DNA of 64,000 nucleotides from assembly GCA_026018925.1 (NCBI GenBank), contig JAKSZU010000029.1, positions 9,771,378 through 9,835,377 of the forward strand, read 5' to 3'. The notes under the pieces were generated by a model, which saw nothing but the letters and a program-made list of their open reading frames with translations, was not told the DNA's origin and searched no databases. This DNA comes from Tupaia tana. Its lineage: Eukaryota > Chordata > Mammalia > Scandentia > Tupaiidae. How positions within the stretch are numbered: position 1 is the first letter of the stretch; each line of letters starts with the position of its first letter. Shown here piece after piece: positions 1-64,000 of the stretch. The position numbers and the translations under genes are program-made.

Positions 1-1060
1 AACACTTGTAATATTTTTCTTTGTGTGCCTGGCCTTGCAGTTGTAGAGGAAATAATTCTAACCCTAAGTGGACAAGGAAACACAACAAACAAAGAAAAGC
101 TAGAGGAATTGCACTACCAGCCTTTAAGTACACCACAAAGCTATATGAACAAAAATGGCATGGGAATGTCAAAAACAAAACAAACAGACACATCCAAATT
201 TAACAGAAGAGAAAGAAATAGAAATAACTCCAGTTTTATACTCAATTGATATTCAACAATGATGCCAAGGACAGACACTGGAGACAGAACAGTACTTTCA
301 TAAATGGTACTGGAGATAGTGAATGCTGATATATGAACAACAGACTGAATTTAAGTGTAAGACTCAAAACAAAAATACAGAAGAAAAAAATAGGGAGATT
401 GCCTCAGGTATTGTTACGAGCATAGATACGTTGCAGAAGATCTGAAAATCAGAGGCATCAAAAGTGTAAAGAGACAACTGGGATTATAGCAAATGCCAAT
501 AAAATAATTCTACACAGCAAGTAATCAACAGGGTGAAGAGACATCCTGCAGGAGAGATTAAAAGTATTTTCAATCTGTTCATCTAATGAAGGATTAATAT
601 TCAGGGTATATAAGAAACTCAATAATTTCCACAGAAAATTCCCTCCCCAAAAAAACAAAACAAAGCAAGACAAAAACCCCTGTTTATAAAATTAAATCAA
701 GACATGAATAAATATTTCTAAAGAGACATATAAGAGCCAATTATGTAAAAAATGGATTATTATCTGTGCTGAAAATGTTATTGTATCCCCAAGTGGACTT
801 GTGTGAAATGCTTTCATGCTGAAAAATTCACTTTACTAGCTAACTGATATATAATAATTGAATGTATAAAATAAATTAAAATATATTTTAAAAAAAATAC
901 TTAATATCACTAATTACCAACAAAATATAAATCAAAGCTACAATGAGGTTTCACTTTACCCCAGTTAAAATTACCATTTTCTAAAAGACAAAAAACAACG
1001 AATGAGCTGGATGATGGTGGAGTGATAAAACATGACATATAGCAAAGTTATCCCACATGG
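1..1060 (+). mobile_element. old L1 ORF2 C-terminal fragment
   Basis: The sequence follows the 3' part of LINE-1 ORF2. Around 455-650 it carries the stretch in which L1s encode the region after the reverse transcriptase (a 'gggattat' segment, then 'caacagggtgaagagacatc', then a 'ggttaatat..atataa' run). Around 905-985 comes the 'caaaactacaatgaggtttcactttacccc' type segment (paraphrased) that follows further downstream in L1. Between about 720 and 890 an AT-rich block with an A tail interrupts this order and looks like an inserted L1 3' end. Frames are destroyed. The same order is seen in the younger L1 at 53,290-53,760. Confidence 0.6.
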
Positions 1061-1264
1061 GAAGATTTAGACTTCACATCTGGAGGCCTACCTGAGTGTG
1101 CCAGGCATACAAGTACCCATAATCTGGGACTTGGCTGAGTCTGGGGGTAAATAAGTTATTGAGAAACTGTTGGGAGTGCCTGTTTCTTTGTCTATGGATC
1201 TCTCTCTCCCTCTCTTTGTCTTTTTTACTGATGAAAAGAATAAACTTTAAAATAATTTTTATTG

Positions 1265-1775
1265 GAAATGGGGTTTGCCATAAAGTGCATGTGTCCTCAC
1301 CAAAGAAAGAGATAGAGAGAAAGTAAGAAATCAACCTCTTGGGGGAAGTCCATACTGCAATCCCTTCTCCTCCATTCTCCTCTTGGGCAAGCCCACAAAT
1401 GTGCCTAGCGTAATTTTCACCACTATGTCTGGAACTCAAACCATGGTCGGGAACCAGCAGTTAGCGTAATGGCTATGTCGCTGGACTCCCACGTAGTCGA
1501 CCGCGGTTCATGTCCCAGACCCGGTGGCTTAAAACTCATGCCGGGCGCGTGTGCGTGCGTGCCCAAGATCCTGAGAGGAGAATGGAGGAGAAGGGATTGC
1601 GGCGTGACCATCCCCCCTGGGGGGTGATTTCTCGCTTTCTGTCTCTATGTCTCTCTCTGTCTGTCTGGTGAGCGCACGCGCCCTATAGCAAAAATCTCTC
1701 AAAAAAAAAAAAAAAAAAACCATGGTGACCCATATGGGAGTCCAGCGTATTAACCACCATACCAGCTGCTGGCAT
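1265..1775 (-). mobile_element. old long tRNA-SINE, split by a younger copy
   Basis: A diverged minus-strand copy of the long SINE runs from about 1265 to 1447 and resumes at about 1720-1775 (ending 'ccagctgctgg'). It is interrupted by the younger plus-strand copy at 1448-1716. The inserted copy is flanked by the duplicated target 'aaaccatggt' (1438-1447 and 1717-1726). Confidence 0.8.
1448..1716 (+). mobile_element. young long tRNA-SINE
   Basis: Starts 'cgggaaccagcagttagcg', carries the A-box-like 'tagcgtaatgg' and a degraded B box, the pyrimidine-rich body and the 'ccctatagcaaaaatctctc' end, then an A tail. A 10-bp target duplication proves a separate insertion into an older SINE. Confidence 0.9.
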
Positions 1776-1804
1776 CATTGAAACAATTTGTTTTTTAAGA
1801 ACTC

Positions 1805-2042
1805 TGGGTCAGCAGGTGGCACAGTGCATAAGCTGCTGGATCCTGCATGGCCAACTGCATGATTCAAGTCCCAGACTCTATGGCTCAAAAAGTGTGCCAG
1901 CCATGTATGTAAGTGTGTATGCCTACCCAAAATCTTGAGAAGACAATAGAGGAAAATAGATTGTGCTTTCTAATTTTCTCTCTTGTTCTCAGTGTCTCTC
2001 CAATGGCATGTACACTTTCCCCGTAGCAAAATCCGAAAACAA
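1805..2042 (+). mobile_element. old long tRNA-SINE
   Basis: Diverged copy. The tRNA-like head 'gtcagcaggtggcac' is followed by 'ttcaagtcccagac', the body, and an end resembling 'cgtagcaaaat'. Confidence 0.65.
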
Positions 2043-2635
2043 AATCAGACTAGGTGCATTTCAGTCAATAGTATGAACAGTGCCTGTAATGAAAGACTAC
2101 CCAGGAAGGTTCCTGAGGGTCTCTTGAGTATGACCACTGTTTCACCTTCTGCCATGGCTGTGGAGGAGTGGGGTTGTGCCCCATCAAAGGATCACCAAAT
2201 TCCTGGGAGGTCATGGAGGCTTGGATAGGATGTCTGAGCTGGACGTGACCATGAAAGTGTTTCCATCTTTGAGTGGGTCTCACAATGCCCTAGGTCCCCT
2301 GGAGGCTTGACCAGCCTTTGGCATAAAAAGAAGGCCTGACAGAAAAAGACTGCATTTCTGGGCTCGCCTGGTCTCCAGGGTTTCGACATAGTTCCTGAAA
2401 TATTTTCTTTGTTTATTTTATTTTATTCTTTCATATTTTTCCTCATCATGTATTTTGTAATTATCTGCAGTCTTATGATGACAAGATTTACAAAACTTTG
2501 CTGATGATATTCTTTTCTACTTTAATCCTTCTAATAATTTGTCAAAAAGTACCATTACCAATTACACATATACAGTAATTCTACAGTTTTTTTTTTTGTA
2601 GTTTTTGAACAGTTGTCTAAAGATAATCATAAACT
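2043..2635. other. non-coding, no recognised feature
   Basis: No gene or recognisable repeat seen. The first 350 bases are GC-balanced and could be an old repeat. The rest is AT-rich. Short open frames here have no recognisable domain. Confidence 0.5.
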
Positions 2636-2875
2636 GGGACCAGTAGTTAGCATAATGTCTATGTCGCTGGACTCCCATGTAGTTGACCGTGGTTAAAGTC
2701 CCGGAACCAGTGGCTTAAACTCACACTGGGCACTAGTGCGTGCATGCATGTCCATGATCCCGAGAAGAGAATGGAGGAGAAGCAACTGCGGTGTGGCCAT
2801 CCCCCCTGGGGGGTGATTTCTCGCTTTCTATCTCTCTGTCTCTTTCTGTCTTTCTGGTGAGTGCACATGCCCTAT

Positions 2876-2931
<56 letters not shown>

Positions 2932-2964
2932 AAACAAAAAACTCTCCAAAAAAAAAAAAAAAAA
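2636..2964 (+). mobile_element. young long tRNA-SINE with ~50-nt A tract
   Basis: Head 'gggaccagtagttagcataatg', full body, then an A run of about 50 nt, the short 'ccaaacaaaaaactctcc' and a second A run. It is flanked by a 16-bp target duplication, 'aagataatcataaact' at 2620-2635 and a one-mismatch copy at 2965-2980. Confidence 0.92.
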
Positions 2965-3014
2965 AAGATAATCATGAACTATAACACAGTCTGACTTAGA
3001 TAACAAGGAATTCA

Positions 3015-3172
3015 GGGACCAGCCGATGGCATGGCTCTGGAACCTCACATGGCTGACTGTGGTTCAAATCCTGGATGTGGTGAATTGTTTTATCATGCTC
3101 TCTCACTCTATCCCTTTCAGATCAAGTTTTTAAAATAATAATAATAATAATAATGATAAATTAAATAATTCT
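3015..3172 (+). mobile_element. short tRNA-SINE variant
   Basis: tRNA-like head ('ggaccagccgatggcatgg', 'gtggttcaaatcctgga') followed not by the long body but by 'ctctcactctatccctttcagatcaa' and an (ATA)n-rich tail ending 'aataattctt'. This defines the short SINE type seen repeatedly in this window. Confidence 0.75.
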
Positions 3173-5395
3173 TAAAAAATGAATCAAAGATAAAATATAA
3201 TATGCTACTAAATCTCATCACCCTGATTTTCAAAAGTATCTAACCTTGCAAATCATTTATAAAATGTTACATGTTACATATTCTTTAATTGATACTATAC
3301 AAAAACCATAGTAAAATATCTTTAAATAAGCAAGTAGAAGACAAAGGGAAGGCCTGTCTGGGTGTGGGCATGACATGTGGGTGTGGCCTATAGAAAAGCT
3401 GAAAGGACTGCATGGGCAGAACCTTGAAGGAATGGGGTCTTGTGAGTAGGACTACGAGTGAAGCTTTCATGTGAGCCATGTCTGAGCCCACCCTTCCCCC
3501 TGCCACCCTGGCTTATTTTCCTTCCTAAAATTTCTAAGCTGGGTCCATCTGGATAGTTTGGGGTCCAGCAAACTGGGTTGCATCCAACTACTCAATTTAA
3601 ATATTTCACACAACTCAAGGGAAAAGCCTAAAACTGTGAGAGGCTGATGCTAGGTCAGAGATGTTTTCTTAAGAGAACATGGTGCCTCCAAATCCCTTTT
3701 GTAGCCAGTGCCTGGAGGTGTGACTTGGCATGGTGGGGACCTTGGGACTAGTGCAAGTTGGGAAGATGCAGAAGTCCACACTCTGGTTCTGAGAGTAGGT
3801 TGTATAATTACAATTATTCAAGTCTAGGGTGGTCTGTGATAGGAATGAACACTAGAATGTGACCTTACAGTTCTTGCAAATTTTGATATTGAACAAGGTC
3901 CTTTATATTCTTATTTCCATCTCAATTCCCATTGACTGAGAAGGTTGGGATGCAGCCTTGGGTTCAGGGTTGGGTATTCCTGGGCAGGACCTGGACCTAA
4001 GGGCAGAGAGCTGAGGCTTTGCTTCAGGAAGAACAGATTTTCTATTTGTAGTCTGCTAGGTATATATGCCCATCTCTTCTTCACATTTAGCTTGCTTTAT
4101 TTCAGGCTTCTTGAGCTGATTCATAAATTCAAATATTTTGGAGACAAATGTGAATATGAACCGGTAATTTGCCAGTAATTTCTAAATGTATTGGAATTCT
4201 AAACATTTCCATAATTTCACACCTTGAGATTCTCAATGGGCACTTTTATTTTCAGAGACTATTTTACCTCAGGACCTATGTATTAACTGTCACTTATTAA
4301 CATCCTAAGTATCTTGTACTGTACAGAACATCATCAAAATAATCACTGCTGAAATTTTAATTAGGGTTTATATTCCAGACAACCAACTAAAATGAGTAAT
4401 ATGTGCTGTTACCTTGTTGGTCCCCATGGCCAGGAACTCATTGCCTCTCCCCATTATTCTTGGAGTCAGGAGTGTTGTTCTCACAAAACAGCTCATGCTC
4501 AGTGCTGAAACATCTTACTACAGTTTCTCCTGCTGTCTTCTCAGTGTCAAGTCTCTGAAGATCTGCTCTGCACACTTCAGAATCCAGGAACATCTACCAT
4601 GCACACGTTCTATCATCCTTCATTTAGAAAACTCACCTTCTCTCCCCACTCACAGGCTGGATTGTCTCTCCACTATGGCTATCTCCAACATTCAGGAAAT
4701 AACAGTTATTCATCAAATAGTAGTTAAGGAGTATCCTTTCATTACTTGCTTGATTCTAGACATTTACAGGTACAGAATAGTTGTCAACCAATCTCCAAAT
4801 AGTATGTTTTGTCCTTGAAGATAAGTATGATATTTTACTCATCTTTCTAGTTCTCATTTCATGCAAACACATAGTAATTGCCCAATACCTGTATTTGTTT
4901 GATTAATAATTATTATACATGTCACACATATAGTTCCTAGCCTCCCCTCAGGAGGCAACATTTTACCTACTTAGATAAATTTATATTAATGCATTAGTAG
5001 AAAATGATAGAAATAGGGAAATGACTCTTCCAGTCTAACAAGAATTTTAAATATATAATATGAGGAAATTGCTTCACACATGAGGTAGTTCACCAGATTT
5101 TGAGATGGGACTAAAGAGAACCCAAAAAATCACTTTGATATCTATCACTTCCTGGTTTAGATTGGGTTGGGCTCCTCCTTAATTTGTACCACAGGGGAGC
5201 ACAATCTTGTGTCAAAGGGCCAATAAAATACCACTGCAGAAGTTACATAGGTTTCTACACATTCTTTCCATTTATAGTAATGCATGCAATGTGAATTTAC
5301 TTTGATATTTTTGAGATAAAATTTATTTTTACTGGTAACATACAAAATGAATAAATGTAAAGGCAAACAATAGAATAAAAAAGTTTGCAAATTCA
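3173..5395. other. non-coding, no recognised gene
   Basis: About 2.2 kb with no convincing gene. A 134-codon open frame at 4414-4818 has no recognisable domain. I see no LTR, L1 or SINE signature here. Confidence 0.45.
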
Positions 5396-5399
5396 TTCA

Positions 5400-5647
5400 T
5401 TTTTTTTTTTTTTAAGTTTTGTCATAGAGCATGTTCACTAACTAGAGAAAGACTGAAGAAGTGAGAAATCACCCACTAGGGGTGATGATCAAGCCACAGT
5501 TCCTTCTCCTCCATTCTCCTCTCAGGATTATGAGCACACACACATATGAACACAGTATGATTTTCAAACCACCAGCTCTAGAATTCAAACCACAGTCAGC
5601 CATATGGGAGTCCAGTGCCTTAACCAACATGCAATCTGCTGGACCCT
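5400..5647 (-). mobile_element. old long tRNA-SINE
   Basis: Reverse-oriented copy. It begins with the T run (the A tail), then 'gttttgtcatagagcatg', the reversed body, and the reversed head ending in 'caatctgctggacc'. Confidence 0.75.
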
Positions 5648-6067
5648 CAAGTTAATTCTTTCTGGAAGAAAAAAGTCTTTTACCTCATAAAGGCTAGCAT
5701 CCATAATATAAACAGAATTCCCAAATTCACCAAAATAAAACCCTCCTATCCAGTCAAGACTAGTATCCAGAATATAAACAGAATCCCCACATTCACCAGG
5801 AAAAAAACAAAAAATAGACTTAAGGGGATAAAGCCATGAGCAGACATTTTACCAGAGATAAGATACAGATGTCATAAAAGCATAATATGCTTTATTTATC
5901 ATCACCTATTTATGAAATGTACATTAAAGCAATGAGATATCAATCAATACACACACCTATCAGAGTGCTTAACGTTTAAAAAATGAAATAAAGTCAATTC
6001 AGAAAGAAACTGAAGAAATGATCACTCATCCCTTGATGATCAGAATGCAAAATTATATAGCCTTTTT

Positions 6068-6336
6068 TAATTCTTTTTTTTTTTTTTTGAGAGGTTTTTG
6101 CTGTAGGGCATGTGTGCTCACCAGAAAGACAGAGAGAGACAGAGAGATAGAGTGAGAAATCACTCCCCAGGGGGGATGGTCTTGTCACAATCCCTTCTCC
6201 TCCATTCTCCTCTCGGGATCTTGGGCACGCACGCACATGCACCCGGCATGAGTTTAAGCCGCTGGGTCCAGGACTCGAACTAAGGTCAACTACATGGGAG
6301 TTCAGCAACATAGCCATTATGCTAACTCCTGGTCCC
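6068..6336 (-). mobile_element. long tRNA-SINE
   Basis: Complete reverse copy from the T run through 'gaggtttttgctgtagggc' to the reversed head 'ctaactcctggtccc'. Flanked by an imperfect duplication of 'aaaattatatagc'. Confidence 0.85.
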
Positions 6337-6375
6337 AAAATCATATAGCTCTTTTGTAGAACAGTTAGGCAGTTT

Positions 6376-6626
6376 CTTTCTTTTTCAAATTAGCTAGATA
6401 GCGCATATGCTTACCAGAGATTGAGACAGAGAGAGAAAGCAAGAAGGTACACCCATGGCAATGGTCACACCACAATCTCTTCTCCATCTCTCCCTCCTTT
6501 CGGGGTTATGAGCATGCACATACCTGTGCTTGACATGGTTTTTAAGATGCTAAGACTGGGACTTAAACCATACAGCAAGTCATGTGGCATCCAGCAGCTT
6601 TAACCACATCACCAGCTGCCACCAGC
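6376..6626 (-). mobile_element. old long tRNA-SINE
   Basis: Diverged reverse copy: 'gatagcgcatatgcttaccagag' part (paraphrased), purine-rich body, and reversed head ending 'caccagctgcc'. Confidence 0.7.
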
Positions 6627-7089
6627 TAGACAGTTTCTAATAAAATTGATATGCCTTTACTATGTGAATGCTCAGACAGTGTACTGTATTTGCCCTATGG
6701 AAGATTACTCAACAGGAATAAAGTTAACCAATTACAGGACTATTTGAATGACTCTCCAGAAAATGATGTGAGTTGAAAAGTCCAATCACAAAATATTAGG
6801 TAATCTGTGATCCCATCTATATCACATCTTTGGAATGACAAATTCATGGAAGTGGGAAAGAAACTTGTGGTTGCAAATAATGATGGCCATAGTGGTGAGC
6901 AGGAGAAAACTGGGATGCTGTTACAGGACAGCAGGACACAAATTGTGCGATTAAAAGCATTTGTAGTTTTACTAAGTAAATAGGGAAATAAACCTACATA
7001 TGGAACAAAATACCAAAAAATAAACACACACACATACAGAAATATATGCAAGGAAGTACTAAGAAAAGTGGTAAAATTCATATAGGTGG

Positions 7090-9248
7090 GTAGAATAATT
7101 ATATTCTTGTCAACATTGCAGTTTAGATATTTTCACATATTTGTGCTTTCCTATAGATTTATACAAGAAAATCAAGCAAGAACAGTTCTTTGGCAGCCCT
7201 TTCTACAAGGCCAGCCCTGGGTCTATACTTCCCTGGCTTGTCTGAGATCTTGAAATAACCCTGTGTTTTTGGTCTCCTTTTACCTCAGTTTTCACAGGAG
7301 AAAACTGTAGCTCACAGAGGTGAACTGACCTTCCTAACACATAGCTTGCAAGTGGCCAAGGTGGCACCGTGCTGTAGGAAAGGGAGAACTTCCCTTTGGA
7401 ATTGCAGGCCCAGGGTTTGTTGGGAGGTGGGTAACTTGGGGTAGGTGCACAGGAAGTAGATAATGTAAAAGGGTTGCCCTTCTGGAAGGCTCCATGTCAT
7501 CTTCTAGGTTCCCACATGTGCCTACCCGGAAGGCTTCCAGCTGCATGCCATCCAGAATCTTGGCTAATGCACTTCCCTGCTAGAGTGAGATGATGGATGG
7601 ATGGTTAACTCAATATGATCCTCAGCCACATGCAAACACTGGTACTCATAATGTGAAGTGAAAAAAAATGCAAAGTATTTTCTCACATATTCCTACAGAA
7701 ATATGAAAACTGATTTTGTATCTCATCAAGGATAAGGTGGATGGTGGGGTGAAGGAGGGGAGGAGACTGAGACTCCTTGGAGTAAATCCTGAGTCACTGT
7801 AGAAGGAGAGCCTTGGGAGGAGCCCTGAGAATCTTCAGGGCAGTATATTGGCAGAAGCCTCCCCAGACATCTCCAGGCCCAGCTTGTAAACACTCAAGTC
7901 TGTATTTACTTAAGCCAGCTCAACCCCTTTATTAGCTGCATGGGTAACTGTTTCTCACCCAGACAGAGGGAGGAGGGATCCTCACTGACCATGGCAGTCT
8001 CCTGGAGCCATCAGCTAATGGCAATGAGGCCAGGAAGCACCAGAGCCCTGTCTGGTCTTGTCACTCTTTCTGCCCAGCTGACCTTCTGATCCTGAATTAG
8101 GCAAATAGCCGTACCCTCATAGACCACAGTCCTGGGATGAAAACAGATGACAGTCCAGAGCTCAGGGTTAATGTGAAACAGACATATGGACCCTGCTCCA
8201 GCACTCCTCTTACTGTCCTGCCAGCCATGACCTGAGGTGTAGACTCAATGAGCTATCAGGTCTCTACTTCATTAACAACCTAGTCTTGCCCAGAATATGT
8301 TCACCCCACAGGTCCTCACATTCTCTCCAGCCAAAGAGAGGCGTGTGAGATATTTTAGGTGGGACTAGGATTGTGGCCAACCCTAAAGTTCCCCATGTTA
8401 CCTTTGCATTCTTTCTCACAACTGGTCAGGAGATTCAGTGGTGAGGGCTGGGCATATTTTTGCAGAATTAGGAAAGGTTTTCACTCTGGAATTTTCTGAG
8501 CCCAAATCCTTGGAAGTTGAGATGGAGCAAAACATCTGGCTCTCTCAAAGGACTCCAGCTAAGGGAGGTAAGTAGGGGATGTTTCTGGAATGTAGGTGCC
8601 TAGTCATCTGGGTTCCAAGTTCTTTTGGTATTTATTGTCAATGAACTGAGGCCACTTCCTGTGGTCTCTTTTTTTTCTATGCTACTCAGATTCTATTTTT
8701 CCTAGGTCCCCTCTGGGCCATTAACTGCTCACCCTCATTCCATGCTGAATCCACAACTGAACACACCTATACCATGTGAGGGCCCACCCACAGACATAGG
8801 GAAGGCTCCCAGCTCCAAGGAGAAAGAACTGGAATCACTGCTGGATCCTCCTTGTTTTCAGGGCTGTGGCCTGGACAAGCCATTTTTGTCTTACGGGGTC
8901 CTTCCCTTTATACTCACTTGTACAATGGCGATTGTTCAAGTCTCTGCTTTTAGGGATGTCACCAGGTATATGTACCTCTAATACCTATATAATCCATGGG
9001 CTAGTGCCATATGTAGCAAATACACAAACTTAGAGATGGAAGTATTACACAATGGGGTGGGAGGTAGCATTAAATACAACTTCAAACAGCCTGAATTCTG
9101 ATCTGCAATATATGAAAAGTCATTTTTCCATTGTTCTTCTTGACTTTACTTTCTAATCTGCACCAAAGGAAGGTTGGAATTAACTGAAATTCAGATACTG
9201 ACTCTCTGATGAGAAACTTATCAGTGTTTTCCATTATATTTAGATTTA
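7090..9248. other. non-coding, no recognised gene or repeat
   Basis: About 2.2 kb of base-balanced DNA. It contains only short open frames without recognisable domains, and no SINE or L1 signature. It may be unique sequence or very old repeats. Confidence 0.45.
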
Positions 9249-9249
9249 G

Positions 9250-9416
9250 AGGGGCCAACAGGTGGCACGATGGTTAAGATGCTAGTTTCACACATGGCCA
9301 ATTGCGGTTCAAGTCCTGGAACTGGCAGCTTGTTTTCTCACTCCATTCTCTTCCCCTTGTCTTTCTGGTCAAATTGAAGCATAATAATAACCAAAATTGA
9401 ATAAATAATTCTTTAG
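9250..9416 (+). mobile_element. short tRNA-SINE variant
   Basis: Head 'gaggggccaacaggtggcac', B-box-like 'ggttcaagtcc', then the short tail 'ctttctggtcaaattgaa' and an AT-rich end 'aataaataattcttta'. Confidence 0.85.
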
Positions 9417-10464
9417 AATTACAGCCTAGTGCCTCATGTTGGCCTATGGAATTATGAGTTTCCTAGAACCCCATAATTGCTCTCAGCGATTACTGATCAC
9501 TGGTTCACGAATCCTAGTGTAATGATCTCCTCTCTGGGTTAGACTGCATTTAGTTACTGGCTTCTAGACCAAAAAAAAATTTTAAATTAAAAATATAAAA
9601 ATATAACTAATGCTCCTACCAAGAATGTGTTTGTGATTTCTGTCTGGCTCCCTCTCTCCTGTGTTTATTCTGTCTATCCCATCCCTGAATATTGGAAATC
9701 AAAATCAAAATTTCAGTTGCTTTATGGTAAGGCTCCACTGGCAAAGAATTAACAGAAGGCCCAAGCCAATAAACAAGAATGTGTACTCCATTCCAAATGA
9801 ACCTGCCAATAACTCATGATTTCATAAACTGATTCTGCTTCATGAGGGCCTCAGCTGAGACCACAACCTCATCCTCCTGAGACATCTGGAGGCAAAACAA
9901 CTAGCTCAGCTGGACCTTGGTTCAGGTCCACACTGTCAGGTAATAATAAGATTTTTGTAAGCTTCAAAATTTGGTGTAAATTTGTCTCACAGAAACAGAG
10001 ACTAGTAAAGATTTCCAGGCCCTGAGGCCTGGCTCTACCCTGCTTTCTCCCTCCTTTTTCCTTCTAGACACCCTCCACCCACACTAGTGTGTTATAACTA
10101 CCTCTCTGGTCTAATTTTCCTCTTCCTCCTAGTCTCTAGACAGCTGAGCCTTTACCCTGAAACATTGCTAGTGGATATGTGTATGGCTGGCTTCACTTAT
10201 CTTCCTGGTCAGTGCAAAATTGTCATTTTATTGAGGCTTCTTTTAGATGCCAACCAAGTGGCCCCAAGCTTGCCCTCACAACACCTGCTTAGTTTCACTT
10301 GAGCGCTTTGTGTTTTTTACTCACTTCAGACAGTAAACTCCTCCAGGCAGAGATTATGGTTTTTAGTTCAACACCAGGGTTAACACTGTGCCTGTACAAA
10401 ATAAGTGCTGAGGACACAGTTGCTTTATGAGTGAAATTATCTTGGAGCTTTGTTACTACCTTTG
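9417..10464. other. non-coding, no recognised gene
   Basis: No gene or repeat recognised. The open frame at 10087-10302 has no identifiable domain. Confidence 0.4.
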
Positions 10465-10477
10465 AGCAGCTCATATT

Positions 10478-10725
10478 TTTTTTTAGAGGTTTTTGCTGTA
10501 GGGCATGAGCACTCACCAGACAGAGAAAGTAAGAGAGACAGAAAGTGAGAAATCATCCCCCAGGGGGGATGTCCATGCTGCAATCCCTTCTCCTCTATTC
10601 TCTTCTCGGGATCTTGGGCATGCATGCACACGTGCCCGGAGTGAGTTAAAGCCACTCGGTCCAGGACTCGAACTTGACTACATGGGAGTCCAGAGACATA
10701 GTCATTACACTAATTGTTGGTCCCC
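10478..10725 (-). mobile_element. long tRNA-SINE
   Basis: Reverse copy flanked by the 13-bp perfect duplication 'agcagctcatatt' (10465-10477 and 10726-10738). The T run is short. The reversed head reads 'ctaattgttggtcccc'. Confidence 0.9.
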
Positions 10726-10738
10726 AGCAGCTCATATT

Positions 10739-12530
10739 AAAGATATGGATTATCATCACATTTTGAAAATGCAGAGTGGGTAAGAGACAGGGGCAGCCAA
10801 AATAAACTCCAAGTGGATCTTCCCAGCTCACTGCTTCAGCAGAGTAGAGTGTGTACAATGTGCTCTTGTGTGGTCACAGACATAACTACAGCCCGAGGCA
10901 TGAAAACCCAAAACAACACACACCTTTGGTTGGCAGTCCTCAAGGCAGTGGCTCCCCAAGGGCTAAAATAGATAAAAGAGCAGGATCACAAGCTTCCAGG
11001 GAAACTTAGGAGCACAGAAGCCTCCTTCTCTCACTGATTCCACTGTCTTGGACAGTTTAGTTCACTCAAGGCCTCACTCTAGCCAGACACTGGATGAATG
11101 GTCCCATGTTCAGCCACATTCTGCATTACCCCATGCAGTACCCCAAGCCTCAAGGCTGCTCTCTACTCTGAGAAACTCCCAGTAGAAAACATTTCCAAGG
11201 ATCTCAGTGCACAGTGGGTCATCAGTAGATAATCAAGTCCCACAGTCCCTTCTCTGAACCTGTGCAGTTCTTCAGATAACTCAGTCAATGCATCCCTGTC
11301 TTGATCCATTTTCTGATTTTATATATGAATATCAACTGGACAATTTATTTTAAAAGGGGTTTATTTAACTAATATTTTTGGAGGCTGAGAAGTCCAACAC
11401 CAATGTGCCAGCATCAGGTGAGTACATTCCTGCTGTCATGACATGGCGTGAGGCATCTCATGGCAAGAGGGCAAGCATGTGTCTGCTCAGGTTCTCTCCT
11501 TTCTACAAAGCCAAGAGTCCCACTATGAGGCTCTCACCCAGATAACTGCATCTAATTCTAATTATGTCCCAGAGGCCCACCCCCCACTACTGTAAACATA
11601 TGAATTTGTGGTTAAATTTCCCACACATAAAACCTAGGACACACATTCAAACTACAACAATCTAACTTTGGAAGAGGTATCTGAGTTCTCCTCTCCTGTG
11701 ACCCATTTGCAGTGGGGAAGGGAACTCATTCTCATTTCTAGTGCCCAGAATGGTGGATTCAGGTCCATACTTTGAAGTTTCCCTAGGGAATTCTGGCTAA
11801 GAAAGACTGGAGGACCTTGGGAACCCACCACCATCAACCCGGCATTTTTACACTTCCCCATGATTTGAGGTCCAAGTATGTTGCTGAGGGATTGGATATC
11901 CTGCATCCTAACCCAGCTGTCTCCACCTCTATTCTTTCCCCTTGATCCTTCCCAGTATCATCTTTTTCCTGATCCCACATGTAAATTTACCATGCGTGTG
12001 CCTGTGTGCAAGTGGCAATGCTGAATCAATGACCTCTTATAGGGTGTGGTGGGCTGTGTTCCCCTAGCATCTTAGGAAATTTAATCTCAATGTCACATCA
12101 CATGGGAACAATTGAGTTTTGGCTCAAGAGACTGAAAACTTCCCTCCTACTTTGAACTCTGCTCACCTCACATGGAGAGGCAATCTGTCTCTCTCCAGAA
12201 CTGTTTCTCATTTTTTCTTATGAAACATTGGGCTTCATCCTGCATAAACTATACTCAGCCTAGACAGGTTCTAGGCGACCTTCCTTCTTGGTTGAGTGTG
12301 TGTAAGACACTTTTGGGTCAATCTGAAAATCACACTGAATAAAGACTGAACAAAAATATATGAATAATTATTACAGTACTGAAGTATTATGTACATAACA
12401 ACAGTGAGGGCACACTTTGATAAACATGTGCTTAACTTGTAAGTAAGTTTTTATTTAAAAATGTCACTTGTTATTGATCTTATAACTTAAGACATAAGTA
12501 ATGTTTAATCTACTCTTAGGAGATAAATAA
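10739..12530. other. non-coding; contains one probable ancient repeat
   Basis: No gene recognised. The segment at about 11,340-11,655 (from 'ggtttatttaactaatattttt' type sequence to 'cacattcaaactacaaca') resembles a widely dispersed eutherian repeat with the order 'gaggctgagaagtccaa', 'ctcatggcaagagggcaagc', 'aattatgtcccagaggccc'. I cannot name its family with confidence. Confidence 0.4.
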
Positions 12531-12532
12531 GA

Positions 12533-12771
12533 ATGGGCCAGCAGGTGGAGTGTTGGTTAAGGCAATTGGATTCCATATGGGTAACTTCACAGCTCCAGTC
12601 CTGAACCCAGTGGCATGAAAAACACTCCAGGTGTGCGTGCCCAAAGTCCCAAGAGGAGAATGGAGAAAGGACTGTGGTGTGGTCATTCCTTGAGGAATTC
12701 TTACTTTTCCTCTCTCTATATATCTCAGTCTCTCTCAAGTGAGCACACATGTCCTATAGCAAAAAACTAAA
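12533..12771 (+). mobile_element. old long tRNA-SINE
   Basis: Diverged plus copy: head 'gggccagcaggtggagtg', body with 'gagaatggagaaaggactgtgg', end 'cctatagcaaaaaac'. Confidence 0.8.
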
Positions 12772-13429
12772 ACAGTCAGTCCTCCAACAATTGATTGTTT
12801 CTAGAATCCTAAGACTGACAATGTGCCATTCCCTATATGTTTGTTTGTTTGTTTTCTCCTCCATGAACAGAGAGGTGGTAGGAAATGTGGACAAAGACCA
12901 TTGAAGATGTGGGGAAGTGCAGGTGTGTGTATTCTAGATCATGGAATGAAGGGTATTTCTTAGAAATGCATTTTGTATCTCTTTCCTCCCAATTTCCACT
13001 CTGCTTTGGATGAAATAAAGCAAAATGATAAGGACGTGGAAGAATGGCTTGAAGAAATACTCATCTTGGAGGTTAAGTAAGCAGGGGGGCTGGCTGGAGA
13101 TAGGACAGATGATGCAAGAACTGACCCCTCCTTTCAGTTCAGTTGTTTTTATTTACAACCCAAAACATTGATTCTAACACTGAAGTTTATCGAAGGCTAA
13201 TGAGAAAAGGTAAGGAATAAAGGGTGTCTATTACGGACCTGAGAGAACATATGCTATGTGTTTTAATATGTGCATTACACGGGAGAGTGTCTAAAACATT
13301 TCTACAACCCTAAGGGAAATTTGGCTCAATATTTTGGAAACAAATGGGATAAATGTGTTGTGTGAGAGAGGATTGTTTCTCTGTATCCATTATTTATATA
13401 TTAATGAATCCCACACAAAATAGAGATCA
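12772..13429. other. non-coding, no recognised feature
   Basis: AT-rich DNA with a short (GTTT)n run near 12,839. No gene or known repeat recognised. Confidence 0.4.
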
Positions 13430-13620
13430 ATTCGCTGAGGTCCTGCCAGGTCTAGAGTAGTACACTGGGTAACAGTGTACACCAGAATGGCTAACGAAAA
13501 AAAGTGTTGACAATGACAGAGATTAATTAGAAATCTTACACACTGATGATGAGAGGACATTATAGTGTAAATACATTAGGTTGGAAAAATCTGGGCCACA
13601 TCTTCAAAATTAACCATACA
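13430..13620 (+). mobile_element. possible old L1 ORF2 fragment
   Basis: The order 'acaccagaatggctaac', 'gtgttgacaatgacag', 'cacactgatgatgagagg' matches the part of L1 ORF2 that follows the 'caatgagatacca' segment. Strongly diverged. Confidence 0.4.
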
Positions 13621-13621
13621 A

Positions 13622-13800
13622 AGCTCCATAGCATAGATGTTAAGCCTTGTACAGAATGAATTGGATTCCACATAGTCAATCACAATGTACATACTGGTCG
13701 ATTACTTAGAAACATGTTGTCACATGTGCATGCATGCCCCAAACGTGAAATAGATTAAAAAAATGGAGAAAAAAAATTATGACATGACCATTTTTGATGC
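13622..13800 (+). mobile_element. degenerate long tRNA-SINE, truncated by insertion
   Basis: A weak plus-strand head ('gcatagatgttaagcc') and body ('gtgcatgcatgcccca', 'gacatgaccat') are visible. It is cut by the younger SINE that starts at 13,812. Confidence 0.5.
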
Positions 13801-13811
13801 TTTCTCTTTTT

Positions 13812-14089
13812 TTTTTTTTCTTTTCTTTCTTTTTTTTTTTTGGAGAGGTTTTTGCTATAGGGCGCATGTGCTCGCCAGACAGACAGAGAGAGAGAGATAG
13901 AAAGTGAGAAAACACCCCCCAGAGGAGATGACCATGCCGCAATCCCTTCTCCTCCATTCTCCTCTCGGGATCTTGGGCACGCACGCACACACGCCCGGCG
14001 AGAGTTTAAGCCACCGGGTCTGGGACTCAAACCGCGGTCGGCTACATGAGAGTCCAGAGACATAGTCATTACGCTAACTGCTGGTCCCA
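13812..14089 (-). mobile_element. young long tRNA-SINE
   Basis: Complete reverse copy with an interrupted T tail, bounded by a 15-bp duplication 'atgctttctcttttt' (13,797-13,811 and 14,090-14,104). The body is close to the consensus. Confidence 0.92.
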
Positions 14090-14169
14090 ATGCTTTCTCT
14101 TTTTAGTGAGCTCACATTTACGTGAAAAATTTTGAAAATTAAGCAATTAAAAAAATACATTTTATTGCT

Positions 14170-14171
<2 letters not shown>

Positions 14172-14220
<49 letters not shown>

Positions 14221-14453
14221 ATAAGGCATGGGCCCTCGCCAGAAAAGACAGAGACAGAGAGAGAGAAAGCGAGAAATCACCTCCCATGGGGGATGGCCAC
14301 ACCACAATCCTTTCTCCTCCATTCTCCTCTTGGGATCTTGGGCATGCACACACACACACACCTGGCGTGAGTTTAAGTCACCAGGTCCAGGACTCAAACA
14401 GTGGTCGACTACATGGGAGTCCAGCAACATATCCATTACGCTAACTGCCGGTC
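14172..14453 (-). mobile_element. long tRNA-SINE with 46-nt T tract
   Basis: Reverse copy whose A tail appears as 46 uninterrupted T at 14,172-14,217. The reversed head ends 'ctaactgccggtccc'. A short flank match 'ttattg' is the likely target duplication. Confidence 0.88.
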
Positions 14454-14524
14454 CCTTATTGAATATTTTTAAAATACAGTTTTGGGGACATTTCTAAATA
14501 AATTCTACTATAATAATAAACTGT

Positions 14525-14738
14525 GAGGCCAACAGGTGGCATGGTGGTTAAGGGTCCTGGACTCCCAAATGTCTGATCGTGGTTCAAGTCCTGAACCTGT
14601 CATCTTGCTTTTTCCATTTCCCTCTCTCTTTTTATCTCACTGTCTCTCTCTCTCTGACTTTGCCCCTCTCTGGTAAAATAAATAGATAGATAGATAGACA
14701 GATAGCTGGACAGGTAGAAATAAATAATTCTTAAAAAA
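14525..14738 (+). mobile_element. short tRNA-SINE variant with GATA repeat
   Basis: Head 'gaggccaacaggtggcatgg', B-box-like 'ggttcaagtcc', pyrimidine-rich tail, then (GATA)n/(GACA)n at about 14,681-14,705 and 'aataaataattctta'. Confidence 0.85.
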
Positions 14739-14993
14739 TTAATGAATTGATACTTGGAACCAAGAAAACAATATTCATTTCCAAATCTAAAGCACTATCC
14801 TTTGTTTTGAGTGAGTTCATATTAATCCATGGTATTTTCAAATATTGTTACATGTAACAACTTATTTATATATGCTATTTTTTAAAGAATTATTTTATTT
14901 AACTTTATTTATTTATTTATTTTAATTTGACCAGATGGACAGAGTGAGAGAGAGACAGAGAGAAAAAGGGAAAGTGAAAAAGCAAGCCACAGG
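14739..14993 (-). mobile_element. AT-rich flank and truncated short SINE
   Basis: 14,739-14,880 is AT-rich with nothing recognised. From about 14,885 a reverse short SINE tail reads 'aagaattattttatttaac', then 'tttgaccagatggacagagtgag'. It is cut where the next SINE begins at 14,994. Confidence 0.55.
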
Positions 14994-15147
14994 ACCAGCA
15001 GTTGGAGTAATGGCTATGTCGATGGACTCCCATGTAGTTGACCGCAGTTTGAGTCCCAGACTTGGTGGCTTAAACTCATGCCAGGCATGTGTGCATGCAT
15101 GCCCAAGATCCCAAGAGGAGAAGGGTGAAGGAATTGCATCGTGACCA
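14994..15147 (+). mobile_element. 5' part of a long tRNA-SINE
   Basis: Plus-strand head 'ggaccagcagttggagtaatgg' (paraphrased) with 'gccaagcatgtgtgcatgcatg' type body, ending abruptly after 'gcatcgtgaccatcc'. The 3' half and tail are missing. Confidence 0.75.
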
Positions 15148-15149
15148 TC

Positions 15150-15350
15150 CATCCTTTTTTTAGTTATTTAATTTTATTTAATATTATCATTATTTAATTT
15201 GCAACTTGGCACATGTGCTCACAGAGAGTGACAGAGAGAGAGGGGAAGAGATGGAAAGTGACAAAGCAGGCCTTCAGGTGTAAGACTCAAACCATGGTCA
15301 ATCACAAAAGAACCGAGTGCCTCAACTACCATGCCACCTGCTGGCCTGCA
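15150..15350 (-). mobile_element. short tRNA-SINE variant
   Basis: Reverse copy: AT-rich tail, 'ttgcaacttggcacatgtgctc', purine-rich middle, and reversed head 'ctaccatgccacctgctggcc'-like. Confidence 0.7.
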
Positions 15351-15538
15351 ATATGCTCCCCCCAACTCTTCTGAACATGTTATCCTCTCCAATATCAGCT
15401 TATTAAAAAAGATAATTATAAAATATTTAAGGTACCATGTTGACATTTAACTCATCATGATTTATTTCCTCACAATAAAATAAATTTTAGAAATAAATAA
15501 AAAATATGGGCTTGCTCTAAGTGGTACCTTATATTGTT

Positions 15539-15806
15539 TTTGTTTTTTTTTTTTTTTTGAGAGGTTTTTTGCTATAGGGCGCGTGCGCTCGCCAGACAGA
15601 GAGAGACATAGAGACAGAAAGCGAGAAATCACCCCCCGGGGGGATGGTCACGCCACAATCCCTTCTCCTCTATTCTCCTCCTGGGATCTTGGGCACGCAC
15701 GCACACGTGCCCGGCGTGAGTTGTAAGCCACCGGGTCCGAGACGCGAACCGCGGTCGACTACATGGGAGTCCAGCGACATAGCCATTACGCTAACTGCTG
15801 GTTCCC
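15539..15806 (-). mobile_element. young long tRNA-SINE, 'GGAACC' subfamily
   Basis: Reverse copy with the variant head seen on the minus strand as 'gggaaccagcagttagcg' and a 'cttacaactc' segment. Flanked by a perfect 16-bp duplication 'ggtaccttatattgtt' (15,523-15,538 and 15,807-15,822). Confidence 0.93.
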
Positions 15807-15822
15807 GGTACCTTATATTGTT

Positions 15823-17282
15823 ATTGAAGCAGTTGGAGTTAGGTCTCAGTGACCACACCAACATTCAGATGCTTGCTGCTGAAGAACCAACACTTGAGAG
15901 ACAAGTGTTGATGAAAAGGAAAGGTAGTTTTATTCAGGAAACTTTGACCGGAAAAGATGGTAAACTAATGCTCAAAAGACATCTTTCAGGAAAATCAATC
16001 TGGCTGATGAGAAACACGTACTGTGGCATCTCTGAAAAGAAACGTCATCAAATAAATGCCAACACTTCTAGCACTGGAGTGATACAAGACTGACAAACTG
16101 CAAGAAACAGACTGGAAGCTCCTATTGTACGGAATCTCAGCTTAAGAGACATAAAGAATGAGTAAATTATCTGAACTTGGAGATGCTCCAGAGCCCTATG
16201 CACGACAGAGGAGAAGGTGAGAGGAACTATCCTCCAAAACTACATATTTCATACACCAACCTCAGACCCCAGCACTCTTCAACTGCATAATAAAACTGGC
16301 AAGGAGGTAACACTCATTATAGAAAAGTAAAGTTATTGCACTTCAGTGTAAACATTAAATTTTCTTCACCACCCTGCCCTAAGAGTTTGGCACTGTCTTG
16401 AAAGAGAATCAGGTGATAGAGCATAGAATATGACTAGGACCAATCTTACATCTCCACAGTTCTATGGCTTGAAAGAGACAATACAGAGGAGAGGAATCCT
16501 CTGTTATTGGGAGAAATGAGGGGAACACCACCAATGACTGAAAACTACCAGCTCCTTTGGACAATGCAGACCAAGAGCCTTGTGTATTCCCACCCCCACT
16601 CCCAGTACGTGTGAAAGTACCAACCCCATCAAAGACAGAAATCTAGATATTTCCTCCAACTAGCTGGCAGGCCTACACTCTCCCTCTTTTCAGACTGAAG
16701 CCTCAGGGAATGACTGTTTTTCCCCTCTAAAGTCACCTGCAGTACAGCCCTTCAGAATATCCCTGAACTGTTAAGTGTAGGAACATCGGAGAGAAAGGTA
16801 TCTGAGAAATGGGCACCAAGGGTTGCCATCTCAGTTACAGGGAATATGACAAGGCACTGCCCCAGCAAATCCATAATCCTGGAGAACATTATCTAGTCAC
16901 CTGGCTGCTATCATGAGTTTGCTTGGATCTTATCAAACACTGGCTGATGCCAGGCATCCTAGGTCAGCCATGCTGACCCCACTTGATCCCCTGAGACTCA
17001 AAAAATTCTGTTCCTCAGGAGGTTACCTTATCAGGACCACATGCAAGTTTTGCAGAACCCCTATCCCACGGGCTTTACTGACTACACATCCATGCTCAAA
17101 TTGACCCCACCAAATTCAATTTGCTTCTGGCTCCTCCTAACACCCTCACCAAGAATTCTGAATTTTGTGGGTCACCTGAGCCCTCCTAGGTCAGCAACTT
17201 AGGCTTTGCTTGGACCCACAAGACTTGTCTCACCTCCGATGCTTGTGGGCTATTTCCCCTGAACACTGTTCAGGCTTAGTTG
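15823..17282. other. non-coding, no recognised gene
   Basis: No gene recognised. Open frames running into 15,644-16,093 and 16,913-17,104 lack domains, and the first is largely SINE. From about 16,560 the sequence is C/T-rich. Confidence 0.4.
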
Positions 17283-17296
17283 GCCCCATTGGCCTT

Positions 17297-17570
17297 TTTT
17301 TTTTTTTCTTTTTCTTTTTTTGGAGAGGTTTTTGCTATAGGGCGCGTGCGCTCGCCAGAGAGAGAGAGAGAGACACAGAGATAGAAAGCAGGAAATCACC
17401 CCCCAGGGGGGGATGGCCACGCAATCCCTTCTCCTCCATTCTCCTCTCGGGATCTTGGGCACGCATGCACACGCGCCCGGCATGAGTTTAAGCCGCCGGG
17501 TCCGGGACTCGAACCGCAGTCGACTACGTGGGAGTCCAGCGACATAGCCATTACGCTAACTGCTGGTCCC
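17297..17570 (-). mobile_element. young long tRNA-SINE
   Basis: Near-consensus reverse copy bounded by the perfect 14-bp duplication 'gccccattggcctt' (17,283-17,296 and 17,571-17,584). Confidence 0.93.
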
Positions 17571-17584
17571 GCCCCATTGGCCTT

Positions 17585-18050
17585 TGAGCATTGCAAAGCA
17601 CCTCAACTAACCCTGTTCCACTTAGGGCCTTATGTTCTGCCTTCCTTCTGCTTAGCCCTGTCCACATCCTGGCATAGCAGGCTTCCCCACTCAAGCCCAA
17701 ATGAGCTGTACTGGTCTCAAGGGGAGCTTAACCTAAAGCCTGGTTATGGTACACTTGGAAGCCATTCTGTGCTGCTAACCTCTGGGCTTTATAAACTTTC
17801 CTGCCCACACCTTACTGGGTCCCCACTGGCCTCATCTTAGGGTCTCACAAGGCGGCTTTTCTGGACATGCTCAGCCCTGCTTGGCCTACCCACCTTTGTA
17901 CCTCACTGGATCACCACTCCTGGTACCACATGAGTCCTATTTTTCCACTTCTGTCCTTATCCCCCAGAATCCTATAGAAACCATGTCCAAGACTTGCTCA
18001 CTCCATACAATATGGAGGACCTGGCCTAGTTTCCACTTCCTCTAACAGTA
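17585..18050. other. non-coding flank of the provirus
   Basis: C/T-rich non-coding sequence continuous with 16.6-17.28 kb. No gene recognised. Confidence 0.4.
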
Positions 18051-18054
18051 CATA

Positions 18055-18569
18055 TGTTAGGCCGACCGGCGCTATGCTGGACCACCTAAAGTCCGGTCAG
18101 TTCACGACAGCCCCAAACAAACACAACAGTCAGTTCTTGATGCAAAGCACAAGAGGTTTTATTACTGGCATGCCAGGGCCTCACTCACAGTCTTGTCAGA
18201 CTTGCGAGCAGAAGCCCCCAGCAAGGGAGCCTTTGGCATTATATAGCAAGGGAAAGGGGGGGTTTGAGGGGTCTGGAATGAGGAAGTTAGATGAGGGGCT
18301 TTTTACAGTTTGGGTTGCAGCAGCCTTGAAACTGCTAACCGCTTACAAAAAACATTTTATAAAACCACCTTCAAGATCATTTTGCAAACCGCTCATAAGA
18401 ACATTTTGCAGAGGTGGCAACAAAGTCAGCTCAGGGAGGAAGGGTATCCGGTAGGGGGTTTTGGGTTGTTTACCATAAGAATTGCTCAAGCTTTTGTACA
18501 GAAGCAGAAAAAACAAAAAGTTAAGTTTTAACAGAGTACAAATGAGATGGCGGATTTTTTATTCTGACA
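18055..18569 (-). repeat. 3' LTR of the provirus
   Basis: In transcription direction it runs TGTCAGAATA... to ...GGCCTAACA. It contains a TATA-like 'tatataa' (about 18,240), an AATAAA polyadenylation signal (about 18,158-18,163) and the U3 that follows the polypurine tract. Open frames inside the LTR are not genes. Confidence 0.95.
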
Positions 18570-18582
18570 TTCCCCCATTTTC
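18570..18582 (-). other. polypurine tract
   Basis: On the minus strand 'AAAATGGGGGAA' abuts the TG of the 3' LTR. This is the expected plus-strand DNA primer site of a gammaretrovirus. Confidence 0.9.
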
Positions 18583-18610
18583 TGTTTTGAAAGGATTTTA
18601 ATCATAAAAT

Positions 18611-19746
18611 CTAAGTATTAAAACATGTCTTTTGTTGCTGCAGGGCTTGATATTGTTGCCAAAGCATGAGAACGTGAACAGCACTAACATGTTCGCTGAT
18701 GAAAGAAACTAAACGGTTTAAGATGCAGGGCCCAAGGGTCAGGATAAGGAGGAGTATTATTAAGGGGCCAAGCAACGTAGAAACTAGGGTGGTTAACCAA
18801 GGGGAGCGGTTATACTAGTTTTCAAACTATCCTTGTTGAGACTCTCGGTCTTTGTGTCTGGAGTCTAGCCGTTCCCTGAGCTTAGACATCGAGTCCAGTA
18901 CAAACCCAGAGTGGTCAGCATAGAAACAGCATTGTTTATTTAAAGCAGCACATAAGCCTCCTTCTTTTAGAAATAAGAGATCTAGGCCCCACCTATTTTG
19001 CAAAACTACCTCAGAAAGAGAGGTTAGAGATTCTTGGAGTTTAGTAATAGAGCCTTCTATGGCCTGTAAGTCATTATCTATGGCTCGTTGAAGGCTGTCT
19101 AAATACTGGGGAGTCTGGATAAGGGCAGCCGTACCTGTACCAATCCCAGCAGAATCTCCCATACCCAATAAGATTGTCAAGGTTACAGAAATAGGTTCCC
19201 TTTTTTGTCTATAATGGGCATGGTCAAATTGAGTTTTAAAGCTGTCTGAGGCATAGTAGAGGATTTGTGGGAGGATCTGCACTAGAACACAGTAGTCAGT
19301 TTCAGGATTAAACACCGAAGTATGTATGCAAGGGGTTAAACCAGTGTTATAAGCCCACCAACGTCCGGAAGGAGGAACTAAATAAGTATCTGTAGGGTGT
19401 TTAACAGAAGCAGTTATATTACATAAGTACAACTGATCCGTGGGCACCTTGCCAAGGCAGGTGCCTTGTCCAGAGACCGAGGTCAAGGTAAGAGTAGTGT
19501 TCCAGCTACAGAGGTGGGAGGAAGGTAAAGTAATATAAGGAGGACTTGAAGCTAAGCATAGTTAATTTAGGGCTGGAGGAATTTAGGGCTGAAAAGGCTC
19601 CTCGCACTAAGTCAGAGTCTCTGTCTGGTGCCTAAGGGGGCTGTCCGGGTAGTTATGTTAATAACATGGTTATTGCCCACCCGGGGAATTACCCAAGAGA
19701 GGTCCCGGGGCTGGTGGGGGTTAACAGTACTTATCAGAGGCAGCAT
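18611..19746 (-). pseudogene. env: env remnant: signal/SU start, SU C-terminus and TM
   Basis: An ATG at 19,746 overlaps the end of pol, as is usual, but this frame stops after 44 codons at 19,614. Most of the surface subunit is absent. From 19,486 a 219-codon open frame gives the SU C-terminus, a basic RQKR furin-type cleavage site, a fusion-peptide-like hydrophobic stretch, a heptad region, and the conserved immunosuppressive-domain-like segment with its following CX6CC motif (residues about 170-192). Two in-frame TAG stops (18,829-18,827 and 18,817-18,815) precede sequence still coding a hydrophobic anchor and cytoplasmic tail, ending at 18,611. As it stands, no membrane-anchored envelope is encoded. 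Confidence 0.9.
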
Positions 19747-21480
19747 CGCCAGCAGAAGGAACAGGATGTTCCTGGCGAATGTGGAGTTTGAGGGTTTTTT
19801 TTAGTTTTTCCAGCTTCCAGGTGGCATCCAATGGTGGTGCCAGCTTAACATGAGATGCATGGATCCAGGAGGCGACGCCATCAACTTTTATTGCTGTAGG
19901 GGTGGTCAGCAACACCAGGTAGGGTCCTTTCCATCGAGGCTCTAGGTTTGCCACACGATGTCGTCGGATGTACACCAAGTCTCTAACCTGGAATCAGTGA
20001 GGCACTTGAGTTTCTAGGCCTCGGCGAGTTGACTCCAGATCTCCTTTTGCACTGTTTTAAGGGCCTTTAGCCTGGTGTAGAGGGATTGAGAAAGGTGAGA
20101 ACTAGAGAGAGGAAAATTCATAGCCGTAAGTGGGGGCGGGGCCCCGTACAGAATTTCAAAAGGAGTTAGGTTACAAGGTCCAGGAGTGTTCCATACATGG
20201 AACAGGGCGAAGGGAAGGAGGACTGTCCAGTCTTTTATGCCAGTCTCTAAGGTCAATTTAGTCATGGCCTCTTTTAAGGTTCTATTTATACGTTCTACCT
20301 GTCCTGAACTTTGGGGTCTATATGTACAGTGTAATTTCCAATTGGACCCCAGGATCCTGGCCAGTCCCTGACTGATCTGGGCAATGAAGGCAGGGCCATT
20401 GTCAGATCTGATAGCGAGGGGCACCCCAAATCTTGGGAAAATTTCTTCCAGAATTATTTTAGCAACAATTTGAGCAGTTTTCTTTTTTGTGGGGAAAACT
20501 TCAACCCATCCTGAAAAGGTATTAATCAGTACTAGCAGATATTTAAGGCCATATTTGCCTGGTCTTATCTCAGTAAAGTCTATTTTTCAGTAGCTTCCTG
20601 GGCGATCCCTTCGGAGCCATTTTCCTGGTGGCATTTTATTTGGGCAGGCATTAACCAATTGGCAAGGTTTACAGTCTTTTATTGTAAAAGTTCTGACTGG
20701 ATTTTCTTCATCTAGGACTGTTGTTGATTGGACCTGCAATATGTTAAGTCCTTGGGTGGCTCGCTTAGCTGCCTGGTCAGCTCGCCGGTTCCCTTCTGTC
20801 ACCTGGTTGTTCCCCTTTTGATGTCCTGGACAGTGGATAATGGCCACTCGTTTGGGGAGATGCACAGCTTTTATCAGGTTTAAAATTTGTTTTTTGTATT
20901 TTATGTCCTTGCCTGCCGAGGTTAATAAGCCCCTGTGGCTATAGATAGCCCCATGAATGTGTGTGGTAGCGAAAGTGTACCGACTGTCTGTGTAAATATT
21001 GATAGTCCTTCCCTCAGCTAGGCGTAGGGCTTGCGTTAAGGCTATAAGTTCAGCCTTTTGAGCAGAAGTTCCCTCAGGTAAATTGCTTACCCAGATGATT
21101 TGTTCATCATCCATTACCACCGCCCCAGCCACCCTTTTACCTTCCATGAGGTAGTTGCTCCCATCCGTGAACCAAGTTAATTGGGCATCCGGCAAGGGTT
21201 GGTCCTGAAGGTCTCGTCGAATTCCAGTCTCTTCCGCTAGGATTTCTCGGCAGGTATGGATGACTGTTTCTTGAGCCGAAGTGTCGGGCAGCAGTGTGGC
21301 AGGGTTAAGAATGGCCGGCGGTCCAAACTGGACTCTGTCCTTGTTTAATAAAAGGCTCTGGTAGTGGGTCATGCGAGCGTTAGATAGCCACCGGTCAGGA
21401 GGTTGTCAAACTATGCTTTCCAGAGCATGGGGTGCAACGATTAGTAACTTTTGCCCCATAGTTAACTTATAAGAGTCCTT
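19721..21480 (-). pseudogene. pol: pol remnant: connection, RNase H, integrase
   Basis: Three open segments are present. 21,372-20,587 covers the RT connection and an RNase H domain with its four acidic residues (D in FTDGS, E in KAELIAL, D in YTDSRY, D in NRRADQAA), then a short C..C remnant of the integrase zinc finger. After a stop, the integrase core continues: D in 'IDFTE' near 20,575, D in SDNGPAF near 20,400, E in QVERINR near 20,285. The frame 19,978-19,721 is the integrase C-terminal domain, ending inside the env start. The protease, the RT fingers/palm with the YXDD motif, and the HH half of the zinc finger are missing. Confidence 0.92.
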
Positions 21481-21489
21481 TACCTTTCC

Positions 21490-22647
21490 TTAACTACAAT
21501 GGCCAGGATCCGAGCTAGGTTTTTCTCTTGTTTCTTCCCTCTCTTTTTCTTTCCTTTTTTTTTTTTTTTTTTTCTCTTCTGTCTCCCTTTTATGATATAC
21601 CTTTTTTGTCTCTTTAACTAAGTTTTGCAAAGAGAAATCTTGTAATCCTTCTAACCTTTGGAGTTTTTTCTTCAATATCAGGTGCTGATTGACCAATGAA
21701 GGCCATAGCCATTGAGGCCCGTTGTCCCTCTGAAATAGGGTCAAACGGGGTAAACCTTTTAAATGCCTCCATGAGGCACTCAAGAAACACTGAAGGGGGC
21801 TCAGTGGCTCCTTGCATAATTTCTTTTACCTTTGCCAAATTGGTGGGATGCCTTGCGGCCCCATGGAGGCCAGCCACTAGAGCCTGGCAATAGACTGTCA
21901 GTCGCTCCCTACCTTTTGCCGTATTGAAGTCCCAGTCAGGTCGGGAAAGAGGAAAAGCAGCCTCAATAAGGTTAGGGAGCTGAGTGGGCCGCCCATCAGG
22001 TCCGGGGATGCTTTTTCTGGCTTTTAACAGGATTGTCTCCCTTTCTTCTGTAGTAAAGAGGGTCTGCAGGAGCTGTTGGCAGTCGTTCCATGTTGGCTGG
22101 TGAGAGAACATCAAGGACTCCACTAGGCCGGTTAGGCGCTGGGGGTCCTCGGAGAAAGGGGGGTGATTAGTTTTCCAATTATAAAGATCAGTAGAGGAAA
22201 AGGGCCAGTATTGGAGTGGCTGCAAAGGGGGCAGCCCTTTTTTGGTAACTGGCGGTGGGGGCCCATAGGCTCATAGGGGCAGGGCCACAGTGGTGTATTA
22301 AAACCTGAGAGGGGGTTGGGCGGTCAGGGTGATGTCTGGGAATCCAGGGCCAAACCCGAGAGGGGGGGGGGGGTTTGTATCAGGTTTTGCCAGGTGACGA
22401 TGTACGGCTGTTGGTCTGGATGACTTCTTGGTCCCTTCTGAAAAACAATATCTTTAACAGCAAGAACAGTTTTGAGATCAAATGTACCCTCAGGTGGCCA
22501 TCCGACATTGAAAGTGGGTCATTCAGATGTACAAAACGTTTGTCAAGGACCCTTTCTAATTTCTACAGATAGGTCGCGACCTCTTTCCTTTACTTCAGTC
22601 TAATGTCCAAGAGTCAAATTCAGAGGAGTCATTACAGTCTGTCCCAT
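21490..22647 (-). pseudogene. gag: gag remnant: matrix, p12-like, capsid
   Basis: The start codon at 22,647-22,645 opens with MGQTV, a myristoylation-type gammaretroviral matrix start, but meets a stop at codon 16. Matrix sequence continues in other frames, including a GWP-containing segment and a proline-rich run near 22,360 (a C homopolymer of 9-10). The capsid domain lies in the open frame 22,225-21,614 and has a major homology region around residues 140-165. A charged lysine/glutamate tail at 21,600-21,500 overlaps an 18-nt T tract and then joins pol directly. Nucleocapsid, protease and most RT are deleted at this junction. Confidence 0.9.
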
Positions 22648-23029
22648 CGTCAATGAGTAGGTAAAAAACACAGACAAAAGAACAAAGAACAGGACAAGAG
22701 AAACAAAAAGCAACTTACCGACCTAGGTATTCCACAATCTCAGAACAGATTCAGACGGGCGTTGGCTGTGAAGGCCTCTGCGCCCTTACCGCCCTTACCG
22801 CAGGAGACGATCAGGCATCCCTGATCCTCCCTCACCCTTGGGGCGTCCCCCAGGGCTGCAGCCTGTGGTCCTCTGGGCACGTCTGCCAACCACAGTCCAG
22901 CTATTTTACAATAGTCCGAACAGCTGCGATACCAGATACAGGCCTTTACAGGAAGACAGATAACAGAACAGCAGACAAACAAAGGTTTACCTCCAAGGCC
23001 GATGTTGTCGGAGCGGGACTGCCATAAAT
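22648..23029 (-). other. proviral leader with splice donor
   Basis: Non-coding leader between primer site and gag. A good 5' splice site reads 'cggtaagt' on the minus strand at about 22,711-22,718, upstream of gag as expected for the subgenomic env message. Open frames here are not genes. Confidence 0.6.
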
Positions 23030-23047
23030 ATCCCGGACGAGCCCCCA
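23030..23047 (-). other. primer-binding site, tRNA-Pro
   Basis: On the minus strand the 18 nt TGGGGGCTCGTCCGGGAT, three bases after the 5' LTR, match the 3' end of proline tRNA as in murine-leukaemia-type viruses. Confidence 0.93.
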
Positions 23048-23050
23048 AAA

Positions 23051-23565
23051 TGTTAGGCCGACCAGCGCTATGCTGGACCACCTAAAGTCCGGTCAGTTCA
23101 CGACAGCCCCAAACAAACACAACAGTCGGTTCTTGATGCAAAGCACAAGAGGTTTTATTACTGGCATGCCAGGGCCTCACTCACAGTCTTGTCAGACTTG
23201 TGAGCAGAAGCCCCCAGCAAGGGAGCCTTTGGCATTATATAGCAAGGGAAAGGGGGGGTTTGAGGGGTCTGAAATGAGGAAGTTAGATGAGGGGCTTTTT
23301 ACAGTTTGGGTTGCAGCAGCCTTGAAACTGCTAACCGCTTACAAAAAACATTTTATAAAACCACCTGCAAGATCATTTTGCAAACCGCTCATAAGAAAAT
23401 TTTGCAGAGGTGGCAACAAAGTCAGCTCAGGGAGGAAGAGTATCCGGTAGGGGGTTTTGGGTTGTTTACCATAAGAATTGCTCAAGCTTTTGTACAGAAG
23501 CAGAAAAAGCAAAAAGTTAAGTTTTAACAGAGTACAAACGAGATGGCGGATTTTTTATTCTAACA
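23051..23565 (-). repeat. 5' LTR of the provirus
   Basis: The same 515-bp unit as the left LTR, with about 10 substitutions and no length change. It contains the promoter elements for the provirus. Confidence 0.95.
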
Positions 23566-23569
23566 CATA

Positions 23570-24430
23570 CACATTCTTCCTGGATCCACTGAGCCCTGGT
23601 AAATGAGTAGCTGTGCACAGAGCCCTATCTTAGTCCCACTAGTCTGTAGCTTTGGATGGAGGCACAGAGTTCCCTTACCTAACCTGAAGGTTAGGTGATT
23701 ATCCAAAGATAATCACCTCCCATCTATCATGTTCCTTGATTAAAAGAAAGAAAGAAAGAAAGAAAGATTGATCAATGAGAATCAATGCTAAAATGGTTAA
23801 CTACTACTAAATGCCAAGTGGTTAACTTGTACTAAGGGTCACAGTTATATGGAATATAACTTAAAAATACTAAAAAATAATAGTAATAAAACACTACCAC
23901 TAGGTGGTATTTACTACCATGCAGGTAGGTAGTGAGGTTGTCAAAGGTACTGGACTTCTACATGGCCAATTGTGGTTTGAGTCCTGGACTGGACAGCTTC
24001 CTTTCTCACCTTTCCTCTCTCTGTCACTGGTCAAACTGAAAAATAATAATGCTAATGTTAAATACAATTAAATAAATAAATACACCACTATAGGAGGTAC
24101 TCCTCAAATCAGGAAGGAGTATTCCACGAGATGCCTGAAATCCAAAGGAATACAAGAAATAAAAAAATTAATAAATAAAACAAAAACCCAAACCAAAAAG
24201 AAAATATCTCACTTCCAAAGGAATATACTAACTCCCTTCTAACAAATAAAGTACATAAAATTATATAACTGTTGGAAACTGAATTCAGGATATTGATTAT
24301 ACCAAAAGTCAATGTGATGCAACAAAATTTCAGGAGATGAGAAAAACAATGAATGACATGAGAAAGCTCCAGAGAGACAACTAGCTTTTAAAAGAATAAA
24401 AAACAAACTAGCTTTAAAAAGAATAAAAAA
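23570..24430. other. flank with an AAAG microsatellite and a SINE
   Basis: (AAAG)n lies at about 23,745-23,766. A short SINE lies at about 23,917-24,085 (listed separately). The rest is AT-rich with nothing recognised. Confidence 0.5.
23917..24085 (+). mobile_element. short tRNA-SINE variant
   Basis: Diverged plus copy: 'gtgaggttgtcaaaggtact', 'gtggtttgagtcctgga', pyrimidine tail, 'actggtcaaactgaaaaa', AT-rich end. Confidence 0.65.
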
Positions 24431-24431
24431 A

Positions 24432-24655
24432 GAGGGGCAACAGGTGACATGCAGGTTAAGATGGTGTATCTCACATGGACAACACTGCAATTCAAATCCT
24501 GGACCCAAAAGCTTCAAAATCACACATGTGCCTGTATGCTCAAAATTCTGTGCAGAGACTAGGGAAGGGATTGTGCTGGGGCCATCTGCCTGGGGGATAA
24601 TTTCTCACTTTCTCTCTATCTCTTTGAGGAGGACATGCACCCAATAGCAAAATTA
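24432..24655 (+). mobile_element. old long tRNA-SINE
   Basis: Head 'gaggggcaacaggtgacatg', body with 'gggaagggattgtgctgggg', end 'cccaatagcaaaatt'. Diverged and slightly shortened. Confidence 0.7.
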
Positions 24656-24785
24656 AAGAGATGCAAATGAAAATCCTTCAGATAAGCAGTACGATATAGG
24701 TAATAAAATATCCTGTGAAGTACACTGACAAAAGATTAGGCTATGCAAAAGAGTATTTAAACTTAAAGATACAGCTTTGCAAATT

Positions 24786-25010
24786 GGGACCAGCAGTTGG
24801 CATAATGGCTATGTTGTTGCACTCCTACGTAGTCGACCACGGTTTGCGTCCTGGACCTGGTGGCTTAAAACACGCCGGGCATGTATGCGTGCATGCCCAC
24901 GATCATAAGAGGAGAATGAAGGAGAAGGGATTGCCCCATCCCCCCTGGGGGGTGATTTCTCACTTTCTGTCTCTCTCTCTCTGTCTGTCTGGTGAGCGCA
25001 CATGCCCTAT

Positions 25011-25069
<59 letters not shown>

Positions 25070-25078
25070 AAAAAAGAA
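24786..25078 (+). mobile_element. long tRNA-SINE with ~41-nt A tract
   Basis: Head 'gggaccagcagttggcataatg', near-consensus body, an A run from 25,014 to 25,054, then an (AAAAG)n-like tail. Confidence 0.9.
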
Positions 25079-25081
25079 ACC

Positions 25082-28000
25082 AATAGTCCAAACTCTGAAA
25101 AAGAAAATTAAAAATGAAGAGAACAGTAAGTGGCCGTCCTCCTTGAAAGATGATTTTTCAGATTCTGTCTCTCTCTGTTGAGCACATGTTCTCTATGGGG
25201 GAGTGACTGGCCAGATTAACAAGGTCATGAATCTAGACAGTTACCCAGCTGATTTAGTGTCTTTAACTAAAATAACAGAACCTTCATCCAATCCATTAAA
25301 GAAGGTAGAATTTAAGAGGCTATCATTTCAATAAATTTGATAGCTTGCCTCTGTCTAGAATACCATTTCAAGTTTTTTCTCAACCATTCAAAATAATCAA
25401 TGAATGATCCATCCAGCCTTTGTTTCTATTGTTGAAATTTACTTCAATATTCCTTGGAAATAATTATGGTATAGCTTCATCAAGAACTTTTCTTAAGAGG
25501 CAGACTTGTTATCATTCTCCCGGGTTCTTAATTAAAATCTATACCACAGTTTCAATAAACAATTTTATCTATTCTGGGGCACTCTCTTGGAAATAACTTG
25601 AGTCAGCTGATAAAGGCCTCAATATGTAGGCTCACAAGTTTACACATTTAAATCAAATTCCCTAGCAACATATATGGGGACCTCAGTTGGGTTTGAAAAA
25701 TCATTTACAACACCAGTTTTGGTTCATAAGTTATACACTAAGGCTAATATTGCTTTGTTACAGGCTTTACATGAGAGTGTAGCCAAACTAGGGTGGTTAA
25801 AGTTACAACTGGTTACAGCTGGATTCTGTTGTATTATCTTCTGTGGGGTGGAGATGGAGGTTAAAGAGCAGAGTTAAGGATGTGGAAGATTATGCAGAAG
25901 AGCATGAAGAGGTGCGAGTGAGGTAGTGAAAGAGTGGTTGGAGTAGAGCAGCTCTCTCAAATTTTAATTCCAAAATGGATTCTGGTAACTTTTTATTTAC
26001 CTCCTGAAAAAAGGTGGTTCTACTGTATCTGAGGTAGCTTCTAGATATCATTGAAAGTAACTTTCCCATTCACTTTGCCTGATTCTATAACCAGCTTTTC
26101 CCAATTATGCATATGAACATGCCATTTAGAAATTTCAAAGGACTCCCATTTTTGCCAATGAAGATTGGGATCACTGCCACTTTTGTGGGCCCATTTTTCT
26201 AAGTATTGCAAGGTAGGACAACAAAGGCCTCACATACAAAACCAGGTGATGTTTCCAAGAGGGTTGTCCCTTACAGGAAACTGCTTATCGTGAATGATTT
26301 CTCACAACTTAAAGACTGCTTCATATCATGACAGAAACCTCTCAGACAATCCTAAATGGTTCTTAGTTTCCTAGGGACACTTTTCAGGACAGGGAGAGCA
26401 ACTCACTTAACTTTTAGGTGGAGATACCACATTATGGATCATTAAAATTTCAAAACTAAGAATTTTGTTTATAATTAAAATATGCTGAAATTTTTTCAAG
26501 ACACAGGCAAGGCCTCTAGCCCAGTGAAAATGATGCACCTGTGAAGCATGATTTGGTATCTCAGGAAAGGTGGACAAGATCACAAAATATGTTGGGATAA
26601 AATTTATTCTGGCAACAACCTGCCATATCATTCATGTTACGGGCCTTTCATAGCTTTAAAAACCTTTACAAAAGTGAACAAATTTAGAAGATGGGAAGTC
26701 TATCAGGTCAATGCGTACCCTGAGAAGATGGTGGGGGTGAAGATGAGGAAATGGCACGACAATAGTCATTGAGACACATGCTCTCTTTCTAGCAACACTC
26801 AATTTATTCTGGGAACATTCTGCTAATACTAGGACATAAGTATTTTTTTCTTCTTTAGCACAGATGGGCCACAATTGATTGAGGACTTAACCTGTTACTG
26901 GAATAACATTGATCATTATTTTGTCACTATATGTATCACTTCAACAAGCACTATGGATTATATATATTTTATATGCTGGTGTTTTTAGTATTTTTTCATT
27001 TATTTTCATAAAATATATCTCCATAAAATTTATCATCTTTCCTCTCAAGGTTCTAGGACCATCACCACCATGCCATCTTCATGACTCCTTTCATCTTGTA
27101 AGACTAAACAATTAACAACTATTATTATACAATAATGGCAAATCTTTCTATTCCTCCCACCTGATCCAGCCTCTAGCAAACCATCATTCTTTCTGTACTA
27201 ATTATTACTACTCTGAACATCCCAAGACTGTTTTTACTGCAGAAAACAGTCCAAAAAAGTTAGAAATCTATTTCAAGAAACTGATTCAAAACATTGGTTA
27301 AAGTGGAGTGAGAAAAGCTTTATTTTGGACCATCACCGTACACTTAAGGTCCACGGAAATGAGAGTTTCACTGGGGAAGAGAAATTAGGCTCAACTTCAA
27401 ATACAGCATGGGCAGTGGAAATTAGCAGCTGAGGAGCCGTGTGGTGTTTATCAGATGGAAAATGAGTAAAGAAACATTAGGAATGTGAGAGATTCTGGAT
27501 AAACTGAAATAATAGGATTCTTGCTGAGGACACAGGGCAATCAGACATCACACCTAATCACTTATTTAAAATAATCTGATATTTAGTGTGGGGGCTTCTT
27601 GCTAAACTACTTCAGCAGGGTTATTTGCTCAAAAGGAATTTTACAAAGAAGTATGCAGAGGAAACTAAAAGATTGAGAGGCCTCATTAAAGTCTGATCAA
27701 GGCAAAACTCTGACACATCTTAACCATGTCCAAGTATAAGCAATTTAGTACTATTCAGTATGTTTATATTACTGTGCAACCATTCCAGTCAGTTTTACAA
27801 GATGGGAAGAGTCATAAAGAGAGCAGTAATGTTTGCTAGACAATGTGAGCGCACACAGTAAGTCTGGTCATCTCACTTTTCACATTGTAGCTCATAGTGA
27901 CTTTCATCAGCCTGTTCCTGTCACCACCGAGCAGCTACCTTACATCCCACCCACCATAGTTTGGTCTGTTCTACCTTGGTCATGATGTTGCGTAAACCAA

Positions 28001-28315
28001 AAGCAAAACCAGCCCAATACCAATTCACCTTGGGTTGCATTTCTGGACCAGTGGGTGTTCTGCCTCAGAACCTCTTGACTAACGCTGGCCACAAAAGCTG
28101 TGATCAACATCCAAAGAGGATCTTGGAAATTTTATAACCACCCAGGACTATGTTATGCCTCAACACACCCAGAACTTTCACATGCCTCCTGTCCAACCTA
28201 GATCAGTTCCATTCTCAAAGTAAACTTGGACATTTCACCAGAGGTACACTTGCAGAGCCTTCTCAGTACATATGAGTAGTTCCCAGGCTCTGAAATGCCT
28301 TAGAATTTTTTGTTT
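25082..28315. other. unclassified non-coding region
   Basis: About 3.2 kb with no recognised gene. The 25.2-26.3 kb part has a run that translates on the minus strand into weakly integrase-like or retroviral-looking words, possibly a very old ERV, but it is too degraded to assign. 27.2-28.3 kb shows nothing I recognise. Confidence 0.3.
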
Positions 28316-28760
28316 TGTTTTATTTTTTTAGGTATTTATGGAACATTTTATTCATTTTAAATTTTAATTTATTTTATACACGTTAACATTTCTTAGCTTG
28401 TAAGTTGAATTTATCCAAAATAATAATAATAAACTTCCCACCAGAGCAGTTGAGGATACAAAAAAACATTATCACCAACATATTACAATCCATTTCTATA
28501 TCCCCAAAATGCCTGTCTATTTTCCTCCATAACTTCTTTCCTTACACTGTCCCCTTTCTCCCGTCCTCTTCCCACATTGTCTCTAGTACCTATAACCATT
28601 TTCAGTGTTTATATAGCCTATAATCTTTCAGTTTCCACTATGCTTTGAAACACTTTTTCTGTTGTCTTGCCTGCCATGAAAGTGGAAGCTAGAAAAATTT
28701 CAATATTTATTTTTGTCAAAATCAGTGGTTATATTCTGTTGTATCTTTAAACATCAAACA
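28316..28760 (-). mobile_element. L1 3' UTR, 5'-truncated, minus strand
   Basis: Read on the minus strand it has the order of this genome's L1 3' UTR ('actgaaagatt', a G-rich 'ggaagaggacgggagaaagg' segment, 'gttggtgataatg', AT-rich end and A tail). This matches in outline the L1 tail at 54,170-54,474 and the inverted tail at 45,038-45,397. Confidence 0.55.
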
Positions 28761-28786
28761 TGGAACACAGAAATAAACTTTTGCTA

Positions 28787-29042
28787 GGGCCAGCAGACGT
28801 TGTAATAGTTATGCCACTGGCCTCCCATATATTTGAATGCAGTTCAAGTCCCAGAGTCATAGACTTAAAACTCAAGCCAGTGTGTGTAAATGTGTGCCCA
28901 AGATCAAAAGAGGACAATGGAAAAGGGATTGTGGTGTGGCCATCTCCCCAAGGGGTGGTTTTGTGCTTTCTATCACTCTCTCTCTCTCCGTATTTTCATA
29001 AAGTACATATTCCCTATAGCAAAAGTCACTCTTAAAAAAAAA
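28787..29042 (+). mobile_element. old long tRNA-SINE
   Basis: Diverged plus copy: 'gggccagcagacgttgtaat', 'gcagttcaagtcccaga', body, 'ccctatagcaaaagtcactc', A run. Confidence 0.8.
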
Positions 29043-29289
29043 TACTTGCCAAAACATGCATGTTACTTCTGTAGTTGAGAAACTCTTAGATCTTCTACTT
29101 TAGCCTCCTGAAACGTTCTCTTTTTGTAGACAGATATCATCCCCAAATTTTCTGATATCATTAATTTTAACTACTGTGACTTGTTGAATCAAAGCTCACT
29201 TTGAAAAACAGGTTCAATGTTGTTACCTTCAGAGATTAATTCATATTTCTGAATATTTCAAAGATTTATAGCACAGCTACATTACTGAG

Positions 29290-29797
29290 GATTTTGACCC
29301 ATTTGAGTTTACTGATGTATGATTACCTTTTAATTCTAATAATAAGATTTCTTCATTTTTCACATTCATTTGATTTCTCATGTGAGAGTTCTCTGATCCA
29401 CAATAAGCTGGAGCTTCTGCAAGAAGGTTTTATTACAGTTCCCACACGTACAGGGTTTCTCTTCCTTGTGAGTGTTATAATGTATAACATGAAAGGATTA
29501 CTCTGAACACATTTTTCTACTCAATTCCCATTTATAGAACTTACTCCTGTGTTCTCTGATAGACAGTAAGGACTGACTTATATTAGATGTAAAATTTTCT
29601 GTTGGTACATTGACATTCACAGGCTTTTTCTTTTGTGAATTTTTTAATGTACATTGAGTGCTGACTTATAAATGAAAGACTTTCTATTCTCCCTACATTC
29701 ATGAAGTTTCTCTGCATTATGACTATTCAGGTGCTTACTAAATATAGTTTCTAGGAGAAAAAATTCCTATATTCTTCACATTCATAAGGGTTCACTT
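29290..29797 (-). pseudogene. decayed zinc fingers 3' of the array
   Basis: Scattered finger words remain on the minus strand (finger-linker and 'YEC' type segments near 29,640, 29,700 and 29,780) at roughly 84-bp spacing. Frames and Cys/His residues are lost. Confidence 0.5.
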
Positions 29798-31325
<1,528 letters not shown>

Positions 31326-32467
31326 CAAATTCCTATATTGTTTTATCTACCAATTTACTCTCCAGTAAGAGTTGTCTCATGTATAACAAGAGTTGAAAGC
31401 TTTGGTTATTTCTACACATCATAAGGTTTTACTTCTTTATACTTTCTCTGGTTACCATAATTTTTTACCTCTGGAAAAAGGATTTTTAATGTTTTTTTAT
31501 AGGGTGTTTCCCTTGTGTGCATTCACTGATGAAAACCGAGATTTTAATTCTGCAATGAGAATTCCTCTTACTCTTTTTATGAATAGGAATTTTCCGCTCT
31601 GTGTTTAAAATCTATTGTAAAAATGATTTTAAAAAATAATTTTTCACATTTTCTACATTTCTAGTGTGCATCTCGTGTGTATCTTCCGCTGAATGAGACA
31701 GTTATACTTTTTGTAAAATGGTTTCTTCCACACCTTAACTATATACTAGGCAATTAGAACTGTCTTGCCACATGCTTTTTCATATTTATTCTATTTATAA
31801 GCAGTCTCTCCCATATCGGTCCTCTTTGGTAGGAAAAAGACAACCATTTCCATAAATAATATTTGAGAATTTATTTTACACTGCTCATGTATATTTCAAA
31901 TATTGGTACTGAAATAATAAGAAATATGGTTCTTTCTCCATAATATGTTACTGTAGCAATTTACATTTCTGAAAACTGAGTGGATTTATTTTGTTCCTTT
32001 ATCCTTCCCTTTCCTATAATACCTTTAACAATATTCAGAATATCTACCTTCCGTCTTCCTATAATTTTACACTGAAAGATTTCCATGTGTCATTTGTTTT
32101 CTCTGTCCTTTTTCTCTTTTCTTTCTTATAATGACGGGTATTGTGTACTGATTCTTTGCTAATGTGAACAGTTTTCTAGATCTTCTATTTGCAGAAGACA
32201 AAAGAACTCTTCTCACTTAAGAAGAAATGTTACTTAGAAAGGACTTGTAGCCAATAAAAATACATACTATTTACCCTAAATATATCATCCTTTAGGCCCC
32301 TTTAAAAAACATATACCCCATTTTTTCACACTCTTATCCCAGGAAAACATTTCTACATTTTTCTAACCTCACCAGTACTAATATTTTGTTTTCCCCTCTC
32401 AATAAAATATTCATTCTTTAAAAGAAAATGCATTACACTAGTCCCTGAAAGTTATGCACTGACTAAC
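31326..32467 (-). pseudogene. decayed upstream fingers and intron
   Basis: 31,330-31,830 on the minus strand holds degenerate finger remnants (linker-like segments near 31,350, 31,500 and 31,670) without open frame. 31,830-32,467 is AT-rich and probably the intron between the KRAB-B and finger exons. Confidence 0.5.
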
Positions 32468-32555
32468 CTGGGAGGCTCAAGCTGGGAAGTTCTTCTAATG
32501 TCCATGGACCTCCTCCTTGCTCCAACTTGAAGATCACTGCAGGTTTGGCAATGGG
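32468..32555 (-). pseudogene. KRAB-B box exon
   Basis: The minus strand encodes KPAVIFKLEQGGGPWT, a typical KRAB B box, and ends at a good donor (CAG|GTTAGT). The acceptor side is unclear: candidate AG sites at about 32,556-32,562 do not give the two-base phase expected after the KRAB-A exon. The exon may be skipped or damaged. Confidence 0.75.
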
Positions 32556-32725
32556 CTGTCTTGTTAATAAATAGCAGTGTGGAATTTTGCCAAACTATTC
32601 ATGTATGATATTTGAAGAGTAACAACTGTTCAGCTTTATCAGCTGTGCAATAAAAGGGCTAATTTAGGCATTTTGTTAAAGAGGAGTGCCACTAACATTA
32701 ACCACAGAATGAAATCTCACTCCTT

Positions 32726-32991
32726 GGGACCAGCAGTTAGCGTAATGGCTGTGTTACTGGACTCCCACATAGTTGACCGTGGTTTGCGTCCCGGAGCCGG
32801 TGGCTTAAACACACGCCGGGTGCATGTGCGTGCGTGCCCAAGATCCCGAGAAGAGAATGGAGGAGAAGGGATTGTGGCATGACCATCCCCCCTGGTGGGT
32901 GATTTCTCACTTTCTGTCTCTCTGTCTCTCTCTGTCTGTCTGGCAAGCACATGTGCCCTATAGCGAAAAACCTCTCCAAAAAAAAAAAAAA
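32726..32991 (+). mobile_element. young long tRNA-SINE in the KRAB intron
   Basis: Near-consensus plus copy, antisense to the zinc-finger gene, between the two KRAB exons. Flanked by a perfect 18-bp duplication 'gaatgaaatctcactcct' (32,707-32,724 and 32,992-33,009). Confidence 0.93.
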
Positions 32992-33099
32992 GAATGAAAT
33001 CTCACTCCTAAAAAGCATTAAACATTATGAAACCTTTGTACATTTACTCTAAAAGGAGACAGTAATTACTTCAGAGAGCTTCATGGGAGTTCCACTAAC

Positions 33100-33226
33100 C
33101 CAACAACATCAGGTTGCTGTAGGTCTCCAGCATCACTTCCTTGTATAGAATCTTCTGAGCATCTTCCAGGTCCTGCCACTCCTCCCAGGTAAAGTCCAGA
33201 GCAACATCCTCAAATGATATGAACCC
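33100..33226 (-). pseudogene. KRAB-A box exon
   Basis: A 127-bp exon, the standard KRAB-A length, with acceptor 'ttttacag' and donor GG|GTTAGT. The product contains the hallmark [13 protein letters not shown] and YKEVMLETY motifs needed for TRIM28 binding. Its own frame is intact, so the repression box looks better preserved than the fingers. Confidence 0.88.
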
Positions 33227-33229
33227 CTG

Positions 33230-33790
33230 TAAAAGTACATTTTCCCTCATCAGCCCTGAGAAATAGAGCATAACATGGCAAATTTACTTTCTCTGTATGT
33301 TTGTGTATGCTTGTTCCTCTGTATATTTCTGAACTCTTTGTAGAGGGAGAAAAAAATAAAGTACAAACATCCTATCTCTTTGCTAACTTATTTATTGCTA
33401 AATATTACAAGTATTTCCTCAGAGATCTCCAAATGTTTTTGCTGCAAGGGATAAAAGCATAACAAATATTCTGCTATGTCAAGGTGTTTATTATCTCATA
33501 CAAACACATGGGTATAAATACATATATGGAGTAATGTGTTAGATTAAGTAAGTTAGACACAAGTTTATAGTAACCTGTCTTAAAAAAATAGTTTTGTTTT
33601 GATTTTTTTTTTTTTTACTTTTTTTTAATGTATTATCAATTTGTGCTTCAAGTCAATGATGTTAGGAACATGTATGTAAATGTTCTTATGAAAATGGAAC
33701 TATAGCAGTCTTCCTATGAAAGCACAAAGTATATTTCTAATATTAATGGGAGTAGAAACAGTATATCTAGGTAAGTATTCCTGGTCTATG
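33230..33790. other. non-coding, AT-rich
   Basis: Upstream intron or flank of the KRAB-A exon. No start-codon exon of the zinc-finger gene was recognised. Confidence 0.4.
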
Positions 33791-33794
33791 ATGA

Positions 33795-34390
33795 AAGACA
33801 ATGGCAGTAAAATGCCCCTCCATGTTTTGTAAATATGGAGGACATTACCATAATGACAAAGAATTTCGAACATTCATCGTGACCAAATTCTGTGAATTGG
33901 AACAGAAAAGAGACAACGAACTTCAGGAAATTAGGAAGTCCTTCCAGGGTATGAAAGAAGAAATGGATACTCTGAGAAAAAATCAGGTGGAACTATTAAA
34001 GATAAAGTCTATAAAACAGGAAATCAAAAACTCTCCAGAAAGTATTAAGAGTCGATTAGGGAACCAGCAGTTAGCGTAATGGCTATGTCGCTGGACTCCC
34101 ACGTAGTCGACCGCGGTTCGCGTCTCGGACCCGGTGGCTTACAACTCACGCCGGGCATGTGTGCGTACGTGCCCAAGATCCCGAGAGGAGAATGGAGGAG
34201 AAGGGATTGCGGTGTGACCATCCCCTCTGGGGGGTGATTTCTCGCTTTCTGTCTCTATGTCTCTCTCTGTCTGGCGAGCGCACGCGCCCTATAGTGAAAA
34301 ACCTCTCCAAAAAAAAAAAAAAAAAAGAGTCGATTAGACCATGCTGAAGATCGAGTCTCTGATGTAGAAGATAAAACCTCTGAACAATAG
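33795..34390 (+). pseudogene. L1/HAL1 ORF1 fragment split by a SINE
   Basis: The open frame 33,801-34,059 aligns by eye with residues about 40-120 of the ORF1 at 61,896 (shared words: 'DKEFRTF', 'RDNELQE', 'ESIKSRL'). The frame is interrupted by the SINE at 34,060-34,324 and resumes as 'gagtcgattagaccatgctg'. It is a 5' and 3' truncated coiled-coil segment with no RNA-binding domain. Confidence 0.8.
34060..34324 (+). mobile_element. young long tRNA-SINE, 'GGAACC' subfamily
   Basis: Starts 'ggaaccagcagttagcg', with B-box region 'ggttcgcgtctcgg' and 'cttacaactc'. Flanked by the perfect 13-bp duplication 'aagagtcgattag' inside an L1 ORF1 fragment. Confidence 0.94.
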
Positions 34391-34841
34391 CTTGGATGAG
34401 AGTCTCATGTTTACAGTGTCCTGTAGGTACTGTCACCCATTTCTGTTGGGAGAAATAGGCAATATCAACAGAATTCTACTGAGAGAAAACAATTAAAAAC
34501 TTGAGCAAATGACTCATAAAACCTACCTTGTGCATCCTGTCACATGGCTTATTTTTGTGGATTCTTGCATAGTAATATATCCTAACAGTGAGTATAAAAA
34601 CCTTCCTAGATTCACAATTGACTCTAGAAATTATAAGGCCTAAGGTGATTTGGGGATCATATCACCTTAACTGGCATACATACAGCTGGTATCATAAAAG
34701 TCAATACAAAAGTCAAGACAATACAAAGGCAACTACAGAAAGGCATATAATATTCAAACTGTCACAAATTAGAAAATGTCATAACAGATAAAGATCTGGT
34801 AAGATACAAACAAGAATATTGGAAATAAAAAATAAGTGGGG
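34391..34841. other. non-coding, no recognised feature
   Basis: AT-rich sequence between two young SINEs. No gene recognised. Confidence 0.4.
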
Positions 34842-34842
34842 G

Positions 34843-35118
34843 AAACCAGCAGTTAGCGTAATGGCTATGTCGCTGGACTCCCACGTAGTCGACCGCGGTT
34901 CGCGTCTCGGACCCGGTGGCTTACAACTCACGCCGGGCGCGTGTGCGTGCGTGCCCAAGATCCTGAGAGGAGAATGAAGGAGAAGGGATTGCGGCGTGAC
35001 CATCCCCCCCGGGGGATGATTTCTCGCTTTCTGTCTCTATGTCTCTCTCTGTCTGTCTGGCGAGCACACGCGCCCTATAGCAAAAAACCTCTCCAAAAAA
35101 AAAATAAATAAATAAAAT
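34843..35118 (+). mobile_element. young long tRNA-SINE, 'GGAACC' subfamily
   Basis: Almost identical to the copies at 34,060 and 36,005. Tail (A)n then (AAAT)n. Target duplication 'aaaataagtgggg' on both sides. Confidence 0.94.
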
Positions 35119-35176
35119 AAAATAAGTGGGGACCCATATAAATTGCTCTTCTTTTCAAACTTCTAAAAAAGACATT

Positions 35177-35345
35177 GGCTGGTGCCAGCAGGTGGTGAGG
35201 CAGTAAAGGTGTTGGACTCCCACATGGCTCACTACAGTTCAAGTCTCAGACTTTGTGGCTTGCTTTCTCACTACCCCCATCATGATTGTGAGTACCCTAG
35301 AGCAAAATAAAATGATAATAAATAAAATTAAATTAATAATATTTT
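35177..35345 (+). mobile_element. short tRNA-SINE variant
   Basis: Head 'ggtgccagcaggtggtgagg', 'cagttcaagtctcaga', short pyrimidine part, then an AT-rich (AAAT)n-like tail. Confidence 0.75.
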
Positions 35346-35990
35346 TTTGAAAAAAGGCAGTGTCCATTTGAAGCAACATATGACTTTGGGCTATATGGAT
35401 AACCCATGCTTACAATGTAATTCTCAGTTATAGGTATTGAGCCATGTGGTTAAAGCTGAGTGTGTGGATGTATAGGAAAGTGAAAGAAGTCACATGTTGA
35501 GTTTATAATATGTACGATGTAAAATGCATGATGACACGGTAGAGAAACTAAGAAAAGTACAAGTATACTATTATAGAGTTCTTGTACACAAACTGGTGTA
35601 ATATAAATGTTTAAACGTACATTAAAAGTCAAATTTGAATATTATGAACCACAAAACAACCACTTCAAAAATGTTACACTTAAGGTAACAAAATGTTCAT
35701 GGACCATATATAAACAGGAAATACATTAAATCTATCATGTAGGCGTTACTTCACCTTTACTTAATTTGTATATACTATAAGTGACTTTCATGGAAGAAAG
35801 AGTAGATTCACATAGTAAAAAAATACTAGACTTAGAAAATTCACAACAGTCTAGGGTAGAGAAAGTGAAGCTACAATACAGACAGAAGGAATTAATTAAT
35901 AGAAGAAAAGAGATATTATCATTATGAACAACTTAAAAATAAGGCACATGAAATAATGGCAAAGAGCTTAGTTTAAAGAACACCCTTGAA
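35346..35990. other. non-coding, no recognised feature
   Basis: AT-rich DNA without gene or recognised repeat. Confidence 0.4.
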
Positions 35991-36004
35991 AAATAAATAC
36001 ACAT

Positions 36005-36294
36005 CGGGAACCAGCAGTTAGCGTAATGGCTATGTCGCTGGACTCCCACGTAGTCGACCGCGGTTCGCGTCTCGGACCCGGTGGCTTACAACTCACGCCG
36101 GGCGCGTGTGCGTGCGTGCCCAAGATCCCGAGAGGAGAATGGAGGAGAAGGGATTGCGGCGTGACCATCCCCCTTGGGGGGTGATTTCTCGCTTTCTGTC
36201 TCTATGTTTCTCTCTGTCTGTCTGGCGAGCGCACGCGCCCTATAGCGAAAAACCTCTCCAAAAAAAATAAATAAATAAATAAAAATAAATAAAT
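36005..36294 (+). mobile_element. young long tRNA-SINE, 'GGAACC' subfamily
   Basis: Third near-identical copy within 2.3 kb. Target duplication 'aaataaatacacat' (35,991-36,004 and about 36,295-36,308), tail extended by (AAAT)n. Confidence 0.94.
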
Positions 36295-36308
36295 AAATAA
36301 ATACACAT

Positions 36309-36880
36309 GTACATATACATATACACACATACACACAGACAAGAAATTTAAACTATGCAGAAATAAATTTATGGACTTAAAGGAGATATACAAATGTTAC
36401 GAATGAGGATTGTTGGTAGTAAAATAAATTTTATAAAAGGGTTTTCGGGAACTTTTCAGAATGCATGTTGAGATTTAGAGGAGTAATGTCTGCCTGAGCT
36501 AAGTGCAAGTGTTAAGTACTTGTCAAAAGCTAAGTGCTCCTACGCTAGCTTCAGCCCACTCACTGGCAGTAGAAAGGGGTAAAAGAAATCACTTACTATG
36601 ATGTATTAGCGGTCAAACTCAATGCCACCCAGGAAGAATAGAAAAGGCTTATTGGAAGCTGCTTATGGGGGATGCCTTCTCCTTTCCTTCTCTCTGTCTT
36701 TACTGAGTGAGCATTCCCTTAATCAGAAAATGACATAAAACATAGATATTTGGGAATTAAAAATAAGATAACTCATCACCAGGAGATCTACATTAAAAGA
36801 AAGGAATTTCTCCAGTTTAAAATAAAAAAAAAAACAACAGAGACTGATAACTGATATGAATGTACAAAAAGATTCAAGGA
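36309..36880. other. non-coding, no recognised feature
   Basis: Contains a short (CATA)n/(CACA)n tract near 36,305-36,340. The rest is unassigned. Confidence 0.4.
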
Positions 36881-37037
36881 ACACCAAAGTAGCATGTGTC
36901 TATGAAAGTATAATATAGGACCATATCTCATGACTGAAACCAATCCAACAACATTTTAAAAATACTATACATTATGACCACATAGGATTTATTCCTGGAA
37001 TACAAGGATGATTTAATATGTATAAAATAGCCAATGT

Positions 37038-37290
37038 AGGGATCAGCAGTTGGTGTAATGGCTATGTCACTAGACTCCCATGTAGTCAACAGCAGTTATA
37101 GTACCAAACACGGTGACTTAAACTCATGCTGGGTGCATGTGCATGCATGCCCAAGATTCCAAGAGAATGGAGAAGAAGGGATTGTAGTGTAGGCTTCCTC
37201 CCTGGAGGGGTGATTTCTCATTTTCTGTCTCTGTCTCTCTCTTTCAGGAGAGCACACATGCCCTATAGCAAAAGCCTCCCAAAAATAAGT
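37038..37290 (+). mobile_element. long tRNA-SINE inside L1
   Basis: Plus copy of medium divergence. The flanks carry an imperfect duplication of 'aaaatagccaatgta', and the L1 sequence resumes after it. Confidence 0.82.
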
Positions 37291-37811
37291 AAATAAAATA
37301 ACAAATGTAATAGATCACATTAAGAGAAGAAAGGACAAAAGTCATATGATCATATTAATTGAGACATAAAAAGCATTTGATAAAATATAATAGTCCTTTA
37401 TGATTAAGAAGTACATTTCATAACCAAATAAAGGTTATATGTGACATTCCTGCAGCTAACATAACATTAAATGAGAAAAAAGTGGAAACTTTTTCAACTT
37501 CAAACTAGAACAAGACAGAGACGTCCACTTTCTTCTCTCCCATTCAATATAGATACAGGAAGTACTAGCTAAATACAGTCAATGAAAGAACAAAATAAAG
37601 ACATATAAATTGGAGAAGAAAAAATTACATTGTCCCTATTGGTGGCTGACTTGATTATATAATGGTTCCTCAGAAAAGTAGATGCATTTTTCTACTTTTT
37701 CTTTTTCTTACCACCCAATATATAGAAAAACCCAAAGAATCCACCAAATAACTCTTAGATGAAATAAACAAATGTAAAGTTGCAGGACACAAATCCAGCA
37801 TTCAAAAATAT

Positions 37812-38140
37812 GCAGTAGGTTATCCCCATAGCACAGTGCTTAAACACTGTGTAGGGAGTCAGATCCCACAAAATCACCTGTTGTTTGAGTCCAAGGCCCA
37901 GTGAGTGTGTGTATGTGTGCATGTATCCAAAATCCTGATGGGAAGGAGAATTAGAGCAAAGGGGTTGCGGCATCCCCTGAGCACCCAGGCTATGTCAGTT
38001 TAGTCTAGAAGTTTAGTCCAGAAGATAATGCCCAGGTAGGTTTATAGCACATAATGGGATTTTATGTTTCATTTTGGGGTGCCTTCTTTCCCTTGCTGAA
38101 TCTTCATCTCTCTATCACTGTCTCTAGCAAATACATAAGA
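37812..38140 (+). mobile_element. very old long tRNA-SINE
   Basis: Degenerate head ('ccccatagcacagtgctt'), 'gtttgagtccaagg', (GTAT)n-like body, and an end resembling the SINE tail near 38,120. Confidence 0.45.
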
Positions 38141-38796
38141 ATAAATATAGGTGCTATGCTAATACTGTGCCACAGTAATCTACAAATTAAAATTCCTACA
38201 AAAAACCAGCAACATTCTACACAGAAATAATTGTAAAATTTATGCAGAATCAGAAAAGACCCATATAATCTGACCAATATTGTACAAAAGGAATAAAGTT
38301 GGAGGTATCTTACTTCCTGACTCCAAAATGTACTGTAAATCCATAATCACCAAAACAGCATGGTACTGGCACAAACACAGACATACAGGCCAACCAAATA
38401 GAATGAACAGAAAAAAACTTAAAATACAAGCCAACTGATTTTTGACAAAGACCACAGATCAAGCCTGTGGAAAAAAAGACAGTTTTCAGTAAATGGTTCT
38501 GGGAGAACTCAATATCCACCAACATTCAAGTAAAACTAGATCATCTCTTACCAGTTACGTTTAATTCAAAATGGATTAAAGCCTTTAATATAATGGTCAA
38601 ATTTATAAACCTACTAATGAAAATGTAGGAAAACAACATGTTGGAGTGGGCAAAGACTACTTTAATAAGACCCATGAGGCATAGACAAAACTGCCAAAAA
38701 TAGAGAAACTTGATTATATAAGAAAAAATATTTCTCAACAGCAAAGAAAATAAAAATCAGAATAGGGACACAATGACGCTGTAATATAAAAAACCA

Positions 38797-38920
38797 TAAG
38801 CCAGCAATGGTGGCTAAGTTGTGGATTCCCACATGGCTGACCGTGGTCCAAGTCCTGGACCAGGTGGCTCAAAAATGACAACAAATAAATAGATAAGTAA
38901 AAAATATTATTAAAAAAAAT
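38797..38920 (+). mobile_element. short tRNA-SINE variant
   Basis: 'aagccagcaatggtggctaag', 'gtggtccaagtcctgga', then a brief AT-rich tail. Confidence 0.65.
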
Positions 38921-38934
38921 ACTGTATTTCACGA

Positions 38935-40150
38935 AGGTGTACAATGATTACTTGTAAACCAGGAATGATCTCAAAATGAAAATATATGTATAATTATATT
39001 TATATTTATCTTTGTATGTATACATATTTACTGTTCATAATTGTATGTGTACTTATAAGCAACTGGCAGCACAGTAGGTTTATTTACACCAGCATTACCA
39101 CAAACACGTGGGTAATGCGTTACTCTACAAGGTAATGACAGCTATAACCACGGTAGGTTACGGAAATTTTGGGGCTTCATTATAATCTTCTTGGACCACA
39201 TTAATACACACAGTACATCACTGAAATGCTGTTATGCAGTGCATTACTATATTGGTCAAGAAATATAACTTTGGACAGTTTGTGGCATAATCAGCACATA
39301 CACACTAGCTGAGAGAAATTTATGTAGAGTTCTTTAGGAACCTGTAGTAGATTCCTGCCACACATTCCAGGTTTAAACAATGCATCAAGTGGATGATGCA
39401 TCAACTTGTAAGAGTTGTCTGGGACCATGCTATATTAGCAACTCTAGAAAAAGTTACTGACTGGTTTGTGTTTTAGCAATCACTAACAGTTACCACGGTA
39501 TAACACTGAGTGTTCATTTTCAGGTTAGTTAGGAAACACTATCCTCTATGTGAAACCTGTTATCTATGTGACCAATAAAGATGACCTCATGATTCATATC
39601 TCTTGAGAATTTAGCATGCTTCCCCCTTAAGAGTCAATTCAAACCATGTAATAAGTGTGTTTTTCCCACGGTATCAGAAAAAATAGAGACCAATTTGCAC
39701 TCATCTCACAGGGCTCTAAGGCCTGATAACCTGCCTATTTCACCATGTCAATTTTATCTTGCCTTTTTATACATTTCTCATGCTGAATTTTATTATTTTT
39801 ACTCTTCCATTTTAATTTATGAACCCTCATAAAATTCCTAAATACAATGTAAAACAAGTAGGGAGATCAGTAAACAACTTACCGAAAATGAATTCATTTC
39901 CTTAACCCTGGATAAATACAGCAGTTTCTAAAATAGTAGCTGGAAGAGAAGGTGAATGAAGTAGGTCAGAGAAATGATGTTGCTTATTCCATGATTCCCC
40001 TGTGGGAGAACAGACACTTACACATGAGAATGGGCTAAAAATTTAGACCTTATTGAATCACAAATTTACTCATTGATAGAAATGAAAGACACATATTAAA
40101 CTTAGGTTAATAAAAATATGCATCCCCTATTGACTTAGTAAAAATGTTAC
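38935..40150. other. non-coding; one possible ancient repeat
   Basis: No gene recognised. 39,055-39,260 ('caactggcagcacagtagg' to 'gcagtgcattactata') resembles an old, widely dispersed eutherian repeat I recall but cannot name. The rest is unassigned. Confidence 0.35.
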
Positions 40151-40155
40151 TGTGG

Positions 40156-40378
40156 GGACCAGTTTACTGACCTTTCACGTAGTTGACCAAGGTTCGACTC
40201 TCAAACCCAGTGGCTTAAACTCATGATGGGAACCTGTTTATGCATACTGAAAATCCAAAGAGGAGAATGGAGAAGAGATTCCAACATGGCAATTCACCCT
40301 GTGGGGTGATTTCTCATTTTCTGTCTCACTGTCTCTGTCTATCTGGTGAGCACACTTACTTTACATCGAAAATTTCTT
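40156..40378 (+). mobile_element. older long tRNA-SINE
   Basis: Plus copy missing part of the head after 'ggggaccag'. Its A tail resumes after the inserted SINE, at about 40,664. Confidence 0.8.
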
Positions 40379-40647
40379 TTTTTTTTTTTTGGAGAGGTTT
40401 TTTTTTTTTTTGCTATAGAGCACATGCGCTCACCAGACAGACAGAGACAGAGAGACAGAAAGCGAGAAATCACCCCCCAGGGGGGATGGCCATGCCGCAA
40501 TCCCTTCTCCTCCATTCTCCTTTTGGGATCTTGGGCATGCACGCACACACGCCTGGCGTGAGTTTAAGCCAACGGGTCCGGGACTTGAACCGCGGTTGAC
40601 TACATGGGAGTCCAGTGACATAGCCATTACGCTAACTGCTGGTCCCA
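40379..40647 (-). mobile_element. young long tRNA-SINE nested at a SINE tail
   Basis: Near-consensus reverse copy inserted at the 3' edge of the older SINE. Target duplication 'acatcgaaaatttctt' (40,363-40,378) and a one-mismatch copy at 40,648-40,663. Confidence 0.93.
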
Positions 40648-40689
40648 ACATCAAAAATTTCTTAAAAAAAAAAAAAAAATCCTCACACT

Positions 40690-40950
40690 TGGGACCAGCA
40701 CATGACATAATGGTTACATTACTGGACTCCCATGTAGTCAATCATGGTTCAAAGCCCAGATTTGATGGCTTAAAAGTTATGCCAAGCACATATGTGTATG
40801 TGTGCCCAAAATCCCGAGAGGAAAATGGAGGAGAAGGGATTGCAGTGTGGACATTTTCCCTAGAAGATGAATTCTCACTTTGTCTTTCTATTTCTCTGGT
40901 GTACACACATGCCCTGTAGCAAAAATCTATAAAGAAAAAAAAAAAAAAAC
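40690..40950 (+). mobile_element. long tRNA-SINE
   Basis: Plus copy with head 'ttgggaccagcacatgacat', full body, A tail. Confidence 0.85.
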
Positions 40951-40954
40951 TTTC

Positions 40955-41125
40955 ACTCAGAGCATGTGTGCACATGACCAAAATCCCAAGAGAAGAATGA
41001 AGAAGATGGAATTGCACATGGCCATTCCCACTGGGGGCTCATTTTTCACTTTCTGTCTTTTTGTTTCTCTCTGTCTCTCCAGCAAGTACATGTGCCCTAT
41101 CGCAAAAAAAATTTTTTTTCAAAAA
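40955..41125 (+). mobile_element. headless long tRNA-SINE body
   Basis: Starts in the body ('agcatgtgtgcacatgacc') directly after the A tail of the previous copy, with its own end 'ccctatcgcaaaaaaaat'. The tRNA-like head is absent. It is either a 5'-truncated copy or the second unit of a dimer. Confidence 0.75.
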
Positions 41126-41129
41126 AGTT

Positions 41130-41470
41130 ACTGTGAAAAATAATGTAAGAGTTTATGAATGGCTGTTTAAATAAATTATAGTATCCCAAAGAAAGAAACT
41201 TTCTTTCACTAAAATTTACATTATAGAAAAACTCTTGGTCAGTATTAACTATATTCTTATTAATAAAGACATTCCATATTATTGTTTTCTCTAGAACAGT
41301 TCTTGTATCTATATGACTAAGCCCCAGGGAAAGTATGCATCCTGCAACCTAGTATTTTTGGCATATGACCATAAAGGAAAACATGTACATCATGAGTATT
41401 GATGGCAGTACAATTTTTCAGTAATGTTTTCCCATGACAAATCTCTCTGTATCCATAATGGATACAGGGA
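41130..41470. other. non-coding, no recognised feature
   Basis: AT-rich sequence. Nothing recognised. Confidence 0.4.
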
Positions 41471-41473
41471 CTA

Positions 41474-41692
41474 TTTTTTTTCTTTTTTTTTTTTTTTTTT
41501 TTTTTTAGGTTTTTGCCATAGGGTGCATATGCTTGCCAGAGAGAGAAAGTGAGAAGAAAACTGAGAAATCACTCCCAGAGGAGCCAGCAATGCCACAGCC
41601 CCTTCTCTTCTATTCTCCTCTTTGGATTTTGGGCACACACACACATGCAACTGGTGTAATTTGCAAAACACTAGGACCAGGACTCAAGCAGA
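41474..41692 (-). mobile_element. old long tRNA-SINE
   Basis: Reverse copy from a long T run through 'aggtttttgccatagggtgc' to 'ctaggaccaggactcaag', lacking the last part of the reversed head. Confidence 0.75.
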
Positions 41693-41861
41693 TACTGTGG
41701 TAGTTAAGATGCTAGACACCCACATGGCCAACCATGGTTCAAGTCCCAGACCTGGTGGGCTAAAAATCATGCTAGACTGAGGCTGCCAGATGGCATGGCG
41801 GTTAAGCATGCTGGACTCCCATGTGGTCAACCATGGTTCAAGTCCTGTCTTCCTTTCTTGC

Positions 41862-41915
<54 letters not shown>

Positions 41916-42130
41916 CCCTCTCTGGTCAAATTGGAAAACAGTAATAAAGATAAAATAATTCTTTAAAGAAAATCATGCTGGGCACATGTGCATGCATGCC
42001 CAAAATTCCAGAAGGAGAATGGAGAAGGGACTGTGGTATGGCCATACACTAAGCAGGGTGATTTCTCACTTTTCAGCTGTTTCCCTGTCTCTCTCTGGTG
42101 AGTACACATACCCAATGGCAAACACTTTAA
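41693..42130 (+). mobile_element. old long tRNA-SINE, split by a short SINE
   Basis: 5' part 41,693-41,773 ('gtggtagttaagatgctag' to 'aaaatcatgct') and 3' part from 41,980 ('gggcacatgtgcatgcatgc' to 'cccaatggcaaac'). The break holds a short SINE, and 'aaaatcatgct' is duplicated on both sides. Confidence 0.85.
41774..41968 (+). mobile_element. short tRNA-SINE nested in a long one
   Basis: Head 'agactgaggctgccagatgg', 'ggttcaagtcctg', a (TC)n tract of about 50 nt (41,862-41,913), 'tctggtcaaattgg' and an AT-rich end. Perfect 11-bp duplication 'aaaatcatgct' (41,763-41,773 and 41,969-41,979). Confidence 0.9.
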
Positions 42131-42234
42131 AGTTATTAATTCAATCAATGTGTCAGGTCTTTTTGTGTCAATGTACAAGCTGATTCATAAAAGTCCAATA
42201 TCTCCAACATGCTGTTAATAACAAACAAGATGTG

Positions 42235-42455
42235 GTACAGCAGGTGGCATGGGTTAGGGCCCTGGATCCCAAATGGCCAACTGCATGGTTCCAGTCCCAG
42301 ACCCTTCAAAATCACAATGGGTGAGTGTTCACACATGCCCAAATTCTCAAGAGGAGATTGGAGAAGGAGGACAAAAGGACTGCAGTATGGCCACCCATCA
42401 GGGGTGATTTCTCTTTCACTCTGTCTTCACAACATACATGTCATATAGCCAGAGA
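42235..42455 (+). mobile_element. old long tRNA-SINE
   Basis: Plus copy: 'gtacagcaggtggcatggg', 'catggttccagtcccaga', body, 'catatagccag' end. Confidence 0.7.
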
Positions 42456-42491
42456 GAGAGAAAAACAAAAAGAGAAAAAAGAAAAGAAATT

Positions 42492-43165
42492 TGTCAGCAT
42501 ATACCCCAGGATTGGCTCAATCTAAGAGGAAACAGAAAGAAAGAGACAAAGAGACAGAATATCAGTAGACACAGGTGGCCTGAGCCTAGGCAGCACAAGC
42601 AACTTGGGCTGCCCAGACAAACTGGGCATCTTTATTTACAGGGCACAGCAAACTACTTACATGTATTTCATGACATTCTATAGATAAATTGGTATGTTAT
42701 AGACAATAAGAAGCAAGTAACAAACCTATAAGGGCTTAGATATACTGGGCTGAGTGTATCTCTTGGCAATAATCTTATCAAAGAGAAATCCCATTAAACT
42801 TCTTATTTAGTGGAGAGAAGCCTAGCTGCAGGTGTGGGGAAGATACATCTTTAAAACATAAGAGATGTTGATAAGGCTAAAGAATCTTGTTATAGGGCAG
42901 GAGCCCCCAGGCCCAGAGAAGGCTAAAGAATCTTACAGAGGCAAAGCAGGGATTGGACTTTGCTAACTGGGGACAGGATGTTTCCTGAATTCCATCAGAT
43001 GTGTCTGTTGGGAGGCCCCTAGCAAATTTCACCCTTTGCTCTGCCTGCAGCAAGGGTCAAGAAAAGGACAAGCTGCAAGGTTCTGCCATAGCCAAAAGGG
43101 ACAGGTGGTGTTTGCTCAGAGCATGTCCCCACACCCTCAGGGTCTCTCTCCAAATACTCCCTACA
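42492..43165 (-). repeat. probable solo LTR
   Basis: Read on the minus strand it begins TGTAGGGAGT and ends CTGACA. It contains AATAAA about 130 bases before its end, followed by a pyrimidine-rich U5-like segment ('tctgtctctttgtctctttc'). The flanks 'gaaatt' and 'gaaaat' could be a one-mismatch 6-bp target duplication. No internal retroviral genes adjoin it. Family not recognised. Confidence 0.5.
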
Positions 43166-43402
43166 GAAAATGATCAAGACCTGATATCTCTAAGGATATC
43201 AGAGCATTTGATGAGAGTATATTGAACAGACCTCATGATATCAAGAGACAAGTGGCACAGAAGAAGTAGCTAGAAAAAGGCTGATGCATGTTGCCTAGCT
43301 GAAGAATGGCAAAGCTTGCCTTGCACAGCTATCTTTGAATCAATGTCATAGGGTCAAATAATATGTATTAGTAGAAATTTAATAGAAAAAGCAGACAACA
43401 AC
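43166..43402. other. flank between LTR and L1
   Basis: Nothing recognised. Ends with the L1 target duplication. Confidence 0.4.
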
Positions 43403-43416
43403 AAGATTTCAACACA

Positions 43417-46400
43417 ACTTGCCTGCACAGGTGTCCTCACCATAAACCCCCAAGGTGCAAAACCCAGTGGCAATGAGAAAGAGTGGGCATAGAAGGACCA
43501 CATGTCTCAGACATCTTAGAGCTGCATTTTGCCCACAGAGGTGTGCTTTATACCTCCCTTGCCTCACTTTTCTTCCCCCCTTCACCTTATGCCAGGAGCT
43601 GGTGGCAGTAAGAGAGGGAATGCCGAGAGGTAACACGGAAGACAGCGTATCCTGACTTACTGCTGCTGCATTTTCTCCCTCAGCTCCCACCCCACTGCCC
43701 AGGTGTGCATTGGAACCTCTCCCCTGTGCTCCTCAGCCATAGGCCACATGGTGCAGGTGCCTCAGCAGCCAGAGAGTCAGCACAAAACAACCACACCCCT
43801 TAGATGTCTTGCTCAGACCTTTTGCCTGCCTTTCCCATGCACCCCTCTGCCACAAGCGTAGGAGTCAGCAGCAAGAGAGATAGAGAAACAGAGAATGAAT
43901 GTGCAAATTCACACATCTCAGATTTTCTGCTACCTTTTTGCCTGCACAGGTGTGCTTTTAGGGTCCCCCTACCCCACAATCCACCCATGGCATAGAAGCC
44001 CATGGTACAGACAGAGAGAGAGAAAGAGAGAGCGAGAGACTGAAAGAACAGAAAGACCACACTTCTCAGACTTTCAGCTGCTGTCTTTTGCACTGGTGTG
44101 CTTTGGACCCTTCCAAATCTTCAACCTTTTTGCCGTAAATCCTAATGGTGCAGAAGCCAATGGCAGCAAGAGACAGAGAGAGTGAGCACAGAAGGGCAGT
44201 GCATCTCAGATTTCTTGCTGCTGCCTGTTACACTGGTGTGCTTTGGACCCACATCCTTCCCTCATGCTCTGCCACCTTAATCCCTCACTGTGCAGAAGCC
44301 AGAGACAGTGAAAATGAATGAGCTCAGAAGGACCACATGTCTGACTTCTTCCTGTTTCTTTTTGTCCACATATTTGTATAAGAACCTTCCCTTCTCTGCC
44401 ACTCCATTTTCAGCCTCTAAGGTGTAGGAGCCAGGAGCACTGAAAGAGAGAGGAACAGCATGTCTCAGACTTCTTGCTGCTGCATTTTGCCTGTGCAGGT
44501 GTGCTTTGGACCCTTCCTCCATACTTCACCCCTCTGCCATAAATCCTCACATTGCAGGAGCCAGCAGCAGCGAAACAAAGATAAGAATAATCGCAGAAGG
44601 ACCACATGTCTCAGACTTCCTGACGCTGCCTTTTGCCCATGCAGGTGTACTTGGGACTCTCCACAACCTGCACCCCTCTGCCATAAATCTCCAAGGTGCA
44701 GAAGCTAGGGGCAATGAGAGAGACAGAAAGAGTTTGTCTCAGACTTCTTGCTTCTGCCTTTTGAAAGCCCAGATCTGTTTTCGAACATCCCCCACCACCC
44801 AGGCTCTCTACCATAAGCCTCTATGATGCAGGAGTCAGTGGCAGTGAGACAAAGTGAGTGCAGAAGGACTGCACATCTCCAACTTGTAGCTGCTGCCTCT
44901 TCCCTGTGCAGGTGAGCTTTGAATTCTCCCCTGACATATAACTACACCATACACTCCCATAGTGTAGGTGTCAGTGACAGCAAGGGAGGGGGGAAAAAAA
45001 GGGCACAAAAGGATCTTGTATATCCATCTCTGATTTCTTTTCCTCTCTTTAAATTAATAAATTATTTATTTTTCTCATTTCATTTTCTTTTATACATTCA
45101 ATCACATTATTATTTGTCTTACAAAGTGGATTATTTCAACAGGTGAACATTTCTTCCTAGTACAGTTGATAAAACTACAAAATATCTTCAACAGATAATA
45201 CCACACCTCTTTGTGCCATTAATGCTTTGCCTCCCTATGCCTCCCCCAAATGTCCGTCCTCAGACCTTCCTCTTTCACACACACTATATCTGGTATTTAC
45301 AGCTATATACTGTATTTCTATATCCTTTAGTCAATCAGTTTCAGCCATAGAGTGTGGATACTAAGTATATATTAAGTGGGGACATACAATGCCTCTTCAT
45401 CTCTGATTTCCTGCTGCTTCCTTTTGCCTGCCCAAGTGTTCTCTAAACCCTTTCCAGGCTCTGAGTCCCTCTGCTTTAACCTTCCCAGCTTCCAGTGCAG
45501 AAGACAGCTGCATTAAGAAAGAGAGAGAGAGAGAGAGAGCACACACACAGGACAGTGCATCTCAGAAACCTTGCTGCTGCATTTGCCTGTGAAGTTGCAC
45601 TTTGGATCCTCCTCTCCCTACCCTCCCTGGCAGCTCTCTGCCATAAGCCCACAAGGTGAAGGAACCAATGGCAATGAGAGAGAGAGGAAGCATAAGGACC
45701 TTGTATCTCAGACTTCTTGCTGCTGCCGTTTGTCTCCCTGCAGGAGTGCTTTGGGACCTCCCTCACCACCACCCCCAGTCCCTCCACCATAAGCCAACCC
45801 CCTTGAAGGAGCCAGTGACAAAAGAGAGCATCTCAGACTCCTTCATGCTGGTTTTTTCGGTCACAGGTGTACTCTGGACATTCTCTGCACCCTTCCACCT
45901 TAAACTTACACAGTCCAGGAGCCAGCAGCACTGAGAGACAGAGAGAAACAAAAGAACCCCATGTCTGACATCATACTGCTGCCTTCTGCCAGAATAAGTG
46001 TGCTTTGAAATTTCTGTTCCCCACCCCCAGCATGCCTCTGTAATAAGCCTCCAGGTTGCAGGGACCAGGGGGCAGACAGAGAGTCCACCTATGCATGCCC
46101 AGAAGGATAGCACATCTCAGACTTCACACTGCTACCTTTTACCCATGTAGGTGTGCTTTGGACTGTCCCCACACATCACCCCTCTGCCATAAGCCCCATG
46201 GTATAGGAGCCCACAGCATCGAGACAGAATAGAGTGATCACAGAATGACTGCACACCTCAGAGTCCTTGCTGTTGCCTTTTGTCCACACAGGTGTGCTTT
46301 GGACCCTCTCACCACTCGTGTGCCCATCCTCTAGAAGACCTCATGCTAGTCTGAGCCAGGGGCAACAGAGAGTGAGCACAGGAGGGTGGAGCTTCTTCCT

Positions 46401-47575
46401 TCTGCCTTTTGCCCATGCAGGGGTACTTTAGACTCTCCATATCCCATGTCCCTCTGCATTAACCTCCTAAAGTGCATGAATCAGCATTGGCAAGAAAGAC
46501 ACAGAGAGAGAGTGAGTGCAGGAGGATAATTACCTCAGACCTCTTGCTGCTACCTTTGGCAAGTCTAGATGTGCTTTAAAATGTCCCTCACCACTCTGCC
46601 CTCCACCATAAGCCCCCATGGTAAAGGAGCCAGTGGCAGTGAGACAGTGAGAGTTAGCACTGACTTTCAGACTTTTTGTTGCTGCCTTTTCCCTATAGAG
46701 ATTCACTTTGGAACCTTCCTCTCCAGCACCTCTGCCATAGCCCCCATGTGCAGGAGCCAGGGATAGCAAGAAAGAGTGAATGAAGAAGTACCTTGCATCT
46801 GAGACTTCTTGCTGTTGTCTTTTGCCTACATGGGTACGGTTTATAACCTCCTCCTGCCCACACTTCCTCAAGTCCCCACCTTGCAGGAGTCAGGAACAGC
46901 AAGTCAGATAGAGAGCATGAGTGCAGAAGGACCTCATGTCTCAGTGTTCTTGATGCTGCCTTTTGCCTGCATAAGTGTGCTTTTGACCTTCACCACTGCC
47001 TAGGCCCCTCTGCCATAACTGACACAGTGCAAGAATCAGGGGCAGGAAAAAAGAGTGAACACCGAAAGACAGTGCATCTCAGAGTTCTTGCTTTTGACTT
47101 CTGCCTGAGCAGGTATGCTTTGGACACTCTTCCCAATGCACTTCTGCAGCAAGCACTCATGGTGCAGGAGCTAGGAACTAGTAGCAGAGAGAGAGAGAGA
47201 GGAAGAGAGAGAGAGAGAGACAAAGTGAGCCTATTAACTACACATCTCAGACTTCTTGCTGCTGCCTTTGCCTGCACAGCTGTGTTTTTGACCCTTCTCC
47301 CACCTCACCCTGCACCTTAAGCCTCCATGGTTCAAGAACCAGTGAGTGGCAACAAGAGACTGAGCTTCAGCATAGATGGATTGCACATCTCAGACTTCTT
47401 TTTTCTGCCTTTAGCTCAAGCTGGTGTGCTTTCACCCTCTGGCATACCCCCCTCTACCTTAATCCCCCTGTGGTTCAGGACTAAGTGCAGCAACAGAGAG
47501 GCAGGAAGTGCAGAAGGACCAGGCCTCTCAGACTTCTTGCCTCTGCTTTTTGCATGCCTTAGTTTGCTTTGAGAT
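43417..47575 (+). repeat. L1 5' UTR monomer array, ~27 units of ~140 bp
   Basis: Degenerate units recur every 120-150 bp, anchored by 'ctcagacttcttgctgctgcc', then 'ttttgcctgcacaggtgtgc', a C-rich 'cacccctctgccataagcc', 'caaggtgcaggagccagtgg' and a (GA)n-rich segment. I count about 27 anchors, for example at about 43,505, 44,063, 44,463, 44,610, 45,708, 46,112, 46,800, 47,247 and 47,527. Mouse and rat L1 promoters are built from tandem monomers in this way, so this array is probably the element's promoter. The many small open frames in it are artefacts. Confidence 0.88.
45038..45397 (-). mobile_element. inverted L1 3' UTR inserted in the monomer array
   Basis: A 5'-truncated L1 tail in minus orientation. 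On the minus strand it begins 'atgtccccacttaatatat' and includes 'ctctatggctgaaactga', then A-rich sequence, parallel to 54,170-54,470. Flanked by the perfect 13-bp duplication 'catctctgatttc' (45,025-45,037 and 45,398-45,410). Confidence 0.85.
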
Positions 47576-47870
47576 TTTAGTTAGCTGACTTGAACTTCCT
47601 TCTTTATTTGAACCAACCCCAAGTACAACTAATTCTGAGAGATTGAGATAGAAACCAACATCTAAAGCTGGCTACTTATACCCTTCTTGGATTGATAGAA
47701 AAGGCCATATCCCCAAAACACACCTGAGAATTAGAGCTCATCCTCCCCACTAACACTACAGAATCAATATGAAGAAAAAATAAAATATCTCTCCCTCAAG
47801 GTAACAGAAAAATTTCTCAATAAAAGAGTACAAAAGAACTCACAGAAATATCAGAAAAAAAAATACAGAA
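47576..47870 (+). other. non-monomeric 5' UTR linker of the L1
   Basis: Single-copy segment between the last monomer and ORF1, equivalent to the 'tether' of rodent L1s. Starts 'tgagattttagttagctg'. Confidence 0.6.
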
Positions 47871-49130
47871 TGTTCAGTGACAAAACTGAATGAGATGAAA
47901 GAGAAAACAGACAACTATCTCCAGATAAGGAAATCATTCCAAGACCTGAAAAAGAATTCCATAAACAGACAAACACCATAAAAAAGAATTAAACAGAACT
48001 CCTAGAGATAAAGAGTGTAACATAAAAAATAAAAAACATCTCCCTTGAAAGTATTAATAGCAGATTAGACCATGCAGAAGACAGAATCTCTGATCTAGAA
48101 GACAAAGCCATTGACTTAAACAAAACTACCAAAAAGAGTGAAAAAATAACTGTTGGGGACAAAAACCATCCCATGCCTGAGAATTAAGCGAGAAGGAGAG
48201 AATGCAGAAGGGAGTTGAAAGCAACCCCATTCCTAGACAGAAAGCCAAAGGGACTCCATGGCCAACCAGATAGCTCCTGGCATGGGCTGAGTCTCAAGAT
48301 TGTTTGGTGATATTGCACAGCCAAAATACTGTCTAACTACTAAGTTAATGATAGCTATCGATTTTGTACCAAAAACACAGCCTACAAAGAATGTCATGTA
48401 CATTGTATACTGTTCTCTGTAGCTAAACTCACTACTTATTTTATTTAATTTAGAGTAAATGCATTCTGCTTTGGCACAGTATTGCTTCTGCTCCAAGAGA
48501 GCTTTAGCCCCCTCTTTTAACTTTTCCTCATCTCTTGCCTCAATTCTTCATGACAGTCTACCTTTGAGCCCTGAGTTTCTCACAAATAACCTCTCAAAAT
48601 GACGACATACCAGAAATACTAGACACCATTAAACACCCAAATATCTGAATAATTGGTATTCCAGAAAGTGAAGAATATGACTATAGCATTGAAAACCTAT
48701 CCCATGAAATATTTGAAGAAAGCTTTCCAAACCTAGAGAAACATTCAGACATTAGACCCAACAAATACAAGGACCCCAAATGGAATAAACCTAAGAAGAT
48801 TCTCACAATGGTACATCACAGCCAGAATGATCAAAATTGAAAACAATGTTCTAAAAATGGCAAGAAAGAAATGAATAGTTATTTACAAATTGTTTTCCTA
48901 CAAGGGTAACATGAGACCCCTCAACTGAAACAATGCAATCAAGGAAAGAACGAGGAGACATATTCAAAACAGTGAAAGAAAGACAATTTCAACCAATATG
49001 AAACCCTGTGAGATTATCCTTCAAATTAGAAGAACACAAAAATATCATTCCCAGATTAAAACAAAAAAAAAACCTGAAAAAAATTTATCAGCACTAGACC
49101 AGATGTTCACAAAGTACTGAAGGGTGTAGA
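47870..49130 (+). pseudogene. L1 ORF1 remnant
   Basis: Broken ORF1 interrupted by the solo LTR at 48,151-48,584. Segments match the intact ORF1 at 61,896: 'cttgaaagtattaatagcag' (48,040; coiled coil), 'cccaaatatctgaataattgg' type sequence at 48,635 (start of the RNA-binding domain), and the C-terminal 'cactagaccagatgttcac' at 49,094. Multiple stops and frameshifts. Confidence 0.85.
48151..48584 (+). repeat. solo LTR in L1 ORF1
   Basis: A 434-bp unit starting TGTTGGGGAC and ending TTTCTCACA. It splits the ORF1 remnant and is flanked by a perfect 6-bp duplication 'aataac' (48,145-48,150 and 48,585-48,590). TG...CA ends plus a 6-bp duplication fit a class II (betaretrovirus-like) LTR. No internal genes remain, so it arose by LTR-LTR recombination. 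Confidence 0.85.
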
Positions 49131-49486
49131 ATAGCAGGAAAACTAAAAAGACATAAACAAATAAGAGAACAAAACAAACTGGAAAATGTCTAACAAAATG
49201 GCAGTGAAAAGTCAGTAAATATCAATAATTGTGTAGAATGTTAGTGGATTAAATGCTCTAATTAAAAGACACAAATTGGCTGAAGAGATTTAAAAAAAAT
49301 TGCCCTCTATATGCTGCCTACAATAAACACATATCATGGATAAAGATACACATAGACTGAAAGTAGAGGGCTGGAAAAACATATTCCATACAAACGGAAA
49401 TTTAAAGGCTGGAGTCATGATACTGATAACAGACAAAATAGACTTTATGACAAAAACCATAAGAACAATTAAAGAAGGAAACTAGA

Positions 49487-49667
49487 GGGCCAGCAGGTGG
49501 CATGGCAGTTAAGGTACTGGATACTTACAAGGCTGATGATGGTTTGAGTTCCAGACCTGGTGGCCTGCTTTCTCACTTCTCTCTCTCTCTCTTTCACACT
49601 CTCTAGTGAGCACAGGTGCCCTATACCAAGTTAATAATAATAAATGAAATAAAATTATTCATTTTTT
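49487..49667 (+). mobile_element. short tRNA-SINE inside L1 ORF2
   Basis: Head 'gagggccagcaggtggcatgg', 'ggtttgagttccaga', pyrimidine tail, then 'gtgccctataccaagtt' and an AT-rich end. It shares the 'gccctata' end with the long type, so it is intermediate in structure. Confidence 0.85.
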
Positions 49668-50582
49668 AAAAAGGCACTGTGTAGTATTAAAAGTATTATT
49701 CATCAAGAAAATATAGTGCTTATAAATATCTATGCACTCAACACTGGAGCACTCAAATACGTGAAAGAAAGCCCGCTAGATCTAAAGGGAGAGATGGACA
49801 GCGATATGCTAATCAATGGGGATCTCAACATCCCACTGTCTCCTTTGAACAGATCATCTAGACAAAAAATAAGCAAAGAGACACAAAATCTAAACAATAC
49901 CACAAATCAAATGAGTTTGACAGATATCTATAGAACTTTCCAACCAATAACCACAAAATACACATTTTTCAGACCCCCACATGGAACATTTTTGAAGATG
50001 GACCACATGATTGGACACAGAACAATTAAAAGGTACAGAAACTATATCCAGCAACTTCTCTGACCACAATGAAAACAAACTTGAGATTAACTTCAGAGAA
50101 AATCCTTGAAAATACACAAACATATAAAAACTAAATAACCTGCTACTTAATGATGTCACAACCACTGAAGAAATGAAGACTGAAAAAGAATGTATTCAAA
50201 CTAGTGATAATGAACACACGAGTTTTCATACCCTATGGAACATGGTGAAAGCAGTCATAAGAAGTAATTTCATAGTAATTAGTGCTTACAAGAAAAAAAA
50301 AGGGGGGCAATTAGACAAATAATGACACACCTCAGAGAACTGGAAAAACCACAAGAAAACCCAAAAAAAATAACAAGAGAAAAGAAACAATAAAGATTCA
50401 AGCAGAAATAAATAAAATAGGAAATAAACTATGCAGAAAATAAATGAATTCAACATCGGTTCATCAAGAAGATAAAAAATATTGACACACCATTATCTAG
50501 ATTAATCAAGAACAGAAAAAGGAGCCAGGTAAATCAAATTAACAGTGAAACAGGCAATATTAAAACAAGCATAACAGAAATA

Positions 50583-50662
50583 CTAGATTGTTGGAAAAGT
50601 CGTGAGACACGTTTGCATACAAAAACATGAAAAAATATGTCATGACTTTTCTGATGACTTAA
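50583..50662. mobile_element. mariner-like MITE, ~80 bp
   Basis: An 80-bp near-palindrome. The left arm 'gattgttggaaaagtcgtga' pairs with the right arm 'tcatgacttttctgatgac' (reverse complement similar), with TA at each edge. Length and structure match the MADE1-type mini-mariner class, although the terminal sequence differs from human MADE1. Confidence 0.7.
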
Positions 50663-51192
<530 letters not shown>

Positions 51193-52458
51193 AAATACTG
51201 TGAGTGACTATACATCAATGAACAAGAAAACCTGGATGAAATGAACAAAACTTAAGTAAATAAATAAATAAAAACGATGGACAAATTTCTGGACACATAC
51301 AATTTACCAAGACTAAATCAAGAAGACATGGAAAGCCTAAAGAGACCAATAAAAAACAATGGGATAGAATCAGTAATAAATAGTCTCCCAACAAACAATA
51401 GCCCATTTCTCAATGACTTCACTTCTGAATTCCACAGAATTTTTAAAGAGCTCACTCAGTGTACTATTTCTAAAGACCCAAAAGGAATAAACTCCCAAAC
51501 TCATTCTATGAAGCTCCCATCACCCTCATCCCTGAATAGACAAGTACATAACAACAACAAAAAAAACTACAGACCAACATGCCTGTTGAATATAGACAAA
51601 AAATTGTCAACAACTTACTAGCAAACTGTATCCAATGATAAATTTAAAAATTATGCACCATGTTCAGGTAGGCTTTATTCCACAGATGCAAAGGTGATTT
51701 AACATATGTAAAACAAAAAAATGTAATACATTATATTAACAGAAAAAAAGATAAAACTATATGATCATATCAACTGATACACAAAATGCATCTGATAAAA
51801 TACAACATCCCTTCATGATTAAGACTAACCAAAATCAGAATAGAAGAAATTCTTCTCAATACAATAAAAGTAATATGTGAAAAACCCTTAAAAGAGTTTT
51901 CATACTGAGTGGGCAGTAAATGAAATCTTTTCCACTAAACACTGGAACAAGACAAGGCTGCCAACTTTCTCCTTTCTTTTTCAGTATAATGCTGCAAGTC
52001 CTAGCCAATGCAGTCAGACAAGAGAATAAAGTAAAAGATATTCAAACAGGATAAGAAGTAAAATTATCTCTTTTTATAGATGACATGATACATAGAAATC
52101 CAAAGAAATTCACAAAAATAATTCTGAAAGTAATAAATAAATACAGTAAAGTGGCAGGATAGAAAATCAACATACAACATTCTATAGCATTTTTATGTAC
52201 GAATTTTGAACAGACTGAGGTATTATAGAACTGAAAAAAAACAAGTCCATTTATGATAGCCACAAAAAGCATAAGATACCTAGAAATAAAACTAACCAAA
52301 GACCTTTACAAGAAAAATTATTAAAAAACTAAAAGGAAAATTGAAAATGATACAAAATGTGGAATGACATCCCATGCCCTGGATTAGAAGGATTAAAAAA
52401 ATAAAAAAATCTCTTCTACCAAAATTAATCTATATATTTAATGCAGTCTTGATCAAAT

Positions 52459-52859
52459 TACACTGAGTTAGCTCTTTAAAAATTCTGTGGAATTCAGAAG
52501 TGAAGTCATTGAGAAATGGGCTATTGTTTGTTGGGAGACTATTTATTACTGATTCTATCCCATTGTTTTTTATTGGTCTCTTTAGGCTTTTCATGTCTTC
52601 TTGATTTAGTCTTGGTAAATTGTATGTGTCCAGAAATTTGTCCATCGTTTTTATTTATTTATTTACTTAAGTTTTGTTCATTTCATCCAGGTTTTCTTGT
52701 TCATTGATGTATAGTCACTCACAGTATTTTTTTTATAGACACCATAAATTTGTTTATTTTTAACACCCATCATGCCATGAATTCATAGGGAATAGAGTCC
52801 AGTAGCTCAGGCTCCTTTCCATTGGTTTTCACAGAGTGTGCTTCTCTGGGCAGAGCAAG
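52459..52859 (-). repeat. inverted duplication, arm 2 (copy)
   Basis: Reverse complement of arm 1 with about 3 differences in 401 positions. It interrupts L1 ORF2 between the segments 'cagtcttgatcaaa' and 'gatattcttcacagaattag', which are nearly adjacent in L1. It has no A tail or target duplication of its own, so it is not a retrotransposon insertion. Confidence 0.92.
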
Positions 52860-54090
52860 AGATATTCTTCACAGAATTAGAAAAAACAATCTTTTTCTTT
52901 TAATAACCATAAAATTTTACTGGAATCATCAAAAGCCCCACATTGTCAAAGCAATACTACACAAAAAGGAATCTCACTCTCTGACCCCAAAACATATTAC
53001 AGAGCTGTGATAATCAAAACAGTGTGGTACTTGCACAATAACAGGCATGTAAACCAATGGAACAAAATTAATCCTGAAACATGCAGAACTGATTTCTGAC
53101 AAAGGGCATAAGACAAGTCAATAGGGAAAAGAAAATCTCTTTAGTGAGTGGTGTAGGAAAAACTGGATATTCACCTGCAGAAAAATGCAACTGGACCCCT
53201 GTGCCTCACCATTAACAAATTTCAACTCAAAATGGATCAAAGATCAAAACATAAAGCCTCAAACTATAAAACTTCTGGTACAAAATGCAAGAGAACTTCT
53301 TGGAGACATTACAGTAGGCAAAGACTTCTTAAATAAGATCCCCAAAGTACAGGCAATAATCCTGTAAATAGACAAGCAGAATTATATCAGGTTCAAAAGC
53401 TTCTATGCAGCAAAAGACACAATAATAAAAATAAAGAGACAGTCATCAGAATGGAGAACATATTTACAAACTAAGCCTCAGATAAGGGACTGATAACCAG
53501 TATAGGGAATGTCAGCAGTTTACCCCTCAAAAAAAAAGTAAAAAAAAAAAACAAAAAACAAAAAAACAAATCCAATTAAAAGGTAGGCAAGTGAGCTGAA
53601 CAAACAAACTCTCCAAGGAAGACAAACAGTCAAAAAGCATATGAAAAAATGTTCAACATCTCATCATAAGAGACGTGCAAGTCAAAACCACAATGAGATA
53701 CTACCTAACCCCAGTCAGAACAGCTAAGAAAAATAAAAAATGGTTAGTGCTGGTGAGGTTGCAGTGGAAAGGGTATTCTCCTAAACTGTTGGTGGAAAAG
53801 TAAATTAGTTTGGGCATTGTGCAGAACAATATGGAGGTTCCTCAAAAACCTACAATAGAACTACCATATCACTTGGCAATTCTATTCCTGGTTATCTGTC
53901 CCAAAGGACAGAAATACACAGAGTTGGAAAAACATTTGCACATCCATAGTTTTTGCAGCCTTATTTACAATTATTAAGACATGGCATCAATCTAAATGTT
54001 GAAGAACAGATAAATGTGTTGAAAAAGTGTGGCACTTATACACATGAAATACTACTTAGCCATAAAAAAATGAGACCCTGGCATTTGATA

Positions 54091-54474
54091 GAAAATTGAC
54101 AAACATTGAAGATTTAATGTTAAGCAAATCAGGTCAGACTATGAAAGTGAGGCATTAGATGTCCCACTTACTAGATACTGAATGTTTGCGCTCTATGGCA
54201 GAAACTGAAAGATTCAAATGTATAAAGGCATGGAGAGCAACTGTGGATACCAAAGATAGCATGGGGAAAAGATGGGTAATGGGGAACAGGAAGGTAGAAA
54301 TCAAAATTTAAAAAGCAATGCATTTTAGGAACACAAAAATAAAAAATTATCTGTTGATGATAATGTTTACGGTAGTATGTTGGACTGGACTAATATACAG
54401 TGTATTCATGCTGGGGAAATTCATTTTGTGTGCTGTAAAGATCTGCAGTATTTAAATATAACATAAGTAAATAA
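54091..54474 (+). other. L1 3' UTR
   Basis: From the ORF2 end through 'gagagcaactgtggatacc', 'tggggaaaagatgggtaatgg' and 'gttggactggactaatat' to the A-rich end. Provides the reference for the inverted L1 tails elsewhere in this window. Confidence 0.8.
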
Positions 54475-54488
54475 AAGATTTCAACACA

Positions 54489-54584
54489 TATATTAAAGAG
54501 GCAGTTGAATTACAAATAAATACACAAATACATTTACAAATTCAATAGTAATTAAAGAAATATAAAATTAAAATCAGCTTAAAC
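54489..54584. other. L1 flank
   Basis: AT-rich, nothing recognised. Confidence 0.4.
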
Positions 54585-54710
54585 TAACACTAGTGCCTTA
54601 ATTATCATGCCATCTGCTGGCCCCACTCTTTCCCTTCTTGTTGTCTTTAGTGAACAGATGTGCCCCATAGCAAAATTTAATAAATAAATAAATAAAACAA
54701 AAATATGAAT
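54585..54710. mobile_element. rearranged SINE fragment
   Basis: A reversed head ('attatcatgccatctgctggcc') is joined to a plus-oriented 3' end ('gtgccccatagcaaaattt') with an (AAAT)n tail. The two halves are in opposite orientation, so this is an inverted or composite remnant. Confidence 0.6.
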
Positions 54711-54879
54711 AATGAAGACTAAGAATTCATTAGCTAATCAATCTTAGTAGTTTAGATACAGGAAATTTACTAAAAGATGATTGGAAAAGAGAAAGTTATA
54801 AGAAGCAGTGAAAGAAAATAAACATATCAGAGAATCAGCAATGCCAAATGTTAGTTCTCTAAAATAAATTAAGGGAAAG

Positions 54880-55128
54880 GGACCAGCAGATGCCATAATG
54901 GTTACATCACTGGACTTTCACATAGTTGACCCCAGACCCAGTGACTTAAAACTCACACTGGATGCATGTGCATGTGTGCCCCAAGATCCCAAGAGAAGAA
55001 TGGAGGAGCAGGGACTGTGGCATGATGATCCCCCCTGGGGGGTGAGTTCTCACTTTCTATCTGTGTCTGTCTTTCCAGCGAGTATACGTACCCTATGGCA
55101 AAAATCCCTCTGAAGAAAAAAAAAAATT
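54880..55128 (+). mobile_element. long tRNA-SINE with B-box deletion
   Basis: Head 'gggaccagcagatgccataatgg', then a deletion joins 'cacatagttgacc' to 'ccagacccagtg', removing the B box. Body and A tail are present. Confidence 0.85.
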
Positions 55129-55642
55129 CAGAGATATCTGTCAATTTTGATAAATGTATATTCTTGTAATGATAACATACACACACAAACACACATAAGA
55201 ATACAAATTTTACAAAGTAATAAAAATCAAAGCATGTAGAACTAGAAATGAGATGAATAAACAGACCAGTGGAACTATTAAGAGAAACTCTTAAAAATAC
55301 CTCTGGCTTTTGGTAACTTGTATCAGTGAAAGAGACGGCACTTCAGAGAAGAAGGGAAAAAAATATTTTCCAAACAACATTAGCTGTGAAGACAATATTA
55401 TATCTGTGTAGCAAAAAATTATGATGTACCTTTTCTACCTATGTTACATAATAATTTCCAAAGATACCTTTTAAGAGTTATGTAAAACAATATTTTAAAT
55501 AATTTATAAATTGGACTACATTAAAATAAAAATTCTATTCATCAAATGATACACTTAAAGGATGTAAAGTGACAAGAGTATGAGAAAATAATGACCATAT
55601 GTCTATCAAATATACTTCTCTCTTTTTAATAAAAACTTTTTA
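55129..55642. other. non-coding, no recognised feature
   Basis: AT-rich with a short CA-rich tract near 55,180. No gene recognised. Confidence 0.4.
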
Positions 55643-55656
55643 AAAAACAGGATCTT

Positions 55657-55930
55657 GGGACCAGCAGTTAGCGTAATGGCTATGACGCTGGACTCCCACG
55701 TAGTCGACCGCGGTTCGAGTCCCGGACCCGGCGGCTTAAACTCACGCCGGGCGCGTGTGCGTGCGTGCCCAAGATCCCGAGAGGAGAATGGAGGAGAAGG
55801 GATTGCGGCGTGGCCATCCCCCCTGGGGAGTGATTTCCTGCTTTCTATCTCTCTGTCTCTCTCTGTCTGTCTGGCGAGCGCACACGCCCTATAGCAAAAA
55901 CCTCTCAAAAAAAAAAAAACAAAAAAAAAA
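55657..55930 (+). mobile_element. near-consensus long tRNA-SINE, 'GGGACC' subfamily
   Basis: The best-preserved copy of this subfamily. A-box-like 'tagcgtaatgg', perfect B-box 'ggttcgagtcc', 'cggcttaaactcacgccggg', uninterrupted body, 'ccctatagcaaaaacctctc' end and A tail. Duplication of about 14 bp ending 'acaggatctt' on both sides. Confidence 0.95.
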
Positions 55931-55977
55931 ACAGGATCTTGCTAGCTTTTGATCCTCCTACCTCCCAAGTACTAACT

Positions 55978-56166
55978 AAATAATTTTTAAGAATTATTTA
56001 TTCAATTTTTTTATCCCTTTTTAAAAAATTTGCTACAGTGTACACATATTCTCCAGAGAGAGACAAAGAGAGAGAGAAGAGAGAGAGAGAAAGCTACCAG
56101 ATCCAAGAAAATCATGGTCAGTACCGTGGGAGTCCAGCACCTAGCCACTATGCCACATCCTGACCC
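55978..56166 (-). mobile_element. short tRNA-SINE variant
   Basis: Reverse copy: 'aagaattatttattcaat', 'tttgctacagtgtacacat', (GA)n, and reversed head 'actatgccacatcctgacc'. Confidence 0.65.
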
Positions 56167-57098
56167 TGCAACTAAACATTTTTAATGAGGAAAAAAAAGA
56201 GATCTCCCCCCCAAAAAAAGTAGACAAAGACACTTGTTCAGATAGTTTAACTAGATTTCTAAATATTCAATAAATGTGTAAAACATGTTTAACATCTTTA
56301 GTAAGTGGGAAAATACCAAAATCAAATAAATAAAACTAAACAGTATCAATAAACATTTGGAACTGAACTCTAAGGAGAAAAAAAAGGTTGAATGTCTAGT
56401 TATCTATACTTTAGGAAACTGATTCAATAAGCTCCCAGACACACATACAACCAGCAGAAACTCAAAGCAATATAAGAATATAAGTACTAAGATAAGAATT
56501 CATAGCAGTAGTTTAACTCTTTGAAACTGAGGTGGATGAGGCAAGAAGAAGTCATTAAGTGAGAAAAGAATGGGGCAGTGTAGGGGAAGTGGTTGCTAGG
56601 GATAAGCCATATTTCAGCTCTCATAGGTCCAATTTAATAAATAGTATAAGATACAACATAAGTTATATGAACTTGACATTTGTGTAATATACATGTATGC
56701 AAGTTTTTAGAAACAAATATGTAGAATATATAAGAAAAAAATTTATAGACTTGAAAAATGTAGTTACATATATGGACGTGAAGAAAAACTCACCTTTACA
56801 AAGATGACCATTTTTTGAAATTCATCAAAATAAAGGGCTATCTCTGTCACTGATACAAATATTCCATCAGAATTCCAGTATGTTTTCTTTTCATGGAAAA
56901 AGAGACCAAAAGTTCTAAAATTTATCTAGAATGTCAAATATAATATATAATTAGACAATTTCTGAATTAAAGCACTGGAGTAACTGACAATAACAAATAT
57001 TATAAAACTACAAAAGAGCAATCAAAGACAAACAAAGATCAAGAGATAATAATAATATAACCAAAATCCATAAATTAAGTCATACTGAAATAGAAATT
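56167..57098. other. non-coding, no recognised gene
   Basis: AT-rich sequence. Nothing recognised, and no frame with a domain. Confidence 0.4.
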
Positions 57099-57100
57099 AT

Positions 57101-57355
57101 TAGGACACTCCATGGCATGAGGGTTAATGCAGCTGGATACCACATGGCCAATCATGGTTCAAGTCCCAGACCCAACACCTTGAAAAGCAGGCCAGCCACA
57201 TGTTTAGGTGTGCCCAAAATCCTGAGAGAATGAAAAAGAAAATGAGATATGGTCATATTTCTGGTTTGAGACTTCTTCCTTCCGTCCTTTCTTCTTCCTT
57301 TCTCTCTCTCTCTCTCTAGCAAGAACACATGCCCTATAGCAAAAACTGAAAAACA
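57101..57355 (+). mobile_element. old long tRNA-SINE
   Basis: Plus copy: 'ggcatgagggttaatgcag', 'catggttcaagtcccaga', body, 'ccctatagcaaaaactg'. Confidence 0.75.
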
Positions 57356-57399
57356 AAACCAAACAAAACTAACCATAATGCAGGTCCAGCTTGTGGTCA

Positions 57400-57610
57400 A
57401 TAACAAATGTAACTGCAGTCTTGGAAGGCATATGGTTAACCATGACTTTGGATCCCCAGGTCATTCTAAAATCAAGCCTATGAATAAGTGAACACACCTA
57501 AGATCCTGATGAGTTAAGAGAGCTGGAGAAACACAAAAATGAATCCCTGTATGTGCTTCTTCCTCTCAATCTTGAGTGGACATGCATGCTCTATCACGAA
57601 TAAAATAAAC
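57400..57610 (+). mobile_element. very old long tRNA-SINE
   Basis: Degenerate head ('ggcatatggttaaccatgac') and a body ending 'catgctctatcacgaataaa'. Confidence 0.45.
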
Positions 57611-57674
57611 TGAAAAAAGAAAATGCATAGAAATTGAAGTTTGGCAAGTTTTTGCCCACTAGTGCTGCCATTCT

Positions 57675-57918
57675 TTCTTTATTGTTTTAGGTTTTTGCCA
57701 TAGGGCGCATATGCTCATTGGAGAGAGACAGAGAGAAGGAAAGGGAGAAATGGTGAATAGCCACAACACAATCCCTTCTCTTCTATTCTCCTCTTGGGAT
57801 TTTGGTTATGTGCACATACATGTACTCACTACGATTTACAAGCTGTCAGGTCCAAGACTCAAACCAGAGTTAGCCCATGTGGGAATCCAGTGCCTTAACC
57901 ACCACATCACCTGCTCAC
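57675..57918 (-). mobile_element. old long tRNA-SINE
   Basis: Reverse copy from 'aggtttttgccatagggcgc' to the reversed head 'accacatcacctgctc'. Confidence 0.75.
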
Positions 57919-57934
57919 AACAGTGCTTTACTTT

Positions 57935-58400
57935 TTAGCAGTCTTTATTGAAAAATCCTGAGGCTAAATTGGTGGATACATGGGTCTCACCAACAGTAAG
58001 CACAAACCACTAGACAGAAAAGTGAAGTCATCTGAAATGAATCAGACTCTCTTGAGGCGCCACATGACTAAAGCGTCACTTGCCATCCAGTCAACCAGAA
58101 TAGAAACTGCCCAGATGAACCAACCCCAAAATGTAGATCCAAGGACCCTTGAGCAAATAAATTGGCTAGTTTTTAGAATACTTAGTTTATTCCTTACACA
58201 GAAAATGCTAAACAATACATTTAAGCCCCAGCAATGTTTTTAACAGTATCATGTGAGGCAGAAAGCCTTAAATACATGTCAGATACAATCAATAGAACTT
58301 CACAGCCAAGTGTAAAACTTTTGAAAAACCTACAGAGCAATTTTTGTACATTAGTAGATAAAGTTTTAAGATTTTTACATCCTATAAGTCTCTGTACTTA
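57935..58400 (-). pseudogene. possible mRNA 3'-UTR retrocopy, gene unknown
   Basis: Read on the minus strand it looks like the end of a message: single-copy-like sequence ending with 'caataaagactgc', an AATAAA signal at the expected place. The plus-strand frame 57,980-58,240 has no recognisable domain. No clear target duplication was found, so this is tentative. Confidence 0.3.
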
Positions 58401-58420
58401 AAAAAAAAAAAAAAAAAAAA

Positions 58421-58686
58421 AGGGCAGCAGATGGCCTAGCAGTTATGTCACTGGACCATCACATGGCTGACCACAGTTCAAGTACCAGGGATGGTGTCTT
58501 AAAACTCACACTGTGTACATGTGCATGCATGCCCAAGACCTCAGAAGGAGAAAGGAGGAGAAGGGACTGTGGTGTGACCATCCCCCCTAGGGAGAGATTT
58601 CTTACATTCCCTCTCACTGTTTCGGTCTCTCTCTAACATACATATGTGTACTAAGGGAAAAACTCCTACAAACACACAAAAAAATT
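58421..58686 (+). mobile_element. long tRNA-SINE
   Basis: Plus copy directly after a 21-nt A run: head 'gggcagcagatggcctagc', body, and a diverged end 'gggaaaaactcctac'. Confidence 0.8.
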
Positions 58687-58828
58687 TTAATTAATAAACA
58701 AAACATAAGGATTTGTTTCTCATACAAGAGTACTGCATTACATTTTATTTACATTTTTAAAATTGGTTTAAACTAAAAGTATCATATAGTCTAATTTTCC
58801 TATTTTACATAATGTAAAATAGGCTCTA

Positions 58829-59070
58829 CTGGGTCAGTGGGAAGCACTGTGGTTAAGGTAGTAGATCCCAAATGGCTGAGTATGTGGTTCAAGCCCCAGA
58901 CACAGTGGCATGAAAACCATGCCAGGCACATGAGTGAGTGAGTGAATGTGTGTGTACACCCAAAATCATAGGAGTGGAGGAGAAAGGATTTCAGAATTGG
59001 CCATCCCCCAAGGTTGGGGGGAATTCTTTCTGGTGAGTGTGTGTCCTACAGCAAAAATACCTTTAAAAAA
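58829..59070 (+). mobile_element. old long tRNA-SINE
   Basis: Plus copy: 'gggtcagtgggaagcactg', 'gtggttcaagccccaga', (GAGT)n-bearing body, 'cctacagcaaaaatacc' end. Confidence 0.72.
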
Positions 59071-60008
59071 CAGAAGAAATAAAAAAGCTCTTATAAATTT
59101 TCTGCAGAATTTATCATTTTAATAAGACATTGATGTTATTAAGTGGAAAATTCTTTGAAACCACATAAGTCATAAAGTTTGTTGAGGGATAGAAAAGGTA
59201 TTGCAAGTCATGTTTGTGTTAACCTCAATGTCACACAAAAAAATTGAAATAAAAAAATGGTTCATTTGATTGAAATCTGATTAAAAAAACAGATAATACT
59301 AGCCAAACATCAGAATGTCTACCATCTACAAATAACCACACTCTGGGAAAGACACATCTCAAATCTAATTTATTACCATTTTTCTTATAAGGCAGAAATA
59401 CTTTGGCAAACCCTTCTTGAACTACTAGGAAAGCATATCAAGATAGAGGGTGCATCCACTTTTCTCTACTTGCCAAATTTGGTGACAGATCAGGTTTAAA
59501 TGAGCTCAGACACAGGAAACAATGACAACAGATTGAAAAAATGGAGTCTGTAGACAGACAGTCTCAGAATGACAGATTATAACTTCATGCCAGGCCACAC
59601 TCTAAGCTTTCTCCAATAAGTAACATCATTAGGGCTTTGCCTACCTGTCTCAGTCAAACTCTCTATCCCTTCTAAAAGTTGGTCCAAACCTCTGAACAGC
59701 ATCCAGTGCTTCAGGAGAAGGTAAGATTATCCAAATTTTGTCCACTCTAGGAAAAAAGATCAATAATTACTTTAGGTAAACTTAGTTTTTTTTTTTTTTT
59801 CCTTTCCTAGGTTTTTCTGCCACTGCTCTGAAGTACTAACACAGTATTCAGACCATAAGGGTGTTCTTTCAGGTGAGATTCCTACCTGTATAATTTTCTA
59901 ACTTCACAATACTTACTTTATTTCAAATAAAATGCTACCCTTCACCTGTGTTCCAAACTGCCTAACAGAAACCATTGTCACTGGATTCTGAATTTGAACT
60001 TGCATAAG
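59071..60008. other. non-coding, no recognised gene
   Basis: Nothing recognised. The base composition is less AT-skewed from 59,300 to 59,760, which may be an old repeat. Confidence 0.4.
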
Positions 60009-60010
60009 AT

Positions 60011-60271
60011 TCTTTTTTCCCCTTTAGGTTTTTGCCATAGGATGAATGCGCTTGCTGGAGAGTGACAGAAAGAGGGAGGGGGGTGAGAAATCATCCAGCA
60101 AGGAAGATGGCCACACCACAATCCCCTCTCTTCCATTCTCCTCCTGGAATTTTGGACACAAAGGCACATGCACCTAGTGTGATTTTCAAGCTGCCAGGTC
60201 TTGGAAAGGCTGCTGCTTCCTTCAGTCCAGTGGGAGTTCAAAACCTTAACACTACACCACCAGATGGCCCC
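60011..60271 (-). mobile_element. old long tRNA-SINE
   Basis: Reverse copy from 'aggtttttgccataggatg' to the reversed head 'actacaccaccagatggcc'. Confidence 0.75.
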
Positions 60272-60296
60272 TAAAAGTTTTTAAATTTAACCAGGA

Positions 60297-60558
60297 GTGG
60301 GCCAGCCAGTGGCATTGAGGAAAGGCTGCTAGATCCACATGCAACTTTGTAGTTTGACTTCCAGATCCAGTGGCTTAAAAATTACATCCAGAGTATATAT
60401 TCACATATGCCCAAAATCCTAAGAGGAAAATGGAGAAAGGATTTTGGCATGCCCAACCCCCTGAAGGATGATTTCTCCTTCCTCCTCACCTATCCTGTCC
60501 ATCTCTGTATCTCTCAGGCAAGAACATGTGTACCATGGCAAAAATCTGAAAAGAAATA
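60297..60558 (+). mobile_element. old long tRNA-SINE
   Basis: Plus copy: 'gtgggccagccagtggcat', 'agtttgacttccagatcc', body, 'taccatggcaaaaatctg'. Confidence 0.75.
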
Positions 60559-61045
60559 AAGTAACTTACCCAGGAGTGCTAGGCAAGCCAAAGAAATGCA
60601 GAAAGGGACCAGAGGCTTCATTCACTTTAAGACACCAAGACACCCCACAAACACAGCTGCCATAGGAACACTCTCTCTGCAAAGACTCCAAGTTACTTCA
60701 CTGGGAAACTGGGGGCATTTTACTAGTACGGGAAATAGGCTATTACAGATGGGTAAACTTAATGAGATACAGAGTAGCACCCATGATATGAAGTGCTAGG
60801 TGTTCAAATACAACACCTGGGCAGGTGCTTCTCTGATGGTTACAAAGAATTAGAAATGAGGACAAAAGGAGAGCATAGTAAGCAAAGTTTATTAGAAAAG
60901 AGTCAAAGCTTCCAGCTAAGCAAATAGGTATACCCAGAGAGTCAGAATGGACCCTGACAAGAAAAATTAAAAAAAAAAAAAATGTGAAAATTAATTTTGT
61001 CTAAGGGGACAGAGAAAAAAATACTTTAAATAGCGAAGCCAGCAT
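60559..61045. other. non-coding, no recognised feature
   Basis: No gene or repeat recognised. A 14-nt A run lies near 60,970. Confidence 0.4.
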
Positions 61046-61141
61046 GGGACCAGCAGTTAGCGTAATGGCTATATTGCAGGACTCCCATGTAGTCGACTGC
61101 GGTTCCTGTCCCGGACCTGGTGGCTTAAAACTCATGCCGGG
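61046..61141 (+). mobile_element. long tRNA-SINE, 5' part (host of the HAL1 insertion)
   Basis: Head 'gggaccagcagttagcgtaa' to 'actcatgccggg', where the HAL1-like element begins. The SINE resumes at 63,881. Confidence 0.92.
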
Positions 61142-61372
61142 TGAGAAGATTCCACATGGATACTGGGGACTAGATATTTCAGGGCACAGGAGAAATGAAG
61201 ATTTTCTACTCATAATTCAGCCTCCAGCAAGCAAAGCTAGTGTGGCAGGAGAGTTGAGCCATTCTCTGAGAAGATTCCACATGGATACTGGGGACTAGAT
61301 ATTTCAGGGCACAGGAGAAATGAAGATTTTCTACTCATAATTCAGCCTCCAGCAAGCAAAGCTAGTGTGGTA
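61142..61372 (+). repeat. tandem 125-bp units in the HAL1 5' UTR
   Basis: The unit starting 'tgagaagattccacatgg' begins at 61,142 and again at 61,267, almost identical until about 61,370. Its tail 'ggcaggagagttgagcc' recurs once more at 61,558-61,580 before 'tgagaagattctgg'. This looks like a short promoter-monomer array, with sequence different from the 140-bp monomers at 43-47 kb. Confidence 0.9.
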
Positions 61373-61895
61373 GGGACCCCCTCTGGCCTTCTATCTCTGT
61401 CTCTGTGTCTCTGAGGTCTCTGTGTCTCTCTGCTCCTGTCTCCTCATTTTTTTTTGGTAATTTTTCCTTTTTACGATTTTTTTAAAGGTAGAATTTCTCT
61501 CTGGCTCTCAGCTCCATCTTTTGTTTTGTTAATAATCCCTTCTGCTCCTTTCTCCCAGGCAGGAGAGTTGAGCCATTCTCTGAGAAGATTCTGGTTTTCT
61601 ATTCTGTGATTTTTTTCTTTAAAAAAAAAAAGAAAAGCAATTATAATTTTTTATTTTTTTGTCTTTTTTCTCTCTTTTTGTTGTTGTTTCTCTCTCTCCT
61701 TTTCATTTTCCTTTTTCTTGTCTCTCCACCCAATATCTACTGAATCTGCTGCACCAGCGATCACAACAGAACGGCAATCCGATTCTAGAACACCTCTGTC
61801 TGCTTGCTCCTGAACATTGAGGCTTAACTTCAAGAATTTGAAAGAAACACGCCATTCATCAGATGACAAGAAATCACCGTCGGATCACGAGAAAT
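61373..61895 (+). promoter_or_regulatory. HAL1 5' UTR, non-repeated part
   Basis: T/C-rich leader containing runs such as 'ctgtctctgtgtctctgagg', a short A run at 61,620 and the ORF1 approach. No TATA box. A promoter role is inferred from L1 biology only. Confidence 0.5.
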
Positions 61896-62864
61896 ATGGG
61901 AAAACGAGAAAATACCTCTCCTCCAATGGAAAAGAGTAACTCTCCTTCATCCACAAGCAGTTCGGTGAAAGTCATGGAAATGTCTGATAAGGAATTTAGG
62001 ACATTCGTAATGTCGAAGCTAACAGAGATGGAAGAAAAGAGAGATAATGAACTGCTAAAGAGAAAGGAGAAAGAAGTTGCCGAGTTCCAGGAGATGAGGA
62101 AATTCTTGCAAGATCTAAAAGAGGAATTACACACTTTACAAAAGACTCAAACGGAACTGCTAGAGATGAAGTCTATAATACAAGAAGTCAAAATCTCCCT
62201 TGAAAGTATTAAAAGCAGACTAGATCATTCAGAAAATAGAATCTCAGATGTAGAAGAGAAAATGGCTGGCTTAGAAAAGTCCACCACGAAGACTGAGAAA
62301 ATGGCTCAAAAATTTGAGAATGATATGCGAGAAGTACTGGATACCATCAAACGTCCAAATATCCGGATAATTGGCATTCCAGAAGGTGAAGAGACCCATA
62401 AGGGCATTGATAATCTATTCCATGAAATCCTGCAAGAAAACTTTCCAAACCTAGAGAGGCATTCGAAGATCCAGTCCCAGGAAATACAAAGGACCCCAAA
62501 TAGAATCAACCCAAGAAGATCTTCTCCAAGACACATTATAGCCAGGTTGACCAAAACCGCAGACAAAGACAAGATAGTAAGATTGGCAAGAGAGAAACAT
62601 CAAGTTACCTACAAAGGACATCCCATCAGGCTAACAGCAGATCTCTCATCGGAAACAATGCGAGCGAGGAGAGAATGGGAAAATATATTTAAAGTGTTAA
62701 GAGACAAGCAATTTCAGTCAAGAATACTGTACCCAGCAAGATTATCTTTCAGGTGGGAAGAAAAGACAAGAACATTCTCAGATAAACAAAACCTAAAAGA
62801 ATTTACCAGCACCAGACCAGATCTCCAAGAAGTTCTCAAGGGTGTGCTGTATCAAGAAAATTAA
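61896..62864 (+). CDS. ORF1 protein of the HAL1-like element (intact)
   Basis: Encodes an L1 ORF1p: an RNA-binding chaperone that trimerises, coats element RNA in cytoplasmic particles and assists target-primed reverse transcription. I choose the Met at 61,896 (MGKRENTSPP), giving 322 residues, because its context (A at -3, G at +4) is better and mammalian ORF1p starts MGK. The open frame extends 11 codons further, to 61,863 (333 residues). Order, in the 333-residue numbering: Ser-rich N-terminus, long coiled coil with heptads (about 42-155; DKEFRTF, ESIKSRLDHSENRISDVEEK), RRM domain starting RPNIRIIGIPEGEE (about 164), ARLTK (about 227), and a C-terminal domain with YPARLSFRWEEKTRTF and STRPDLQEVL. 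Human ORF1p has 338 residues. No stop or frameshift is seen. No ORF2 follows. Confidence 0.9.
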   Translation: MGKRENTSPPMEKSNSPSSTSSSVKVMEMSDKEFRTFVMSKLTEMEEKRDNELLKRKEKEVAEFQEMRKFLQDLKEELHTLQKTQTELLEMKSIIQEVKISLESIKSRLDHSENRISDVEEKMAGLEKSTTKTEKMAQKFENDMREVLDTIKRPNIRIIGIPEGEETHKGIDNLFHEILQENFPNLERHSKIQSQEIQRTPNRINPRRSSPRHIIARLTKTADKDKIVRLAREKHQVTYKGHPIRLTADLSSETMRARREWENIFKVLRDKQFQSRILYPARLSFRWEEKTRTFSDKQNLKEFTSTRPDLQEVLKGVLYQEN

Positions 62865-63841
62865 ACACAGACACACGGAAATAAGAGTCCAAAAACTATG
62901 AAAGTGGCCAACTTAATCAGAGGGACAAGTCTGGATTTGAATATTATATCCCAGAATTTAATCAGGAAAATTGAACCAGAACAGAAGATAAAAGTACATG
63001 AGACTGATAGGTTCATGCACCTTCCATTTGAACAGAATCCTAACTTGTTTCCTGGCTTTAAGCAAAGTTCCTTGGCATTTCTTTGAGTTAAGTTAAAACT
63101 GGTTTTCTTAGTAGTAATGAGTGAACTCACCATTGAAAGTAGTTAGATTATGTAGGAAATTGTGTGATCAATGCAACGTGGGTGGGAAGGGAATGAAGGA
63201 CAATTGTAGACACCGGAGGTGGTGTGAGAGGAAGGTGGGAAGGGACAGAGAGTCAGAAAGAGGGGTGGAAGTAATTCTAGGAACTAGTAATGGAAAATTT
63301 TTTGTAATGTGCATGATTGTATCACTATGCAGTGTGTACTGGATGGGAGATTGCATTTTGTATGCTGTGATGAAGCTTAAGGAAGGAATGTAAATTGAGT
63401 TACAAAAAAAAAAGTTTCAGAAAAAAAAATATATATCTATTCAATGACTGCAGTAGGATATGTAGCCACAGCTAGGTGCCACTTTATAGGATGCGTAAAG
63501 TAAGACTTGTGTTCATGGAAATGTGGGTATCACCTGTGTTTGTTATGAGGGTATTTGGATTGATTAGGGTCTTTGGCATTCCAATAAAATGTGAGGAAAA
63601 AAAAGTATAGAAAGCAAACATAGATACCAGAGACTGTGGGAGGAGAGTGGTTGATGGCAGAGGGTAAGAGATAGAGAATCTAGGATGGGGGGAAAAAAGC
63701 AAAACATACAGAAGACAAGAAATGGAAGATCATTTGCTGACAATAACATGTTTGTTGATGTGCTTGATTGAGACAATATATAGTGTAATTTGGATGGAAA
63801 ATCTCATTTGTATGCTGTAATGATGTTCAGAGAATGAATGC

Positions 63842-63880
<39 letters not shown>
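62865..63880 (+). other. HAL1 3' region with two L1-like ends
   Basis: After a 300-bp non-coding spacer, a first L1-type 3' end (63,170-63,420: G-rich purine stretch, 'gtgtgtactggatgggag', 'tgtatgctgtgatg', short A runs) is followed by a second (63,595-63,880: 'gagactgtgggaggagagtg', 'atagtgtaatttggatgg', 'tgtatgctgtaatgatg', A tail). Both resemble the L1 3' UTR at 54,200-54,474. Confidence 0.7.
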
Positions 63881-63881
<1 letters not shown>

Positions 63882-64000
63882 CTCATGCCGGGCGTGTGTG
63901 CATGTGTGCCCAAGATCCCGAGAGAAGAACGGACGGGAAGGGATTGTGGCATGGCCGTCACCCCTGGGGGGGTGATTTCTTGCTTTCTGTCTCTCTGTCT
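63881..64000 (+). mobile_element. long tRNA-SINE, 3' part, runs off the window
   Basis: Continues the SINE of 61,046 from 'actcatgccgggcgtgtgtg' through the body. Its 3' end lies beyond the window. Confidence 0.92.

Follow-up and report, generated by a model that had tools for sequence, protein, structure and literature searches.

Monomers of mouse L1 are about 200 bp long. In the mouse families A, Tf and Gf, copies begin within a monomer and differ in how many they have; the mean is 1.5-3.7 monomers depending on the subfamily, and seven young loci have more than 10 intact ones, according to the part of PMC9022269 available to us. That part also names tandem repeats in the L1 5′ UTR of other mammals, in a list in which the treeshrew does not appear, and the available part of PMC5872511 describes them in the horse, with roughly three repeats in type 1, and gives 305-2,855 bp for perissodactyl 5′ UTRs. 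Satellites and minisatellites can likewise derive from transposable elements, when a short tandem repeat grows inside the transposon (PMC9659126, in excerpt).

The L1 described here lies in a stretch of 64,000 nucleotides from the treeshrew Tupaia tana (the window; positions count from its first letter). The first-pass annotation had seen in it a full-length L1 whose 5′ UTR is built of monomers, with about 27 units and a native length of about 9 kb. This was borne out, in a host outside the rodents, the treeshrew (Tupaia), with 27 unit starts kept in a core scan and a native length of ~9.1 kb for this copy. Cytochrome b matches T. montana and T. tana at 98%; a colugo, which the SINEs had seemed to suggest, was discarded as host.

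Structure of the element in the window

Between the two copies of a perfect 14-bp target-site duplication, AAGATTTCAACACA (14 of 14 bases the same; 43403..43416 on the 5′ side and 54475..54488 on the 3′ side, + strand), lies an old, decayed full-length L1 with a monomeric 5′ UTR, the product of one insertion. It has the features of a LINE-1, an ORF2 with endonuclease and reverse transcriptase and flanking target-site duplications.

The monomer array (43417..47571, +), placed by core scan and profile, begins with a partial unit, continues with 26 full units and ends in a partial unit joined to the tether, this last boundary coming from the profile and by eye. It amounts to 27 units of ~140 bp and, minus a later insert, to 3,782 bp. 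Scanning with a 28-base core gave 32 candidates, 27 of which were kept as unit starts at a score of 7.5 or better (best score over 5 shuffles, 10.0) and lie 118-168 bp apart; of the five that were dropped, four were weak (12.5-13) and the fifth was a half (11.5) of the unit split by the insert. With a profile built from 26 units, 28 stretches were found in 43420-47590 (E 1.9e-36 to 9.8e-9), and in the rest of the window nothing below E 0.0019 (0.86 with composition correction). Tandem Repeats Finder, which the first-pass annotation had proposed for period and copy number, did not report the array, the units being only ~60% identical. No relatives turned up when viral and prokaryotic collections were scanned, and a single motif match, to a bacterial contig, is probably due to chance. 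The idea that the monomer contains a YY1 site, prompted by the available part of PMC11602158, was considered and dropped: GCCAT is kept in 17 of 62 units, and the classical consensus fits 0 of 62.

The array is followed by a non-repeated tether of ~200 bp (47572..47769, +) and a probable decayed ORF1 (47770..49146, +; limits approximate), which was placed by alignment to an intact ORF1 at 61.9 kb, with which its DNA is 65-70% identical. The intact ORF1 matches the solved ORF1p with E 3e-63, the decayed one only weakly (E 0.0066), and the latter matched no family in Pfam. The decayed ORF2 (49220..54100, +; limits by eye) was recognized by three pieces that match L1 ORF2p in the PDB: the endonuclease (49653-50060, +; residues 99-213), the reverse transcriptase region (51268-51618, +; residues 427-542) and a C-terminal part (53125-53364, +; residues 927-1003). 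The RVT_1 piece falls below Pfam's cut-off, and another C-terminal piece had no match. The 3′ UTR with a short A-rich end (54100..54474, +), its start placed by eye from the sequence, completes the element.

Independent L1 loci with the same promoter design

The first monomer motif occurs at 373 places; among the first 100 listed, 15 lie beyond the duplicated locus described below, and 8 of these 15 were fetched. They share no flanks with the window locus. At all eight, picked as they were by the monomer motif, L1 sequence follows downstream of the monomers; seven combine monomers with ORF1 and one combines them with ORF2, and at several of them tether-like sequence aligns after the last partial monomer. 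The sequence comparison indicates that the arrangement of monomers, tether and ORF1 belongs to an L1 family of the treeshrew genome, with the monomers and tether as its putative promoter. The count of monomers in other L1s, which the first-pass annotation had called for, gave only 2-4 stretches at each of the eight loci. As contrary to its claim it had named two outcomes, that no other L1 had monomers upstream of ORF1, and that the array was widespread as a stand-alone satellite; the first is answered by seven of the eight loci, the second by the places listed and fetched, among which no such satellite was seen. A second motif revealed no other large array in any of the 74 matches listed.

It is very improbable that the L1 inserted by chance in or beside a stand-alone satellite; tandem ~140-bp units in large number would suit one, but the target-site duplication marks the 5′ edge of the array, whereas none separates the array from the L1, independent L1s also have the last partial monomer and the tether, each fetched locus continues into L1 sequence, and 73 of the 74 second-motif matches listed fall on the same four contigs as the duplicated locus.

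Segmental duplicates of the locus

Matches to the window element lie at no fewer than 52 places, spread over four contigs, and 10 of the 11 fetched copies have flanking DNA in common with the window, as expected if the window locus was multiplied by segmental duplication, apparently dozens of times. A KRAB zinc-finger gene adjoins the window L1 in the duplicated region. The longest fetched copy, C419:12.75M, has 63 contiguous units (8.65 kb) in an L1 of ~14 kb, and its array is enclosed by the same target-site duplications as that of the window, with 2 and 0 mismatches. The giant array goes back to a single L1 insertion.

In the ten fetched copies with flanks the number of profile matches ranges from 24 to 63. 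Their arrays are colinear, each without different stretches of the 63 units, and the 27 units of the window are therefore a deletion remnant: when copying of the locus began, the array numbered 63 units or more, and deletion left 27 in the lineage of the window. Orthology was read from colinear blocks, since mapping it unit by unit with a gap-tolerant aligner gave no information; the copy comparison left out matches of 100 bp or less, matches overlapping SINEs and matches under 73%, and the block map pieces under 200 bits. That 27 is the original number, and that the paralogues owe their long arrays to recent expansion or to errors of assembly, is quite improbable, wide as the variation among copies is. 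Recent expansion predicts that pairs of units in the 63-unit array resemble each other about as orthologous units do (0.808), but the best pair reaches 0.776 and the best block 0.73; moreover, where the window lacks stretches, C419:12.75M is colinear with C375:2.35M or C419:6.55M, at ~79% over 2.8-3.5 kb.

Several inserts and rearrangements came later. The array contains an antisense 3′ fragment of another L1 (45038..45397, -; 360 bp) with the 13-bp target-site duplication CATCTCTGATTTC at 45025 and 45398, and ORF1 a solo LTR (48151..48584, +; 434 bp) with the 6-bp duplication AATAAC; the two sites are uninterrupted in copies C375:2.35M and C364:5.20M, respectively. Within ORF2 lie a SINE (49480..49680, +; limits by eye), which has many similar SINEs in the window, and an RPL21 processed pseudogene (50676..51189, +; Pfam Ribosomal_L21e, E 2e-10), which is missing from C364:5.20M, C531:124.534M and C419:12.75M. 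Scans for target-site duplications around these two found none, and an Rfam search with one SINE gave no match. A late inverted duplicate of 51063-51477 (52462..52857, -; 98% identity over 415 bp) is missing from C375:198k, C419:7.84M, C419:13.15M and C531:124.534M.

Growth of the array and comparison with known systems

The units of the long array are related in a star-like way, with a mean identity of 0.600 (62 of the 63 units; the last, partial unit of 57 bp was left out). Neighbouring units are no closer than others (order-permutation p 0.15 for these 62 units and 0.54 for 26 units of the window). Since the units are about equally unlike one another, they were probably near-identical around the time of insertion. 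Their divergence is about equal to that of L1 bodies between independent insertions, body segments covered under 60% being left out; in a BLAST alignment the bodies (JC 0.27, 14,850 sites) are less diverged than the units at stable non-CpG columns (JC 0.40), so some heterogeneity of the units at insertion is possible.

In the reading that we favour, with a probability of roughly 0.55, a short array landed and expanded in place soon after insertion, and this one L1 insertion was later copied by segmental duplication. An L1 of the treeshrew family, with ~140-bp monomers and a ~200-bp tether, would have inserted by target-primed reverse transcription at about the time when its monomers were near-identical. 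The least certain steps are that its array was short on landing, as in its relatives, and that the array then grew in place early after the insertion, when its units were still nearly identical, through replication slippage or unequal recombination. It would have frozen once the units diverged, and the L1 would have become a passenger in segmental duplications of the KRAB zinc-finger gene region. It counts against this reading that a burst with an early end has to be assumed; had the array grown slowly and step by step, neighbouring units would be close to each other, which they are not.

The tree of units that the first-pass annotation had suggested, built like the consensus comparison without the tether-joined unit of each locus, has 86% of its length in terminal branches, which speaks for expansion in place, and support of 0.9 or more at 7 of 68 nodes. 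Counting against this expansion, 10 independent units sit among the array units and not outside them, and identity variance exceeds the column-shuffle null in both arrays. In favour of the expansion, 21 columns set the consensus of the array apart from the independent units (null mean 9.1, maximum 16); these units are motif-picked and few (14; 6-14 per compared column).

A weaker but serious contender is that the L1 arrived with the giant array, a ~14-kb RNA having begun in a far upstream monomer and been reverse transcribed in full. All 63 units lie between the target-site duplications, star-like units without a neighbour effect are expected if they were near-identical on arrival, and they have diverged nearly as far as independent insertions have from one another. 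Set against this are the 2-4 monomer stretches at every independent locus fetched, the lack of a second large array among the matches listed, the mere seven young mouse loci with more than 10 intact monomers (PMC9022269, available part), and at least one block duplication younger than the rest. The latter, an old 14-unit block duplication (units 36-39 versus 50-53, with z 7.8 against at most 5.25 in 60 permutations), shows that part of the growth was later. It is rather doubtful that treeshrew L1 moved as a ~14-kb element with about 50-63 near-identical promoter monomers, in a lineage with runaway monomer number; if so, this mobile L1 would be far longer than any in the literature compared, as far as available to us. 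Of the earlier claim that the array moved in one transcript, the enclosing target-site duplications stand; transport of the whole array is not established, because these bound the array without dating its growth and the independent relatives fetched have short arrays.

Whichever way it grew, the giant array, whose copies at over 50 places have lost different parts, amounts to a fossil record of growth and shrinkage of a promoter array, and the same L1 helps to date the duplication of the region with the KRAB zinc-finger gene. The treeshrew array differs from satellites derived from transposable elements in being confined to a single L1 and the segmental duplicates of it; it was not seen to have spread as a satellite. 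With horse L1 it shares tandem repeats in the 5′ UTR, about three in type 1 versus 27 here (PMC5872511, available part). The family has, like mouse A, Tf and Gf (PMC9022269, available part), tandem monomers followed by a non-repeated tether and ORF1, and does so in several independent insertions; by analogy each monomer may be a promoter/enhancer unit as in mouse. Compared with those of mouse, the monomers differ in length (~140 bp) and probably in sequence, and this copy has 27 units, ancestrally at least 63. Most of what is known of monomeric L1 promoters comes from mouse, with short arrays; the treeshrew family adds another mammalian order, and its giant array takes a known promoter design to an extreme.

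Structure of the window copy and other elements nearby

The old L1 at 43417-54474 is bounded by a 14-bp target duplication, both copies of which are identical, and its array of ~140-bp monomers (units) starts at the 5′ edge of the enclosed stretch. A core scan gave 27 unit starts; the unit profile found 28 stretches in the array and no convincing match over the rest of the window. The 26 aligned units have a mean pairwise identity of 0.60 and a distance to their consensus of 26%. The array is followed by a tether of ~200 bp (the non-repeated stretch between the last partial monomer and ORF1), a decayed ORF1, a decayed ORF2, of which three pieces match L1 ORF2p and a fourth does not, and the 3′ UTR. 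Five later inserts were recognized: the array holds an antisense L1 fragment and ORF1 a solo LTR, and there are also a SINE, an RPL21 pseudogene and an inverted duplication with 98% identity. Each of the four other than the SINE has an insert-free site in at least one paralogous copy. Minus these inserts the window copy consists of an array of ~3.8 kb and a body of ~5.3 kb, together ~9.1 kb. The inverted duplicate (51063-51477 and 52446-52859), in which part of the L1 and the end of the RPL21 pseudogene were copied ~1 kb downstream, is missing in several paralogues and is a recent local templated insertion.

At 61142-63877 an ORF1-only, half-L1-like element is seated in a SINE. It has an intact ORF1 (333 aa), a 15-bp TSD (AAAACTCATGCCGGG) and no ORF2 that could be seen by eye, and it carries at its 5′ end a ~125-bp tandem repeat (86%) without relation to the monomers of the L1 at 43417-54474. 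Protein P0002, filed as Streptomyces narbonensis on a 2.3-kb contig, shares 97% identity with the ORF1 of this treeshrew element; the record is probably a contamination. Judged by eye, open frames on the minus strand at 18827-22270 resemble parts of endogenous retroviral gag, pol and env. Elsewhere in the genome, the cytochrome b on a 16.8-kb contig has 98% identity to the cytochrome b of Tupaia montana and T. tana. A nuclear cytochrome b match (C220:64716337-64716642) with a score equal to that of the mitochondrial contig is probably a recent mitochondrial insertion.

A single array copied along with its locus

A 401-bp piece of the array was found at full scale in at least 40 places, all on four contigs (C364, C375, C419 and C531), which is a lower bound, 40 of 182 candidates having been scored. 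A second motif had 73 of its 74 matches on the same contigs and the remaining one on C619; both searches combined gave at least 52 places on the four contigs, counted separately if more than 15 kb apart. Among 11 copies fetched, ten have at least one flank in common with the window, and five have both; the eleventh (C419:13.37M; 56 units, interrupted) has no common flank within the stretch fetched. Profile matches in the ten number 26, 49 (one of them in the flank), 24, 24, 24, 27, 31, 25, 31 and 63, and most copies contain interruptions or are incomplete. The giant array is a single array, copied along with its locus. A KRAB exon (KRAB box) and a C2H2 zinc-finger exon lie on the minus strand at 30106-33283, in a region segmentally duplicated at at least 50 places on the four contigs.

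Age and direction of change of the 63-unit array

The copy at C419:12.75M has 63 contiguous units over 8.65 kb, with a mean period of 139 bp and gaps of at most 46 bp, and a target duplication recognizable at both ends (2 and 0 mismatches); its array and the body of the window copy would add up to ~14 kb. The copies' arrays are largely colinear, each without different stretches of the 63, and the window array lacks ~37 units, those between ~3.5 and ~8.6 kb of the reference. Had the array grown after the locus duplications, its unit pairs should be about as alike as orthologous units, the identity of which is 0.808 (nine pairs). The closest unit pair within the 63-unit array reaches only 0.776 and the closest block 0.73, so at least 63 units were ancestral to these copies and the window's 27 are a remnant.

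The 63 units are approximately equidistant (mean identity 0.600), adjacent units are no closer (p 0.15), and 86% of the length of the unit tree is in terminal branches. The identity variance exceeds the column-shuffle null, and one block (units 36-39 vs. 50-53) is significantly closer. Unit divergence (JC 0.40 in non-CpG, length-stable columns) is close to the divergence of L1 bodies when the duplicated locus is compared with independent insertions (JC 0.29-0.45 in global alignments, one to six loci per segment; by BLAST alignment lower, 0.27). This implies that the units were still near-identical when the element inserted, or at about that time. Paralogues differ by 0.17-0.26.

Independent loci and comparison with known L1 elements

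The 28-base core with up to three mismatches had 373 matches in the genome vs. 0 for the reversed control (in the genome motif counts the first places are listed and very common words skipped). Of the 100 matches listed, 15 lay outside the duplicated locus, and eight of these were fetched. These loci are few and were picked by the monomer motif, which makes monomers in them expected; all eight have only 2-4 profile stretches, followed downstream by ORF1 in seven and by ORF2 in the eighth, on C309. None shares the window's unique flanks, matches being short and scattered, and the only upstream sequence common among the eight is one 213-bp piece. At the loci covered, the monomers belong to the L1 family and are not a satellite; for satellites derived from transposons see the excerpt of PMC9659126.

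Matched to the last unit of the reference array itself, the terminal partial monomer (~53 bp) ranks 1st in five of the seven loci with data, 3rd in one and 5th in another; for 14 upstream units, each matched to the reference unit at its position, the ranks run from 6th to 63rd. The partial monomer is a fixed junction of the L1 family, behind which the upstream units therefore turned over or were homogeneous.

Because the independent copies are short and the array consensus differs from their units in 21 columns (null maximum 16), we favor growth of the array in place over growth just before insertion; against this, the independent units are positioned among the array units in the tree, and the data are not decisive. 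Units near-identical around insertion would then have undergone a single block duplication, before the locus was repeatedly duplicated and deletions set in.

Among the open-licence papers listed, no title or abstract opening dealt with L1 monomers of treeshrews or with an L1 carrying monomers by the dozen, and neither colugos nor L1 monomers are mentioned in the excerpt of PMC13174262. By parallel with the mouse, the monomers may function as promoters (for this role see the excerpt of PMC11602158), and horse type 1 L1 has about three repeats according to the excerpt of PMC5872511.
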